Positions 1-64,000 of a stretch of 64,000 nt of DNA are shown here, piece by piece. Numbering within the stretch: the stretch's first letter is position 1; each line of letters starts with the position of its first letter. Source of the DNA: Methanosarcina vacuolata Z-761 (GTDB lineage: Archaea > Halobacteriota > Methanosarcinia > Methanosarcinales > Methanosarcinaceae). The position numbers and the translations under genes are program-made. Location of the stretch: the NCBI RefSeq assembly GCF_000969905.1, contig NZ_CP009520.1, positions 620,001 to 684,000 on the forward strand, given 5' to 3'. The notes under the pieces are model-generated. The model saw only the letters and a list, made by a program, of their open reading frames with translations, was not told the DNA's origin and did no database searches.

Positions 1-688
1 TAAAAAGCTCGTCATCGATCCCGTCAACCAGTTCAGTGGGAAGCCAATTATCTGTCTCTGAAGAGTTGTCATATACACTTCCGTAAGGATAAGGAGTAAT
101 CCACTCAGGGAACTCCCCAGCACCTTTCTGGAGTACTGCTCGCTGGATGGCCTGCTGAGACGGTTTGTCGATAAAGAACATATCTATGTCGTCCCATCTC
201 TTGAGATCTATTTCTTTTCCTTTAACAGTAATAGTGTCTTCAGTAGTGTAAATTACAATGCAGTCTCCAAGCGAGAAGTCATTGTTTATATAATCGGGAC
301 CTTCCGAGTTATCGACTTTGAAAGTACCGTCAGAGTTTTTTATTCTGAAAGTACCATCCGGGTTTTGAACTTCAAAGTTAGACGTATTATACGGAAGAAG
401 CTGTTCTCCATTGACGTTAAGTATAATCTCTATTGCTTTGAGATCAATATCTTCTCCTCCACTGTGGACAATCTGGACAGCGTAGACGTCGTTATCAACA
501 TAATTTATATTTTCACGCAGGTCAGTATGCGGAATATGTTCCGGTTTCACAGCTCCTCCATCGGAAAATACAGTTATGGCTATTGTAGAAAAGGCTATAA
601 CGACTATGCTTATCATGAGCAGTTGCCCATATACTTCTGAAACACCCCGACAGTCCTGGCAAAGTGGCCAACGCTTTTTACCCTCCAC
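1..688 (-). CDS. type IV pilin-like secreted protein (3' end outside window)
   Basis: The frame stays open to the window edge, so the C-terminus is missing. The N-terminus has a short charged leader (MEGKKRWPLCQDCRGVSEVYG) followed by a roughly 20-residue hydrophobic stretch (QLLMISIVVIAFSTIAITVF). This is the layout of archaeal class III (pilin/archaellin) signal sequences, with a GVSE-like motif just before the hydrophobic helix as in the archaeal pilin N-terminal (DUF1628) family. The rest is hydrophilic, with a short internal duplication (NPDGTFRIKN / NSDGTFKVDN). I chose the GTG at 688 because GAAGGTGAT, a good match to the 16S anti-SD, lies 7 bases upstream; the next in-frame ATG would lose the leader. 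It is divergent from the pilin gene at 988. A role in a surface pilus is inferred from the N-terminus only. Confidence 0.7.
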   Translation of the reverse strand, partial: MEGKKRWPLCQDCRGVSEVYGQLLMISIVVIAFSTIAITVFSDGGAVKPEHIPHTDLRENINYVDNDVYAVQIVHSGGEDIDLKAIEIILNVNGEQLLPYNTSNFEVQNPDGTFRIKNSDGTFKVDNSEGPDYINNDFSLGDCIVIYTTEDTITVKGKEIDLKRWDDIDMFFIDKPSQQAIQRAVLQKGAGEFPEWITPYPYGSVYDNSSETDNWLPTELVDGIDDELF

Positions 689-987
689 GATAAAAATCAC
701 CTTCTAAAAATCTAATTATCAACTCTCTAAACTGTTTTTAATAGTTTATTAATTCGACTGTCTAAGAAAATTTATTAAACTAGAACTGCTAATAGATATC
801 TTGCTGAACTAATTGGGTGGGTGGATCCAAATAACTCTTTATTACATTCAGCAAAAGTTTAAATATTTATGAAAAGTAAAACAGTATACAGTTAAAATAA
901 ATATATATTGTCAACTCTATATTTCAGGTGTTAAAGGTATCTGGCGGGCTTTCCTGTCCGAATACGTTTAACCAGGAGGGAGAACAT
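689..987. promoter_or_regulatory. divergent promoter region between two pilin genes
   Basis: This 299-bp AT-rich gap separates two pilin-like genes read outward. A TATA-like run (AAATAAATATATATTG, about 896-911) is suitably placed for the rightward gene, giving a leader of roughly 50 bases. The Shine-Dalgarno AGGAGGG at 975-981 fixes the start at 988. No coding frame is convincing here. Promoter calls are from motif appearance only. Confidence 0.45.
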
Positions 988-1449
988 ATGGATTTCAAGA
1001 AATTGTTTAGAAAAGATGATAAAGCAGTTTCCCCAGTTATCGGTGTCATTTTGATGGTTGCAATAACCGTCATCCTCGCCGCCGCAATCGGATCTTCTGT
1101 ATTCAGTAAAGGAACTGCTGAATCTGCACCGCAGGCTAGTCTTGACATTAAGTCAGCTGGTAGCAATAATACTAATGCTTATCTAAAATTCGAACACCTT
1201 GGCGGAGAATCGATTAACTTTGAAGACAGCGCAGTAACAAAAGTTATGGCATCTGTTAATGGTACTGACGCTGTTGAGATTAAAGCTACAGATCTTGGTA
1301 CCTTCGATGTTGGTGACGTTCAGACAATCATGTTGAGTAATACTGGAGGGACGCCTATTATCAGTGATGTAAAAGGTAACACCGTCAACATCAAAATTAT
1401 CGATGCCCAGACCAATCAGCTTATCTGCGACAAGGATGTAAGGTTCTAA
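988..1449 (+). CDS. archaeal type IV pilin
   Basis: This is a 153-residue pilin. Residues 1-13 form a charged leader (MDFKKLFRKDDKA), followed by VSPVIGVILMVAITVILAAA, the textbook archaeal pilin N-terminus in which the prepilin peptidase (EppA/PibD type) would cut just before the hydrophobic helix. The helix anchors the subunit and packs in the filament core. The remainder (about residues 45-153) looks like a compact beta-rich head with Gly, Asn and Thr-rich turns, typical of the DUF1628 (archaeal Type IV pilin N-terminal) family. The frame is open further upstream, but AGGAGGG seven bases before 988 marks the start. A strong hairpin terminator follows directly, so it is probably a single-gene unit. 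Whether it makes an adhesion pilus or another surface filament cannot be read from sequence. Confidence 0.88.
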   Translation: MDFKKLFRKDDKAVSPVIGVILMVAITVILAAAIGSSVFSKGTAESAPQASLDIKSAGSNNTNAYLKFEHLGGESINFEDSAVTKVMASVNGTDAVEIKATDLGTFDVGDVQTIMLSNTGGTPIISDVKGNTVNIKIIDAQTNQLICDKDVRF

Positions 1450-1459
1450 ACACGAATTT

Positions 1460-1498
1460 AAGCACCTCAAACAGGTGCTTTTTTCTCTTTCTTTTACT
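1460..1498 (+). terminator. hairpin plus T-rich terminator after the pilin gene
   Basis: AAGCACCT and AGGTGCTT form an 8-bp perfect stem around a 5-base loop, followed by a T-rich run (TTTTCTCTTTCTTTT). It begins 10 bases after the pilin stop codon. The identical 8-bp stem is reused in the terminator of hemB at about 53.1 kb. Confidence 0.75.
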
Positions 1499-1670
1499 CA
1501 ATTTTTATATTGAACTGATTTTTCGATTTTCGTCATGATTTCTCGTAAATTCTACGTATTTTTGAGAAAAGAAACACAGTAGGTAATGCACTTATCAAAC
1601 CGAAAACAAAAGAATTCAAGGACGTATATGCTGTGAATGAAGTAGAGTATTTTGTAACCAAAAAGCAAAG

Positions 1671-1742
1671 AGCCGCCGGGGGGACTTGAACCCTCGACCT
1701 GCTGATTACGAATCAGCCGCTATACCGCTAAGCCACGACGGC
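1671..1742 (-). tRNA. tRNA-Thr (anticodon CGT)
   Basis: The cloverleaf folds on the minus strand. The acceptor stem GCCGTCG pairs with CGGCGGC (one G-U), with discriminator U. The anticodon stem is GCTGA/TCAGC around loop TTCGTAA, giving anticodon CGT, which reads ACG threonine codons. The T-loop is TTCAAGT. The T-stem GAGGG/CCCCC carries one A-C mismatch, the only irregularity. No CCA is encoded and no intron is visible. It stands alone, with no gene within about 200 bp on either side. Confidence 0.93.
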
Positions 1743-1939
1743 AAATGCATAGAAAGAATAAGCAGACCTAATATATAGATCAAGAATTTAATTATTTCGC
1801 TCGGGTGGAGCTATTTGCTTTTGCAAAGCTTTGCAACGTCTGGATAACCCTGACATTATTTAAATAACGCGGCCACTTTTTTAAGGTTTTAACTTCCATA
1901 AAATAATTTTGTCATTTCTTCAAATAATCCTATCATCCT

Positions 1940-2950
1940 TTAAACAATCCTGGCTTCTATACAGATATTATACTGGTGAGGGGCATACGATCTGACTACT
2001 CTTTTTTCCAGAACCTCTATTTTCCGGCCTGCTTTTTCCGCAGCTTCCTTTATGAGTTTTATAGAGCTTTCGAATAGGTCGTCCTCAGGAGTAATTCCGT
2101 AATAGTGGATAATTCCGCCGGGCTTTGCCAGTAGAACTGCGGAGTCCAGGAACTCAAAAGCACTATGAGGCAAATTCATAATCACATGGTCGGCAGTGCC
2201 TGCAAACTTTTTTGCTTCTTCCCGGGCGTCGCCTTCGATTGCTTCGATGTTTTTCGCAGAGTTAAGAATAATATTTTCCCTGAGATAACGCACAGCGTCC
2301 GGATTTTTGTCGATTGCCAGGACTTTTGAAGGTTTTTCGCTCTTTGCAATCAGGATGCTGTACGGGCCGACGCCTGCAAACATATCAACAATGGTGTCTC
2401 CTTCCTTAACCCGGGAAAGAATTCTTGAGCGCTCGGTCGAAAGGCGGGGAGTAAAATAAGCCCGTGAAAGGTCGACTTTGTAGCGGCAGCCGTATTCTCT
2501 GTGAATAGTTTCGGTCCTTGGCTCGCCTGCAACGACCTCAAATTCCCTTACCCGAAATTCCCCGATAACAGGCGTAAGAGGCTTGAGCACTGTTTTTATA
2601 TTTGAATGGGTTAAAAGGAGGGCATCGGCAATTCTTGAGGCTTTCTCTTTGTCAAGCTCAGGATCTTCCAGCAGGGCGATATCTCCTATAACTTCATAAG
2701 CAGGGCTGAAACCAAGAAGGTCTTCCGGAACAGGTTTCTTTTCCTGGGGCTTGAACTCGAACTCCAGAAGCTCAATTTCTTCGGGAAAACTCTCTAGCTC
2801 TCCAGGGGCAGGCACTCTGGTCAGGGGGAGATAAAGAAATGCCTCATCTGCGCTTATTTTTACGGAATTATCCAGAATTTCAAGCTCAAGGAGCCTTCTT
2901 CTTACAGGTTCTCCTTTCTTTTTAGGAACTTTTATGCACTGCCGTTTCAT
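1940..2950 (-). CDS. trm5: tRNA (guanine(37)-N1)-methyltransferase Trm5
   Basis: A class I SAM-dependent methyltransferase of the Met-10+/Trm5 family, predicted to methylate N1 of G37 next to the anticodon, which keeps the reading frame. The 336 residues fit the archaeal Trm5 length. The N-terminal third is the family-specific part. A SAM-binding motif (DMFAGVGPYSILIAK) lies near residue 190, followed by VLAIDKNPDAVRYLREN. The catalytic NPPY-type motif appears as NLPHSAFEFLDSA. The ATG at 2950 is preceded by AGGCGAG on the minus strand. It is a single gene downstream of a LysE-like exporter gene on the same strand, with about 60 bp between them. The related Taw2/Taw22 wyosine enzymes are possible alternatives, but the NLP-type motif and length favour Trm5. 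Confidence 0.82.
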   Translation of the reverse strand: MKRQCIKVPKKKGEPVRRRLLELEILDNSVKISADEAFLYLPLTRVPAPGELESFPEEIELLEFEFKPQEKKPVPEDLLGFSPAYEVIGDIALLEDPELDKEKASRIADALLLTHSNIKTVLKPLTPVIGEFRVREFEVVAGEPRTETIHREYGCRYKVDLSRAYFTPRLSTERSRILSRVKEGDTIVDMFAGVGPYSILIAKSEKPSKVLAIDKNPDAVRYLRENIILNSAKNIEAIEGDAREEAKKFAGTADHVIMNLPHSAFEFLDSAVLLAKPGGIIHYYGITPEDDLFESSIKLIKEAAEKAGRKIEVLEKRVVRSYAPHQYNICIEARIV

Positions 2951-3013
2951 GGAAACTCGCCTTTTGGAATCCTAAGGTTATCCTTTTGTTATTAAGCTAT
3001 CCATAGCCCGTGT

Positions 3014-3670
3014 TCAGGATAAATGAATCGAATGATTGTAATTAAGCATAAAGTACAACCCAAAAACTACCAGGAATACCCCGCAGGTATAGAGAATATG
3101 TCTATGCATTTTTTGGGAGAAAAGAGTTTTACCACGTCCGAATGAGCCGGATATGGCAGTAAACCATCCCATGTCTGCAGCCCAGTGCCCGAACATATAA
3201 GCCATTGCAATTATAATTCCCAGTTCATATTCCTTAAGTACGAGGGCACCGCCAGCGGTCAGCCACCAGATCCAGAAGTACGGGTTCGAAACTGAAGTAA
3301 CCAGGCCTATCAAGATAGGGTTGGAAACCAGCTTCAAGCCTGAGGAGTCCTGAGAAATCAGAGCCGAAGAATCCGTAGCTTGTGCTTCCTTTAAGGTAAA
3401 AAGTCCAAATACCAGAAGTGAAAGCCCTCCTATAAGAAAAATTATGGAAATTATACCACTGTCGACAAACGAAGCAGCCCCTAAGAGGATCAGCACATAG
3501 AGCACAGCCTCCACGAGCATATGCCCGAATACTACCTGTGGGCCTGCAAGCCAGCCTTTCTTCAGCGAAATCTCTATAGTTGCAAAAAGCATCGGGCCTG
3601 GAACGAGCGCGCCTGTAAGCCCTACAGAGAAACCTAGAAGAAGAGCTTCAAAAACTTTAATTGTTAGCAT
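3014..3670 (-). CDS. LysE/RhtB-family amino-acid exporter
   Basis: This 218-residue protein is nearly all hydrophobic, with about six predicted membrane segments. The N-terminus ALLLGFSVGLTGALVPGPMLFATIEISLK carries the conserved PGP motif of the LysE superfamily. A charged loop (residues about 100-120, KEAQATDSSALISQDSSG) separates the two halves, and the second half has SNPYFWIWW, also typical (NPK/NPY-FWxWW). The family exports amino acids or related small molecules through the cytoplasmic membrane; the substrate here is unknown. The Shine-Dalgarno upstream of 3670 is weak. Neighbouring trm5 and tfb lie on the same strand, but the gaps (about 60 and 160 bp) argue against tight coupling. 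Confidence 0.8.
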   Translation of the reverse strand: MLTIKVFEALLLGFSVGLTGALVPGPMLFATIEISLKKGWLAGPQVVFGHMLVEAVLYVLILLGAASFVDSGIISIIFLIGGLSLLVFGLFTLKEAQATDSSALISQDSSGLKLVSNPILIGLVTSVSNPYFWIWWLTAGGALVLKEYELGIIIAMAYMFGHWAADMGWFTAISGSFGRGKTLFSQKMHRHILYTCGVFLVVFGLYFMLNYNHSIHLS

Positions 3671-3833
3671 TATGGATCAAAAAATTAAAGGTATCTAAGA
3701 TCCCGTTTTGAAATAAACCTCCGCAAGCGGAAAGACCCGGATAAATGACTTAAATAAACAAAACCAGTAAAAAATAGGGCATTTCTCAAAATAAAAGAGA
3801 AAACCTGCTGGCAAAAGAAAAATAAGGAAAATT

Positions 3834-4847
3834 TTAGAGAATAATCTCTATATCCAGTTCTTCTGCAAGCTCTTTGTATCTGTTTCGGATAGTAACTTCT
3901 GTAACCCCGGCTACATCCGCAACTTCCCGCTGAGTTCTCCGCTCACCACAGAGAATGGACGCAATATAAATTGCAGCTGCAGCAACTCCTGTGGGACCCC
4001 TCCCGCTTGTGAGTTCCTTTTCGGAAGCCTGCCTCAGGATCTCAACGCTCTTGGACTGGACTTCTCCTTTAAGGTTAAGACCTGAACAGAACCTTGGGAC
4101 ATAGTCGATAGGAGATGTGGGCATTAGCTTCAATGCGAGTTCTCTGGAAATAAAGCGGTAGGTTCTTCCTATTTCTTTCCGGCTGACCCTGGACACCTCT
4201 TCTATTTCATCAAGAGTCCTTGGGACGCTGCACTGGCGGCAAGCAGCATAAAGAGCGGCTGCTGCAACACCTTCAATGCTTCTTCCACGGATAAGGTTCT
4301 TGTCCACAGCTTTTCTGTAGACAACAGCTGCGGTTTCCCGCACAGTTCTCGGAAGACCGAGAGCAGAAGCCATTCTGTCCAGTTCAGATAGTGCAAATGC
4401 AAGGTTTCTTTCAGTTGCGTTACTTACACGGATTCTACGCTGCCATTTTCTTAAACGATAGAGCTGAGCACGATTTTTGGAAGAGATTGACTTTCCATAG
4501 GAGTCGCGGTTCCTCCAGTCAATCATTGTGGAGAGCCCTTTGTCGTGGATTGTGTATGTCATGGGCGCACCCACACGGGAACGCTTCATACGTTGATCAT
4601 GATCGAAAGCTCGCCATTCTGGGCCTTCATCCACAAAATCGGCATCAATGACAAGTCCGCAGTCCCCACACACGAGTTCGGCTCGCTCATAGTCGTGGAC
4701 GAGGTTTCTGCTGCCGCATTCTGGACACACGGCCTTTTCTTTCTCAAAACTTTGCTCCTTTTGCTTCTCTTTGCGAGCTTTGATCATGGCACGTATTTTT
4801 TCTCTTTCAAGAGTGTCCGAATAGCGAACTCTTTCGACTTCTACCAT
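3834..4847 (-). CDS. tfb: transcription initiation factor TFB
   Basis: Archaeal homologue of TFIIB, 337 residues. It bridges TBP on the TATA box to RNA polymerase and sets start-site choice through its BRE contacts. The N-terminal zinc ribbon has Cys41-x2-Cys44 and Cys60-x2-Cys63 (CPEC...CGDC). The B-finger/B-reader region follows ([20 protein letters not shown]). Two cyclin-like repeats occupy about 145-235 and 240-330, the second ending in an HTH ([22 protein letters not shown]). AAGGTGATATGAT directly before the ATG at 4847 is a strong ribosome site. The first 38 residues are a lysine/glutamate-rich extension before the ribbon. gar1 lies upstream on the same strand, a pairing often seen in methanogens. 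Confidence 0.95.
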
Positions 4848-5038
4848 ATCATATCACCTTACAAACTAAAACAATCATATGTGTGTATTTCCGGTATTTT
4901 TGGCTGCACCACTGAAATTACAGTAGATATCTAAAAGGCAGGATAAGAAAAATCACGGCTGTAACTAGCAAAAAATATATAATCTAGTTAATGTTTAACC
5001 ATAATATAGAATTCAAGTGCATATTCATGTCAGAGCTT

Positions 5039-5308
5039 TCACCGAATATAGACTCTTTCATTAATAAGAGCTCGAAATTCTGAATCCGAAGTTCGTTTAA
5101 AACCCTTCACTAAAAAATATGGATGACCTACAGGTCCGAAAACACTTACGATCGTACCAATCCGATTCAGGGCCTTATCTACAACGACCGAATTCAATTT
5201 AGGAAAACCATCTGAGACATTCTCGGGTTTTACCTCATCCCCTCTAATTATCAGGTTTTTAACACCTGTTCTGTGCAGCACTTTACCGAGTCGTTTCATA
5301 TCAGCCAC
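5039..5308 (-). CDS. gar1: H/ACA RNA-protein complex component Gar1
   Basis: An 89-residue Gar1-like protein with a single six-stranded barrel. The signature is the central IGTIVSVFGPVGHPYFLVK stretch, found in Gar1 proteins that bind Cbf5 in H/ACA ribonucleoprotein and help release pseudouridylated RNA. The start is GTG at 5308 (MADMKRLGKV); an ATG three codons later is the alternative. It lies about 190 bp upstream of tfb on the same strand, separated by an AT-rich gap that probably holds the tfb promoter. The length is normal for an archaeal Gar1, which lacks the eukaryotic RGG tails. Confidence 0.85.
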   Translation of the reverse strand: MADMKRLGKVLHRTGVKNLIIRGDEVKPENVSDGFPKLNSVVVDKALNRIGTIVSVFGPVGHPYFLVKGFKRTSDSEFRALINERVYIR

Positions 5309-5626
5309 GAATAGTTAATAGCTATTTTCTCCAGCTCAGGGCAAAAATCTCCTGGCTTTGAGCATGTTTTTCTGTCACCATAAATACGGCTACATATTGT
5401 AAACTGAAAAGCATATGTAGTCTATGTTCATTATATATAAAGATATCGCAAGAACTATATTATATGTTGGTTTCAACTAATTTAATATAGTAGAATATAA
5501 GAACTAGGAAAAGGAAACCACAACCTTATATATTAAATGGACATTGTTGGCAGCAATCAGACCATAATTATGGTCATTATAGTCAACTAACTCCGATTAA
5601 TGATCTCATTCTAAGGAGGAGACTCA
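5309..5626 (+). promoter_or_regulatory. ppdK promoter region
   Basis: A 318-bp AT-rich gap between divergent gar1 and ppdK. A purine-rich BRE-like stretch (AAGGAAACCA, 5511-5520) precedes TTATATATTA at 5526-5535, a good archaeal TATA box. This would place the start site near 5560 and give a leader of about 65 bases. Further TATA-like runs near 5431-5465 may serve gar1 or a second start. AAGGAGGA at 5613-5620 is the ribosome site for the TTG at 5627. Confidence 0.55.
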
Positions 5627-8272
5627 TTGTCCAAGTTCGTATATTTTTTTGGAAAGGATGTAACTGATGGCAAAGCTAGTATGAGAGACTTACTTGGAGG
5701 TAAGGGCGCAGGCCTGGCCGAAATGGCAAACCTCGGAATTCCCGTACCACCAGGTTTTACGATAACAACCGAAGTTTGTGTACTTTATCTGAAAGGTAAA
5801 AAATATTCTGACGAAGTACTCACACAGGTTGAAGAAGCGATCGATAAGCTCGAGACCTTAAACAACAAAAAGCTGGGGGATCCAGAAGATCCACTGCTTG
5901 TTTCTGTAAGGTCCGGTGCCAGGGTGTCCATGCCGGGGATGATGGATACCGTTCTTAATCTTGGGCTCACGGACAAATCTGTTTTTGGACTCGCAAATAA
6001 GGTCAATGACGAAAGGTTCGCTTACGACTGTTACCGCAGATTTATCTCCATGTTTGGAGATGTAGTTCTGGGAATTGACTTCGACAAGTTCGAGTCTCTT
6101 ATTGAGGACAAGAAAAAAGAACTTAAAGTCGAATCTGACACCGATCTCGATGCAAAAGCACTGAAAGATCTGGCTGAAAGGTTCAAGGGAGTAATTAAAC
6201 TCGAAAAAGGATTTGATTTCCCCCAGGATCCAAAAGTCCAGCTCCAGATGGCAATTGATGCTGTTTTTGATTCCTGGAACAATCCAAGGGCTATCACTTA
6301 CAGAAAGCTTAACGAAATCGATGACAGCTGGGGCACAGCGGTCAATGTACAGACCATGGTTTACGGGAACAGAGGCAATACCTCAGGCACAGGAGTTGCT
6401 TTTACAAGAAACCCGTCTACAGGAGAAAAGAAGTTCTTCGGAGAGTACCTTATCAACGCACAGGGCGAAGATGTTGTTGCAGGCATCCGAACTCCGGACT
6501 TTATTGATACTCTTGGGAATAAGATCCCTGAAGCTTACAATCAGCTTGTTGATATCTGTGGGAAGCTCGAAGACCACTTCAAAGACATGCAGGATATAGA
6601 GTTTACTATCCAGGAAGGAAAACTCTACATGCTGCAGACCAGGACTGGGAAACGTACAGCTGCCTCCGCCGTAAAGTTAGCAACTGACATGGTAGCAGAA
6701 GGGCTGATTGATAAGGAAACCGCAGTCACAAGGGTTAAAGCCGAACACATCGACCTGCTCCTTCACCCCAGAATTGACCCCAATGCAAAACTGGAAGTAA
6801 TCGCAAAGGGACTTCCTGCATCACCCGGAGCTGCTGTCGGGAAAGTTGTATTTACTGCCGAAGCAGCCGAGGAAATGGCTGAGAAAGGAGAAAAGACAAT
6901 TCTCGTCCGGACCGAAACTTCCCCTGAAGATATCGGAGGAATGGCAGCTGCCCAGGGTGTCCTTACAGTGCGCGGTGGAATGACCTCTCATGCAGCAGTC
7001 GTTGGAAGAGGCATGGGTAAGCCCTGTGTTGTAGGTTGCGGGGATATCTCCATTGATATAAAGAGCGGCCTCTTCATGGTAAATGGTCACACTATCAAGG
7101 AACATGACTATGTTACCATTGATGGAAGTACAGGCAGTGTAATCATCGGGAAAGTCGAGCTGATCGATGCTGAAATTAGTGATGATCTGAAGAAGATTCT
7201 TCTCTGGGCTGACGATATCAGGACTCTCGGAGTGAGAACAAACGCAGACAATCCGGCAGATGCAGGCCTTGCCCGTGAACTTGGGGCTGAGGGAATAGGA
7301 CTTTGCAGAACTGAACATATGTTCTTCGGGGAAGACAGGATTCCTGCAGTAAGGGAAATGATCATGGCCGAAGACGAAAAGTCCAGGAAGAAAGCCCTCA
7401 AAAAATTACTTCCTATGCAGAAGGAAGACTTCCTTGGAATCTTCCGCAGCATGGAAGGCCTGCCTGTTACTATCAGGCTGCTTGATCCACCTCTCCACGA
7501 GTTCCTTCCTGACAAGGAAGAGCTCGATGCAAAGCTCAGGGAGCTCGAAGTTTCAGGAGACTGCGGAAAGATCGATGAGGTAAAGAAGGTCATCAAGCGT
7601 GTTGTTTCCCTCAAAGAACTCAACCCTATGCTTGGCCACAGGGGATGCAGGCTCGGAATAACCTATCCGGAAATCTATGATATGCAGGTCCGTGCAATAA
7701 TGGAAGCAGCCTGTGAACTTACAAATGAGGGTATGCAGATCGTTCCTGAAATCATGATTCCGCTCGTGGGCCTTGTAAAAGAGCTTTCCATTACCAGGGA
7801 AGAAGTCTGCAAGATGGCAGAGACAGTCATGGCTGAGAAAGGCGTAAAGATCGATTACAAAGTAGGAACAATGATCGAACTGCCCAGAGCCGCAATTGTC
7901 GCAGACCAGATTGCCCAGGAAGCCGATTTCTTCTCCTTCGGGACAAACGACCTGACTCAGACAACCTTCGGGTTCAGCCGTGATGATGTGTCCAAATTCG
8001 TGCCTATCTACCAGAAAGCAGGAATTCTTGAGCACGATCCGTTTGCAGTCCTGGACCAGGAAGGCGTTGGCGAGATCATGAAAATCGGTATATCAAAAGG
8101 CCGCTCAGTCAAACCCGATCTTAAAATGGGTATCTGCGGAGAACATGGCGGAGAGCCAAGATCTATTCACTTCGCCCATGAAATAGGCCTTAACTATGTA
8201 AGCTGCTCTCCTTACAGAGTTCCGATTGCAAGGCTCGTAGCTGCACAGAGCACAATTGAGTCAAGAAAGTAA
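5627..8272 (+). CDS. ppdK: pyruvate, phosphate dikinase
   Basis: Interconverts pyruvate, ATP and phosphate with PEP, AMP and pyrophosphate, and is likely used to make PEP for gluconeogenesis from acetyl-CoA-derived pyruvate. At 881 residues it is full length. The N-terminal ATP-grasp domain begins FGKDVTDGKASMRDLLGGKGAGLAEM. The swivelling phosphohistidine domain carries GGMTSHAAVVGRGMGKPCVVG near residue 450. The C-terminal TIM barrel ends with FGTNDLTQTTFGFSRDD and the catalytic cysteine in GICGEHGGEPRS near residue 835. The presence of the ATP-grasp domain first and the GGEPRS cysteine separate it from PEP synthase. The start is TTG at 5627, set by AAGGAGGA six bases upstream. Monocistronic by context, with its own promoter and terminator. 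Confidence 0.96.
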   Translation: MSKFVYFFGKDVTDGKASMRDLLGGKGAGLAEMANLGIPVPPGFTITTEVCVLYLKGKKYSDEVLTQVEEAIDKLETLNNKKLGDPEDPLLVSVRSGARVSMPGMMDTVLNLGLTDKSVFGLANKVNDERFAYDCYRRFISMFGDVVLGIDFDKFESLIEDKKKELKVESDTDLDAKALKDLAERFKGVIKLEKGFDFPQDPKVQLQMAIDAVFDSWNNPRAITYRKLNEIDDSWGTAVNVQTMVYGNRGNTSGTGVAFTRNPSTGEKKFFGEYLINAQGEDVVAGIRTPDFIDTLGNKIPEAYNQLVDICGKLEDHFKDMQDIEFTIQEGKLYMLQTRTGKRTAASAVKLATDMVAEGLIDKETAVTRVKAEHIDLLLHPRIDPNAKLEVIAKGLPASPGAAVGKVVFTAEAAEEMAEKGEKTILVRTETSPEDIGGMAAAQGVLTVRGGMTSHAAVVGRGMGKPCVVGCGDISIDIKSGLFMVNGHTIKEHDYVTIDGSTGSVIIGKVELIDAEISDDLKKILLWADDIRTLGVRTNADNPADAGLARELGAEGIGLCRTEHMFFGEDRIPAVREMIMAEDEKSRKKALKKLLPMQKEDFLGIFRSMEGLPVTIRLLDPPLHEFLPDKEELDAKLRELEVSGDCGKIDEVKKVIKRVVSLKELNPMLGHRGCRLGITYPEIYDMQVRAIMEAACELTNEGMQIVPEIMIPLVGLVKELSITREEVCKMAETVMAEKGVKIDYKVGTMIELPRAAIVADQIAQEADFFSFGTNDLTQTTFGFSRDDVSKFVPIYQKAGILEHDPFAVLDQEGVGEIMKIGISKGRSVKPDLKMGICGEHGGEPRSIHFAHEIGLNYVSCSPYRVPIARLVAAQSTIESRK

Positions 8273-8299
8273 AAGTTTTTACTTCAATGTTAATTTAAA

Positions 8300-8338
8300 A
8301 AGAGGCAGGATTCGTCCTGTCCATATTACCCTTTTTTG
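8300..8338 (+). terminator. ppdK terminator
   Basis: GGCAGGA-TTCG-TCCTGTC forms a 7-bp stem with a UUCG tetraloop, followed about 10 bases later by CTTTTTTG. It starts about 30 bases after the ppdK stop codon. Confidence 0.6.
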
Positions 8339-8498
8339 TAAATCCTTTTTTGGAAATTTTAACTGCGTTTTCTATAATTTCTGAAAAATTCTTTACTGGC
8401 AATCCTTATTCTTAGAAATATTCCCTTAAAAAATATTATGCTGTAACCCTTGTTGAGGGTTAATGCTGTCATTTTACGTCGAGCTTCATGTAAATTCC

Positions 8499-8639
8499 TC
8501 ATCCAAAAATCATTATTGAATCGAGTCTTGCAGTACCTACTTTTGTCCAATACTTGCAAATACTACAGTACTGGATCTCGCCGTCTGAGCGCAGTTTCAG
8601 TTTAGCGTGGCATTTTGGGCATATTTTTAAATGTTTCAT
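8499..8639 (-). CDS. 46-residue zinc-ribbon protein
   Basis: A very small open frame that I translated by hand. The protein begins MKHLKICPKCHAKLK and has two CxxC knuckles (CPKC at residues 7-10, CSIC at 25-28) spaced 14 residues apart, which is a complete single zinc ribbon with almost nothing else. AAGGAG lies eight bases upstream of the ATG at 8639, a strong ribosome site that supports expression. The stop is TGA. No function can be assigned; such mini zinc ribbons usually bind nucleic acid or act as adaptor subunits. A 17-bp inverted repeat lies about 35 bp upstream (8673-8747) and a 13-bp tandem array further up. Confidence 0.65.
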   Translation of the reverse strand: MKHLKICPKCHAKLKLRSDGEIQYCSICKYWTKVGTARLDSIMIFG

Positions 8640-8672
8640 GAATAAAACTCCTTATATTTTTATTTTAGTTTT

Positions 8673-8747
8673 GAGTTCATCACAAAACTCAAAATTGTTT
8701 TTCTGAGCCTTGAATTTTGAACGATTGTCAAGTTTTGTGACGAACTC
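8673..8747. repeat. inverted repeat, 17-bp arms around 41 bp
   Basis: GAGTTCATCACAAAACT at 8673-8689 pairs with AGTTTTGTGACGAACTC at 8731-8747, with one difference (A/G). The spacing is too long for a simple terminator and the arms are too similar to be chance. It looks like the ends of a miniature or decayed insertion element, or a large cruciform in front of the zinc-ribbon gene. No target duplication is clear. Confidence 0.55.
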
Positions 8748-8790
8748 ACGCAAGTCTTTAGATATTTTTGCAGATTATTTGTTTGGATTG

Positions 8791-8854
8791 TTTTTATGGA
8801 GGTTTTTTATGGAGGTTTTTTATGGAGGTTTTTTATGGAGGTTTTTTATGGAGG
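8791..8854. repeat. 13-bp tandem repeat, five copies
   Basis: The unit TTTTTTATGGAGG is repeated five times with no mismatch (the first copy lacks one T), and degenerates at the right into TTTTCTATGAAG. It lies in the gap upstream of the zinc-ribbon gene. Each plus-strand copy carries an SD-like GGAGG but no coding frame follows. Confidence 0.9.
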
Positions 8855-9099
8855 TTTTCTATGAAGATTGTTTTTTGGAGGTTGTCTGATATGTTGGTAG
8901 ACTATTGAGAGGTAGTTTACTCTTTCGAGTTTATTCTTCTCCCATTTCTTTTCTAAACATGATGTAATCTCTTTCTACTTCTTCGAGTTCGTATTCCATT
9001 TTATACCCCATTTTGTGGTTTCGCTATTTTCAAGTTGGCTTTTATTAATATGTGAATAATTTTCTTGAGGTTGTCTAAAGGTTGCTTATTAACAAATTT
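8855..9099. other. gap with no confident gene
   Basis: AT-rich sequence. A 26-codon minus-strand frame (9011 to 8931, MGYKMEYELEEVERDY...) is rich in Glu and Lys but has no recognisable ribosome site, so I do not call it. Nothing else is visible. Confidence 0.3.
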
Positions 9100-9264
9100 T
9101 TAACATGTGCCTTTTTTCCAATTTGTTTTTAAGTTTAGACTAGTATTGCATGAATGGCCCCAACATCTTGTGTAAAGTTCTTCAGAGGTTAAAAGCATCC
9201 CATTCCCAAACAAAGATCCTTGTGAAATTTGCTTTGAAAGCTTCTTCTCTGTCATTTTATTCAT
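9100..9264 (-). CDS. small hypothetical protein, 54 residues
   Basis: Not recognised. I take the ATG at 9264 because AAGGAG lies nine bases upstream on the minus strand; a longer frame starting at TTG 9309 lacks a ribosome site. The product (MNKMTEKKLSKQISQGSLFG...) is basic at the N-terminus, with two cysteines in CWGHSC and a third at the extreme C-terminus. No membrane segment. It could be a small regulatory or DNA-binding peptide, or a chance frame in AT-rich DNA. Support is the ribosome site alone. Confidence 0.35.
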   Translation of the reverse strand: MNKMTEKKLSKQISQGSLFGNGMLLTSEELYTRCWGHSCNTSLNLKTNWKKGTC

Positions 9265-9522
9265 TAACTGGTTCTCCTTTATTCTAAGTTTTATTCCTTT
9301 TTCTCTCAAAGGAATACGGAATCCTATTTCCCCTTTATGTTATAAATAACTTGCGCTCATGAGTTCTGTAACGTCTTAGTCTGTTATAAGCATTCTAATA
9401 AGTATGTAACAAGTCGTCTGGCTCTAGTAACACAAATTTTCAGTACGTTAAGCATCTTTGAAATATATTTTCAATTTTGTTACTAACAAGTGTTGAGATG
9501 GGAGATCCCATCTCTGAAAGAA

Positions 9523-9711
9523 TCATCTACTCCTAAAGTTTTTAGATACACTTGTATGCTTTTTAATATATAGGATTACAACAATTATTATCAAGATAAC
9601 AATTGCTGCATCAAATGCAGTCATTTGAAGGTATATTCCTTCAAGTGATACTTCCCTAACATAGAGTTTTTCAATTATAATTTCAATCATGTTTGGATAT
9701 ATATGGATCAT
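9523..9711 (-). CDS. small single-pass membrane protein (tentative)
   Basis: A 62-codon frame whose product has one clear membrane helix (AAIVILIIIVVILYI) followed by a positively charged tail (KKHTSVSKNFRSR), giving an N-out/C-in orientation by the positive-inside rule. None of the three in-frame ATGs has a good Shine-Dalgarno, so the true start is open; the shortest form, starting MTAFDAAIV, has 33 residues. Not recognised. It may be real because of the helix and tail, but AT-rich DNA readily produces such frames. Confidence 0.3.
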   Translation of the reverse strand: MIHIYPNMIEIIIEKLYVREVSLEGIYLQMTAFDAAIVILIIIVVILYIKKHTSVSKNFRSR

Positions 9712-9882
9712 CTGTTCGACATTTGAAGAACATCACCATGGGTTATTATTTCTAAGACATTCAAACGAAAAAGCATCCACTGATCAAAACTAGGGAGTCA
9801 TCAAAATTATATACTAGAAACGCAGTATACAATATTAGGCTTTTAATGACGTGTCCTTATTATGAGTGGATGCGATCTCTTT

Positions 9883-9923
9883 TTTAAAGGATTAAATGAG
9901 TCACGATCATTTAATCCTTTAAA
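9883..9923. repeat. perfect 17-bp inverted repeat (hairpin)
   Basis: TTTAAAGGATTAAATGA and its exact complement flank a 7-base loop (GTCACGA). It lies 23 bases beyond the stop codon of the winged-helix gene at 9946. Read from that gene it would act as a 3' hairpin, although the following run is A rather than T. A symmetrical protein-binding site is the alternative. Confidence 0.7.
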
Positions 9924-9945
9924 CTTTGAAGAACTACAACTGATC

Positions 9946-10380
9946 TCACCTCTTTTTATAATCAGTATAGTTTATTGTCATTGTTCCGTGTTCATAACTC
10001 GATTGGGTATCGTAATATGCATTACTAAATTCATCATTGGTAAAACCCGTAGAATTAGATACTCTAGTGTCATTTATTATATCTTTATTCATCAACCCCT
10101 CTAAATTTTGATCCTTAATATGTTTTACAAGAGACAAGATGATCTTTGCTTTTGGGTTATTCTTATTGAGCTCATAATACTGTATTTTTCCCGCTTTCTC
10201 TGATTTTTGAATTATGTTTTCGTCTAACAACTTGTGAATATAACTATTAACAGTCATCTTTGAGAGTTTGGTTACTCTAATGATGTCTGCAATATACAGC
10301 ATACCTCTATTGTCTTCAGCAAACGCTTCTAAGATTTTAACTTGAGGGCATTCTCCAAAAATTTCTGATAGAGCGGTCAT
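9946..10380 (-). CDS. winged helix-turn-helix transcriptional regulator
   Basis: 144 residues. The N-terminal 75 residues form a winged HTH: ILEAFAEDNRGMLYIADIIR / TKLSKMTVNSYIHKLLDENI / QKSEKAGKIQYYELN, in which the second helix pair reads DNA and the QYYELN strand is the wing. The C-terminal half (about 90-144) is polar and rich in Asn, Ser and Thr, with no known domain visible. The nearest fit is the MarR/ArsR-like wHTH proteins common in Methanosarcina. The target is unknown. It sits alone between small frames and an inverted-repeat element, with no good ribosome site, and its base composition is as AT-rich as the rest of this accessory stretch. Confidence 0.75.
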   Translation of the reverse strand: MTALSEIFGECPQVKILEAFAEDNRGMLYIADIIRVTKLSKMTVNSYIHKLLDENIIQKSEKAGKIQYYELNKNNPKAKIILSLVKHIKDQNLEGLMNKDIINDTRVSNSTGFTNDEFSNAYYDTQSSYEHGTMTINYTDYKKR

Positions 10381-10656
10381 GTAATATCATCTGTCGTCTT
10401 TAATAAAACCTTCAATGTCTAAATAATAGACTTAATATTATTTAAATGTATCCCACATCTATAACTTTCTCTAAACGTTCGTCTAATAATTAGACTATAT
10501 AACAAGTTCCTTTTTTTGTATAACAGGTTTTCAAAAGTATTACTTTAATAATATATAGATGGAAAATAAATTCACTTAGGGATATAACTTATTAAGTACA
10601 ACTATTATTTACAACAGTTCAATAAATTAATTCGTGTTACAACACTAACTCCTACT

Positions 10657-10787
10657 TTCCGCAGATGTACACAAAAATACCATCAATTTTCTCAATATGG
10701 CAGTAGCTTAAAAATTAGTCCATTTTCTAATAAGGGTATTTTGGACAATTAGGCAAATAAATTCGACATTTGTGTACATCTGCGGAA
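10657..10787. mobile_element. 131-bp inverted-repeat element (MITE-like)
   Basis: TTCCGCAGATGTACACAAA (19 bp) at 10657 is repeated exactly in inverted orientation at the right end (TTTGTGTACATCTGCGGAA, ending 10787). The 93-bp interior is AT-rich and non-coding. Size and perfect terminal repeats are those of a miniature inverted-repeat element. No target duplication is obvious at either edge, so exact borders are uncertain. Its ends differ from those of the GTAACTATTCAGG elements nearby. Confidence 0.7.
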
Positions 10788-10923
10788 TGTGGGCTAACTT
10801 ACTACTTTTTAGAAAATTCAGACTTTAGATGCAACCTCAAACATTAAGTGCAAAAGAGAGTTTAGGTGCAAAGCCGTAGAAGAAAAATAATCGCGTAAAT
10901 AGTAAAAATAAAGTAAAAAGTTA

Positions 10924-11119
10924 GTAACTATTCAGGTACCCTAAATACGTCAACTAACATCGATTTTGGTCACAGGGATCTGTCTAATAAGGGATTCATA
11001 GCAAAATTAAAAATGACCTCAGTTGTCATCAATTTATAAAATTGACTGAAGTGTATTGTAAATGCCAAACATTCTAAATTACGGCTTTTGATGTCGATTT
11101 AAGGTACCTGAATAGTAAC
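10924..11119. mobile_element. 196-bp MITE, copy 1 (IS66-type ends)
   Basis: Terminal inverted repeats GTAACTATTCAGGTACC and its complement (one internal difference, GTAAC against GTTAC) bound a non-coding 196-bp unit. It is flanked by an exact 8-bp target duplication, AAAAGTTA (10916-10923 and 11120-11127). The sequence is identical by eye to the copy at 12627-12822. The first 13 bases match the terminal repeat of the IS66-type element at 59539-61065, whose transposase could mobilise it. Confidence 0.93.
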
Positions 11120-11168
11120 AAAAGTTATTAAATTTTTATTGACAACGTTTAAATCGATAACTTATTTA

Positions 11169-11507
11169 TTATTTAGAACTTAAGTCGACTTTCATTCTAT
11201 TTTCGTCAACTAAAATTTCTCCGTTCTCTTTTTCATATTCGTCTATTTTTTCACTTAAATTTTCAAGTAGTTTTTTTGCTGCCTGGTTAGTCAATATTAC
11301 AAGACCGTCGCTGTGAAACAGTACCCTATCATCAGTTTCAAATTTTTCATTAAATAATTCGATGCGAAAATCTGAATCAGTACTTGTGACGTTAAGATTG
11401 GTTGCATAGATTTTTCTGAAAATTGGAGTGCGAGCTATTGATACCTGTTTTATTATTTTTTCTCCCATTTTTGGCTCTACCCCCTCATTACTATAATTTT
11501 CGTCCAT
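11169..11507 (-). CDS. DUF3467-like protein
   Basis: 112 residues. The central part (RTPIFRKIYATNLNVTSTDSDFRIELFNE) and the later AAKKLLENLSEKIDEYEKENGEI helix resemble the DUF3467 family, small proteins of unknown role whose members share an N-terminal YAN-type strand and a C-terminal helix running HAKxLLxALxENIxxYE. There is no membrane segment or signal. It lies 11 bp downstream of a winged-helix gene on the same strand, so the two are probably one transcript and may work together. The family name is recalled from its pattern, not from a search. Confidence 0.6.
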   Translation of the reverse strand: MDENYSNEGVEPKMGEKIIKQVSIARTPIFRKIYATNLNVTSTDSDFRIELFNEKFETDDRVLFHSDGLVILTNQAAKKLLENLSEKIDEYEKENGEILVDENRMKVDLSSK

Positions 11508-11518
11508 ATAATACCTCG

Positions 11519-12016
11519 TTAAGCAGATGCAGCGACAGTATCTATAATATATTTTTCACCGTTTAGTTTCTTAATTGGGAATTCTAGTTCATCGATGATA
11601 TCAGGTGATCTTTCTGAAAACATGAGCTCTGATGTTTTATTAGGATAATAAAAACATTCAATCACTTCGTAATGTGGAATTGGCCCAACTGCCTTTTTCA
11701 AATCTGATATAACTATACTTTCATTATTTTCATACTCTGAAACAAATAAACCGTTCTCAAACACTGAGCCAATTAATTTTCTTACAATGTCGTTTTTTGC
11801 AAGTTGATAACAATTTGCATTGTTATGTTTTTCTTTAATTTCAATTATTCCGTTATATATTAACTCAGGCAATTTGGAATTTACGCTTTGTCTCGATATT
11901 CCCACACATTCTGCAATTTCAGTTTGATTATAAGTAAATGCTGGATTTTCTGCTAAGAAATCAATAATTTTTATTTCAATTGTTTTTCCCAAGAAGTCCT
12001 GCAATGCCATATCCAT
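11519..12016 (-). CDS. winged helix-turn-helix regulator paired with DUF3467
   Basis: 165 residues. The N-terminal domain has a wHTH: KIIDFLAENPAFTYNQTEIA, then ECVGISRQSVNSKLPELIYN (recognition helix with SRQSVN), then GIIEIKEKHNNANCYQL as wing. The C-terminal 90 residues are acidic and unassigned; a sensor or dimer role is possible. A second ATG at 12010 has better spacing from GGAG (8 bases) than the first at 12016, so the real protein may begin MALQDFLGK. It is the first gene of a two-gene unit with the DUF3467 protein and is divergent from the gene at 12284, so it may regulate the intervening region. Confidence 0.72.
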   Translation of the reverse strand: MDMALQDFLGKTIEIKIIDFLAENPAFTYNQTEIAECVGISRQSVNSKLPELIYNGIIEIKEKHNNANCYQLAKNDIVRKLIGSVFENGLFVSEYENNESIVISDLKKAVGPIPHYEVIECFYYPNKTSELMFSERSPDIIDELEFPIKKLNGEKYIIDTVAASA

Positions 12017-12283
12017 TTCTCCACTTCATGTAATAAATTACTTTATTAATCTTTCATTGTATGTTAAAACTCATTTAGAAAAACAATTTATTAACAATGG
12101 GAAATACAGTAGACTGTTTGGTACCTTTATTGTATCTTGTGTTACGTCATAATTAGTACTGCATATACGTAAATAATGGTATTTAATTCTGTTGTATAAC
12201 TGTAAAATAGAATTGACAGTAAAAAATATAATTAACTGATATAAACATCAACTATATATTGTTAAAGATTATTGATTTTTTAG

Positions 12284-12616
12284 ATGGTTATAGACTGGGA
12301 AAATATCGAGTTTAATGAATATGAATTGATGATCCTGTATAAATTATGTTATAAACCTAGATTTTGTAGAAACGGACATTATGATGAAAAAAGCCTTATT
12401 CATGGTGTAAAGTCGAATAAAATTGGACTGATGAGAAAAGCTATCGATAGATTATACAAACTAAAGATTATAGATATATATCCAGCACAATCCAGACCAG
12501 ATTATTGTTTCCATCAAGAATGCTATCCTTACATCCTAGAAGTATTAAAGAGATATTCAGATCAACATGACTTTATTGATATGCAGACATTAAATATAAA
12601 ATACAAAAAACATTGA
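12284..12616 (+). CDS. hypothetical protein, possible HTH
   Basis: 110 residues, not recognised. The segment YELMILYKLCYKPRFCRNGH...DEKSLIHGVKSNKIGLMRKAIDRLYKLKIID is predicted helical and ends in an RKAIDRLYKLKII strand-turn as in winged-helix proteins, so a small DNA-binding protein is plausible. It is basic overall. No Shine-Dalgarno is evident before the ATG (GATTTTTTAG), so a leaderless transcript is possible. The stop codon lies only 10 bases before the second MITE copy. It is divergent from the wHTH/DUF3467 pair. Confidence 0.5.
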   Translation: MVIDWENIEFNEYELMILYKLCYKPRFCRNGHYDEKSLIHGVKSNKIGLMRKAIDRLYKLKIIDIYPAQSRPDYCFHQECYPYILEVLKRYSDQHDFIDMQTLNIKYKKH

Positions 12617-12626
12617 TAAACTATTT

Positions 12627-12822
12627 GTAACTATTCAGGTACCCTAAATACGTCAACTAACATCGATTTTGGTCACAGGGATCTGTCTAATAAGGGATTC
12701 ATAGCAAAATTAAAAATGACCTCAGTTGTCATCAATTTATAAAATTGACTGAAGTGTATTGTAAATGCCAAACATTCTAAATTACGGCTTTTGATGTCGA
12801 TTTAAGGTACCTGAATAGTAAC
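12627..12822. mobile_element. 196-bp MITE, copy 2 (IS66-type ends)
   Basis: Same 196-bp sequence and same orientation as 10924-11119, with terminal repeats GTAACTATTCAGGTACC/GTTACTATTCAGGTACC. It is flanked by its own exact 8-bp duplication AACTATTT (12619-12626 and 12823-12830). Different target duplications at the two sites show two separate insertions rather than one segmental duplication. Complete identity implies that both are recent. Confidence 0.93.
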
Positions 12823-13827
12823 AACTATTTTTATAATGTGATTTTTACGTTTTTGCACTAACTTTTCTCGAAAAACAGACGAAATGTTACAGGGCTTTTA
12901 ACTTTTTAAAAACTGACGAAGACGTTACAGAACCTGACTGAGGAATAAACTAAACGCACATAAACTAAACGCACATAAACTAAACGCACATGAAATTCTT
13001 CGAATAACAGGCACAAAGAAATGAAAGTACTTCTCACCTCACCCTTTTTTGACTATTGATCTTGTCATTACCTTGAGTAGTAAGGTTGTCCTAACTATGG
13101 TTTTTCAAACCATCGCTAAACTAATCAGTAAATTGCCATAGAAGGCTTGAATTTGATAAGGAGCCGAAAATCAAAAGGAGCACTGAGAGACAGTTTTGTT
13201 CCGTACTTTCATGCTAAATTAAAAAAATTCCACATAGTATAAAAAAATAGTTTTCAAGGCTCTAAAAAGTAGCTATGCAAAGACCCTCTAAAATAAGACT
13301 TTCTTGATTAAAAGACTGTTCTCAAATTTAATAAAGAACTTCGATAAAAGACTCTCCTAAATTTGAGAAAGAATCTTTTGAATACTTAATACAAGAAGAA
13401 GCCCAGGGTGCTGTATCTACTGTATCCCCCCAATACAGTCTCTCCGAATTTATGCTCCCCCAAGCACATTGATTCGAAGAAGAATCAACAACCCCCAGGA
13501 AATTCTTTTCTTTTCGATGATACCCCATCTCTATTCCCAAACTCCATCACATAGTAATAGCATAAATTATATTAAATAAATCATCTCAAAAATTGAATTC
13601 AACCGAAAAATTGTTTGACGTAAAAGATTTCAAGTCAATCATAGCTCTTTTCTAATCAGGAAATTTAATTTAAAGTTTCATGCCTATAATAAACTAAAAC
13701 CGAAATTTAATACTGCTTTTCAAGATGCTGTATTTCGAATCACCAATCAAGTTTCAGATCACAGAAAATAATTCTGAAACTTTACGGGTTTTGAGAGTAA
13801 AATTGATTTCGGGATGAACTCGTCAAT
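12823..13827. other. 1-kb gap without a confident gene
   Basis: Contains a 15-bp tandem repeat TAAACTAAACGCACA, three exact copies at 12946-12990. ATGAAAGTAC at 13021-13030 recurs inverted at 13203-13212, weak evidence for another decayed element. A 70-codon minus-strand frame at 13328-13540 has no ribosome site and a composition unlike its neighbours, and I do not call it. The rest is AT-rich and featureless. Confidence 0.5.
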
Positions 13828-13875
13828 AAAAAAGTTATAAAAAATATAAGTTATTGCGGCCTCAATTAGCCGCAA
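13828..13875 (-). terminator. terminator of the prenyltransferase/RNase J unit
   Basis: TTGCGGC/GCCGCAA form a perfect 7-bp stem around an 8-base loop about 35 bases past the stop codon of the prenyl diphosphate synthase gene. It is followed on the minus strand by a T-rich run (ATATTTTTTATAACTTTTTTATT). Confidence 0.7.
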
Positions 13876-13909
13876 CCTTCTCTGAAGCCTTCTGCTGTTT
13901 GGGCGGCTT

Positions 13910-14875
13910 TCAGTAGTTCCTTGAGATCATATAATCAGCAATCTGAAGGAGAAGCTCCTTTTCCGGACAGTCCCTCAGAGCGTCCAGTTTTGCTTTGCCT
14001 TCTTTGATATATGAAATTGCAAGGTCCTTTACATAATCAATTGATCCGCATTCGGTTAAAATCTGGACGGCTTCGTCAGTTTCTTCCTGAGTAGCTTCTC
14101 CTTTTCCGAAAATGTCCAGTTTCACACCTTTTTCGAAAGCGTCGATTACAATAAGGGTATGTTTCCCTTCCATAAGGTCGCTGCCTCTTACCTTACCGAG
14201 AACTTCCTCCGGGGTGACCATATCCAGAACATCGTCATACATCTGGAACCCGATCCCTATAAGGCGCCCATACTCGGATAAGGCTTCAGCAATCTCATCA
14301 GAAGCTCCTCCAAGAAGAGCCCCAATCTTGGCTGCAGCTGCATAAAGAACTGAGGTCTTTTTTTCCACCATCTCAATATATTCAGCTTTACTAACTTTTT
14401 CCCTCTTTTCGAAATCCATGTCAAGCCACTGGCCTTCACAGATTTCGGTACATGTTTTTGAAAGAACGTCCATACATATTAAAATTCTTGAAGGCTCATT
14501 TTGAACTTTTGACAGAATCGAAAAGGCTTTGGAATAAAGTGTATCACCTGCAAGAATTGCTCCAGCTTCACCCCATATCATATGGACTGCAGGTCTCCCT
14601 CTGCGAATATCATCCTTATCCATTATGTCATCATGGATCAGAGTGAAATTATGTACAAGTTCCACGGCCACCGCTGCAGGTAAGACAGACTTGAGGTCAG
14701 AGCCTGTAGCTTCAGCTGCCAGAATAAGAACTGCGGGGCGGAGGCGCTTTCCTCCTGAATCTACCAGGTAGCGGGAGGCTTTATATAGCTCCTCTGGATG
14801 GGCTACCGGAAGCAGTTCATCAATTGCGGCGTCAACATGGACACTTCTTTTTTTGATCTCATCAACTAACGTCAT
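13910..14875 (-). CDS. idsA: geranylgeranyl/farnesyl diphosphate synthase
   Basis: A trans-type polyprenyl diphosphate synthase that condenses isopentenyl diphosphate onto allylic primers to make the C15/C20 chain for archaeal ether lipids. At 321 residues it is normal. GGKRLRP binds diphosphate near residue 41. The first Asp-rich motif DDIMD is at 82-86, with the archaeal short spacing (DDxxD) and following RRGRP. The second, DDVLD, is near 212. Residues before the first motif (FTLIH, with Phe and Thr/Leu upstream) would fit a C20 product, but chain length cannot be read safely. I chose the ATG at 14875, preceded by GTGAT; a GTG three codons upstream is the alternative. It lies 35 bp downstream of RNase J. 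Confidence 0.93.
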   Translation of the reverse strand: MTLVDEIKKRSVHVDAAIDELLPVAHPEELYKASRYLVDSGGKRLRPAVLILAAEATGSDLKSVLPAAVAVELVHNFTLIHDDIMDKDDIRRGRPAVHMIWGEAGAILAGDTLYSKAFSILSKVQNEPSRILICMDVLSKTCTEICEGQWLDMDFEKREKVSKAEYIEMVEKKTSVLYAAAAKIGALLGGASDEIAEALSEYGRLIGIGFQMYDDVLDMVTPEEVLGKVRGSDLMEGKHTLIVIDAFEKGVKLDIFGKGEATQEETDEAVQILTECGSIDYVKDLAISYIKEGKAKLDALRDCPEKELLLQIADYMISRNY

Positions 14876-14910
14876 AAATATCACGAGGTACGGAATGATT
14901 TCCTATAGAG

Positions 14911-16254
14911 TTATTCTTCTATATATAACACTTCACCGTTTCTGAGAAGGTGTACTGTATCTCCAAGTACATACCCGGCATCTTCCGCCATCTCGATGTA
15001 GTGTCCGTGCATCTCCATATCCCCATGGGCAGGGATCACATGTTCAGGATTTACCATACGCAGGAGTTCCCAGTGGTCTTCCCTATATGCATGTCCTGAC
15101 ACATGCACGTTGTCATAAATCCTGGCGCCCCGCATCTTGAGCTTGGTCTCAAGGGCATAGCGGTTAGCCTGAGTCATTGGGCTCGGGATCACATTTGCAG
15201 AGAAAATAACCCTATCTCCTGGCTCAATTGTATACGGAGTTTCCCCATTTGCAATGCGCACAAGTATGGAACCTGGTTCACCCTGGTGCCCGGTGACGAT
15301 TGGAAGGTACTTGTTCTTTCCGTCCTGGATAATGCGTTTGAGAGCTCTATCTACATCCTTTCTCTGGCCGTGCATCTCTACATTGGAAGGCAGTTCCAGA
15401 TAGCCAAGGTCTCTAGCAGCTCCTACATAACGTTCCATTGAACGTCCCAGGAGGACAGGAATCCTGCCCATTTCCCCAGCAGCTTCAATAATTGCTTTTA
15501 GTCTGGGAATGTGGGAGGCAAAGGTGGTAATAACCATTCCTACTTCTGACTCTTCTGTTCCAAGCAGCACGTCCCTGACCATATCCTTTGCGATCTGTTC
15601 CGACGGAGTTTTCCCCGAACGTCCGGCATTCGTGCTCTCTACAATCATTGCAACAACTCCTTCCCTCCCGAGGGTTTTAAGACGCTCGAAATCAGGAGCT
15701 TCACCCATTGTCGGAGTGCGGTCCAGCTTAAAGTCGCAGGCGTAAAGAACCGCTCCAATTGGGGTGTGAACTGCTGCAAGCACACAGTCAATTATACTAT
15801 GCTGGACATTAATGAATTCGATGGAAATATCTTCGGTAACCTGGTATGTTCCACCTGCATTCAACGGAATAACCCTGTTGCAAACCTCAAACTTGCGTTC
15901 GGCCTCGATCTGCTGTTTGATAAGGGCCGTTGTATACGGTGTAGAAATGATTGGAGCATTATACCTGTGGGCAAGTTTCGGAATTGCACCTATATGGTCA
16001 AGGTGCCCGTGAGTACAGACAATTGCCCGGACAGTTCCATTGATTTCTTTCATAATAGTATCATCAGGAATTGCTCCCATCTCGATAAGTTCGAGAGAAT
16101 GCATTTTATCAATTTCAACATCCTCATGGATCTGAACCCTATCGAGACGAAGCCCCATATCCAGAATGATGATATCTTCGCCTACAATAACTGCAGTCAT
16201 GTTACGGCCCATCTCATTGTAACCGCCGACTGCAACAATTCCTATTTCAGTCAT
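14911..16254 (-). CDS. rnj: ribonuclease J (beta-CASP family)
   Basis: A metallo-beta-lactamase/beta-CASP exonuclease that degrades RNA 5'-3'. 447 residues, the usual archaeal RNase J length. The zinc site HGHLDH is at residues 82-87. VLYACDFKLDRTP carries the next ligand region. The beta-CASP insert follows (VVAMIVESTNAGRSGKTPSEQ, then ITTFASHIPRLKAII). The C-terminal motifs are HVSGHAYREDH and PVHGD-like VIPAHGDMEMHG. GAGGTAAAAAT precedes the ATG at 16254. It lies directly upstream of the prenyl diphosphate synthase, a conserved pairing in methanogen isoprenoid clusters, although a 1.5-kb gap now separates it from idi2. Confidence 0.93.
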   Translation of the reverse strand: MTEIGIVAVGGYNEMGRNMTAVIVGEDIIILDMGLRLDRVQIHEDVEIDKMHSLELIEMGAIPDDTIMKEINGTVRAIVCTHGHLDHIGAIPKLAHRYNAPIISTPYTTALIKQQIEAERKFEVCNRVIPLNAGGTYQVTEDISIEFINVQHSIIDCVLAAVHTPIGAVLYACDFKLDRTPTMGEAPDFERLKTLGREGVVAMIVESTNAGRSGKTPSEQIAKDMVRDVLLGTEESEVGMVITTFASHIPRLKAIIEAAGEMGRIPVLLGRSMERYVGAARDLGYLELPSNVEMHGQRKDVDRALKRIIQDGKNKYLPIVTGHQGEPGSILVRIANGETPYTIEPGDRVIFSANVIPSPMTQANRYALETKLKMRGARIYDNVHVSGHAYREDHWELLRMVNPEHVIPAHGDMEMHGHYIEMAEDAGYVLGDTVHLLRNGEVLYIEE

Positions 16255-17759
16255 ATTTTTACCTCTTATTTATTTTTTTATCCTTGTGAACCCCAATCCT
16301 CAGAAAATGGATCAGGTGATGACCTTAAAATGATAGCTGCGATGTGAATGGTATAGCATAGCATCGAATCTAACACAGAATTAGCCTTAGAGCAGCCATA
16401 TCCAGCTCTGTTGCAGGAAGAACTCCACCCCCGATGAGACGAATCAGGATACATCTCTTGCAGAAGAATTCTATTTTAATATATCTGGTTTATACCAGAT
16501 ACTCAAATGCCTGTTAAGCACGTTCCAGAATTGCCCCGGGAATGCCTTTTAAATTCCCTATTCTTTAGATACACATTTCTTTAAAGGATTCTACCCTTCC
16601 AGATCAAACAAAATCTGCTATTATTTCAATTAACAGGAGCCTTTACATGCTCTTCTCTTACTGGTTAGTATTTCTTAAGAACCTAATTTTCTCAATCCTG
16701 TAAAGTTAGATTTCCGCCTTTAAAGACTTTGAAAATATCCGCTTTTCTATTTTAGCAGATTCTTCTAGAGCTTATTCAGCAACCTGTTTTGTTATAACTG
16801 GGGCTTTTTTATTCCTGGTTTTATTATTGGGGCTTTTTATACCTGGTTTTTTGGTTTATTCATGGCTTTATTCTGGTTTATTCTAATTAATTCCTGGCTT
16901 GATTCAATCCACTCTAACCTATTCTGAGTTATTATAGCCTATTCTAATTAATTCCTGGCTTGATTCATCTGGCCTATTCTATGCTATTATGGCCTATTCT
17001 GAGTTATCATAACTTATTATGGTCTATTCTAAGTTATTAGAATCGATTTTGAGTTATTATGGTCGATTTTGAGTCATTACAACCTATTCTGAGTTATCAT
17101 GACTTATTTTAACTTATTTTAATTTCTTCTAATTTATTCTGATATATTCTAATTTATTCTAATCTATTTTGATTCTATCCCATCTGCTTCTCAGCAATCC
17201 ATTCTCATCTGGATAATTTCTATCATGATAATCTTATCAGGTGATTCTAACCTCATCAGAAAGTTCCTGATTCTACAATTATCATAATTTTTCTATTTTC
17301 TATAATGAAATCGCTTCATACTAAACAATTTCAGCCTGAATAACTGCGAAATAATTCCTTAATTTAATGAATTTTACAGTAATTCTATGAAACTAACTCC
17401 TGAATTTCATTGATTTTACAACAACTAATATATCTTGTAGTTTATGAACCTGAAGCAGATCCAGTGTAAAATTGCTCTAATTCCAGATCATTCAGGTGAA
17501 TCCTATGTTTGTCCGTATGGTCCTGAGTCAGTTTTCCAGGATTCGGAATACGGACCACTTGTTTATATCAACACCGCTTGTTTATATCAACGATTTATTC
17601 CCGAACATTACCTTCATATTATGTATAAATATTGTTGTAGAACGACCCTTCTAATTAACATATCTGCTATTATATCTTACCGCTATTATCCGAATTTTAA
17701 TAAAGATTAGAGCTTAATACAGATTACAGGTACAAGTAAACCGAATTCTGCGGCCGGAT
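16255..17759. other. 1.5-kb AT-rich gap with degenerate repeats
   Basis: No credible gene. From about 16800 to 17180 the sequence is built from degenerate units such as TATTCTGAGTTATTATGG, CTAATTAATTCCTGGCTTGATTCA (two copies near 16885 and 16945) and TTCTAATTTATTCTGA. These look like tandem arrays that have drifted, in contrast to the clean arrays elsewhere in the window. An 88-codon plus-strand frame at 17444-17710 is rich in Tyr, Cys and Ile, has no ribosome site and is not called. The RNase J promoter should lie between 16260 and 16500. Confidence 0.55.
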
Positions 17760-18857
17760 TCAGAACGAGTCTCCTGCTATGGCATAGTCTTTTACGTTAA
17801 AGCCACGTTGCCCTAAATATTCAAGAGTCCAGCCAGTAACAACCACAGGTGCATTACGCAGGTCCTGTATGTTTGCACAGCCGCAGAGAAACATCGAAAT
17901 CCTGAGTTCATCCAGCATGCGGGAAAGGACTCTGACAACCGATTCTTTTCCTTCAAGGGCAGGGCCTACAAAAGGCAGGGCTGCACTTGCCGCACTGGCT
18001 CCGAGAGCAATGGATTTTGCGATCTCAACCCCTGTCCTGATCCCGCCGGTTGCGATAATTGGAAGGGAGACTCTGGACTCTATAATACTGGCAACAGTGG
18101 GAATTCCAAAGTCCCAGAAAAGTTCTCCAAGGTTTTCGGAGGCATAATCTCCACTTTTCCTGGCCCGGTAGACCTCGACGCCTGCCCAGCTTGTGCCTCC
18201 CGCGCCACCTACATCAATTGCAGACACGCCTGCTTTCTGGAGGAGAATGGCATCTTCCCTTGAGATCCCGGCTCCTGTTTCTTTAATGATTACTGGCTTG
18301 CCCAGTACGGAGCAGATTTCTTTTATCATCTCAAGACAGCCAGTTGCATCCCTATCTCCTTCTGGCTGGATGGCTTCCTGTAAGAAATTAAGGTGAATAG
18401 CAAGGGCGTCGGCATCGATCATTTCTATGAGTTTTTCAACTCCATCAATCCCATACTGGCGAATCTGAGCAGCGCCCACATTTCCGTATATAAAAGCAGT
18501 CGGAGCTTTTTCCCTGACAACCCTGAAAGACTCTTCCTGGGCAGGGTCATCAATTGCAGCTCTCTGGCTTCCAACGCCAATTCCTACCCCCAGCTCTTCA
18601 GCCGCAGCGGCAAGTGCAGCATTTACAGGAGTAGTGTCAGGGTGACCTCCAGTAATCGAAGCGATCAGAAAAGGAGCTTGCAGGCGTTTTCCAAGAAGGT
18701 CTATAGACAGGTTCAATTTATCCATATCGAGTTCCGGAAGCGCCCTGTGGATCAGGGTCACATCCTCAAAGCCCGCACTGACTTTTCGGGATTCAACCGG
18801 GCTTTCAGCACATAATTTCAGATGTTCGATCTTTCGCTTTGAGGTCGTGCTAATCAT
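17760..18857 (-). CDS. fni: isopentenyl-diphosphate delta-isomerase type 2
   Basis: FMN-dependent IDI-2 that interconverts isopentenyl and dimethylallyl diphosphate, supplying the primer for the prenyltransferase. 365 residues with a TIM-barrel pattern. The N-terminus RKIEHLKLC...VTLIHRALPE is typical; the flavin site is seen in FLIASITGGH and GVGSQRAA; HLNFLQEAIQPEGDRD is the substrate/metal stretch; VIIKETGAGISREDA and DVGGAGGTSWAGVE follow; and the phosphate-binding IATGGIRTGVEIAKSIALGA is near residue 275. It starts three bases after the stop codon of the IPP-kinase gene, so the two are translationally close. Confidence 0.95.
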   Translation of the reverse strand: MISTTSKRKIEHLKLCAESPVESRKVSAGFEDVTLIHRALPELDMDKLNLSIDLLGKRLQAPFLIASITGGHPDTTPVNAALAAAAEELGVGIGVGSQRAAIDDPAQEESFRVVREKAPTAFIYGNVGAAQIRQYGIDGVEKLIEMIDADALAIHLNFLQEAIQPEGDRDATGCLEMIKEICSVLGKPVIIKETGAGISREDAILLQKAGVSAIDVGGAGGTSWAGVEVYRARKSGDYASENLGELFWDFGIPTVASIIESRVSLPIIATGGIRTGVEIAKSIALGASAASAALPFVGPALEGKESVVRVLSRMLDELRISMFLCGCANIQDLRNAPVVVTGWTLEYLGQRGFNVKDYAIAGDSF

Positions 18858-18860
18858 ATT

Positions 18861-19643
18861 TCATACCCTTTTGTCCGGACTGATTGTGGTTCCCATAGAT
18901 TCCCCATTTAAGAACCGATATATATTATCCTCTTTCTTGGCATTGAATATATATGATGTAATACAAGACGTTTTGCTAAGTTCCAGAAGTTCCTGCACCT
19001 TCCCGAGCATGCCGCCCGTAACATCGGTACTTCCCGACCCTTTTATGTAACGCTTGAAATTCTCAAAAGTTTTGGGGGTTATCTCAGGTACGGTTTTTCC
19101 TTCGTTGTCAAGTACTCCATCCTCTGCCGAGCCTAACCCAAGCCGGGTAATCTTGAGTTCTTTTGCAAGATAGGGGACTATCTGGTCTCCTGAGAGCACG
19201 CACGCTCTGAGTTCGAGATCCATAACAACATCTCCGTGCAGCACCGGGACAAGCCCATTCTCGAGCATGAGCTTTATGTTGTCAAGGTACATACTCTCAA
19301 TCCGCCCGTTTCTGCAAACCGTACAGCACATAGGATGTACAGCTATAGCCCGTACTCCGTACTCATTTAGAGCATCTACCACACTGGATGCAAGTTTCTT
19401 GACAGATTCATGTGTTACAATTGCTCCTTCAGGATCAAAAACCCTGCCAAGCTCATATTTTTTAGCGTAAGTGTGCCCAAAAGAACCTGCACCATGTACA
19501 ATAATCATTTTTCCCCTGTATTCGGAAACTTCTTTTGCAATTCTCAGGAGGGCATCCTCTCTTACAACACCTTGGTCTGCGGCTTTGTCAGTAATGACAC
19601 TGCCTCCAAGTTTCAGGATAACAGGTTCGGTTGAGACATTCAT
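18861..19643 (-). CDS. ipk: isopentenyl phosphate kinase
   Basis: An amino-acid-kinase-fold enzyme that phosphorylates isopentenyl phosphate to isopentenyl diphosphate, the last phosphorylation of the archaeal modified mevalonate pathway. 260 residues. KLGGSVITDK at 11-20 binds ATP phosphates, and HGAGSFGH at 50-57 holds the histidine at the end of the motif that is characteristic of IPK and contacts the substrate phosphate. VLHGDVV and GLGSAEDGVLDNEGKT are further nucleotide-binding parts. The upstream ribosome site is of the GTGAT type. It lies between mevalonate kinase and IDI-2, which confirms its role. Confidence 0.94.
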   Translation of the reverse strand: MNVSTEPVILKLGGSVITDKAADQGVVREDALLRIAKEVSEYRGKMIIVHGAGSFGHTYAKKYELGRVFDPEGAIVTHESVKKLASSVVDALNEYGVRAIAVHPMCCTVCRNGRIESMYLDNIKLMLENGLVPVLHGDVVMDLELRACVLSGDQIVPYLAKELKITRLGLGSAEDGVLDNEGKTVPEITPKTFENFKRYIKGSGSTDVTGGMLGKVQELLELSKTSCITSYIFNAKKEDNIYRFLNGESMGTTISPDKRV

Positions 19644-19739
19644 GCAATATCACTTAATACCTTTTTAAAATTTCAAGCTTCCTTTATGAATAATGCGAAA
19701 TTATGAAATAAAACTCCAAGAGCTCAAGGTTTGAGTTAT

Positions 19740-20645
19740 TTATTCTAACCTTAAGCCCTGTTCCGTGGGTTTTGTTATGATTGCTTTGCCCCCTGCACCT
19801 GCAATGGCTTCAGCAACCTGTGTACATTTGTCAGGTGCTGTAAGGGCAACCATACATCCCCCACCTCCACCTCCTGTACTCTTTGCTCCGAAGGCTCCAG
19901 CTCCCCGAGAGGAGTATATTAATTTGGAAAGTTCATAAGTATTTACACCAAGTGCGTCCAGAAGGCCCTGGTTCACATTCATAAGTTTGCCAATTGAAAA
20001 GTAATCTCCTGTCTGGAAAAAGGGTTCTGCGGTTTTGGAAATTCTTCCAATGACAACCATTAGAGGCTCTATAAGATGTGGATAAGTTTCACGGAGTTTT
20101 CTCACATTTGTTACAAGCTCTTTTGTAGAAGCGAAAACTCCTGTATCCCCGATAACTATCCCGCAATCAGGCGTCTTCAGCTTTCTCCTATCTGGAATGG
20201 TCACAACCCCTCCGAATGTAGAAACATAAGTGTCAGTAGGACTTGCAGCTCCCTGCACCTGAACTTCGATTTCATGCCCCATTTTAGCGATTTCTTCGAG
20301 AGAGAGGCCACAGCCAAACAGTTTATTGAGTGCACCTATACTTGCAATCGTAACAGCGGCAGATGAACTGAGTCCCGAGCCCACCGGAATCTCAGAATCA
20401 ACTTTCAGATAAACACCCTCGATTGGCACTATTTCTTTAATTTTCCCAATGGCTGCGGAGATATAAGGATGTTTTTCAAAATCAATCCCTGTTTGGCCAA
20501 TTTCCGACTGAATTATTATAGAGTCACATAATTCCACCCGCACACGGGTCCTTAATTCAATTGCACATCCTATTGCGGTTTCTCCGTAGACAACCGCATG
20601 TTCTCCGAAAAGATAAATTTTCCCGGGGGCAGAACACGAAATCAT
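19740..20645 (-). CDS. mvk: mevalonate kinase
   Basis: GHMP-family kinase that makes mevalonate 5-phosphate, the entry of the pathway encoded here. 301 residues. The opening SAPGKIYLFGEHAVVYG is the GHMP substrate-binding start; PVGSGLSSSAAVTIAS at 87-102 is the ATP P-loop-like motif; and GAKSTGGGGGGCMVAL near 258 is the third motif. GAGGAG precedes the ATG at 20645. It is followed by IPK after 96 bp and preceded by a 260-bp AT-rich gap that probably carries a promoter. Confidence 0.95.
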   Translation of the reverse strand: MISCSAPGKIYLFGEHAVVYGETAIGCAIELRTRVRVELCDSIIIQSEIGQTGIDFEKHPYISAAIGKIKEIVPIEGVYLKVDSEIPVGSGLSSSAAVTIASIGALNKLFGCGLSLEEIAKMGHEIEVQVQGAASPTDTYVSTFGGVVTIPDRRKLKTPDCGIVIGDTGVFASTKELVTNVRKLRETYPHLIEPLMVVIGRISKTAEPFFQTGDYFSIGKLMNVNQGLLDALGVNTYELSKLIYSSRGAGAFGAKSTGGGGGGCMVALTAPDKCTQVAEAIAGAGGKAIITKPTEQGLRLE

Positions 20646-20904
20646 ATTACTCCTCTGAAATTCATAAATTCGATTTAAGATATAAAGTAATGAATTTACA
20701 TTCGAAATGAAAGCATATTGTCTTCCAACTCAGTAATAAATTTATTTAATGTATTATTCAATTTATTTGTTATTGTTTTATTTTTTACAGACCTGGATCA
20801 GGTTAATAAAGTCTGAAATCCGTAAAAAATTTATTTGGAACAGGTAAGTGTTGCTGTATCTTGAATTAAAAACAGATGTACTCCGTTTTTCTGCGGAATT
20901 TCTT

Positions 20905-21702
20905 TTACTCCACAATAATTGCGGCATATCCTACAACTGCGTTCATATCTCCGGAAACCTCCCCACTGTTTGAATAGTTAAGTAGTTCGGCTCGGGTTGC
21001 ACCAAGCTTCTTTGAGGCTGTTAGCATCGCAGAAATAGGGCCATATCCGCATACGGATGCATTTCTTCTATAAAGCCTTTCATAGATTCCTGGAACATCC
21101 AGATTAAGGATAGCTTCTATAATTTCGTTATCCGTTTCCCTTGCAAGGTTTGCAGGCTGATAATGAGTAAAATCGCTGGATGCGATGAAGGCCACTTTCT
21201 TCCCACTTTTTGAAACAAGGTTGGCAATAAGGGTTCCCACCTCAATTGCGGTCTCTTCATCCTGCATACCCAGGCAAATAGGAAGAATCCTAAAATCTTG
21301 ATCAAAGCGGTATTGAAGGAAAGGAAGCTGAACTTCGATCGAATGCTCGTATCGGTGCCCAAGCTCATCTAAATCAATAATACTTCCTGATAGCCCTTCG
21401 GCAAGTTCCCGATCAACCTCGAGAGTTCCCAGAGGGGTTTTCCAGGTATCTGTGGATACTGATACCGGTGAACCATATCCCGTATGGTTGGGACCAAAAA
21501 GAACATATGTGTCGGCTTTGGGAAGAGCTGCATAAACGTGTGCAGCAACTCTCCCTGAATAGACATATCCTGCATGCGGGCAAACTGCTCCCAGGATATT
21601 TCTTTCCCGGATCTCCAGACCTTCAAAACATTGCTTAAGTTCTTTCTCCAGATTTTCAGGACGCAGGGGATAGAACTGCCCTGCAACTGCTGGCTGTCTC
21701 AT
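20905..21702 (-). CDS. MEMO1-family protein
   Basis: 265 residues of the MEMO family, structurally related to non-haem-iron class III extradiol dioxygenases. The motifs are RQPAVAGQFYP at the start, CPHAGYVYSGRVAAH near 41, FGPNHTGYG near 70, HSIEVQLPFLQ near 118 and IASSDFTHY near 173. The histidines in PHAGY, GPNH and HSIE form the expected metal pocket. The cellular role in archaea is unknown. GGGTGATC precedes the ATG. The gene lies between uS2 and mevalonate kinase, a conserved archaeal order that has led this family to be drawn into isoprenoid clusters without biochemical proof. Confidence 0.92.
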   Translation of the reverse strand: MRQPAVAGQFYPLRPENLEKELKQCFEGLEIRERNILGAVCPHAGYVYSGRVAAHVYAALPKADTYVLFGPNHTGYGSPVSVSTDTWKTPLGTLEVDRELAEGLSGSIIDLDELGHRYEHSIEVQLPFLQYRFDQDFRILPICLGMQDEETAIEVGTLIANLVSKSGKKVAFIASSDFTHYQPANLARETDNEIIEAILNLDVPGIYERLYRRNASVCGYGPISAMLTASKKLGATRAELLNYSNSGEVSGDMNAVVGYAAIIVE

Positions 21703-21773
21703 TTATGATCACCCATATAAGATACGGGCTATTTTTTATATATCCTTGCAGTCTGCAGGGCTGCCTTTCGGAA

Positions 21774-22526
<753 letters not shown>

Positions 22527-22588
22527 TCATAATATAGAATCAACAATAAAACACATTCAATTTCTGAAAATGTTATCCCACTGCGTTT

Positions 22589-22771
22589 TTAACTGGTTTT
22601 ACGTTTGACCGTTATAGGAATAACTCCGGCCTTCAACTCTTCAATAGCAAGATTAAGAGGGTCCAGCCGCCCGTCATCTTCAACAAGGACAGGAGCTCCC
22701 ATTGCAATTTGCAATGCTCTTGCACCTATGATCCGTGCACGCTCGAACCGGGTATACTTTTCCTTGACCAA
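22589..22771 (-). CDS. rpoK: DNA-directed RNA polymerase subunit K (Rpo6)
   Basis: A 60-residue homologue of eukaryotic Rpb6 and bacterial omega that stabilises polymerase assembly. [26 protein letters not shown] is the family signature, and the C-terminal [21 protein letters not shown] follows. The start is TTG at 22771, preceded by GGGTGATC. It lies between tRNA-Pro and uS2 in the ribosomal/RNA-polymerase operon. Confidence 0.95.
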
Positions 22772-22884
22772 CTGATCACCCTGAAATTTAAAAACGCTCC
22801 GATGAATTCCGATAATTAATAATCATGATAAGTTTGATATTTTACAGTACATGCCTTAAAACCAGCACCCTGAAACTAGGGGTA

Positions 22885-22959
22885 TGGGACCGCTGAGATT
22901 CGAACTCAGGTTCCGGCGTCCCGAACGCCGAAGGATGGACCAAGCTACCCTACGGTCCC
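22885..22959 (-). tRNA. tRNA-Pro (anticodon CGG) inside the operon
   Basis: Complete cloverleaf: acceptor GGGACCG/CGGTCCC with discriminator A, anticodon stem CGGCG/CGCCG with loop TTCGGGA (anticodon CGG, reading CCG), and T-arm CTGAG/CTCAG with TTCGAAT. Its 5' end is one base beyond the rpoN stop codon, and rpoK follows after about 110 bp, so the tRNA must be cut from the ribosomal-protein operon transcript or have an internal promoter. Confidence 0.95.
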
Positions 22960-22960
22960 T

Positions 22961-23149
22961 TTACTGGTACGGCGAAAGCACATCAACGAGTTCAACATGG
23001 CTTAAAAACATTCTGCGGCAGCAGTAGCGGGTGATCCCAAGATCATCCAATACCACGGCAGCGTTTTCGCCATCATTGACACGTCTTTTGTACTCATCCC
23101 AATAGTTTGAGATTACTTTTCCACATGAGAAACATCGGACTGGGATCAT
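22961..23149 (-). CDS. rpoN: DNA-directed RNA polymerase subunit N (Rpo10)
   Basis: 62 residues, the archaeal Rpb10 homologue. [20 protein letters not shown] with Cys6 and Cys9, and CC at 43-44, make the atypical zinc bundle of the family. The frame is open 17 codons further up, but that part overlaps uS9 and is not conserved; MIPVRCF is the normal start. It begins four bases after the uS9 stop. Confidence 0.96.
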
Positions 23150-23153
23150 AGTC

Positions 23154-23564
<411 letters not shown>

Positions 23565-23571
23565 TCACCCT

Positions 23572-23994
23572 TTAAAATTTTGAACCCATTTTCTGGCTCA
23601 CTTCACCAAGTTCAATATATTTACTTGAACTTAGAAGCCTCATATCGGCATCTGCAATTGTGATTGCTTCAGTGTCCTTGAATTCAGAGGGAACACCTAC
23701 ATAGACCTTAAGCCTGGACATTGCGTCCCTGCCTCTTGCTCTCTTATGGGGCAGCATGCCACGGATAGTCCTCTTAAGGATGCGGTCCGGACGCTTCGGG
23801 AAGTAAGGCCCGAATTCCATACTACCTCTCTCCCGGGTTTGCCGGTATTCTTTGAGGGTGGTCGCCCTTGAGCCAGAAATTACAGCTTTTTCAGCGTTTA
23901 CAATATATATCTCTTCGTCTCCTGAAAGCAACTGTTTTGCAACTGTACTTGCAAGACGTCCTAGAATAAGCCCATTTGCATCGATAACCGTCAT
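23572..23994 (-). CDS. rplM: 50S ribosomal protein uL13
   Basis: 140 residues starting [20 protein letters not shown], the usual uL13 opening. A longer open frame begins at 24045 but overlaps eL18; TGAGGTG twelve bases before 23994 marks the real start. [10 protein letters not shown] and [21 protein letters not shown] are conserved family segments. Second gene of the operon. Confidence 0.96.
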
Positions 23995-24004
23995 CTTCGA
24001 CACC

Positions 24005-25070
<1,066 letters not shown>

Positions 25071-26699
25071 ATGCTGACAGTTATTCAATACCTTCTGGAT
25101 AGATTAAAGCAACTGGGGATAAGGGATATTTTCGGCGTACCAGGGGACTTTGCATTTCCGATCAACAACGCCATATGTGATGATAAAGAGCTTCGCTGGA
25201 TAGGCTGCTGCAATGAACTGAACGCTGCTTATGCTGCTGACGGTTATGCTCGTATTAAAGGTATGTCAGCGCTATCTACTACTTTTGGTGTAGGTGAACT
25301 TTCCACACTATGCGGTATAGCAGGCTCTTACGCGGAGTACAATCTGGTATTCCATATTGTCGGAATGCCAAAAATACAGTCACAGAAGAAACATGATATA
25401 GTGCATCACTCGCTGGGCGACGGAGAATCAAGTATATTTATGGAGATGGCTGCACCAGTAGTATGTGCAAGTACGATGCTTACTCCGGAAAACTGCGTTC
25501 AGGAAGTTGAGCGTGTTATCGAAACGGCTCTGGAAAACCACCGTCCTGTCTACATTGCAATACCTCATGACTATGTGAATGCAGATATTTCATCCTTTAC
25601 GGCACCTGCAAGAAAACCTGTAAAAAGCGATCCTGCAACTCTTGAAGAGGTGGTCTCGATTATTGCAGGTAAACTCTCGAATGCAAAGCAAGCCTGTATT
25701 ATGCCGGGTTTTCTTGTTGACCGGTTTGGCCTCAAGGACTTATCTATGGCTGTAATTAATGCTTCGGGCTTGCCTTATGTTACTATGGCTCTGGATAAGT
25801 CAGTGCTTGACGAGACTAATCCCTCCTACCTGGGATTATATATGGGAAAACTTATCAATCCTGAAATCCGGGAATTTGTGGAATCCTGCGACTGTATCCT
25901 TACGATAGGCACTATCCTATCTGATGTTAACACAGGCAAGTTCACGGCTAAGCTGGATAAGTCCCGAATTATCAATATCATGCCTTCAAGTGTCCATATA
26001 GGGTATACTGATTATATCAATGTAAAAATGCTTGATGTACTGGAGGAACTCTCCAGAAGGCTTAACAAGCGTACCGATGTCAGTGGCCCTGTTGCCAGCC
26101 GTCCCGCCGTTCCCGAGGTAGATGCTGAAGATCCAATAACGGCTGACTATTTATACGCGAAGTATGCGGAGTTCGTTAAGCCTGATGACATAATCATAGC
26201 TGACTCAAGCTCATCCTTTTATGGGTTACTGCCCCTACTTTTGCCAGAAGGAACTAAGTTCGAGAACCAGATGCTCTGGGCAGCAATTGGCTGGGCTACT
26301 CCAGCTTCCTTTGGCACTGCACTGGCTGCACCTGACAGGCGAGTAATTCTTATTACTGGAGAAGGGTCACACCAGATGACTGCTCAGGAAATCAGCCAGT
26401 TTTATCGTCATGGTCTGAAGCCGATTATCTTCGTGCTGAATAATCACGGCTACCTGATAGAAAGAATGCTGTCTGAAAAATTAGATTACTGCTATAATGA
26501 CCTTGCAGAGTGGCAATATTATAAATTACCGGAGGTTCTCGGCTGCAATGATTGGATTACGAGAAAGGTTACTACCTGCGGGGACCTTGATAAGGTAATG
26601 AGAGAGCTGGATAATGCTAAAACAGGCGCATACATAGAAATAGTTACACCGATATTATCGGCTCCCTCGCTTATGGAAAAGATTCACAAAAACTTGTAA
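25071..26699 (+). CDS. ipdC: indolepyruvate/pyruvate decarboxylase (ThDP enzyme)
   Basis: A three-domain thiamine-diphosphate 2-oxoacid decarboxylase, 542 residues. The N-terminal PYR domain begins TVIQYLLDRLKQLGIRDIFGVPGD and holds the catalytic Glu49 in CNELNAAYAADGYAR. HH in KKHDIVHHSLGDGE (near 115) matches the active-site His pair of the PDC/IPDC group. The C-terminal PP domain has the ThDP/Mg motif GEGSHQMT near 429, ending in NN near 457 (GEGS instead of GDGS). This pattern excludes acetolactate synthase and favours pyruvate or indole-3-pyruvate decarboxylase; the substrate cannot be decided. I chose ATG 25071, preceded by GGGTGAT; an ATG five codons up has poor spacing. Such an enzyme is not part of core methanogen metabolism, so lateral gain is plausible. 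Confidence 0.85.
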   Translation: MLTVIQYLLDRLKQLGIRDIFGVPGDFAFPINNAICDDKELRWIGCCNELNAAYAADGYARIKGMSALSTTFGVGELSTLCGIAGSYAEYNLVFHIVGMPKIQSQKKHDIVHHSLGDGESSIFMEMAAPVVCASTMLTPENCVQEVERVIETALENHRPVYIAIPHDYVNADISSFTAPARKPVKSDPATLEEVVSIIAGKLSNAKQACIMPGFLVDRFGLKDLSMAVINASGLPYVTMALDKSVLDETNPSYLGLYMGKLINPEIREFVESCDCILTIGTILSDVNTGKFTAKLDKSRIINIMPSSVHIGYTDYINVKMLDVLEELSRRLNKRTDVSGPVASRPAVPEVDAEDPITADYLYAKYAEFVKPDDIIIADSSSSFYGLLPLLLPEGTKFENQMLWAAIGWATPASFGTALAAPDRRVILITGEGSHQMTAQEISQFYRHGLKPIIFVLNNHGYLIERMLSEKLDYCYNDLAEWQYYKLPEVLGCNDWITRKVTTCGDLDKVMRELDNAKTGAYIEIVTPILSAPSLMEKIHKNL

Positions 26700-26821
26700 A
26701 AAGTATAATTTAAGTTTATTATAGAGTTAGGGGAAGTTGTTCCTTCAGACAACTTTTCTCCAATATGTTTGAATAAAATTTAACTGCCTGAGACAACTGC
26801 AACTTCTTTTCTTTTTAAGTC

Positions 26822-26925
26822 GTTTCAGATATCGGTTACCTTCTGTTGAGTAGTTTCAGATATCGGTTATCTTCTGTTGAGTAGTTTCAGATATTGGTTA
26901 TCTTCTGTTGAGTGGTTTCAGAAAT
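26822..26925. repeat. 31-bp tandem repeat, 3.3 copies
   Basis: A 31-bp unit beginning GTTTCAGATATCGGTTATC occurs at 26822, 26853 and 26884 with one or two changes per copy, plus a partial fourth copy to 26925. It fills the gap between the convergent ipdC and DUF2240 genes. Confidence 0.88.
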
Positions 26926-26928
26926 CTA

Positions 26929-27432
26929 TTAATAAGATATGCCAAGTACCGACCTCGAAACCCTGTCATAAATTCCCGAAATGTCACATCCGACCTTTTT
27001 TGCTACAATAAGTGCCACGATCCGGATATCCACAAGATAGGAAAGCCGGTCCTGCATGAAATTAATCTCAGAAACCAATTTTTGCCGGCTTATCCCAATG
27101 TCTGCGGAGATAAATTCCAGAACTTGCTCAAAGGAAATTTCTTCTTTCATATGCGCTTTTTCTTCAGAACTGTCTGGATTTTCAAGAAAATTCTCCGACG
27201 GTTTGAAAGCATGTGGAACCCGGATACTTTCCACATCAAAACCGGGCACAAGAACCCCGGCTTTGAGTATGAGAACACCTGTTTCAAGGGCTTTTTCCTT
27301 TACTTTTGAGGCAGTTTTCGGGGAAAACCATTTCAGGTCAAAAGCCAGGGAATACTCAAAATCCTTTTCTGAAAGAGAAGTTGCAAGAGTTTTTTTAAAA
27401 GGAGCGGAGACTACGCGTTTAAGTTCTTCCAT
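26929..27432 (-). CDS. DUF2240-family protein
   Basis: 167 residues, starting MEELKRVVSAPFKKTLATSL at 27432, where GGGTG precedes the ATG; the frame is open further upstream only through repeat DNA. The N-terminal third (SEKDFEYSLAFDLKWFSPKTASKVKEKALETG...LILKAGVLVPGFD) and the MEELKxVxSAPFK opening match my recollection of the archaeal DUF2240 family. The second half is helical and acidic. No catalytic motif and no membrane segment. Function unknown; some members are suspected to be nucleic-acid associated, but nothing here proves it. It is a single gene with a 170-bp tandem-repeat region directly upstream. Confidence 0.65.
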   Translation of the reverse strand: MEELKRVVSAPFKKTLATSLSEKDFEYSLAFDLKWFSPKTASKVKEKALETGVLILKAGVLVPGFDVESIRVPHAFKPSENFLENPDSSEEKAHMKEEISFEQVLEFISADIGISRQKLVSEINFMQDRLSYLVDIRIVALIVAKKVGCDISGIYDRVSRSVLGISY

Positions 27433-27480
27433 CAACTGCACCCATAAAAATTGATATGGCACGGAGAGTTTAATTTGATA

Positions 27481-27650
27481 TTGAGAGTATAATATTTTAA
27501 GTGTATAATATTGTTGAGAGTATAATATTGTTGAAAGCATAATATTTTAAGTGTGTAATATTGTTGAAAGCATAATATTGTTGAAAGCATAATATTGTTG
27601 AAAGCATAATATTGTTGAGAGTATAATATTTTAAGTGTATAATATTATTG
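27481..27650. repeat. 17-bp imperfect tandem array upstream of DUF2240
   Basis: About ten units of the type AATATTGTTGAAAGCAT, interspersed with the variant AATATTTTAAGTGTAT. Each copy contains TATAATATT-like sequence, so the array multiplies TATA-like boxes in front of the gene starting at 27432. Confidence 0.85.
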
Positions 27651-27806
27651 GAAAAATGAATATTATTATGAATGTAATATAAACGTTTAAGATAAATAAA
27701 TCTAAAATCAAGAAATTTAATTAAAGACTCAAAAATTTAAAGTCTCCGGCTCAGGATTTTCTACCCTGAACTTCTGCCGGAGTAAAGTCTTCCTGAAAAG
27801 GAAAGT

Positions 27807-29378
27807 TTAGAGTGTCACAAGTTTGGCATCAAGGATTCCGTCGACTTTCCTGACTTCCTCAAGAATTGGGTCCGAAACTTCGGAGTCTACGTTAAGAACC
27901 ATCATGGTCACGCCTCCAATTTCTGATCTGCCAACCTGCATGCCTGAAATATTGATATTGTTTTTACCGAGTACCATGCAGCACGGTCCGATAACGTTGG
28001 GCCTGTTGATGTGTTTGGCAAAAATCATATGGCCTGCAGGGAAGATATCTACTCTGTCATCATCGACTACGACGATCTTTGGATCGTCTCCGACAACAGT
28101 GCCTGCGACCAGCTTTGTCTTGCCGTTGCTGCTAAGTTTGATACTGATAGTTGAAGAGTATTCCTCAGAAGATTCTGATTTACTTTCCACGACTGCAATC
28201 ATTCTGGACTTTGCAAGAGTGGGTGCATTGACATAGTTAACTCCGGAACCGAGAGCCATTTCAAGCAGCCCTTTGAGAGCCGAGACTGTAAGAGGTCTTG
28301 TATCTTTTCCGGAAATCTCTCCATTATATCCGATTTCGACTTTTTCGTAGTTTCCGTCTACGAGCTGCCCTGCAATCTTACCCATAATTTCCGAGAGCCT
28401 GATGTAAGGGGCAAGGACTGCCATAGCTTCCGGCTTTACTGAGGGGATATTGATTGCGTTCTTTGCAGATCCGCCTGTGAGGACAGACGCTACTTCCTTT
28501 GCAATATCTACTGCCACATTAACCTGGGCTTCCTGTGTAGAGGCACCAAGGTGAGGGGTTACTACAACGTTGTCAAAGTTAAGGAGAGGGCTGTCAAAAG
28601 GAGGCTCCTCAATGAAAACGTCTATTGCTGCACCGGCTATTTTTCCGCTTTCAAGAGCTTTTGCCAGAGCTTCTTCGTTGATAATGCCGCCGCGGGCACA
28701 GTTGAGAACCCTGGTTGTAGGCTTCATAAGGGCAAACTGCTCTTCATCAAGAATGTTTCTGGTTTCTTTAATAAGAGGAGTGTGCACTGTAATGTAGTCG
28801 GCTTCTTTTGCGATTTCATTAACTGTAGCTAGTTTGACACCAAGCTCAATAGCCCTCTTTTCAGAAACAAAAGGATCATACCCCATCAGGTTCATCTCAA
28901 GCCCTGAAGCCCTTTTTGCGACTTCGGAACCGATTCTTCCGAGACCTATGACTCCCAGGGTCTTACCTTTGACCTCGACACCTGTGAATTTGCTACGTTT
29001 CCATTCTCTGGCTTTCAGGGAAGCATTTGCCTGGGGAATATTCCTGGACATTGCCATCATCATAGCAATTGTGTGCTCTGCTGCCGAAATCATATTGCCT
29101 TCGGGAGAGTTAGCCACAATAATGCCTTTCTTTGTAGCTGCATCCACATCCACATTGTCAATTCCGACCCCGGCTCTCCCGATAATTTTCAGGTTGTCGG
29201 CAGCTTCGATTATCTTCTGAGTAACATGGGTACCACTGCGTATTACAAGAGCATCGTAATCCTTAATTTTTTTCACCAGCTCCTCTTCGGAAAGCCCGGT
29301 GGAAACATCAACCGTAAAGTGTTCTTTTAGAATCTCCAAACCTTCATTGGAGAGTGAGTCGCTGACCAATACTTTCAT
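27807..29378 (-). CDS. serA: D-3-phosphoglycerate dehydrogenase
   Basis: First enzyme of serine synthesis, oxidising 3-phosphoglycerate with NAD. 523 residues, the long (type 1) form. The substrate domain is followed by the Rossmann motif GVIGLGRIGSEVAKR near 147. Catalytic Arg, Glu and His are in NCARGGIINEEAL and VVTPHLGAST. An intervening allosteric substrate-binding domain covers roughly 320-450. The C-terminal ACT domain begins HINRPNVIGPCCMVLGKNNINISG, a site for serine feedback. TTGGAGAAATTGAC precedes the ATG. Single gene. Confidence 0.96.
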   Translation of the reverse strand: MKVLVSDSLSNEGLEILKEHFTVDVSTGLSEEELVKKIKDYDALVIRSGTHVTQKIIEAADNLKIIGRAGVGIDNVDVDAATKKGIIVANSPEGNMISAAEHTIAMMMAMSRNIPQANASLKAREWKRSKFTGVEVKGKTLGVIGLGRIGSEVAKRASGLEMNLMGYDPFVSEKRAIELGVKLATVNEIAKEADYITVHTPLIKETRNILDEEQFALMKPTTRVLNCARGGIINEEALAKALESGKIAGAAIDVFIEEPPFDSPLLNFDNVVVTPHLGASTQEAQVNVAVDIAKEVASVLTGGSAKNAINIPSVKPEAMAVLAPYIRLSEIMGKIAGQLVDGNYEKVEIGYNGEISGKDTRPLTVSALKGLLEMALGSGVNYVNAPTLAKSRMIAVVESKSESSEEYSSTISIKLSSNGKTKLVAGTVVGDDPKIVVVDDDRVDIFPAGHMIFAKHINRPNVIGPCCMVLGKNNINISGMQVGRSEIGGVTMMVLNVDSEVSDPILEEVRKVDGILDAKLVTL

Positions 29379-29595
29379 GTCAATTTCTCCAATTAATACA
29401 ATAAATATGAGATATTAAATTTTAACAGAGAATACCAATTAACCTAATCACACTTAAGCATTATCACACATATATAAGACTAATCCCTTCTAATTTTATC
29501 TATAACGCAGGTTTTCTTTCCCTGCATGGATTCTCCCGCAGACCTTGTAAATCCTCTCTGGGTCCCCTACAGGTTTTGTCAATCCCGGCTCTGGT

Positions 29596-30465
29596 TTACC
29601 CTACAAGCTTTATTATCCCAATCTTAGGTTCGTAACACTGCCCGCCTTCAAGCAGGAAACGGATAACCTCTTCTACAACCTGCTCAGAAATGCCCCGGGA
29701 TGCTGCAGCATCTATAAAAGCTGCGTAATCAACTCCTTTGCTTCCATCCATTTCCTTAAGCAATTCAAGCACGAATTCCTTCTGGTCAGCTTTAGCATCT
29801 GTATTATTTTCAGAATCCAGATCCAGGGCTTTAAGGCCTTCCCTGATGGAAGCCCGAAGTAGTTTTACAAATTCAGCAGGAGAGCGCTCCCTTTCAAGCG
29901 CAATTACAATCCCTTCCGTATGCTCGGAAGAAATGCCTTTCTCCAAAAGGTATTCCCGAAGTTTTTCTCCACGATATCCTTTGGTCAGAGCGTCCGAGAA
30001 GGCTTCGAGTCTCTCAACAGTCTGTTCTGCGGTATCCACGACCCATCTGTTGCGGATTTCTTCATCCACTACATTTACCTCTTCAGCCCGAATAGAAACA
30101 AAAACCGATCCGGGTTCGGGTTCATAGGTCCTGGCTTTTCCTGTAAGGGCAATAAAAGCAGGAACCTGTACTGTTGACAAAAAGATCGAAGCCTCAGGCT
30201 GGTATTGTCCTGCATATACAGTAAAAGCCCCTGTGGGGTCAACTATTCTCGCTTTCCACATCTCGCTCTGTGTCCCGATGTTGTCAAGTTCTGTGACCAC
30301 TCCAACCACGAAAACACGATTGAGAATAAGCCCCAGAGGGCTAATAAGCAGGTTTGGAGTTTTTGAATCTGCAGCTTCCGAGTCAGTACGTTCGGTTTTT
30401 TCAAGTTCTCTGCAGGCTTCGAATTCTCTTGCAAAAACTCTTTTTGCGACCTCTCGTTTAAGCAA
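29596..30465 (-). CDS. RPA-associated protein (COG3390-type)
   Basis: 289 residues. It follows an RPA gene, and its first half holds an OB-fold pattern (LGLILNRVFVVGVVTELDNIG...WKARIVDPTGAFTVYAG...VPAFIALTGKARTYEP). The C-terminal half is helical and ends in a winged-helix-like part (VDYAAFIDAAASRGISEQVVEEVIRFLLEGGQCYEP). This is the RPA-associated family found as partner of archaeal RPA. I chose TTG 30465 because GGGGAGG lies eight bases before it inside the RPA gene; this overlaps the RPA stop by eight bases and begins at the conserved LKREVAKRVFAREF. Earlier in-frame starts at 30546 or 30519 lack a comparable ribosome site. Translational coupling implies a stoichiometric complex. Confidence 0.85.
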   Translation of the reverse strand: MLKREVAKRVFAREFEACRELEKTERTDSEAADSKTPNLLISPLGLILNRVFVVGVVTELDNIGTQSEMWKARIVDPTGAFTVYAGQYQPEASIFLSTVQVPAFIALTGKARTYEPEPGSVFVSIRAEEVNVVDEEIRNRWVVDTAEQTVERLEAFSDALTKGYRGEKLREYLLEKGISSEHTEGIVIALERERSPAEFVKLLRASIREGLKALDLDSENNTDAKADQKEFVLELLKEMDGSKGVDYAAFIDAAASRGISEQVVEEVIRFLLEGGQCYEPKIGIIKLVG

Positions 30466-31828
30466 GTTCGATTCCTCCCCTGGAAACCTGTGAATTTTTA
30501 TCCTGTCCGTCCTCCTCATCCGGCCCGAGCCTGCGAAGGAGTTCAACTACTCTCACTGCAAGATCCTCTTCAGGTACCCAGGCATTTTCAGCTACGAAAG
30601 AAATCCCAAATTCATTTTTTGAAGAGTTTCCGCGTACTGCAAGATAGCGGCCCGTAAGAAAACGCCTTAAATCTTCATAGACTGCATCTTTTGAGACATC
30701 CGAGAACATTAGCTGTTCGGCTTCCTCAAGAGTTTTTCCATAGATAATTTCCGCAAGTTCCCTTGGAAACATAACTGACACGGAACCGGTTCCATCATCC
30801 ATTATGGCTTTGATTCGCATGTCCCATACGCCTTCGACCTTCCCGTGCACTCTGCAATTTCCTTTCTGGATTACACGACTGCATTCAGGGCAGCGGGAGA
30901 TAATGCCTGAACCGGGCCTGACTGAAACCAGGTTGCCTGCTACGGACACGTCAAACATGCTGTCTCTTGAATTTATCTCCTGGATTTTGATAGGCGCAGG
31001 ATCTTTTGATGCGGATTCGAAGGTAAATGCAAGTTTTCCGACTTCGTCGGGACCAATAGAAGAAACTTTTGTGCTGTTCAGGATATTTACTGATGGCATT
31101 CCCCTGAACATCCGCACCTGAGCTCCTTCGATTCGGATAATACTCCCTATATCTATTCCAGGCAGTTCGATCCAGGCCGTAAAAGGCATCCTACCTGTCT
31201 CGTCCGCAAGCACGCCAGAGACCACTCTGGACTGGCGTCCCTTTACAAGGATTTCTCTGTATGAAAGCTGAAGCACGCAGGCTATTGTATCTACGGAAAA
31301 ATCCACAGCTCCTATGTCAATTAACTTTTTTTTCTGGCTTGCTGAAAGTTCGGACAAAGGGGGGAGCAAAGAGTCCGAAATTTTCAACACAGGAGATTGT
31401 TCCCCTATAGAAAGCCTGATACGGTTCTGCCAGATTCGGACATAGGCATTTTTGATGTTAATCACATCTCCAATTGAACCTGGCAGTTCCTTCCAGGACG
31501 AAAACAGAACTGCCCCGGTTTCGTCCGCAAGAACTCCGGTATAAAGCCTGGAAGGTTTTTCCTGAGTTCCTGCCTGCGGGTGGATTGATTTTTCCCCGAG
31601 GTCCAGAATCCTGCCTGTAAGCTCAAAATTCTTAAGGTTGGCAGATAGATCTTTTACTTTCAAAACTTTCCTTTTTCCTCCAAACTTGCGGAGGATACTC
31701 TCTTTTGCGACATCAGGCGGGACACGAAAAGCGATGAGTTTCTCAAACTCTGCCCTGATGCCAGTCTTTTCAAGGTCTCCAAGCGCCCTGGTTAACTCTT
31801 GAAGGTGGGGCGCAATCTTCTCATCCAT
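30458..31828 (-). CDS. rpa: replication protein A, single-stranded DNA-binding
   Basis: 456 residues. Two OB folds are visible from repeats: FELTGRILDLGE...LYTGVLADETGAVLFSSWKELPGSIGDVINIKNAYVRIW (about 70-150) and ILVKGRQSRVVSGVLADETGRMPFTAWIELPGIDIGSIIRIEGAQVRMF (about 200-270). A zinc finger near 311 (CPECSRVIQKGNCRVHG) is followed by a further OB-like domain (MDDGTGSVSVMFP). The layout resembles the multi-OB, zinc-finger RPA2/RPA3 proteins of Methanosarcina rather than RPA1. It coats single-stranded DNA in replication and repair. GGAGGCC precedes the ATG. Its promoter region consists of a four-copy repeat with TATA-like cores. Confidence 0.9.
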   Translation of the reverse strand: MDEKIAPHLQELTRALGDLEKTGIRAEFEKLIAFRVPPDVAKESILRKFGGKRKVLKVKDLSANLKNFELTGRILDLGEKSIHPQAGTQEKPSRLYTGVLADETGAVLFSSWKELPGSIGDVINIKNAYVRIWQNRIRLSIGEQSPVLKISDSLLPPLSELSASQKKKLIDIGAVDFSVDTIACVLQLSYREILVKGRQSRVVSGVLADETGRMPFTAWIELPGIDIGSIIRIEGAQVRMFRGMPSVNILNSTKVSSIGPDEVGKLAFTFESASKDPAPIKIQEINSRDSMFDVSVAGNLVSVRPGSGIISRCPECSRVIQKGNCRVHGKVEGVWDMRIKAIMDDGTGSVSVMFPRELAEIIYGKTLEEAEQLMFSDVSKDAVYEDLRRFLTGRYLAVRGNSSKNEFGISFVAENAWVPEEDLAVRVVELLRRLGPDEEDGQDKNSQVSRGGIELA

Positions 31829-31860
31829 TTTTAGGCCTCCATTCGAGACAATTATAAAAC

Positions 31861-31950
31861 AATAATTTCCGTGTAATATATAACAAATTTCCGTGTAATA
31901 TATAACAATAATTTCCGTGTAATATATAACAATAATTTCCGTGTAATATC
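31861..31950. repeat. 24-bp tandem repeat with TATA-like cores upstream of RPA
   Basis: Four copies at 31861, 31885 (two bases shorter), 31907 and 31931 (partial) of a 24-bp unit AATAATTTCCGTGTAATATA + TAAC. Read toward RPA, each full copy contains TTATATATTA, a good archaeal TATA box, within 35 to 110 bp of the RPA start codon. Confidence 0.9.
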
Positions 31951-32215
31951 AGATTTTACAGTATTTAAGACTTTAATTGATGATTAATTTCTTTTATCAG
32001 AGGATATTGAACTATTATTTAAGGATAGCTGTTTATAATTTTTTATTCCCAAAGGTATATTAATTTAGGGATAAAATTACTTCCTTGACAAAGTATTGAG
32101 AGAGCTTTTTCCTAAAAACAATAAAAAACTTGGAAAAGGCAGGCTTTCTTTTTTCTAAAGAGTTAAAGCCTGATTAAAGAAAACGGTAGCTTCAAAATGT
32201 AAAGGAAGGACTAGT

Positions 32216-33343
32216 ATGAGAAGAATAAAAAGACAGAATTTCAGAGCTTTTAAGCTGACAGCACTTGCGATTACTCTGGCAGTTCTCTTCACTTGCTCTG
32301 CCTCCTCGGCCGCGAATTTAAGGGTAAGTTCAGCAACTGAAGGAGACTATATTTCCATACAAGCCGCAATCGATGAAGCAGAAACCGGAGACACGATTTT
32401 TGTAAGCCCTGGAACCTATGTTGAAAATCTCAAAATAAATAAGCAAGTCTATATCTGGTCGGAATCCAGAAAGCCAGAGGAAACTGTGATAAGGGCAGCC
32501 GATCCCACGAAAAGCGCTGTTGAAATCAGTGTGGATAGGGCATCTTTTAGCGGATTTGCCATTGAGGGTTCGGAAAAAGCAGGAATCTTGCTTACAGGAG
32601 TTAAAAGTTGTTACATTAACAACAATAGAGTTCAGGGAGCCGAATATGGCATTCTTCTCAAAGGTTCTGACAGCAATACCATAAGCAATAATCTCATTAC
32701 CCTTGACGAAAAAGGAATAAGACTCGAAAGCTCAAACTCAAATGATATCATTGACAATACAATTGCCTATAATTACGGTCCTGGAATCTCACTTGAGGCA
32801 AGCAGCAAGAATTATATCTATAATAATTACTTCAAAAACGCCGAAAATGTGGAAGAAAAAGCTGCAAACGCAGAAAATCTCTGGCAAAGCCCACTCAAAG
32901 CAAAACAGAATATTGTCCGGGGCCCTTACATAGGAGGGAACTTCTGGGCTGACCTTGAAGGTAAAGGTTACAGCGAAACCGGTATGGACGAAAACAGCAA
33001 TGGTATTTGCGATACCGCATATAACATCACAGGCGGAGGAACCGATAATTACCCGCTCTTCCCAAAAGTTCCAAATGCCGTTAAAGTCCTTGAAAGCAAT
33101 CTGAATGCCAGTGCTTATGAGCAGGGCCTGGACGATATGGTAAAAGTAACCAGTTCCAAAACCACTGTAAACAAAACCGATGAAGCTGCAGAATCGGCAG
33201 CCAAAAATGCTACCAATGAAAACGCTACTGATGAAAATGCTACCAATGAAGAGGGTTCAAGAGAAAAAGAATCGCCTGGTCCTGGGCTTGGAATTTTGGG
33301 GCTGACCATGGGAGCGGCTTATTTCCTGAAGAGGAACCGGTGA
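32216..33343 (+). CDS. secreted right-handed beta-helix (NosD-like) protein with C-terminal anchor
   Basis: 375 residues. A signal peptide with long basic n-region and hydrophobic core (LTALAITLAVLFTCSASSAA) ends near 37. The body opens YISIQAAIDEAETGDTIFVSPGTYVENL, the classical start of NosD/pectate-lyase-like beta-helices, then gives successive coils with N-N-I/N-T ladders (NNNRVQGAEYGILLKGSDSN, ISNNLITLDEKGIRLESSNS, IDNTIAYNYGPGISLEASSK). A GNFWADLEGKGYSETG...DNYPLFPK module closes the helix. A Thr/Asn/Glu-rich linker (290-350) leads to PGLGILGLTMGAAYFLKRNR, a PGF-CTERM-like anchor of helix plus arginines. Probable cell-surface protein; glycan binding or cleavage is possible but unproven. 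GGAAGGACTAGT precedes the ATG. Confidence 0.85.
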   Translation: MRRIKRQNFRAFKLTALAITLAVLFTCSASSAANLRVSSATEGDYISIQAAIDEAETGDTIFVSPGTYVENLKINKQVYIWSESRKPEETVIRAADPTKSAVEISVDRASFSGFAIEGSEKAGILLTGVKSCYINNNRVQGAEYGILLKGSDSNTISNNLITLDEKGIRLESSNSNDIIDNTIAYNYGPGISLEASSKNYIYNNYFKNAENVEEKAANAENLWQSPLKAKQNIVRGPYIGGNFWADLEGKGYSETGMDENSNGICDTAYNITGGGTDNYPLFPKVPNAVKVLESNLNASAYEQGLDDMVKVTSSKTTVNKTDEAAESAAKNATNENATDENATNEEGSREKESPGPGLGILGLTMGAAYFLKRNR

Positions 33344-33630
33344 AGAAAATAGAAAAACTAATCTAAATTGGAAAATGCATAAACACACTAATGTAATATT
33401 CAAAGTTGGAACCAGGTTAAGAACAGGCAGAAGAATCCGAAAAAAAGTTGAGAGATAGTTAAGAAAAAGCTCAAGAAAAAGCCGAAAATAAATTAAGAAA
33501 ACTTGAGAGAAAGTTGAGGGTATAATCGCGAAAAGGATAGCAGGTTTTATGGGGCAGCAACTATAAAATGTAAAAGAATAACCGTCCCAAATTCCTATGA
33601 ATAAGGAACACAGGTTTATCTTTTCAAAAT

Positions 33631-33780
33631 TTGATCCGTAAAGATTTGATCCGTAAAGATTTGATCCGTAAAGATTTGATCCGTAAAGATTTGATCCGTA
33701 AAGATTTGATCCGTAAAGATTTGATCCGTAAAGATTTGATCCGTAAAGATTTGATCCGTAAAGATTTGATCCGTAATCAT
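33631..33780. repeat. 15-bp tandem repeat, ten copies
   Basis: TTGATCCGTAAAGAT is repeated ten times at 33631-33780, nine copies exact and the last ending AATCAT. It lies between the 3' ends of the beta-helix gene and the truncated propeller gene. Because 15 is a multiple of 3 it stays open in several frames, but no gene is implied. Confidence 0.95.
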
Positions 33781-33848
33781 ATACCCTTTAGCTTTTCTCT
33801 TTTTCTCGCTCTCCCTTGTTCTTTATCTGGTGTTTTTGTCAGTAAACT

Positions 33849-34027
33849 GAACCTTCAGCAGTTTATGCGCTGGATTCTGTTTGTTAAGGAGGTTCAGTAT
33901 CCAAAACTCCATTTCCATTTAGTCTTTTTTCCTGTGCTTTTGTCAGTAAAGACAACATTTAACGGGTTTTTTCCTGAGAGTAGCGAGCCTTTGAAGTTTG
34001 CAACAGAAATTAGATGTTAATTAGATG
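33849..34027 (-). pseudogene. decayed PKD domain downstream of the propeller gene
   Basis: Past the stop codon of the propeller gene at 34028, the minus strand still encodes a recognisable PKD domain: NPLNVVFTDKSTGKKTKWKW is clear, then frameshifts and stops break the sequence. The paralogues at 36474 and 38636 continue at this point into two intact PKD domains with nearly the same residues. This is therefore the decayed 3' part of the same ancestral gene. Confidence 0.8.
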
Positions 34028-35035
34028 TTATGTTGTGGCAGAACTTATAAACTGCCCGAATGCAGCAGGCTCTTTTCCCACCGTCACTGTAGCTGTAACT
34101 TTGTTTGTGGCTGTATTAATTACAGAGACAGCTCCGCTTGTTTCTTTTGCCACATATGCCTTAGTCCCGTCCGGACTGAAAGCAATCCCTAATGGATAAC
34201 TTCCCACCGTCACTGTGGCTGTAACCTTGTTTGTAGCTGTGTTAATCACAGAAACAGTACCATCTCCATAGTTTGTCACATATACCTTTGTTCCGGCCGG
34301 GTTTACTGCAATTCCCCACGGATATTTTCCTACAGTCACCGTGGCAGTAACCTTATTTTTTGTTGTGTCAATTACAGAAACGTCGTACTCGTTCGTCACA
34401 TATACCTTTGTTCCCGCCGGATTAACTGCAACTCCGGTAGGGAGATTTCCTACTTTTATTGTGGCTATAGCCTTGTTTGTTGATGTGTCAATTACAGAAA
34501 CAGTGTTATCAAGGGAATTCGCCACATATACTTTTGTTCCTGGCGGGTTAACTGCAACTCCGCAAGGGTAATTTCCGACAGACACTGTAGCTGTAACTTT
34601 GTTGCTTGTAGTGTCAATTACAGAGACGGTCTTACTGCCTTCATTTGCTACATATACCTTTGTTCCCGCCGGGTTAATTGCAACTCCCCAGGGCTTTTTT
34701 CCTACACTCACTGTAGCTGCAACCTTGTTTGTTGCAGTGTTAATTACGGAGACAACACCACTTGCTTCTTTCGATACATATACCTTAGTTCCAGCGGGGT
34801 TTACTGCAACTCCATAAGGATATTTTCCTACGTTTATCGTGGCTGTAACTTTGTTTGTTGTGATGTCAATTACAGAGACAGTGGTGCTGCCGCTATTCGT
34901 AATGTAGGCATATTTAGCCGTGCTCGAAGTATTTTGTGCAGTAGCTATCGATATAGTAGATAATGTTAAAATTAAAAATAAAACAATGGTTGTTGAAGCT
35001 AAAGCTACTGAACAGAATTTTTTGTCCATTTTCAT
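34028..35035 (-). CDS. secreted YVTN-type beta-propeller protein (PKD domains lost)
   Basis: 335 residues from the ATG at 35035, chosen because AAGGAG lies seven bases upstream; longer frames lack a signal peptide at the start. A signal peptide (VALASTTIVLFLILTLSTISIATAQ) is followed by seven repeats of about 42 residues, each of the form SVIDTTTNKVTATVSVG-xxPxG-VAVNPAGTKVYV, giving a closed seven-bladed propeller. It stops at FGQFISSATT, exactly where paralogues enter PKD domains, whose decayed remains follow. Surface-layer or adhesion function is inferred from the family. First of five tandem surface-protein genes. Confidence 0.88.
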   Translation of the reverse strand: MKMDKKFCSVALASTTIVLFLILTLSTISIATAQNTSSTAKYAYITNSGSTTVSVIDITTNKVTATINVGKYPYGVAVNPAGTKVYVSKEASGVVSVINTATNKVAATVSVGKKPWGVAINPAGTKVYVANEGSKTVSVIDTTSNKVTATVSVGNYPCGVAVNPPGTKVYVANSLDNTVSVIDTSTNKAIATIKVGNLPTGVAVNPAGTKVYVTNEYDVSVIDTTKNKVTATVTVGKYPWGIAVNPAGTKVYVTNYGDGTVSVINTATNKVTATVTVGSYPLGIAFSPDGTKAYVAKETSGAVSVINTATNKVTATVTVGKEPAAFGQFISSATT

Positions 35036-36027
35036 TGTCTTACTCCTTATGTTTCGTCCTGCATTCAGCAAGTAAATTCTTTTTCCAAACATTTTCATTG
35101 ATAGCGTTTTTTTGGGAACTTGCATTCTATCCCATACTAAATTGCTGTAAAAATGGCCTGATGTTTTTTATGATGGCGCATGGGCCATATGTTAACACAT
35201 GTTAAATACAGGGCAAATTAATAGGGTGTTTGAAAAGCGCTATTCTGATATCCTCTTCATTTCAAGGGAATATTATAACCAAAAAACCCATAATAATTTT
35301 ATTACATGTTTTGAAAGTTGAATTAGTGTCTTAATTTATTTTGTAAACTTGAGTAATTTTTTAAACTTCCAGTACATATATGAAACCTATTTTTTCCCGT
35401 ACAGTTTGAAGAGGATACCTATCCTAAAAAATATCCAAATTTAATGTCGATCTGCCGAATACAGGTTTTGTTGTTCTAAAACTCAGTTCCAAAATTTAGT
35501 CGTTTTTCTTTTTTGGTTTTGTAGAAAACATATCTAAATCAGTTTCAATAGGCTCTGAACTAAATATATAAAAGCGTATCAGGTAATTCAATTTTAACAA
35601 TTGAAAGTTCTTGACTTCAAAGGATTTCTACATAACCACGCTTTTTAATAAACAGATTGAACCGGAGTTTCTAAAATCATGAAAATCGGGATATAACTAT
35701 AGATAATCTGCAGGCCTAATAAAAAATTTATTAAGTACCTGAACCATGTAGTTCAATTTTAGCATCATCCCATCTTGAAATGGTCCACAGTCTGTACTTA
35801 TATCGTTTCCACTTTTTCTTGAAGAATCATTATAGGGGTTCTCGTTATACCGATCATTATTAGATTCTTCATGGCGGTAAATTATCTTTTTTGTTCCACG
35901 ATTACAGATTTATTCTATATTTAGATTTTTTATATTAAAAAGTTTCTAATTCTTGTCCAAAAACTTCGTTTCAAGTTGCCATTTTTGTTTAATGTGTTGT
36001 TTGATGCGGTTTTATGCTGAAAGTTGA
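35036..36027. other. 1-kb AT-rich gap
   Basis: Upstream region of the propeller gene at 34028. No credible gene or RNA. AT-rich, with several TATA-like runs between 35290 and 35600. It ends at the 18-copy array. Confidence 0.5.
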
Positions 36028-36297
36028 AGTTTCATCACTCAGAGTTTCATCACTCAGAGTTTCATCACTCAGAGTTTCATCACTCAGAGTTTCATCACTC
36101 AGAGTTTCATCACTCAGAGTTTCATCACTCAGAGTTTCATCACTCAGAGTTTCATCACTCAGAGTTTCATCACTCAGAGTTTCATCACTCAGAGTTTCAT
36201 CACTCAGAGTTTCATCACTCAGAGTTTCATCACTCAGAGTTTCATCACTCAGAGTTTCATCACTCAGAGTTTCATCACTCAGAGTTTCATCACTCAG
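36028..36297. repeat. 15-bp tandem repeat, 18 identical copies
   Basis: AGTTTCATCACTCAG is repeated 18 times at 36028-36297 with no mismatch seen. There are no spacers, so it is not CRISPR. It lies between two propeller genes, 3' of the one at 36474. Perfect identity of all copies implies recent expansion or continual homogenisation. Confidence 0.97.
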
Positions 36298-36370
36298 AAA
36301 AAGATTAAGGTACAGGGAACAAAAAAACCTGGTATTAATTCTAAAACGGAATAAGAGAAAACAGAATTAT

Positions 36371-36421
36371 GGTCTGTTTCGGTCACTCACTATGATTCTT
36401 CTGTTGTGACTGAAACAGACC
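36371..36421 (-). terminator. long hairpin 3' of the propeller-PKD gene
   Basis: GGTCTGTTTCGGTCAC pairs with GTGACTGAAACAGACC over 16 bp with one G-U, around a 19-base loop. It lies about 50 bases past the stop codon of the gene at 36474, so a terminator or 3'-end stabiliser is likely, although the following T-run is weak. Confidence 0.6.
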
Positions 36422-36473
36422 TTTGCGTTTATTACGTTTAACCTTTACTTTTTATTATTTTTTAATTTAACAT

Positions 36474-38093
36474 TTATTCGTTTTCAGAGTATATTCCCGG
36501 TCTTGTATTTGTTGTCACTGTTATGTAATTTGTCTTCGTTACAGTATTGCCGCCTGCCACATTGCTTACTGTAAGTGTAACCTTATATTTTCCTTCCTGT
36601 AGATACTGATGTTCTGGATTCTGTTCTCTTGAAGTTGTCCCGTCTCCAAAACTCCATTTCCATCTGGTCGGTATTCCTGAACTTTTGTCCGTAAATTCGA
36701 CGGTTAATGGTGCTTTTCCTGAGGTCGGAGATGCAGAGAATGCAGCAACTGGTTTTGTTACCACTTTTACATAATCTGTTTTTGTTAACGTATTACTGCC
36801 TTTAGCATTTGTTGCTGTAAGTTTAACAGTATAACTCCCTACTTTGGAATATTTATGCGTTGGATTCTGTTTGGTTGAAGTTGTTCCATCTCCAAAATCC
36901 CATTTCCATTTCGTTGGTGTTCCGGTGCTTGTGTCAGTAAACTTAACGTTTAATGGTGCCTTTCCTTCAGTGGGTTTTGCGGAAAAATTTGCGAAAGGAC
37001 CTGGTGAGAGAGTGGCTATAAACTGTCCGAAAGCAACCGGACTACTTCCTACATCTACCGTAGCTGTAACAGTATTTGTTGCTGTGTCAATTTCCGAGAC
37101 AGTGTAGCTGCCAGAGTTCGCCACATATACCTTTGTTCCGTCTGGTATGAATGCAATTCCAATTGGAGAACTTCCTACAGGCACCGTGGCTGTAACAGTA
37201 TTTGTAGCTGTGTCAATGACTGAGACAGTATCACTGCCAAAGTTCGTAACATATACCTTTGTTCCAGACGGGTTGACAGCAACTTCCCAGGGCAAGCTTT
37301 CTACAGTTACCGTATCTGTAACAGTATTTGTTGCTGTGTCAATTACAGAGACAGTGTCATAGTTCGTCACATATGCCTTTGCTCCATCCGGGGTTATTGC
37401 AACCCCACTAGGGTCATCTCCTACAGACACAGTGGCTGTAACTGTATTTGTTGCAGTGTCAATTACAGAAACAGTGCTGTCATATTCGTTTACCACATAT
37501 GCTTTTGTTCCATCCGGGCTGACTGTAACTCCCAGGGGACCGGATCCTACAGACACTGTAGCTGTAATAGTATTTGTTGCTGCGTCAATTACGGAGACAG
37601 TGTTACTACCCAGGTTTGTCACATATACCTTTGTTCCTGCCGGATTGACTGCAACTCCTTCAGGGATGATTCCTACAGGCACTGTGGCTGTAACAGTATT
37701 TGTAGCTATGTCAATTACGGAGACAGTTCCTTCACCGGTAGCGATATGCTCTTCTGTTTTTGTACTTAATGCCGATTTTGTGGCAATTTGCTCTGAAATG
37801 GCACTATCATAATTCTCTTCATATAAGTTCGTCACATATGCTTTTGTTCTTGCCGGGTTGACTGCAACTCCAAATGGGTTGGACCCTACATCCACCGTTG
37901 CTTTTACAGTGTTTGTAGCTGTGTCAATTACAGAGACACTGTTGCTGTACCGGTTCGTAATATATGCACATGGAGCCGTTGTCGAAGCACTTTGCACAGT
38001 AGCTGCCGATACTGTAGAAGAAATGAGAATTAAAAATAAAATTAGAGCTGCTGATGCTAAAACTACTGAATGCAATTTTTTGTCAGTTTTCAT
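36474..38093 (-). CDS. secreted beta-propeller protein with two PKD domains
   Basis: 539 residues. Signal peptide (VVLASAALILFLILISSTVSA), then seven YVTN-type blades (about 40-355; each SVIDTATNTVTATVxVG-xxPxG-VAVxPxGTKVYV). Blade 2 carries a 30-residue acidic insert (EENYDSAISEQ...). Two PKD domains follow, FANFSAKPTEGKAPLNVKFTD...WKWDFGDGTTS (about 360-445) and AAFSASPTSGKAPLTVEFTD...WKWSFGDGTTS (about 448-530). It ends TNTRPGIYSENE, with no membrane anchor or sorting motif, so it is probably secreted or held non-covalently at the S-layer. Close paralogue of the gene at 38636. PKD modules are common in Methanosarcina surface proteins. Confidence 0.9.
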   Translation of the reverse strand: MKTDKKLHSVVLASAALILFLILISSTVSAATVQSASTTAPCAYITNRYSNSVSVIDTATNTVKATVDVGSNPFGVAVNPARTKAYVTNLYEENYDSAISEQIATKSALSTKTEEHIATGEGTVSVIDIATNTVTATVPVGIIPEGVAVNPAGTKVYVTNLGSNTVSVIDAATNTITATVSVGSGPLGVTVSPDGTKAYVVNEYDSTVSVIDTATNTVTATVSVGDDPSGVAITPDGAKAYVTNYDTVSVIDTATNTVTDTVTVESLPWEVAVNPSGTKVYVTNFGSDTVSVIDTATNTVTATVPVGSSPIGIAFIPDGTKVYVANSGSYTVSEIDTATNTVTATVDVGSSPVAFGQFIATLSPGPFANFSAKPTEGKAPLNVKFTDTSTGTPTKWKWDFGDGTTSTKQNPTHKYSKVGSYTVKLTATNAKGSNTLTKTDYVKVVTKPVAAFSASPTSGKAPLTVEFTDKSSGIPTRWKWSFGDGTTSREQNPEHQYLQEGKYKVTLTVSNVAGGNTVTKTNYITVTTNTRPGIYSENE

Positions 38094-38121
38094 TTTTCTA
38101 CTCCATCATCTCTCACTTATA

Positions 38122-38234
38122 GACTTACGCACTTGAAGAACAAAATCAATTACATCAACGACTGTGGATTAAAATCACGTTTTAAACAGTTATCCGCCTG
38201 TTGCGCTTGATTTTTCAGTTCAACTGCGTAAGTC
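38122..38234. mobile_element. 113-bp inverted-repeat element, GACTTACGCA ends
   Basis: GACTTACGCACTTGAA at 38122 and its near-exact complement (TTCAACTGCGTAAGTC, ending 38234, one difference) bound a non-coding 113-bp segment. GACTTACGCA-type ends occur in several IS families, so this may be a MITE or a deletion remnant. I see no clear target duplication. It lies 29 bp upstream of the propeller gene at 38093, where it could affect the promoter. Confidence 0.55.
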
Positions 38235-38415
38235 CGAACTTATTTTGCAATTATAAAATGTGAATAACTCACATAGTTTACATTTTTAAACTTTTTCATT
38301 TGAATCTAAGCTTTATACAAATATTTGATTTTAGCTGATTTGTTTTGGGAAGACGTATAGGGTCTCAGTAAATTTGTGCAGAAATAGCCGAGTTTTTTCT
38401 GCATAAAATAGTATA

Positions 38416-38454
38416 GCATTTAAGGAAAGCATTTAAGGAAAGCATTTAAGGAAA
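38416..38454. repeat. 13-bp tandem repeat, three copies
   Basis: GCATTTAAGGAAA three times exactly at 38416-38454, with a partial fourth. Located in the gap upstream of the propeller gene starting at 38093. Confidence 0.85.
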
Positions 38455-38635
38455 GCATTAAGCGTTTCAAATGAACTTGTAAAATTATATCGTAATATCC
38501 AGTTATTCTAATCACAACCAGGTGGGTAACTCTGAAATATGGTCAAACAAGGCTAAAGGGTTAATTTTGTCAGATTTGATTAATTATTCGCATTACCCCT
38601 TAGCCTTTACTTTTTGTTGTTTTTTAATTTAGGAT

Positions 38636-40261
38636 TTATTCACTTTCAGAGTATATTCCCGGTCTTGTATTTGTTGTCACTGTTATGTAATTTGTTTTAG
38701 TTACAGTACTGCCGCCTGCTACATTGCTTACTGTAAGTGTAACCTTATATTTTCCTTCCTGTAAATACTCATGTTCTGGATTCTGTTCCCTTGAAATTGT
38801 CCCGTCTCCAAAACTCCATTTCCACTTGGTCGGTATTCCTGTACTTTTATCCGTAAAAGCGACAGTTAACGGAGCTTTTCCTGAGGTTGGTGTCGCAGAA
38901 AATGCAGCAACAGGTTTTGTTACCACATTTATATAGCCTGTTTTTGTTATTGTGTTACCGCCTTTAGCATTTGTAGCTGTAAGTTTAACAGTATAACTCC
39001 CTATTTTGGAATACTTATGCTTCGGATTCTGCTGGGTTGAAGTTGCTCCATCTCCAAAATCCCATTTCCATTTGGTCGGATCTCCTGTACTGGTGTCAGT
39101 AAAAGCAACCGTTAATGGTGCTTTTCCTTCGGTGGGTTTTGCAGAAAAATTTGCGAAAGGACCTGGTTTCTGCGGACATATAAACTGCCCGAAAGCAGCT
39201 GGAGCTTCTCCTACATCAACAGTAGCTATAATATTATTTGTTGCTGCGTCAATTACAGAGACAGTATTGCTTCCAGAGTTCGCCACATATACCTTTGTTC
39301 CATCCGGATTGGTTGCAACTCCGTAAGGGCCCCTCCCTACAAACACCGTGGCTGTAACTATATTTGTGGCAGTGTCAATTACAGAGAGAGTGCCATCATC
39401 GTAGTTCGTCACATATACCCTTGTTCCTGCCGGGTTGACCGCAACTCCCAAATTCGAGCCTCCTACAGGCACAGTGGCTGTCACCGTGTTTGTTGCAGTG
39501 TCAATTACAGAAACAGTGCTGCTGCCGGCGTTTGATACGTATACCTTAGCTCCATCCGGTGTGACTGCAACTCCAAAAGGATAGTCTCCTACAGGCACAG
39601 TGGCTGTAACAGTATTTGTGGCAGTGTCAATTATAGAGACGTCACTACCGTATAAATTTGTCACGTATGCCTTTTTTCCATCCGGTGTGACTACAACTCC
39701 TGTGGGCCCGCTTCCTACGTTCACCATGGCTGTAACAGTATTTGTGGCGGTGTCAATTACAGAGACAATATCACTGCCGCGATTCGCTACATATGCCTTT
39801 TTTCCATCCGGGGTTATTGCAACTCCAACTGGAGAACTTTCAACAGGCACCGTGGCTATAAGAGTATTTGTAGCTGTGTCGATTACGGAGACAGTCCCTT
39901 CACCGGTCTCCACATGTTCGTCTGTTCCTTTTACTAATATTAATTTTGGATCAATTACGTTTGAGAGAGTATTTTCATAGTTATCCAGATAAAAGTTCGC
40001 CACATATACCCTTGTCCCCTCCGGGTTGACCGCAACTCCGGCAGGGTGGTTTCCTGCAGGTACGGTAGCTGTGACAGTGTTTGTGTCTGTGTCAATTATG
40101 GAAACACTACTACCGAATTCGTTTGTAATATACGCGTACGTCCCTGTAGACGAAGCACTTTGCTCACTATCGGCCGATGCTGCAGATGAAACGAGAACTA
40201 AAAACAAAATTAAAGCTAACGATATTAAGGTTATTGAATGTAATTTTTTGTTAGTTTTCAT
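38636..40261 (-). CDS. secreted beta-propeller protein with two PKD domains, paralogue
   Basis: 541 residues, same layout as its neighbour at 36474: signal peptide (LISLALILFLVLVSSAASA), seven YVTN-type blades including the acidic insert after blade 1 (YLDNYENTLSNVIDPK...), and two PKD domains with WKWDFGDGATS and WKWSFGDGTIS. The last 12 residues (TNTRPGIYSESE) and the 3' flank match the neighbour closely, so the pair arose by tandem duplication. CAGGAGTAGGATAA precedes the ATG, the same leader as at the gene starting at 45078. Without an anchor it is probably secreted or S-layer associated. Confidence 0.9.
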   Translation of the reverse strand: MKTNKKLHSITLISLALILFLVLVSSAASADSEQSASSTGTYAYITNEFGSSVSIIDTDTNTVTATVPAGNHPAGVAVNPEGTRVYVANFYLDNYENTLSNVIDPKLILVKGTDEHVETGEGTVSVIDTATNTLIATVPVESSPVGVAITPDGKKAYVANRGSDIVSVIDTATNTVTAMVNVGSGPTGVVVTPDGKKAYVTNLYGSDVSIIDTATNTVTATVPVGDYPFGVAVTPDGAKVYVSNAGSSTVSVIDTATNTVTATVPVGGSNLGVAVNPAGTRVYVTNYDDGTLSVIDTATNIVTATVFVGRGPYGVATNPDGTKVYVANSGSNTVSVIDAATNNIIATVDVGEAPAAFGQFICPQKPGPFANFSAKPTEGKAPLTVAFTDTSTGDPTKWKWDFGDGATSTQQNPKHKYSKIGSYTVKLTATNAKGGNTITKTGYINVVTKPVAAFSATPTSGKAPLTVAFTDKSTGIPTKWKWSFGDGTISREQNPEHEYLQEGKYKVTLTVSNVAGGSTVTKTNYITVTTNTRPGIYSESE

Positions 40262-40976
40262 TTATCCTACTCCTGTATCTTTCGTCACCTTTACGTTTTT
40301 AATGTGCCTTTTGTCCTTACATGTATGGGGTCATTTTGCTAATGGCTGGTTGCAAAAATATGTTTGCTGAAAAGTAAAAAATTTGCCTAATTTACCCAAA
40401 ATAGTAATATTTTGTCCTTATATAAAGCACTTTCCAAAATTATTATATTACTATTATTATTCATTATTTGATCTGTAAAAACTACTTCAATATCGATATT
40501 TCCTCAATGTTTCTCATTAAAACAGTTCATGTCTTAGTATTATTGGTTTTATTCCCAAATCAGGAAGAGTTTCAAAATTATTTTTCAGGATCAAAAGTCC
40601 TATTGAGAATCCAGAATATGATATTCAGAGAATAAATATTGAGTTTTGGGATCAGCTCATTATGTAAGGAAGAGACTGGTTGAAGCCGATTAGCATAGAA
40701 ATACCTGGTATTTCAGCACAAAAACATGATACGAAAACATTGAGAATTTCAAATTAGCTAAAAAAGTTAAGAAATTAGATCTTGGGAGCCAGTTATTGAA
40801 AACTGCGAGTATGAGGATGGCTCTCAAATATTGTAAAACAAGGTCAAAGGGCGTGTTTATCATATATTATCAATGATACCATCACTGCCCTTTCTCCTTG
40901 ATCTTTTTCTTTTTCCAATTCAGTTTTTATTTACTTTAAGAGTATAACTGGTTTTGTTATAACTTTTATCTAATTT
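40262..40976. other. 715-bp AT-rich gap
   Basis: Upstream of the propeller gene at 38636 and downstream of the one at 40977. No gene, RNA or clean repeat is visible. TATA-like runs near 40410-40470 may be the promoter of the left gene. Confidence 0.5.
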
Positions 40977-42743
40977 TTATATAATTTTTATATATCTGGT
41001 TTTTGTTATCACGCTACGTCCTGCATCATTCTTTACTGTTAAGCTAACAGTATAGACCCCTGCCTTCGAATACTTATGAACCGGATTCTGAAGGTATGAC
41101 TTTGATCCATCTCCAAAGTTCCAGTACCATGAAGCAGGTATTCCTGTGCTTTTGTCAGTAAATTTAACGTTTAATGGTGCTTTTCCGGAAGTGGGAGATC
41201 CAGAGAATGAAGCAACTGGTTTTGATATCACTTTTATATATCCGGTTTTTGTTACCGTGCCACGTCCTGCAGCATTCTTTACTATTAAGCTAACAGTATA
41301 GGCCCCTGCCTTTGAATACTTATGAACCGGATTCTGAAGGTATGACTTTGATCCATCTCCAAAGTTCCAGTACCATGAAGCAGGTGTTCCTGTGCTTTTG
41401 TCAGTAAATTTAACGTTCAATGGTGTTTTTCCGGAGGTAGGGGATCCAGAAAAGGCAGCAACGGGTTTTGTTACAACTTTTATATAATCTTTTTTTGTTA
41501 CTGTGTTGCTGCCTGCAGCATTTGTTACTGTAAGTTTAACAGTATAAACTCCTACTTTTGAATACATATGGATTGGATTCTGTTTGGTTGAAGTTGTTCC
41601 GTCTCCAAAATCCCATTTCCATTTCTTTGGTGTTCCTGTACTTTTGTCATTAAACTGCACTTTCATTGGTGCTTTTCCTGAGGTTGGAGATGCAGAGAAG
41701 GAAGCAGTTGGCAGGTTTGAACTGGTGAGAGTACCCATGTAGACATTGGGTTTTTCATTTTCCCAATCCGACCACACTATCTTATCACCATAGAAATCAA
41801 ATCCTAGACTAATTGATGTGCGATTAGTATGAGTTTCCTCCTGAGTTGAGAGGTTATACATGTAAATACTATCATAATCCAACCACACTATCCTGTCCTT
41901 GGAGATTGCAGGACTATAATAAAATGCTGAATCGCTGGTGGCAATTTGAGTTTCCTTCTTAGTGGAAAGATCATACATGTAGATGGAGGAGTAATATTCA
42001 TCTTCATGGTGCTCATCTGCCCACACTATAATGTTATTGTCAATATCAGGACTGAATGCTGAATCGCTGCTGGAAATCCGAGTTACCTTCTGAGTGGAGA
42101 TATCGTACATTATGATATTACTCGGGCGTCCCTCCAGATCAGATGTACACACTATTATGTTACCGAAAAAAGCAGGATTGTTTATTGGCACATCGTCGAT
42201 ATGAGTTTCCTTCTGAGTGGAGATATCATAAATGCAATAATCATATGTGCGACCATACAGTATCCTGTTGCCGGAGATACACGGCCCGAAGCCAAAAAAG
42301 TAATCAAAAAATATTGTTCTATTGGTTATCCGAATCTCCTTGTGAGTTGAGAGATCGTACATGTATACATCAGATTCTTCCTCTAAAGAGTCCCGATACC
42401 CATTACGCCAGTCCCTCCATACTATCCTGTCACCATATATAGAAGGACCCAATGCTGATCCACTGGTAGTAATTTGAGTTTCCTTCTGAGTGGAGATATT
42501 GTACATGTAAATATTGAAGGGTCCATCATCCCGGTTCCCATTACGCCAGTCCGTCCATACTATCCTGTCACCATATATAGAAGGACTCTCTGCTGATCCA
42601 CTGGTGGTAATCTGAGTTTCATTGATAGTGAGCGAAGCGCCTTGCTCAGTAGTTGCGGATGCCGTAGATGAAACGAGAATCAAAAATAAAATCAGAAGTG
42701 CTGATGCGACGGCCACTGAATACGATTTTTTGTTAACTTTCAA
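40977..42743 (-). CDS. secreted TolB-like beta-propeller protein with three PKD domains
   Basis: 588 residues. The start is TTG at 42743, preceded by AAGGAGGAGGG. A signal peptide (VAVASALLILFLILVSSTASA) leads to about six blades of a different propeller type, each with ITTSGSAxxPSIYGDRIVWxDWRNGN or a variant, then NIYMYNISTQKET (about 35-345). Three PKD domains follow near 350-430, 435-510 and 515-588 (WKWDFGDGTTS, then twice WYWNFGDGSKS). The last two PKD repeats are almost identical, a recent internal duplication. No C-terminal anchor. Paralogue of the gene at 43279; together they form the second subtype in this cluster. Surface adhesion or S-layer association is inferred. Confidence 0.88.
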   Translation of the reverse strand: MKVNKKSYSVAVASALLILFLILVSSTASATTEQGASLTINETQITTSGSAESPSIYGDRIVWTDWRNGNRDDGPFNIYMYNISTQKETQITTSGSALGPSIYGDRIVWRDWRNGYRDSLEEESDVYMYDLSTHKEIRITNRTIFFDYFFGFGPCISGNRILYGRTYDYCIYDISTQKETHIDDVPINNPAFFGNIIVCTSDLEGRPSNIIMYDISTQKVTRISSSDSAFSPDIDNNIIVWADEHHEDEYYSSIYMYDLSTKKETQIATSDSAFYYSPAISKDRIVWLDYDSIYMYNLSTQEETHTNRTSISLGFDFYGDKIVWSDWENEKPNVYMGTLTSSNLPTASFSASPTSGKAPMKVQFNDKSTGTPKKWKWDFGDGTTSTKQNPIHMYSKVGVYTVKLTVTNAAGSNTVTKKDYIKVVTKPVAAFSGSPTSGKTPLNVKFTDKSTGTPASWYWNFGDGSKSYLQNPVHKYSKAGAYTVSLIVKNAAGRGTVTKTGYIKVISKPVASFSGSPTSGKAPLNVKFTDKSTGIPASWYWNFGDGSKSYLQNPVHKYSKAGVYTVSLTVKNDAGRSVITKTRYIKII

Positions 42744-42773
42744 TTACCCTCCTCCTTAATCTTTAATTTATTT

Positions 42774-42968
42774 GTAACTATTCAGCATATCAAAGAATGT
42801 CGGTTGATTGTGATTCCACTAAAACTGAAAAATCCAAAAAATAACTTATAAACAATGAAAAACGTAGTCAATTGCCAACAATCAAAGAAAATCAATTGAC
42901 AGAAATTTGTCTATTGAATTTTAGTAAAGATGGCTATTGACATTGTTTTATCTGGGCTGGATAGTTAC
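42774..42968. mobile_element. 195-bp MITE with IS66-type ends, different interior
   Basis: GTAACTATTCAGC at the left and GGCTGGATAGTTAC at the right form terminal inverted repeats related to those of the 196-bp MITEs and the IS66-type element, but the interior is unrelated to them. Flanks ATTTATTT (42766-42773) and CTTTATTT (42969-42976) match in 7 of 8. The paralogous 5' flank at 45091-45125 has the same sequence without the element, so this is a real insertion. It lies 31 bp upstream of the gene starting at 42743. Confidence 0.88.
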
Positions 42969-43278
42969 CTTTATTTTTTCATATAAAAAATGTTAATAAT
43001 TTAAAGATATCTACATTTTTAAACTTTGTTATTTAAATCAAAAATTTAAGAAAATGTGTAATTTTAGAAAATTTGTTTTGAGAAGAAGAATAAGTTTACA
43101 GTAAATCCGTATATAAATAGCAAAATTTTTCGGTATAAAAAAGGTAAAAGAAAAAATTTTGAAACTTTTGAATGAGCTTTAAAAGTTAATAAATTATATA
43201 TTGGGACCCAGTCATTGCTTATAGAACCCCAGGAATCTTATAGAACCCGAGGAGGTTTACAACCTTTCGAAATTGCAG

Positions 43279-45078
43279 TCACTTTGCCACTTTTATATAT
43301 TTCCATTTTGTTTTTGTACTACTTCCTGCTGCATTTGTTGCTGTAAGTTTAACCGTGTAGGTTCCTGCAGATGAATATGTATGTGTTGGGCTCTTTTCTG
43401 TTGAATATTTCCCATCTCCAAAATCCCATTTCCATGAGGTTGGCGATCCTTTGCTTGTCTCCGTAAATTTTACCTTTAGCGGAGCTTTTCCTGATAATGG
43501 CCAGCCCCAGAAATCTGCAGTCGGAGCTTGCGAAGTTCCTGTCACGGTTATATATCTTGTTTTTGTTACCACGCTACGTCCTACAGCATTCTTTACTGTC
43601 AGGCCAACAGTATAGACTCCTGCCTTCGAATATTTATGAATCGGATTCTGTAGGTATGACTTTGATCCATCTCCAAAAGTCCAGTACCATGAAGCAGGTA
43701 TTTCTGTGCTTTTGTCAGTAAATTTAACGTTTAATGGAGCTTTTCCGGAAGTAGGTTTCGCAGAAAACGCAGCAACTGGTTTTGTTACAACTTTTATATA
43801 ATCTTCTTTTGTTACTGTGTTGCTGCCTGCAGCATTTGTTACTGTAAGTTTAACAGTATAAACTCCTACTTTTGAATACTTATGCATTGGATTCTGTTTG
43901 GTTGAAGTTGTTCCGTCTCCAAAATCCCATTTCCATTTCTTTGGTGTTCCTGTACTTTTGTCAGTAAATTTAACGTTTAATGGTGTTTTTCCTGAGGTTG
44001 GAGATGCAGAGAAGGCAGCAGTTGGCAGGTTTGAACTGGTGAGAGTACCCATGTAGACATTGGTTTTTTCATTTTCCCAATCCGACCACACTATCTTATC
44101 ACCATATAAATCAAATCCTGTAATTGACGTATTATTAGTGTGAGTTTCCTCTTGAGTTGAGAGATTATACATGTAAATATTATATTTATTGCCTCGGTCA
44201 TCCAGCCAAACTATCCTGTCCTTGGAGATTGCAGAACTATAATAAAATGTTGATCCGCTGTTGGTAATTTGAGTTTCCTTCTTAGTGGAAAGATCATACA
44301 TGTAGATCTCGGAGTAGTATTCTCCATTATCTCCCTGGCGCCAGTCTGCCCACACTATAATGTTATTGTCGATATCAGGACTGAATGCTGAATGGCTGGT
44401 GGTAATCTGAGTTTTCTTGTTAGTGGAGAGATCGTACATTGTGAGATTACTCGGACGTGCATCAATATCAGATACCCCCACTATTATGTTACCAGAAAAA
44501 GCAGGATTGATTATTGGCACATGGTCGAGATGAGTTTCCTTCTTAGTGGAGATATCATAAATGCAATAACGATATGCGCCACCCCACAGTATCCTGTTAC
44601 CGGAGATAGCGATCCCGAGGTCATACCCGAATCCATCCTCAGGGATTGTGCTATTGGTTATCCGGGTCTCCTTGTGAGTGGAGAGATCGTACATGTATAC
44701 ATCATGTCCTCTCTCGGTATCATTCTGACTATTTCCATTGCGCCCATCCAGCCATATTATCCTATTACCATATATAGAAGGACCCCCTGCTGATCCACTG
44801 GTAGTAATTTGGGTTTCCTTGTGAGTGGAGATATTGTACATGTAAATATTGAAGGGTCCGTCATCCCGGTTTCCATTACGCCAGTCCAGCCATACTATCC
44901 TGTCACCATATATAGAAGGACCCCCTGCTGATCCACTGGTGGTTATCTGAGTTTTATTGATCGTGAGCGAAGCGGTTTGCTCAGTAGTTGCGGATGCAGT
45001 AGATGAAACGATAATCAAAAATAAAATCAGAACTGCTGATGCTAAGGCTACTGATTGCCATTTTTTGTTAGTTCCCAT
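43279..45078 (-). CDS. secreted TolB-like beta-propeller protein with three PKD domains, paralogue
   Basis: 599 residues. Signal peptide (VALASAVLILFLIIVSSTASA), then the same GSAGGPSIYGDRIVWLDWRNGN-type blades as the gene at 40977 (about 35-350), and three PKD domains. The first two match the paralogue (WKWDFGDGTTS, WYWTFGDGSKS). The third (ADFWGWPLSGKAPLKVKFTE...WKWDFGDGKYS) is of a different lineage, which suggests exchange of C-terminal modules. It ends TKWKYIKVAK without an anchor. AAGGAGTAGGATAA precedes the ATG at 45078. It is adjacent to gltX, a different functional class, so the surface-protein cluster ends here. Confidence 0.88.
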   Translation of the reverse strand: MGTNKKWQSVALASAVLILFLIIVSSTASATTEQTASLTINKTQITTSGSAGGPSIYGDRIVWLDWRNGNRDDGPFNIYMYNISTHKETQITTSGSAGGPSIYGNRIIWLDGRNGNSQNDTERGHDVYMYDLSTHKETRITNSTIPEDGFGYDLGIAISGNRILWGGAYRYCIYDISTKKETHLDHVPIINPAFSGNIIVGVSDIDARPSNLTMYDLSTNKKTQITTSHSAFSPDIDNNIIVWADWRQGDNGEYYSEIYMYDLSTKKETQITNSGSTFYYSSAISKDRIVWLDDRGNKYNIYMYNLSTQEETHTNNTSITGFDLYGDKIVWSDWENEKTNVYMGTLTSSNLPTAAFSASPTSGKTPLNVKFTDKSTGTPKKWKWDFGDGTTSTKQNPMHKYSKVGVYTVKLTVTNAAGSNTVTKEDYIKVVTKPVAAFSAKPTSGKAPLNVKFTDKSTEIPASWYWTFGDGSKSYLQNPIHKYSKAGVYTVGLTVKNAVGRSVVTKTRYITVTGTSQAPTADFWGWPLSGKAPLKVKFTETSKGSPTSWKWDFGDGKYSTEKSPTHTYSSAGTYTVKLTATNAAGSSTKTKWKYIKVAK

Positions 45079-45499
45079 TTATCCTACTCCTTAATCTTTA
45101 ATTTATTTTTCATATAAAAAATGTTAATAATCTAAAGATAAATAATTTAGATATATATACATTTTTAAACGTTGTCATTTATATAAAAAATTTAAAATGT
45201 GCGTAATTTTAGAAAATTTGTTTTGAGAAAAAGAATAAGTTTACAGTAAATCCATACATAAATAGCAAAATTTTTCGGTATAAAAAAGATAAAAGAAAAA
45301 CTTTTGAGAATTTCAAATTAGCTAAAAAAAGTCAAGAAATTAGATAGGGAGCGCTACTGAAAATCACAAAATTAATATCTCTAAAAAATGACAAAAAGAT
45401 GGGCAAGCTCATTTTTAAATATCAAATCAACAACTTACAGACACCTTCAGATAAGAACTAAGGAACACAATGAATAAATGAATAAAAAGAGTGAGCAAA
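45079..45499. other. conserved 5' flank of the TolB-like propeller gene
   Basis: Non-coding. The stretch 45079-45300 is closely similar to 42744-43150 (upstream of the paralogue) once the 195-bp MITE is removed, including a shared block starting near GTTTACAGTAAATCC at 43092 and 45239. Conservation implies that the promoter and long leader were duplicated with the genes. AT-rich, no frame of interest. Confidence 0.6.
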
Positions 45500-45558
45500 A
45501 GAAAAGAGAACAGTTTCCTGTTCACCTTCTTCTAGACATATAGAACAGTTTCCTGTCC
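45500..45558 (-). terminator. tandem gltX terminators
   Basis: Two copies of a GAACAGGAAACTGTTC-type hairpin (6-bp stem, GAAA tetraloop) follow gltX: 45543-45558 (one change) and 45508-45523 (perfect), the second followed on the minus strand by TCTTTTCTTTT. A third copy accompanies the gltX fragment at 63.7 kb. Confidence 0.75.
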
Positions 45559-45574
45559 ACTTTCTTCCAGACAA

Positions 45575-47290
45575 TTATTTGTGGGCAAAATAAGCCACAA
45601 CTTCTTCTTCACTTACGGTATCTATCCTGCAGAAACCGAAGCGTTCGAACTGCACGATTTTGTCAAGTTCGGCTGCAATCCCCTGCTCCCCGATACCGTT
45701 AAGATCACCTTCGGGGCCGCGTACTTTCACATTTATTCCGTCAAGTGGGACCCAGTGGATGATTTTTGCCTTTGCTTTTTTAAGGGCTTCAAGAGAAACA
45801 TCAGAGAGCTTTGCCTGAAGTGGGGAAAGAGAAGTAATCTCTATATTGCAGAAATCTTTTAAGCGGATAATAGAACCCACTTCCAGCTTTTCGACATCCT
45901 CCGTGCAGACAAGTACTTTATTCCCTGCAGCAATTTCCCTGAATCCTCTTTTATGGTCAGTAGGGTGAAGAGGAAGTTTAGCAACTGTCGGTTCGGCATC
46001 TGTAATTTCCAGTTCTACAGGATTCCAGACAAAGAAATAACGGTTTGCAATAGGGTCCACGATTTTGCGGTTTTCGGCGTAGAGAGACTCCATGCTTATG
46101 CTTACGTCAGTCATTCCGACCCCCATCTCTATCATGAACTTCTTAAGAGCTTCAGCCTGGATTCCACGGCGCCTGATTGCCCTAATTGTTGGAAGCCTCG
46201 GGTCGTCCCAGCCGCTGTATTCTCCTGCTTCGATAGCTTTTCTCAGGGTGCTCGTACTGAACTTTCCAAATTCGTGGATCTTGACCCTGCCCCAGTTAGT
46301 TGTTCTCGGGTATTTCCAGCCGAAGTATTTGTAGATATATCCCTGCCGCTTTTCGCTGTCTATAAGGTCTTTGCCCCGGATGATATGGGTCATTCCCAGT
46401 TCGTGGTCTTCTATAGCCCCTGCAAAATCCAGAAGCGGCCAGACAATGTATTTGTTTCCGATCTCAGAGCGGGGATGAGACATCTTTCTTATCCTGAATG
46501 CTCCCCAGTCCCTTAGCGCAGGGTCTTTGTGCTTTATATCGGTCTTTATCCTCAGCACTGCCTGCTGGTCTTCGTATTCCCCGGCAAGCATCTTCTCCCA
46601 GTGCATAAGGTTTTCTTCGGGGCTGGTATCCCTGTGAGGGCAGGCTTGCTTTGCATCCTTAAACTGCTTGAAATCTCCTCCCTTACAGAAGCAGACATAA
46701 GCCTTACCCATCTCGATAAGTTTCCTTGCGTAATCGTAATACATAGGGAAATGGTCAGAAGCATAAACAACCTGGTCAGGCACAACCCCGAGCCATTTGA
46801 AGTCATCGAGATACCAGTCATAAGCCTCAAGCATAGGCCGCTTTATATCAGGATCGGTATCATCGAAACGCAGGACAAATTTTCCTCCGTACATTTTCAC
46901 GTATTCGGAATTAACTACCATGCCTCTTGCACTGCCAAGTGTTGCTGGCCCGTTGGGATTCGGAGCAAAACGCATTACAACTTTGCCATCTTCTGCCCCC
47001 TCAAGAGGTTTTAAGCCCTTATCAGGTTCCTTTTTTACACTAAGGGCTTCGATAAGCTCAGGGGCAATTTCAGAAAGCTTTGCTTCCCAGGCTTCAGGAT
47101 TTCCCTTTGCAATCTCGGGAATAATAACGTTAAGAGCCTCAGATACTGCATTTGGGTCGGACCTGAGTTGAGGGCACTCCCCCATTACTTTGCCCATTAC
47201 AGCTTTAGGTTGGGGGGCTTTCCCGTATTTTACAGCGTTTTGATAGGCGTATTTTTCAATTGTCTTAAGGTCTTCAGGACTTAAGGTCAT
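45575..47290 (-). CDS. gltX: glutamate--tRNA ligase
   Basis: Charges tRNA-Glu, for protein synthesis and as the substrate of glutamyl-tRNA reductase (HemA) encoded 7 kb upstream. 571 residues of the archaeal/eukaryotic-type class Ic synthetase. A helical N-terminal extension (1-100) precedes the catalytic domain, with RFAPNPNGPATLGSARG as the HIGH-motif region near 108 and FVLRFDDTDPDIKRP following. The KMSKS-like element lies in KIHEFGKFSTSTLRKAI. The C-terminal anticodon domain is beta-rich. I start at ATG 47290, preceded by GGAGAAATTCT; an ATG ten codons up lacks a ribosome site. The 3' end of the gene is duplicated as a fragment at 63.6 kb. Confidence 0.95.
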   Translation of the reverse strand: MTLSPEDLKTIEKYAYQNAVKYGKAPQPKAVMGKVMGECPQLRSDPNAVSEALNVIIPEIAKGNPEAWEAKLSEIAPELIEALSVKKEPDKGLKPLEGAEDGKVVMRFAPNPNGPATLGSARGMVVNSEYVKMYGGKFVLRFDDTDPDIKRPMLEAYDWYLDDFKWLGVVPDQVVYASDHFPMYYDYARKLIEMGKAYVCFCKGGDFKQFKDAKQACPHRDTSPEENLMHWEKMLAGEYEDQQAVLRIKTDIKHKDPALRDWGAFRIRKMSHPRSEIGNKYIVWPLLDFAGAIEDHELGMTHIIRGKDLIDSEKRQGYIYKYFGWKYPRTTNWGRVKIHEFGKFSTSTLRKAIEAGEYSGWDDPRLPTIRAIRRRGIQAEALKKFMIEMGVGMTDVSISMESLYAENRKIVDPIANRYFFVWNPVELEITDAEPTVAKLPLHPTDHKRGFREIAAGNKVLVCTEDVEKLEVGSIIRLKDFCNIEITSLSPLQAKLSDVSLEALKKAKAKIIHWVPLDGINVKVRGPEGDLNGIGEQGIAAELDKIVQFERFGFCRIDTVSEEEVVAYFAHK

Positions 47291-47419
47291 AGAATTTCTC
47301 CAAAAATAAACTGGATCCAATGATTTAGAGTGATTGTGATTGAGGAAAAAACATGTAAATAGGGTTATAAAAAGTCACCGAAGCGAAGGAATTCCTCACA
47401 AAAACTGAAAAAGACCTTT

Positions 47420-47448
47420 TAAAAAAGCTCCTTTTGCATGCAGGAGCC
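47420..47448 (-). terminator. terminator after the small HTH gene
   Basis: GGCTCCT and AGGAGCT form a 7-bp stem around GCATGCAAA, followed on the minus strand by TTTTTAAAAG, immediately after the stop codon of the gene at 47450. Confidence 0.7.
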
Positions 47449-47449
47449 T

Positions 47450-47755
47450 TTACCTGGGAATTGAAGCTTCGATTTCCTGGATGCGGGATATTTTCTCGTT
47501 GATTTTCTTAAACTCGGACTCAAATTCCTCCAGGAATTTTGGAACCGCATCTCCAGGTACGGCACCCTGAGCCGAGGGCTTGATAAGGTTAGCCTGTTCA
47601 AGGACTCTGAGCGAATAGCGCACTTTATGGTTCTGCATTCCAGTGACTTCTGAAAGTTTCAGAATCCCAATAGGAGCTTCTTCAATCACTTTCTTAAGCA
47701 CCAGAAGATGGCGCTCGGTAAGTTCAAGTTCATTTCCGATAGGCTCAAGCAGCAT
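47450..47755 (-). CDS. small winged-helix protein in the FAH/pyrimidine unit
   Basis: 101 residues. LTERHLLVLKKVIEEAPIGILKLSEVTGMQNHKVRYSLRVLEQANLIKPSAQG is a winged-helix fold in which HKVRYSLRVLEQ would be the recognition helix. The C-terminal 30 residues form an acidic/basic helix (FLEEFESEFKKINEKISRIQEIE), possibly a coiled-coil dimer zipper. The start ATG overlaps the stop of the FAH gene (TGATG), so the two are translationally coupled. A local regulator or an architectural protein; the target is unknown. Confidence 0.75.
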   Translation of the reverse strand: MLLEPIGNELELTERHLLVLKKVIEEAPIGILKLSEVTGMQNHKVRYSLRVLEQANLIKPSAQGAVPGDAVPKFLEEFESEFKKINEKISRIQEIEASIPR

Positions 47756-48489
47756 CAGACAACCTCGTTTCTAAGTGTTCCGATTCCCTGGATCTCAACT
47801 TCTACAATGTCTCCACGCTGAAGTTCTCCAACGCCAGGAGGAGTTCCTGTGGCAATGATATCTCCTACTTCCAGGGTCATGATCTCGGTGATAAATTCAA
47901 TAAGATAAGGAATGTCAAAAAGAAAGTTTGAAGTGCTGGAAGCCTGCCTGGTTTTCCCATTTACCCTGCAGGCAATTTTCGTATCCGTAATATCGAGTTC
48001 ATCGGGAAGAGCAAGATAAGGCCCAAAAGCTGCAAAAGTATCAAAACTCTTTGCCCTTGTCCATTGCCCATCCTTTTGCTGGAGGTCCCGGGCGGTCACA
48101 TCATTAAAGCAGGTATAACCTGCAATTACATCTATGGCCTTTGAGGCTGAGATGTTCTTACAGCGTTTGCCTATAACGATTGCGAGTTCTGCTTCATATT
48201 CTACTCTGGAGCTCGATGACGGATAAATTATCTTGTCCTCATGCCCTATAATGGCTGAAGGAGGCTTTAAAAAGAGTACAGGTTTTTCCGGGATTTTCAT
48301 GTTCAGCTCTTCAGCATGATCCCGGTAGTTCAAGCCGACACACACGATTTTCGAGGGAGACGCAGGCGGAAGGACACGAAGCTCTGAAATGTCAAAAATC
48401 CCGGGGGGAGTCCCTCCTTTTGGATATACGCGTCCATTTTCGATATCTCCGTAAAAAATTTCATCTCCTGATCTGAACCTTCCTATCAT
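47755..48489 (-). CDS. fumarylacetoacetate hydrolase-family protein
   Basis: 244 residues of the FAH superfamily. The core holds KIVCVGLNYRDHAEEL, KPPSAIIGHEDKI and the metal site VEYEAELAIVIGKRCKN (two Glu) plus GYTCFNDVTARDLQ (Asp). These are followed by KSFDTFAAFGP and IATGTPPGVGEL. Members include fumarylpyruvate hydrolase, oxaloacetate decarboxylase and 2-hydroxyhepta-diene isomerase; the substrate cannot be chosen here. CAGGAGAAG lies eleven bases before the ATG. It is the first gene of a two-gene unit with the HTH protein and follows pyrK after 75 bp. Confidence 0.9.
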   Translation of the reverse strand: MIGRFRSGDEIFYGDIENGRVYPKGGTPPGIFDISELRVLPPASPSKIVCVGLNYRDHAEELNMKIPEKPVLFLKPPSAIIGHEDKIIYPSSSSRVEYEAELAIVIGKRCKNISASKAIDVIAGYTCFNDVTARDLQQKDGQWTRAKSFDTFAAFGPYLALPDELDITDTKIACRVNGKTRQASSTSNFLFDIPYLIEFITEIMTLEVGDIIATGTPPGVGELQRGDIVEVEIQGIGTLRNEVV

Positions 48490-48563
48490 GTCTCGGTCTT
48501 CTCCTGCTTTTTGGGATGTTTTCGCCCGCTTTCCTTCATTTTTTTAAAAGGATATATTCAAAC

Positions 48564-49343
48564 TTAAATTTTAACTCTTCGCCCACTGGCATCCCGCGTA
48601 TATTTTCCCAGTTCGGAATCCATGAGCTGCACACCTGAAAACACAGGCCCGTCCCTGCAAACCCTGAGTCCTGACTTGTCTATACAGCATGCCCCGCAGA
48701 CTCCTATACCACATTTGAAATAGCGGTGAAGGCTGAATTCGGACTTATCAAGAACCTCTCTGTCCTCCAGGAGCCTGAAAACCGAAGCCATCATTATTTC
48801 CGGCCCGCAGACCGCAATTTTGTCATAAACCGAAAGGTTGAGGCTGTTGAGCACATCGGTTACAAAGCCCTTTGTCCCTTTTGAGCCGTCATCCGTAGAA
48901 ATGTAGACTTCCCCTGCTTCTGCAAAGCGTTTCTCAAAAAGAAGGTCACCTGCACTCCGCGCTCCAAGCGCTGTATGAACTTCCGAGCCTGCACTCCGCG
49001 CTGCTTCGGCATAAGGAACAAGGGGAGCAGCTCCAACCCCGCCTGCAATAACCAGAGTTTTTTCTCCCTCCGAAGGCAGGGAAAAGCCCTTTCCATAAGG
49101 ACCTCTGAGCCCGAAAGAATCTCCTTCTTTCAGCTCAAAAAGCTTTGAAGTTGCCTCTCCCACTTTCTGGACAGTTATGGAATTCTTACTCGATAGGCCC
49201 ATAGGAACCTCGTCCACGCCCCTGACCCATACCATTACAAACTGGCCGGGATTCATGGTCTCAAACTGGAAATCAAAGAAGAAAGTCCTGATTGAAGGAG
49301 ACTCTTCATATATCTTTAATATTGTAGCATTAAGAGGAAGCAT
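48564..49343 (-). CDS. pyrK: dihydroorotate dehydrogenase electron-transfer subunit
   Basis: 259 residues of the PyrK/ferredoxin-reductase family that carries electrons from PyrD through FAD and a [2Fe-2S] cluster. The FAD-binding barrel holds [10 protein letters not shown] near 33, [12 protein letters not shown] follows, and [15 protein letters not shown] is the nucleotide site near 100. The cluster ligands are in [17 protein letters not shown] plus a fourth Cys in [10 protein letters not shown]. Its start overlaps the pyrD stop by one base. Together they make class 1B dihydroorotate dehydrogenase in pyrimidine synthesis. Confidence 0.94.
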
Positions 49344-50248
49344 CAGACCATCTCATGAGCAAGCCCTATTAATTTTTTCACGTCCGAATAGCCTTTCCTT
49401 TGCAGGAAAGCTTCAATACCTGTACTGATTTCTGAGAAGATGTCAAGCCTGTCATATACAGCCGATCCTACCTGGACAGCCGCAGCCCCTGCCATCATCA
49501 TTTCTACCGCATCCTGCCAGGAAGATACACCTCCTACCCCTATTACAGGGATCTCCAGGGCAGTATACAGGTCATAAACGCATTTGATAGCTACGGGTTT
49601 GACTGCTTTTCCTGAAAGCCCACCTGAACGGTTCCCCAGGACAGGATATCCGGACTCTATATCTATAGCCATCCCTTTTAAGGTATTAATTGCAACAACT
49701 GCATCTGCTCCCCCTGCTTCTGCTGCATTTCCTATGCACGTAATATCAGAAACATTAGGAGTAAGCTTAACCCACACAGGCACATTTACTATGTCTTTTA
49801 CTGCGGCTGTAATTGCTTCCACAAGACAGGGGTTAGAGCCAACTGCTGCTCCGTATCCTTCTGCATGGGGACAGCTCACATTTAGCTCGAAAGCATCGGG
49901 TTTCGCAGGGAGCAGGCCCTCTGCAACTTCCTTGAATTCGGCCGGGTTTCCGCCGAAGATGCTTGCGATTACTGGGACTCCTGCATCCTTTTTTGCAATT
50001 TCGAGTTCCTGGATAAAGCTGGGATAGGAAGGATTCGGAAGTCCCATAGCATTCAAAAATCCGCAGTCAAGTTTGACCATGCTCGGGTTGGAATGCCCGG
50101 TTTTAGGCATAGGGCCTATGGATTTAGTCACAACGGCTCCAGCCCCTCCTTCATGTGCAACCCTGCACAGTGATGCTCCGGTTGTGCCAAGTATCCCGGC
50201 TGCAAGAATGGTTGGGTTCTTCAGTTTAAGTCCGGTAAGAGTATACAT
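49343..50248 (-). CDS. pyrD: dihydroorotate dehydrogenase, catalytic subunit (class 1B)
   Basis: 301-residue FMN TIM-barrel enzyme oxidising dihydroorotate to orotate. [15 protein letters not shown] at the start, [16 protein letters not shown] near 40, and the catalytic cysteine in [14 protein letters not shown] near 128; a Cys at this site marks class 1. [13 protein letters not shown] and [23 protein letters not shown] bind FMN phosphate. AAAGGAAA precedes the ATG. A 12-bp tandem array lies 33 bp upstream. Confidence 0.95.
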
Positions 50249-50281
50249 AGCTGTTTCCTTTCTGCCCTGTTAGAATATCAT

Positions 50282-50325
50282 TTTCATTTGCATTTCATTT
50301 GCATTTCATTTGCATTTCATTTGCG
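50282..50325. repeat. 12-bp tandem repeat upstream of pyrD, four copies
   Basis: TTTCATTTGCAT at 50282, 50294 and 50306 exactly, with a fourth ending GCGT. It fills most of the 103-bp gap between hemC and pyrD. Confidence 0.92.
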
Positions 50326-50351
50326 TTATCAGTCGTGTTATCATTTAGTTA

Positions 50352-51302
50352 TTATTCGTATAAATCATCCGAGTCGCACGAATCCCTCGAAAGCTGCAGG
50401 AGAGCCTCTTCAGCAAGTTTCTTTCCGCCCATATGTACAAGACTGCTTCCGAGTTCTCTGGCTTTTTCAATGCCTCCTGCCATAGGGATAAATTCATTTA
50501 TACCGACAGTTTCCTCACCGCTAAGGGAAAGGACCTCAGCCCGCACATGGATTTCTTTTCGGTCAGGCGTAATTTCTGCATAAGAACCTATAGGCGTGGT
50601 ACAGCCTCCCCCAAGTTCGGAAATCAGGATGCGCTCAATTTCGGTGGCAATCCTGCTGTCAGTATGGTCAAGCCTGGAAACCGCAGCTTCAGCCTCAGTA
50701 CCTGCTCTTGTGACAACTGCAATCGTACCCTGATTGGGAGATGGGCAGAAGAAATCAGGAGAAAGAATTTCCCCTTCAAGCTCCCAGCCCATGCGTTCAA
50801 GCCCCGCTTTAGCGAGCAGAATGCCGTCATATTTTCCTTCTTTCAGCTTCCTGAGCCTTGTATCGATATTGCCCCTTAAATCCTGTGTAACAAGGTCAGG
50901 CCTATAGCGTTTGATCTGGGCGGCCCTCCTCAGGGAACTGGTACCTATAATAGACTGTTCGGGCAGCTCGTCCAGGGAGGTTCCGTCATAAGTCAGCAGG
51001 AGATCAAATGGGGTATCCCGCTTCAGAACGGCTGCTGTTGGAAGTGTTGGTGGGCGAATCGTTGGCATATCCTTCATGGAATGGACAGCGATATCTATTT
51101 CTCCTTCAAGCATAACTTCGTCCAGTTCCCTGACAAAAGCTCCAACTCCGCTTGATACGGCGTGTAGAGGCCGGTCAGTAAACCGGTCTCCGCTGGTTTT
51201 TATAATTTTCAAGCTGGTTTCAACGCCCTGTGCTTTCAAAAGGCGTGCAACAGTCTCGGCCTGAGCAAGTGCAAGCTGGCTGCCCCGCGTACCTATAATC
51301 AT
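50352..51302 (-). CDS. hemC: hydroxymethylbilane synthase
   Basis: Polymerises four porphobilinogens into hydroxymethylbilane. 316 residues. IIGTRGSQLALAQAETV is the usual opening. IGTSSLRRAAQIKRYRPDL and DLRGNIDTRLRKL bind the growing chain. The dipyrromethane cofactor cysteine is in LGGGCTTPIGSYAEI near 234. ACGAGGATTCTAT precedes the ATG. Follows hemL after 48 bp on the same strand. hemD, often next to hemC in archaea, is not found: pyrD follows instead. Confidence 0.96.
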   Translation of the reverse strand: MIIGTRGSQLALAQAETVARLLKAQGVETSLKIIKTSGDRFTDRPLHAVSSGVGAFVRELDEVMLEGEIDIAVHSMKDMPTIRPPTLPTAAVLKRDTPFDLLLTYDGTSLDELPEQSIIGTSSLRRAAQIKRYRPDLVTQDLRGNIDTRLRKLKEGKYDGILLAKAGLERMGWELEGEILSPDFFCPSPNQGTIAVVTRAGTEAEAAVSRLDHTDSRIATEIERILISELGGGCTTPIGSYAEITPDRKEIHVRAEVLSLSGEETVGINEFIPMAGGIEKARELGSSLVHMGGKKLAEEALLQLSRDSCDSDDLYE

Positions 51303-51350
51303 ATAGAATCCTCGTTTTCAAAGATGTAAATCCGTTCAAAATAAATCCGC

Positions 51351-52625
51351 TTAAAGATTTTCGGTGTATGCTTTAAGGGTTTTTTCGATGTCCTCTTCGC
51401 TATGGGCTGCGGAGACGAAGTTTGTTTCAAACTGCGAGGGAGGGAGGAAAATTCCGCTTGCAAGCATCCTGTGGAAGAAAGCAAGGTAACCCTCCTTATC
51501 GCACTTCAGAGCTTCCTGATAGTTGTGAGGTTCGGCTCCAAAGAAAATCTTGAACATTGAAGCAATTCCGCATACGCTGTAATCAAGCCCTTCGTCCTCA
51601 ACAATTTCTGTAAGTACAGCCCGTATGTAATCGCCTTTCGAATTAACTTTTTCGTGGATCTTTTCCTGCTCCATATAGTCAAGCACTGCAATTCCCGCAG
51701 CCATGGAACACGGACTTCCGCTGAAAGTCCCTGCCTGGTAGACCGGGCCGGATGGTGAGATCATTTCCATGATTTCACTCTTTCCTCCAAAAACACCTAT
51801 AGGCAGCCCTCCACCCACGATCTTTCCAAGAGTGGTCATATCAGGCACGACTCCAAAGTATTCCTGTGCCCCTCCCATTGCGAGCCTGAATCCAGTGATA
51901 ACCTCATCGAATATGAGAAGCACGTCGTTTTCCAGGGTAAGCTTCCTGAGCTCTTCCAGGTATCCGGGCAGGGGAGTTATCGGGCCTATGTTTCCGAGCA
52001 CGGGCTCTATGATAACTGCGGCCAGTTCATCTCGGTTTTTCTCTACAAGCTCTGTCATTGCTTCTATATCATTATAGGGAGCTTGCAGGGTATATTTTGT
52101 GAAATCTGCAGGTATCCCCAGGGAATCAGGCTCTCCAAGAGTTGTCGCTCCTGATCCTGCTTTTACAAGCACCGCATCATGAGCCCCATGAAATCCGCCT
52201 TCAATTTTGATGAATTTGTTTCTGCCCGTAAAGCCGCGGGCGAGTCGAAGAGCACTCATTGTAGCCTCCGTGCCTGTGGATACGAAGCGGAGCATATCGA
52301 TACTGGGATAATATCCTGCAACTTTCTCGGCAAGGTTTACTTCAAGCTCGGTAGGGGTCCCGTAGAGCCAGCCTTTGTCGAGCTGGGCTTTAATAGCTTC
52401 TTTTATCACAGGGTGATTGTGCCCAAGGAGAGCAGGGCCGTAAGCCAGACAGTAATCAATGTATTCGTTCCCGTCAAGATCCCTTATCTTTGAGCCATTG
52501 GCTGACGCCGTATAGAATGGATATGGCTTTATTGCGCGTACAGGACTGCTTACTCCACCAGGAATAAGGGTCTTTGCTTTCTCATACATCTGCCTGGACT
52601 TCTCAAGTGTTACCTCAGATATCAT
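51351..52625 (-). CDS. hemL: glutamate-1-semialdehyde 2,1-aminomutase
   Basis: PLP enzyme converting glutamate-1-semialdehyde to 5-aminolevulinate, the second step of the C5 route. 424 residues. [10 protein letters not shown] near 22, [16 protein letters not shown] near 118, the cofactor Asp in [11 protein letters not shown] near 243, and the Schiff-base lysine in [14 protein letters not shown] near 265. CCGGTGAG precedes the ATG. The two tandem arrays at 52674-52890 lie in its 5' flank. Confidence 0.96.
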
Positions 52626-52673
52626 GGAAATCTCACCGGATTGGACTGAAAATCTATAACAGTTATTCGTAAA

Positions 52674-52890
52674 TTTAAGTTAAGTTCTGGATTTTAAGTT
52701 AAGTTCTGGATTTTAAGTTAAGTTCTGGATTTTAAGTTAAGCTCTGAATTGAACTTAACTTGCACATAGAATTGAATTTATACTGAACCGAATTATGTTT
52801 TACACTGAACCGAATCATGTTGAACTAAATTATGTTGAACTAAATTATGTTGAACTAAATTATGTTGAACTAAATTATGTTGAACTAAAT
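52674..52890. repeat. two tandem arrays upstream of hemL (19 bp and 15 bp units)
   Basis: TTTAAGTTAAGTTCTGGAT (19 bp) occurs four times at 52674-52749, the last copy diverged. From 52806 to 52890 the unit TGAACTAAATTATGT (15 bp) is repeated about 5.7 times, the first copy diverged. A TATA-like run (TTATAAATATTATA, about 52889-52902) adjoins the second array on its distal side, so the arrays may lie in the hemL leader. Confidence 0.9.
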
Positions 52891-53084
52891 TTATAAATAT
52901 TATACTGATTTTATATATTAATCTGCACTTTAAAGTTAAGGCTTTTTACACCTTACTGTATTACTTTTCTATCTTATAACAGAGACTCTCTCTATTAAGC
53001 AGTTATTAATGAACTTGATGGGTGTGTAAACGGAATCAGCAATAGTTTTGAAGGCAGGAAAGGCGGGAAAGGGAGAAAAACGAA

Positions 53085-53123
53085 ATAAATCTGAAAAGAA
53101 AAAGCACCTGAAAAAGAGGTGCT
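53085..53123 (-). terminator. hemB terminator overlapping its stop codon
   Basis: AAGCACCT/AGGTGCTT stem (8 bp) with loop CTTTTTC, followed on the minus strand by TTTCTTTTC. The stem begins within the TAA stop codon. The stem sequence is identical to that of the pilin terminator at 1460. Confidence 0.75.
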
Positions 53124-54097
53124 TACTTCAACATGCGGGCAGCATCTTTTGCAAAGTAGGTAATGATAATATCTGCTCCTGCCCTTTTGATGGAAATGAG
53201 GGATTCGTAAATTGCTTTCTTTTCGTCAAGCCAGCCATTAGCTGCGGCGGCTTTGATCATGGAATATTCTCCGCTTACGTTGTATGCAGCAGTTGGCATC
53301 CCATAGTCCGTCTTGACCCTGTAGACAATATCAAGGTAAGGAAGAGCTGGCTTTACAATTATTATATCTGCGCCTTCGGCTACATCAAGAGTTACTTCCC
53401 TGATAGCCTCATTGCCGTTTGCAGGGTCCATTTGATAGGTAGAACGGTCTCCGAAGGAATATCCTGACTCAGCGGCTTCTCTGAAAGGCCCATAGAAACA
53501 CGAATGATATTTTGCGGCATAGGACATTATTGGAATATTCTCAAATCCGTTCATGTCAAGCGCGTGTCTGATAGCTTCTACCATCCCATCCATCATACAC
53601 GACGGAGCCACCATATCAGCACCTGCCTTTGCATGGCTCACTGCAATCTTTCCTATGACCTCAAGGGTGGGATCATTCAGGACTTCTTTTGTTTCGAAAT
53701 CAACGATTCCGCAGTGCCCGTGGCTTGTGTATTCACACATACAGACGTCCGTGATCACAACAAGTTCGTCTCCAAGCTCGGCCTTAATTCTCCTGACAGC
53801 CTCCTGGACGACATCGATTTCCCCATAAGAAGAACTGCCTTCCGCGTCCTTAAATGCAGGCACTCCAAAAATAATCACTGCCGGTATCCCGAGTTCTGCA
53901 ATCTCTTTTGCCTCATCCACAACCTCAGAGAGAGGAATATTATATATTCCGGGCATGGAAGGGATTTCAACAGCAGAATCAATAGTTTCATTCACAAAAA
54001 TGGGCTGGACCAGGTCGTCTACGGATAAAGTAGTTTCACGCACAAGGTTCCTGATCTTTCCTCTTCTCAATCGTCTTAACCTGACATCTGGAAACAT
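53123..54097 (-). CDS. hemB: porphobilinogen synthase
   Basis: Condenses two 5-aminolevulinates to porphobilinogen. 324 residues. The metal-rich loop [15 protein letters not shown] near 121 has three cysteines, indicating the zinc-dependent form. The Schiff-base lysines are in [17 protein letters not shown] near 200 and [13 protein letters not shown] near 252. AGAAGTGATC precedes the ATG. An 11-bp tandem array of about 23 copies begins 15 bp upstream of the start codon and fills the gap to hemA. Confidence 0.96.
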
Positions 54098-54112
54098 TTG
54101 ATCACTTCTCTG

Positions 54113-54365
54113 CGAATTATCTGTGAATTATCTATGAATTATCTATGAATTATCTATGAATTATCTATGAATTATCTATGAATTATCTATGAATTATCTA
54201 TGAATTATCTATGAATTATCTATGAATTATCTATGAATTATCTATGAATTATCTATGAATTATCTATGAATTATCTATGAATTATCTATGAATTATCTAT
54301 GAATTATCTATGAATTATCTGCAAATTATCTGTGAATTATCTGTGAATTATCTGCGAATTATCTT
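54113..54365. repeat. 11-bp tandem repeat, about 23 copies, between hemA and hemB
   Basis: GAATTATCTAT is repeated about 23 times over 253 bp. The central copies are identical and the outer ones carry ATCTGT or ATCTGC variants. AATT recurs every 11 bp, close to one helical turn. It fills nearly all of the 304-bp gap between hemA and hemB. Confidence 0.96.
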
Positions 54366-54401
54366 GTCTACGAATTTTGTATAGTTTCTGATTCTTTTTT
54401 A

Positions 54402-55751
54402 TTAGTTACTTTTTTCAGAAACCCGATCTCTCGCACTCTCGCAATCGGGTTTCATATTTTCCACCTTTATCACGCAATCGGATTTCATTTTTTCCGCTTT
54501 TACCTTGTCTTTTTCGAGGCAGAAGATCCTTGCAACTACGTCAAGGAACTCGTCGTTTCCGAGCTCTGCGGCCTGGCGGAGAACTTTGGTGGGCTCGGCA
54601 AGAATTTTGTTTGCGATGGAATGGGTAAGGTCATCAAGCACCTCGGTTTCGATTTTTCCTATAGTATGGTAAGCACAGAGCCTGTTAACTGCTTTTTCCC
54701 TTTCCCGCATTCTCACATCATACACTTGCTTATAAAGTTCAGATATAATCTTATCGGCTCTCTGGCGTTTATATTGGAGGTTTAAAAGCTTGATCTCTTC
54801 CTGAATTATATCTTCGGCTTTTTTAGCTTCCTCTTTCCTCATTTTAAGCGTTCTCTCACTGATCACCCTGAGATTGTCAATATTGCACAGTTCCACGTTA
54901 TCGAGTTCAGCAGCCGATTCCTCGATATCCCTGGGATTTGCTATATCAATTAAGAGGAGTTTACGGTTTTTATCCCGGTCTTTTATGGCTTTTTCAACTA
55001 TTTCACGGGTTAAAATGTAATGAGGAGCACCTGTACCACTAATTACAACATCAGCACTTTTAAGTTGAGACTGGACATCATTGAGCTTGACTGCGTATCC
55101 TCCCAGTTCATAGGCAAGTTCTTCAGCTTTCTTGAAGGTACGGTTAGCGATGTAGATTGCCTCGATATCCTTTTCAGCCAGGGCTTTTGCTACAAGAACT
55201 CCTATTTCCCCTGCCCCTATCACAAGCACGGATTTTCCTGTGAGCCCGTCCAGAATTTCCTCTGCAAGGTCCACAGCCGCAGAACCTATGGATACCGAAC
55301 CTTTATTGATCCGGGTTTCGTTACGGATACGTTTTCCTACCTGAATAGCTTTATCAAAGGCAGTGTCAAGGATTTTTCCGGTAGTTCCCGCTTTTTTGGA
55401 ATAAGCGTAGAGTTCCTTTATTTGCCCTAAAATCTGGTCTTCCCCAACAATCATAGATTCAAGCCCGCCGGCAAGCCTGAGCAGGTGTTCAAGAGATTCG
55501 TCATGCCCATAGAAATCAATAATATGGGTGGAAGCTCCCATTTCCTTTGCAAAAGAGAAAAGTATACTGCTGCTGGGGGAAACAACATAAATTTCAACAC
55601 GGTTGCAGGTTTTCAAGACAACGCACTCATGAACATATTCATGATTATACAAATTATGGAGCAGACCGTCCAGATCTCCGTGCCAGGCGGACTCCATTTC
55701 CTCAATTTTTGCTTTCTTATGGGATATAACCATACTTGAGATTTCTGTCAC
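54402..55751 (-). CDS. hemA: glutamyl-tRNA reductase
   Basis: Reduces glutamyl-tRNA to glutamate-1-semialdehyde, the first committed step of tetrapyrrole synthesis. 449 residues. The catalytic Cys49 is in VVLKTCNRVEIYVV; GLESMIVGEDQILGQIKELY is near 92; the NADPH fold has VLVIGAGEIGVLVAKAL near 176; and a C-terminal dimer helix follows. The last 30 residues (KVKAEKMKSDCVIKVENMKPDCESARD...) are a Lys/Cys-rich extension with a short internal repeat. The start is GTG at 55751, decided by CCGGAGG seven bases upstream. A repeat-rich gap of 420 bp separates it from sirC. Confidence 0.95.
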   Translation of the reverse strand: MTEISSMVISHKKAKIEEMESAWHGDLDGLLHNLYNHEYVHECVVLKTCNRVEIYVVSPSSSILFSFAKEMGASTHIIDFYGHDESLEHLLRLAGGLESMIVGEDQILGQIKELYAYSKKAGTTGKILDTAFDKAIQVGKRIRNETRINKGSVSIGSAAVDLAEEILDGLTGKSVLVIGAGEIGVLVAKALAEKDIEAIYIANRTFKKAEELAYELGGYAVKLNDVQSQLKSADVVISGTGAPHYILTREIVEKAIKDRDKNRKLLLIDIANPRDIEESAAELDNVELCNIDNLRVISERTLKMRKEEAKKAEDIIQEEIKLLNLQYKRQRADKIISELYKQVYDVRMREREKAVNRLCAYHTIGKIETEVLDDLTHSIANKILAEPTKVLRQAAELGNDEFLDVVARIFCLEKDKVKAEKMKSDCVIKVENMKPDCESARDRVSEKSN

Positions 55752-55937
55752 AGAGAGCCTCCGGATAGAATGAATCAGGAATAGAGTAATAATATAAGGA
55801 GCTGTAAATTAAACTTTGTCATAACTCCTAAGCCTTTTTTCACAAACGAATTTTATTTACAGATTATTTTTATTTAAAGCTTCCATTTGCAGAATATTTT
55901 GATTCAGGTCGTCTTGAGATTCATGGAACATTAAAAT

Positions 55938-56100
55938 TTTGAGATTACTGAGTCTTTTAGATTACTGAGATTTTGAGATTACTGAGACTTTTAGATTACT
56001 GAGATTTTGAGATTACTAGATTTTGAGATTACTGAGACTTTACTATTACTGAGATTTTGAGAATACTGAGACTTTACTATTACTGAGATTTTGAGAATAC
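55938..56100. repeat. imperfect tandem array upstream of hemA
   Basis: Units such as GAGATTACTGAGACTTTTA and GATTACTGAGATTTT alternate over about 160 bp, giving a composite period near 34 bp with a 24-bp variant block (ACTTTACTATTACTGAGATT) at the right. Lies in the gap between sirC and hemA. Confidence 0.82.
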
Positions 56101-56172
56101 TTAATTAAGGGTGTACTTTGAAGGTTCTTAACGTTTATAGTTTCCTTCCAGCATCTTCGATTCCTTTCAGGA

Positions 56173-56847
56173 TTATCTGTCGGAATGTTCCAGGTAACTT
56201 GAAATTATCGCATACGCCCTTTCAGCTGCTTTTTCATAAGACTCGGAAAATCCATCCCAGACAGCCTCGCTTTCCAGGACTTTCCAGAGAATTGCTTTTC
56301 TCTCCCTCTGTTCTGCCACATGCTTCTTGAGGTAACTCCTGAGCTCATCCTGAAGCCGGATCATATCGGAATATTCGGGAGTAACCAGGCCTTCGATCTG
56401 CCTGCGAGTATATTTTGAGACCGCAGGACTGTGCCCGAGAGTGGAAATACCTATCACGAGGTCTCCTCTTTTAATCACTGATGGGATTACGACACTACCT
56501 AAAGTGTCTACCTGATTAATCAAAATATCGCTCTCCCGTGCGATAGCAGTGATTTTCTGGTTAAGTTCAAAATTGCTTGTTGCAGGGATGACAAGAAAAG
56601 CTCCTGAAATTAGTTCCCGGAGCTCAGAATCCGAAGCCGTAAGTAAATCGAGCCGAACAAGCCTTACCTGGCCTGAAGCTCCGAGCTCCTGCAGGTCCTG
56701 GGAGAATTCAAGGCTGGCAACAAGTGTATCTGCACAGCCGGAAAAGAGTTTGGCTTTGCGTTCCCCAACCGAGCCTCCCCCAAAGATAACGATTTTCCTG
56801 CCAGACAGGTCAAGCATAAGCGGTAGAAAATTATTTGTTTCAGCCAT
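56173..56847 (-). CDS. sirC: precorrin-2 dehydrogenase (siroheme synthase N-terminal type)
   Basis: Oxidises precorrin-2 to sirohydrochlorin with NAD, and may also insert iron. 224 residues, starting MAETNNFLPLMLDLSGRKIV at 56847, where GCGAGGT precedes the ATG; a longer frame upstream overlaps the neighbouring gene and is not conserved. The Rossmann motif VIFGGGSVGERKAKLFSG is near 18, VIPATSNFELNQKI near 86, and VIPSVIKRGDLVIGISTLGHSPAVSKYTRRQIE near 118, as in the CysG/Met8p family. No methyltransferase domain is attached. It sits between ahbA/B and hemA, which is consistent with siroheme as the branch point to heme. Confidence 0.92.
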   Translation of the reverse strand: MAETNNFLPLMLDLSGRKIVIFGGGSVGERKAKLFSGCADTLVASLEFSQDLQELGASGQVRLVRLDLLTASDSELRELISGAFLVIPATSNFELNQKITAIARESDILINQVDTLGSVVIPSVIKRGDLVIGISTLGHSPAVSKYTRRQIEGLVTPEYSDMIRLQDELRSYLKKHVAEQRERKAILWKVLESEAVWDGFSESYEKAAERAYAIISSYLEHSDR

Positions 56848-56902
56848 AGCCAGGAACCTCGCAATAAAAATCTTAATATCGGGACTTATTAATATAGGAA
56901 TT

Positions 56903-57361
56903 TTACAGTCTGACCCCGGTTTTTTTGAATTCTCTTTCACTGAAAAAGAGGGTATAATCATTAATTCCGGTAGCTTCCGATATCCTTACAGCTACTTTTT
57001 CACAGTCTTCTGGAGTGTAAGAGTGAACCATAGTAAACAGATTGTACGGCCAGTCAGGATAGCGGGGGCGTTCATAGCAGTGAGTCACTTCGGGAAATTC
57101 AGCCATGATATTCCCTACCGTTTCTATCTGCTCATCAGGAACATTCCAGACACACATTGCATTGGCTGTTATGCCTATAGCTCTGTGCCCGATTGAAGCT
57201 GCAAAGCGACGGATTTTCCCGGCTTTCTGGAGGTTTTTAAGCCTGTCAACAACTTCCTGTTCACTGATTCCAAGTTCAGAAGCAAATCCTTTGAAAGGAG
57301 AATGTGTGATTGGAATTCCGTCCTGCACAAGTTTTAGCAGTTTTACATCCGTTTTATCCAT
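56903..57361 (-). CDS. siroheme decarboxylase subunit (AhbA/AhbB family)
   Basis: 152 residues. An Lrp/AsnC-like protein: winged helix (DVKLLKLVQDGIPITHSPFKGFASELGISEQEVVDRLKNLQKAGKIRRF) followed by a RAM-type ferredoxin-fold (AMCVWNVPDEQIETVGNIMAEFPEVTHCYERPRYPDWPYNLFTMVHS). In the Ahb pathway two such paralogues, no longer DNA-binding, form a heterodimer that decarboxylates siroheme to 12,18-didecarboxysiroheme. The partner is the next gene upstream (57367-57915), six bases away. I cannot say which is AhbA and which AhbB. Annotation as an AsnC regulator would be the naive alternative; gene context rules for the enzyme. Confidence 0.88.
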   Translation of the reverse strand: MDKTDVKLLKLVQDGIPITHSPFKGFASELGISEQEVVDRLKNLQKAGKIRRFAASIGHRAIGITANAMCVWNVPDEQIETVGNIMAEFPEVTHCYERPRYPDWPYNLFTMVHSYTPEDCEKVAVRISEATGINDYTLFFSEREFKKTGVRL

Positions 57362-57366
57362 TTATT

Positions 57367-58975
<1,609 letters not shown>

Positions 58976-59411
58976 AAATTAGCTGTTTTCATTAATAGCA
59001 TTCAAAGTTTAATGAGATTTACAAATTAACGATAATTAGAAAGTTAAAATCCTGGTTTGAAGACCGAATAAAGTCCAGATTATTTTACCGGGAATTTCTC
59101 CGATTACCTGAATTTTCTCCGGTTAAGATTTGAAAGATCTGGATTTAAGACTTGAAAAGTCATATTAGTAAAGTAATATTAATATTCTGCCATCTCAAAT
59201 AAAAAATTGCAAAAAGAAATTGATAAAATGTCAGGGATTTTTGTTATATCCAGGTTATTTGACAATTTATAATCAAATAAAATATTTAGAAATTAATATA
59301 ATAAAACTAATTAAGTAATGACTGACTGACTGACTGACTGACTGACTGACTGACTGACTGAATGAAAATCCACATTATGGTGAGCTTATTGAAAAATAGG
59401 GAATTGTCCTC
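58976..59411. repeat. gap with (TGAC)n microsatellite
   Basis: AT-rich upstream region of ahbD, no gene. TGAC is repeated 10.5 times without error at 59319-59360. Such simple repeats are prone to length change by slippage. TATA-like runs near 59290 could serve ahbD. Confidence 0.85.
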
Positions 59412-59538
59412 TTAAACCATAACTTCCCTTATCATTATCGGAGTCTCGTTATCCCAATAAATATCTATAGTAGCTGTACTCCAGCGGTTCAGATATATTG
59501 AAGTTTTTTCCTCTGCAATCCCGTTATCTAATATAATC

Positions 59539-61065
59539 GTAACTATTCAGGGTATAGCTAGCGGCGCTCCTTTGAGCGCCGCGAGAATACCCTCTAAAAC
59601 AGGTAAACCATTCTTTCTTATTGTGGAAATATATGCTCTAATTCTGCAGAAAGCTTCCGCTCCCCGTGTAGTTCTGAAAGTTCCTGATATTTTCTGCTGT
59701 AGTTTCATCATCCTGACATCTCTTTCTGCTTGATTATTCTCAAACGGAACTTTCAAGTCTTTCAGGAATCTCAGAATCTTTTCTTTATGTTCTATAAACC
59801 TATCAAGCAGATTCCTTGCTTTGGTTTTTGGATACATACCACGTTTTCCTTGTCTTTCAGGATTTAGAGAAGGTGGATTTTCTTCAATTCCTTTCGCGAC
59901 TACAGTATCGAACCTTTTTTCTAATGCCTTAACTTGTTCAAAATCCAGATATTTGCCCTGCTCTTTGCACTCATCAGTATACTTTTTCATTTCAGATAAC
60001 AGCTCATTCATATCTTTAGCCCATTGCTGTTTATAACTCTCCTCAATTCCAATAAGTTCTCTTTGGAGATGGGCATTGCAAAGAGCATGATCACAATTAT
60101 AACCGTTGTAAGGTTTCCATCCATCATGAACTGCTACCCATTTAAACTCTGGAAGAATTCCCATAGCATCAATAGCTTCTGATCCTCTTTTCGGATGAGC
60201 AAAATAACAAGTGTATTTGTCAGTAGAAGCTACATGAAGCCAATGTCTTTTTCCGTGAACTTTCATTCCAGTTTCATCACAATGGATAACAGGAGAAGAG
60301 AGTAACTTTCTCGAATTACGTTTTCAAATTCTTCAAGATTCAGGAAACATTCTCTTTCTGCTTCAATAATGGTAGCAGAACTGATTTTTATCCCCATTAC
60401 ATCATGAAACAATTCAGAAATCCTTTTATAAGGAATGAAATGGTGATTTTTAAAGTAAATTGCTGAAGCTACGATATTAGGACCATATTGAACTGGGGAA
60501 TTTACTGATTCTGGAAATTCAGCTTTATTTAACCTTCCACAGCAAGGACAGATCTTAATCTGACTTTGATGTTCTGTAACAATAAGATTTACAGGCGGAA
60601 TATCAAAAACCTGTCTTACCTCATAAGCTTTAACTTCAACATCCTCAAGATTCTGGCCGCATTCTTCGCAACAGTTCAAAGAATGCTCTATTACCTAATC
60701 AGGATTATCTACCATTTCGAGAGTTGTTCCTGGATGACCTTCTTGACCTCCAGGTTTCTTGCCACTCTGTTTACGGAGACTTTTTGGATTAGGTTTTCCT
60801 TTGGAAATATAGTCACTAGAAGGAGGTTTACTGCTGTTTCGGCTGTTTTGATTTAAGCGAAATTCTAAAACTTGCAATCTTTCAGTGAGGTCTTTAATTT
60901 GAGATTCAAGACTTATAATATAAGCAATAACTTCAGGGTTTGAAGCACACAAAGCAAGAATCTCTTCACGTTTCATCAAGGAAGAAAATGGTTCATTTTA
61001 TATCCAATTTTTCCTCGGAACGAGGAAAAATTGTGTAGCCTTAACAAGGCTACCTGAATAGTTAC
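59539..61065 (-). mobile_element. IS66-family insertion sequence (1527 bp)
   Basis: Terminal inverted repeats GTAACTATTCAGG at 59539 and its complement ending 61065, with exact 8-bp target duplication ATATAATC on both sides (59531-59538 and 61066-61073). GTAA ends and 8-bp duplications are IS66 traits. It carries only the tnpC-type transposase, as in the ISBst12 subgroup. Subterminal hairpins are present at both ends (GGCGCTCCTTTGAGCGCC near the left, GTAGCCTTAACAAGGCTAC near the right). Confidence 0.95.
59547..60976 (-). pseudogene. tnpC: IS66-family transposase with in-frame TAG and a frameshift
   Basis: Read from ATG 60976. The N-terminal coiled coil (LESQIKDLTERLQVLEFRLNQ) and the HPGTTLEM segment come first; then an amber codon at 60697-60695 (NPD-TAG-VIEHS) in unbroken frame; then the IS66 zinc finger (CCEECGQNL ... 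KICPCCGR). Near 60294-60310 one base is missing relative to the family, so CDETGMKVHGKRHW resumes in another frame. The DDE residues are all present (CDETG, VHDGWKPY, NNQAERDVRM). It ends LAIP at 59547, with the TGA inside the terminal repeat. The TAG could be read as pyrrolysine; the frameshift makes the enzyme probably inactive unless recoded. Confidence 0.88.
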
Positions 61066-61357
61066 ATATAATCTTAAAAATATATTCTTTCGATTCAAAA
61101 GAGTTTTTGAGATTAAGCGGCTTTGTCATTGAGACTGATTCGTCCGGACGGAGCTTGTATGATTCCTTAAATACGGATTCATTATGAGAATTGAGTATTT
61201 CAACCGATACTTCATGGGTCCCTACATCGTGGTTTTTTAACTCAAAAAAATTATCCACTGCCGGACCACCGAGAAGAAGTATTAGCAAATAATAACCCAC
61301 TATTGCAGCTAAGGGTATGATTAATAGAAATAGAAGCAATTTTCTATAATTCCGCAT

Positions 61358-62264
61358 TTACAATCTTTTCCTTGTGAAAGAATATGAAAAGATCTAAGCT
61401 CTTATTATTTGAATTATGGCTCTTCGCTGTTTTGTATGGGTTGAAAATAATTGTTTAGTTAGAAAGCATTAAGGTCAAATCTGAAAAAATCAAGCTTGAA
61501 TGGTATTTTCAACAATAACTGTTTTCATATCTGATATATGCTACTTTAACATTTAGAAGCTAAATGAAAGTTCTCCACTCGAAGTAGTGAAGAGCCGTTC
61601 AATATATGACGAAGCGTAAAACCCCTGAGTCTTTTTAGCTCAGTGGATATAAGCGTCAACTTACTCACGTTCTCATGTGATTGATTCTGTAAATTTACTT
61701 GTATTATTAACATTAACATGTTATTAGCTATTTTCTAAAATTTTTTGAAAAAAATACAAAAATATTTTATAATATAACCTGTATAAACCTAGATGTCAAC
61801 TCAGCAATTAAAGGACAGAAAGGGAAAACCTTTCAGAAGAGTTGACCTGGCTAGACATATTAGTAAAACAGGAATTATTGACCAGAAAGAATAACATCCT
61901 GTGGTCAGCAACAGGTTTTGAGTGATAGAAGCAAAAACTTCTAACATTCGGCCCCACCTCCGATGACTGATCCCTATTATGTGATTGGAGAGTGAGACTC
62001 TGTGTGCAACGTGTCCGCCCCACATAAATCGCAGAGAACTGAATGGATAGATTCAAAAATATTACGCAGACGTAATTAGAATCTTTGAATTACCGTATAG
62101 ACCCGGCATAATTAGATACTTGATATGGACTCGGTCTAATTAGATAGTTCGGAAAAACATTACGAGTACGTAATATGGAATTTTGAGAAATATCTGGGAA
62201 AGAGTATGCGATTATCCTGGATTTTTGAGTTTACTCAAATTTAAAGTCCGACCCAGGCGATACA
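61358..62264. other. gap with a possible IS200/IS605-type end
   Basis: No confident gene. CCCCTGAG-TCTTTTTAG-CTCAGTGG near 61633-61657 is a hairpin (with one mismatch) followed by ATATAAGCGTCAAC, which resembles the subterminal hairpin of IS200/IS605-type elements. Between 61801 and 62056 two overlapping minus-strand frames of 74 and 82 codons are open (WGGHVAHRVSLSNH... and IYVGRTRCTQSLTLQ...), richer in GC than the surroundings. I do not recognise either, and they may be a decayed element. Repeated TCTAATTAGATA near 62106-62145 is also seen. Confidence 0.4.
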
Positions 62265-62345
62265 ATGCTAAAAAGACAGATAGGAAACGTATTCCTAGTA
62301 ACATGCCTTATTTTAACAATCGTATCAACTGTTGGAGAAATATAA
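62265..62345 (+). CDS. orphan signal peptide, copy 1 (26 residues)
   Basis: MLKRQIGNVFLVTCLILTIV-STVGEI then TAA. It is nearly identical to the signal peptide of the beta-helix gene at 62546 (MLKRQIGNIFLAACLILTTV), with the same type of leader (GGCGATACA before the ATG). Either a relic of a tandem duplication or a small secreted peptide. Confidence 0.45.
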   Translation: MLKRQIGNVFLVTCLILTIVSTVGEI

Positions 62346-62402
62346 CTATCTTATAGTTTTTTGAGTTTACGCAGATTCCAAATCCAACCCAAAGGTGATA
62401 CG

Positions 62403-62489
62403 ATGCTAAAAAAGAAGCAGGAAACCCTATTCCTGAAAGCATGTCTTAGTTTAACGGCCGTATGTACTTTGGGGAAAAATAGACTCTAA
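62403..62489 (+). CDS. orphan signal peptide, copy 2 (28 residues)
   Basis: MLKKKQETLFLKACLSLTAV-CTLGKNRL then TAA. It keeps an intact AAAGGTGATACG ribosome site before its ATG, identical to that of the beta-helix gene at 62546, but the hydrophobic core is more eroded than in copy 1. Distances between the three starts are 138 and 143 bp. Confidence 0.45.
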   Translation: MLKKKQETLFLKACLSLTAVCTLGKNRL

Positions 62490-62545
62490 CCCTATGGAAC
62501 TTTTTGATTCCATTTTAATTCTAAACCCAACCCAAAGGTGATACG

Positions 62546-63514
62546 ATGCTAAAAAGACAGATAGGAAACATATTCCTAGCAGCATGCCTTATTTTAACAA
62601 CCGTACCCGCTGTGTTAGGCGCACAGAATACGATAACTGTAAATCCAACGTCTGGATCAGATGCCCAGACTGCAATTAATACCGCAATAAACTCCGTAGC
62701 ACCAGGAGCGACATCAAGTAACCCTGGATATGTTTACCTTGGTGCTGGCACTTATAAGATAAGTGCACCTATAATTTTGAAATCTAATGTGGTACTGAAA
62801 GGTGCAGGCGACGATACAATAATCTTTGCTACCGGTTCAGTTTGTAATTCCGATGGATCACCTGCATATGTTTTCGGGTCAGGTGTTTCTAATGTTGAAG
62901 TATGTGACCTTCAGTTCAAAAGTACAGCAACCGGACCTGGTGATGGAGGTCACGGAGACTATCGAAACTGCATAAAATTAATGTCTTCGAGTGATAGCAA
63001 AGTACATGATATTTTATTCACCCGCTATCTGTATGGCGATGGTGTCAGAATCAGTAAAAGTTCTGGAATAGAAGTATACAATTGCAGAATGCATTCCGTA
63101 GGACACGATGGTGTATCATTCCTCTCCGGAACTAAGAATTCCAGAATGTATAACTGTGATGTTGAGGTTCAAACCAATACAGGTGTCAGGATAGACAATT
63201 GCGCAAATATTGAAGTGGACCACAATACCTTTTCAGGTAGTGCCGGCTCTGGCTGGTGCTGCGTTGAGCTGGAAAATTCACTGACAAATGCGAATGTACA
63301 TCATAATATCATGCATGACTTCAAAGGATCAAGCAGCAGTGCAGGTATTGGAAACATTCATGCAAGCGGGTCTATTAGCGTTCATGATAATGTTATGTGG
63401 AATGTGTCACCTTACGTTGCGGTCGGATCAGGCTCAAACACATTAGGACCATCAGATCACAGCGTTGAAAATTGGGTAGCAAAAGGATATGGATACGGCT
63501 CCCTTGACAACTGA
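62546..63514 (+). CDS. secreted right-handed beta-helix protein
   Basis: 322 residues. Signal peptide IGNIFLAACLILTTVPAVLGA (cut near 26). ITVNPTSGSDAQTAINTAINSV...YVYLGAGTYKISAPIILKSNVVLKGAGDDT is the opening cap of a pectate-lyase-like parallel beta-helix. Successive coils follow (NCIKLMSSSDSKVHDILFTR, GVRISKSSGIEVYNCRMHSV, GVSFLSGTKNSRMYNCDVEV, GVRIDNCANIEVDHNTFSGS). The N-terminal half resembles Methanosarcina disaggregatase-related surface proteins, but those are much longer, so this may be a short or truncated member ending at GYGYGSLDN. The G-D-G-V / H-D-G-V loops could bind polysaccharide. AAAGGTGATACG precedes the ATG. Two eroded copies of its 5' end lie upstream. Confidence 0.8.
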   Translation: MLKRQIGNIFLAACLILTTVPAVLGAQNTITVNPTSGSDAQTAINTAINSVAPGATSSNPGYVYLGAGTYKISAPIILKSNVVLKGAGDDTIIFATGSVCNSDGSPAYVFGSGVSNVEVCDLQFKSTATGPGDGGHGDYRNCIKLMSSSDSKVHDILFTRYLYGDGVRISKSSGIEVYNCRMHSVGHDGVSFLSGTKNSRMYNCDVEVQTNTGVRIDNCANIEVDHNTFSGSAGSGWCCVELENSLTNANVHHNIMHDFKGSSSSAGIGNIHASGSISVHDNVMWNVSPYVAVGSGSNTLGPSDHSVENWVAKGYGYGSLDN

Positions 63515-63590
63515 TTTAACAAACACGATGAGACATGTTTCAAATTAAGATCCCTGCATATACATAAAGCATTATTGTATAGTCCAAGCT

Positions 63591-63674
63591 CTCGTATAGC
63601 TCGAAAGCTTCGGTTTTTGCAGGAACGATGCCGTAAGTGAAGAAGAAGTCGTGGCGTACTTTGCTTACAAATGA
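63591..63674 (+). pseudogene. duplicated 3' fragment of gltX
   Basis: Read in one frame, the segment gives LV*LESFGFCRNDAVSEEEV VAYFAYK then TGA. This is the C-terminus of glutamyl-tRNA synthetase (gltX at 45575 ends FGFCRIDTVSEEEVVAYFAHK). DNA similarity, about 85 percent by eye, extends past the stop codon into the GAAA-loop terminator (AACAGGAAACTGTT at 63692-63705). No other part of gltX is present. It is a partial duplicate left on the opposite strand, 16 kb away. Confidence 0.88.
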
Positions 63675-63976
63675 TTGTCGGAAAGAAGGTTAACAGGAAA
63701 CTGTTCCCTCTTTCTTTTATTGATTTTTAATGTTTTATTGATTTTTTATGTTTTTCATTCCTTATTTTTTATTATGTTTTATTCTTTTCATTTTTTACAA
63801 TGCCTGTCCAGTTATTTCTAAAAGCTCTACGTATATAAACTAAAGATTTTTTATTTATAAACCACTAAAACTTATTTTTATATATTTTTAAGTAAAAATA
63901 ATAAAATTTAACTATAGTTTTTAGAATTTAAGTAATTGAATTAAATTTTTATAACTGGATATTATAGGTGAGTTTG
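63675..63976. other. terminator relic and promoter region
   Basis: Contains the gltX-type terminator copy (63692-63720, AACAGGAAACTGTT followed by a T-rich run), then strongly AT-rich DNA. TTTTTATATATTTTTAAG near 63872-63890 is a TATA-like candidate for the gene entering at 63977. Confidence 0.5.
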
Positions 63977-64000
63977 ATGGAGAAAAGAAAGACTATCCAT
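63977..64000 (+). CDS. start of a gene cut by the window edge
   Basis: ATAGGTGAGTTTG precedes an ATG, a ribosome site of the type used throughout the window, followed by MEKRKTIH before the sequence ends. The product cannot be identified. Confidence 0.45.

Follow-up and report, generated by a model that had tools for sequence, protein, structure and literature searches.

We analysed a stretch of 64,000 nucleotides from Methanosarcina vacuolata Z-761 (hereafter, the window), in which two short units of the same sequence enclose three genes encoding a DUF3467 protein, an HTH regulator and a 110-aa protein (11169-12616). The initial annotation had described these units as identical 196-bp copies, each with its own 8-bp target duplication, and both statements held: the coordinates are exact, the copies have the same orientation, the same length of 196 bp and 100% identity, and the duplications are perfect and different from each other (AAAAGTTA and AACTATTT; Table 1). 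Both copies stand immediately 3' of open reading frames, and their terminal inverted repeats are 17 bp long with one mismatch. Being short, non-coding, bounded by inverted repeats and a duplicated target, and dispersed in multiple copies, the units are MITEs. The 4.56-Mb genome has no third identical copy, and the next full-length copy is 83% identical. Two other repeats lie close by: an imperfect inverted repeat with 46-bp arms that share CGCAGATGTACACAAA and are separated by 51 bp (10651-10793, just left of copy 1), and a 15-bp unit (ATAAACTAAACGCAC) in three tandem copies (12945-12994, just downstream of copy 2).

Table 1. Elements, target duplications and conserved segments in the window
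Feature	Coordinates	Strand	Sequence	Basis or remark
Copy 1, 196-bp non-autonomous element	10924..11119	+		Sequence comparison and lineage profile
Copy 2, 196-bp non-autonomous element	12627..12822	+		Identical to copy 1; lineage profile
Target duplication, left of copy 1	10916..10923	.	AAAAGTTA	Exact repeat
Target duplication, right of copy 1	11120..11127	.	AAAAGTTA	Exact repeat; single in G011
Target duplication, left of copy 2	12619..12626	.	AACTATTT	Exact repeat
Target duplication, right of copy 2	12823..12830	.	AACTATTT	Exact repeat; single in G011
Left terminal inverted repeat	copy 1 10924..10940, copy 2 12627-12643	+	GTAACTATTCAGGTACC	Slowest-evolving alignment columns
Right terminal inverted repeat	copy 1 11103..11119, copy 2 12806-12822	-	GTTACTATTCAGGTACC	Positions 13-17 covary with left end across lineage
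Conserved block L, motif forward	copy 1 10951..10969, copy 2 12654-12672	+	GGCTATTGATRTTGWTTT	Lineage alignment
Conserved central block C, motif inverted	copy 1 11010..11031, copy 2 12713-12734	-		Lineage alignment
Conserved block R, motif forward	copy 1 11083..11100, copy 2 12786-12803	+		Lineage alignment
Third, divergent lineage member, 195 bp, family B	42774..42968	+		Profile match, E = 1.6e-29
IS66-family element sharing the 12-bp tips of the units	59539..61065	-		8-bp duplication ATATAATC; broken transposase

Both units have GTAACTATTCAGG at the left end, whereas their right ends read GTTACTATTCAGG. Counted with its one-mismatch form, GTAACTATTCAGG occurs seven times in the window; shuffles give an expectation of 0.08. 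Six of these occurrences correspond to the termini of the two units and the IS66-family element, and the seventh is the left end of the third lineage member. The initial annotation had the ends of the units starting like those of this IS; the 12-bp tips are indeed shared, but the right ends read GTTACTATTCAGG.

In a related Methanosarcina (G011), orthologues of the three window genes (11169-11507, 11519-12016 and 12284-12616; DNA identity about 76%) are present and both insertion sites are empty, with one target copy each; the alignment of the empty site is clear at copy 2, and shorter and more gapped at copy 1. Therefore, copies 1 and 2 are independent insertions that postdate the split from G011. 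Synteny with this genome fades past the insertion sites. The copies are not repeats within a larger duplicated block, as their flanks are unrelated, and a composite transposon made of both was ruled out, considering that its outer flanks are different duplications and that the G011 trio has neither copy. Their identity suggests that the insertions are recent, and later conversion may have homogenised them. The chance that two random insertions fall 1.7 kb apart is about 8 in 10,000 by simple proportion, which makes local hopping, or a lost (third) donor copy, a plausible explanation for their closeness.

We also looked for the unit elsewhere. With BLAST, 11 of 31 Methanosarcina genomes were seen to contain relatives, most aligned over most or all of the length, and an alignment showed that the interior is common to three groups of the same genome (group A, to which the window copies belong, and groups B and C) and to a group from two other genomes (G002/G023). 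We built a sequence-only profile of the lineage, named R1, which gave 39 matches in the genome of the window; they fall at 32 places, and about 23 are near full length. Across the class, R1 had matches in 73 of 200 genomes, 26 of which are Methanosarcina. The length is within 193-198 bp in 57 of the 65 distinct elements compared, despite a median pairwise identity of 59%. As far as these comparisons indicate, the lineage is old, multi-copy and found across the class. The length spread of the archaeal elements is tighter than that of bacterial ones, which mostly reflects homology. Indels, counted as a possible sign of a length constraint, amount to 4-5 events per 100 bp versus 7 in an intergenic control, but the net length of that control was also stable. 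Four elements from another family of the same order (L337-L339 and L343) are 168-170-bp relatives with the same tips, similar subterminal motifs and a shorter middle.

Two other natures for the unit were ruled out. In the lineage, only the inverted repeats pair, with inner positions 13-17 covarying between the ends, and we found no internal consensus structure and no Rfam match, which excludes a structured RNA. Similarly, the lineage has no conserved or usable open frame, and a coding element was rejected.

What the core does contain is a motif of about 17 bp, with a consensus near GGCTATTGATRTTGWTTT, that self-comparison of the alignment found in three copies, forward at positions 28-46 of the element, inverted at 87-108 and forward again at 161-178. 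The three motif pairings rank at the top of 19,881 self-comparisons. Evolutionary rates were 0.99 for the three blocks, 1.28 for the remaining core and 0.38 for the tips, and the blocks are slower than the remaining core with p = 3e-4. In the genome of the window the motif has 45 matches, versus 4 for a reversed control, many of them within these elements.

The initial annotation had described the units as IS66-derived and mobilisable by the IS66-type transposase, and we next consider the IS66-family element of the window. A 1-bp deletion near 60309 splits its transposase, so that this copy cannot serve as the helper. The element also has an in-frame TAG at about 60695-60697, after MVDNPD. This codon was ruled out as damage, because it is also found in otherwise intact IS66 copies of the same genome (C2:2047506, 2188396, 2720530, 3862864 and 3882608) and of other Methanosarcina genomes; the damage is the 1-bp deletion. 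A TAG near MVDNP[DE] is present in most Methanosarcina copies, while the relative in G046, a genome from another genus of the family, has a sense codon (..DPDEVIVHP). In-frame UAG in transposase genes of Methanosarcina is already known (PMC3639795), and considering the intact copies as well, the IS66 codon is presumably decoded, as pyrrolysine. A GACT tandem run (59320-59361) lies upstream of the window element.

Intact IS66 elements reside in the same genome, and their tips are identical to those of the unit over 12-15 bp, including a 15-bp match, GTAACTATTCAGGTA; both make 8-bp duplications. A census of the 13-base tip in this genome (G000), allowing up to 1 mismatch, showed that the IS-length elements with these tips carry the IS66 transposase (PF03050). 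Against several IS66 types from the genus, the unit showed no similarity beyond about 12-17 tip bases, and none of the five IS66 elements examined contained the three-copy motif, even with up to 3 mismatches allowed. The link with IS66 thus stands as far as matching tips and 8-bp duplications are concerned, but it does not extend to the window copy, which is broken, nor to the interior of the unit, which is not IS66-derived.

The strongest association with IS66 was observed in G046, where 400 kb contain 32 elements of 194 bp in two subfamilies, mostly identical within each. Exact duplications flank 27 of the 32, and the left flanks are of 31 distinct kinds. The same 400 kb hold six 1622-bp IS66 copies that differ by 0-6 bases, and these share 15-17 tip bases with the 194-bp elements. 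The IS-length elements with these tips carry the IS66 transposase, and no homologue of PF00872 was found in the same 400 kb. This burst beside near-identical, intact IS66 copies speaks for IS66 as the mover, as an association and not as a proof. At one place (G046:C1:209980-210375, L408-L423 joined), one miniature element is nested in another, and each of the two has an exact duplication.

Another order of the class gave a different result at the tips. There, R1 matches span positions 8-191, i.e. the element without its tips, and ten such elements, which measure 195-197 bp and in most cases have an exact 8-bp duplication, carry GTAYGTGTTTAG as their tips. A profile of the Methanosarcinaceae elements trimmed of their tips still matches the GTAYGTGTTTAG-tipped elements (best E = 1.8e-14); it matched none of 99 other elements with the same tips as the unit, nearly all bacterial, and no shuffled control fell below E 0.02. 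The reverse profile, made from the other-tip elements, matched 24 of 65 elements, none of the 99 others and no reversed controls. Searches of genome slices with reversed-sequence decoys agreed in one direction, without any decoy matched; in the whole-slice search the reverse profile missed the more distant G046 elements and the window. One genome (G061) holds both tip types (L330 and L342).

The second tip type leads to a known family of transposases. In G051, a 1485-bp IS (L405:4585-6069) has GTAYGTGTTTAG tips and an exact 8-bp duplication, and carries blocks L and R at its two ends. Its transposase, the frame of which is interrupted in that copy, belongs to the IS256/Mutator family (PF00872, E = 1.2e-88). 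The miniature element L345, from the same genome, consists of 44 bp (86% identity) and 162 bp (97%) of the ends of this IS, and is a direct deletion derivative of it. When the Methanosarcinaceae profile was compared with the IS256-type IS, the match, which lies at an end of the IS, was modest (E = 2.4e-6 with tips, 0.0014 for the core alone), and the link from the core to IS256 is stronger via the miniature elements of the other order than directly. By these similarities, the core of the unit does not come from IS66, and its homology is with the subterminal sequence of an IS256/Mutator-family (PF00872) IS. The tips of the window copies, GTAACTATTCAG, differ from the GTAYGTGTTTAG tips of that IS.

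To place these elements in a wider context, we searched for short elements by the tips alone. At least 116 stretches with the exact 12-base tip were found in Planctomycetes, Clostridia, Bacteroidetes, Treponema, Deltaproteobacteria, Altiarchaea and others, with exact duplications in 64 of the 114 measured. The interiors of the 99 elements compared, nearly all bacterial, had no match to the core profile of the lineage. As judged by these matches, short elements with the same tips are not peculiar to archaea, and the tips alone are widespread. The GTAACTATTCAG-tipped elements with 8-bp duplications and unrelated interiors (L103-L218) suggest a transposase lineage of very wide distribution. Scans of viral contigs found no IS with these ends, and phage and plasmid collections gave one weak plasmid match; plasmid matches of the IS256 transposase were too general. 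The rarity in archaea that the initial annotation had assumed is contradicted by the wide presence of the elements in the class and of unrelated same-tip short elements in many bacterial phyla.

Among known systems, MITEs of archaeal IS have been described as 44 families in 30 genomes (PMC3852290, 2013). As presented in the available part of that survey, they are likewise short, non-coding and multi-copy, and fewer than 20 tip bases match a resident IS while the interior does not; unlike our case, neither an IS66-linked nor a 196-bp family is among the 18 new MITEs that it tabulates, and the same part describes no core common to two transposase families. Literature on IS66 MITEs in methanogens was not found. 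The closest insertion sequences each resemble the unit in one part. The IS66 tnpC-only type (PF03050 and PF13005), resident in the same genomes and with the in-frame TAG in its Methanosarcina transposase, has GTAACTATTCAG tips and 8-bp duplications, but the common sequence ends after about 12-17 tip bases. The 1485-bp IS256/Mutator element of G051 has blocks L and R at its ends, but its tips are GTAYGTGTTTAG and not GTAACTATTCAG.

Considering all these results, the best explanation overall is that the units probably belong to a MITE lineage moved in trans by IS66, with an IS256-related core and changed tips. An IS66-family (PF03050) transposase would recognise the GTAACTATTCAG tips and move the MITEs in trans, as tip identity and co-occurrence suggest, and in Methanosarcina this transposase would need its in-frame UAG decoded, presumably as pyrrolysine. 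The core may have come from the ends of an IS256-type IS, or may share ancestry with them. By keeping this core and changing its tips, the lineage would have passed to a mover of another transposase family, in either direction. Whether it indeed kept its length of about 196 bp and its three-site core, exchanged its tips and passed from IS256/Mutator to IS66 or the reverse is, in our estimate, an evenly balanced question. Gradual drift between the tip types, instead of a swap, is possible, because the two tips resemble each other (GTAACTATTCAGC and GTATGTGTTTAGC agree at 9 of 13 bases).

A rather unlikely alternative, although the best placed of those considered, is that an unseen IS256/Mutator-type helper that is also GTAACTATTCAG-tipped moves the elements, IS66 being uninvolved and the identity of the tips a convergence. 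This would agree with a core that either derives from the ends of an IS256-type IS or has a common ancestor with them, and with the 8-bp duplications that an IS256-type IS also produces. However, the census of G000 gave solely IS66-type elements of IS length, the 400 kb of G046 lack a PF00872 homologue despite fresh amplification, and tip bases 13-15 of the G046 elements match the resident IS66. Neither the G000 census nor the 400 kb of G046 yielded an IS256-type element whose tips are IS66-like; one could exist in other genomes.

It is improbable that the core is kept for a host function, e.g. as a regulator-binding site or a small RNA. Three motif copies kept across genera, blocks that evolve slower than the remaining core and the location of both window copies directly 3' of open reading frames could be read in this sense, but the absence of an Rfam match, of an internal consensus structure and of a coding frame speaks against it, and a role in transposition is suggested by the IS256-type IS, which also carries blocks L and R at its ends. 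Still less credible is the origin proposed by the initial annotation, an IS66 that lost its interior: the identical 12-15-bp tips and the 8-bp duplication fit, but the interior has no match to several IS66 types of the genus, the three-copy motif is missing, with up to 3 mismatches allowed, in the five IS66 elements examined, and the core matches IS256-type ends instead. That copy 2 arose by segmental duplication or gene conversion, with no transposition, as the sole identical pair of the genome, 1.7 kb apart and in the same orientation, might suggest, is hardly tenable in view of perfect but differing target duplications, unrelated flanks and two sites that are empty in G011.

MITEs are usually regarded as short-lived by-products that are bound to one parent element. 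If the lineage is indeed moved by IS66 and carries an IS256-related core, MITEs can outlive their parent element by adopting another transposase. The core would then not be filler, and it may hold sites needed with either enzyme, or sites for a host factor. Such a lineage, spread over the class, stable in length, conserved in its core and with tips of two kinds, would offer a tractable archaeal case, and the fresh burst in G046, with intact IS66 alongside, would open the question to bench testing.
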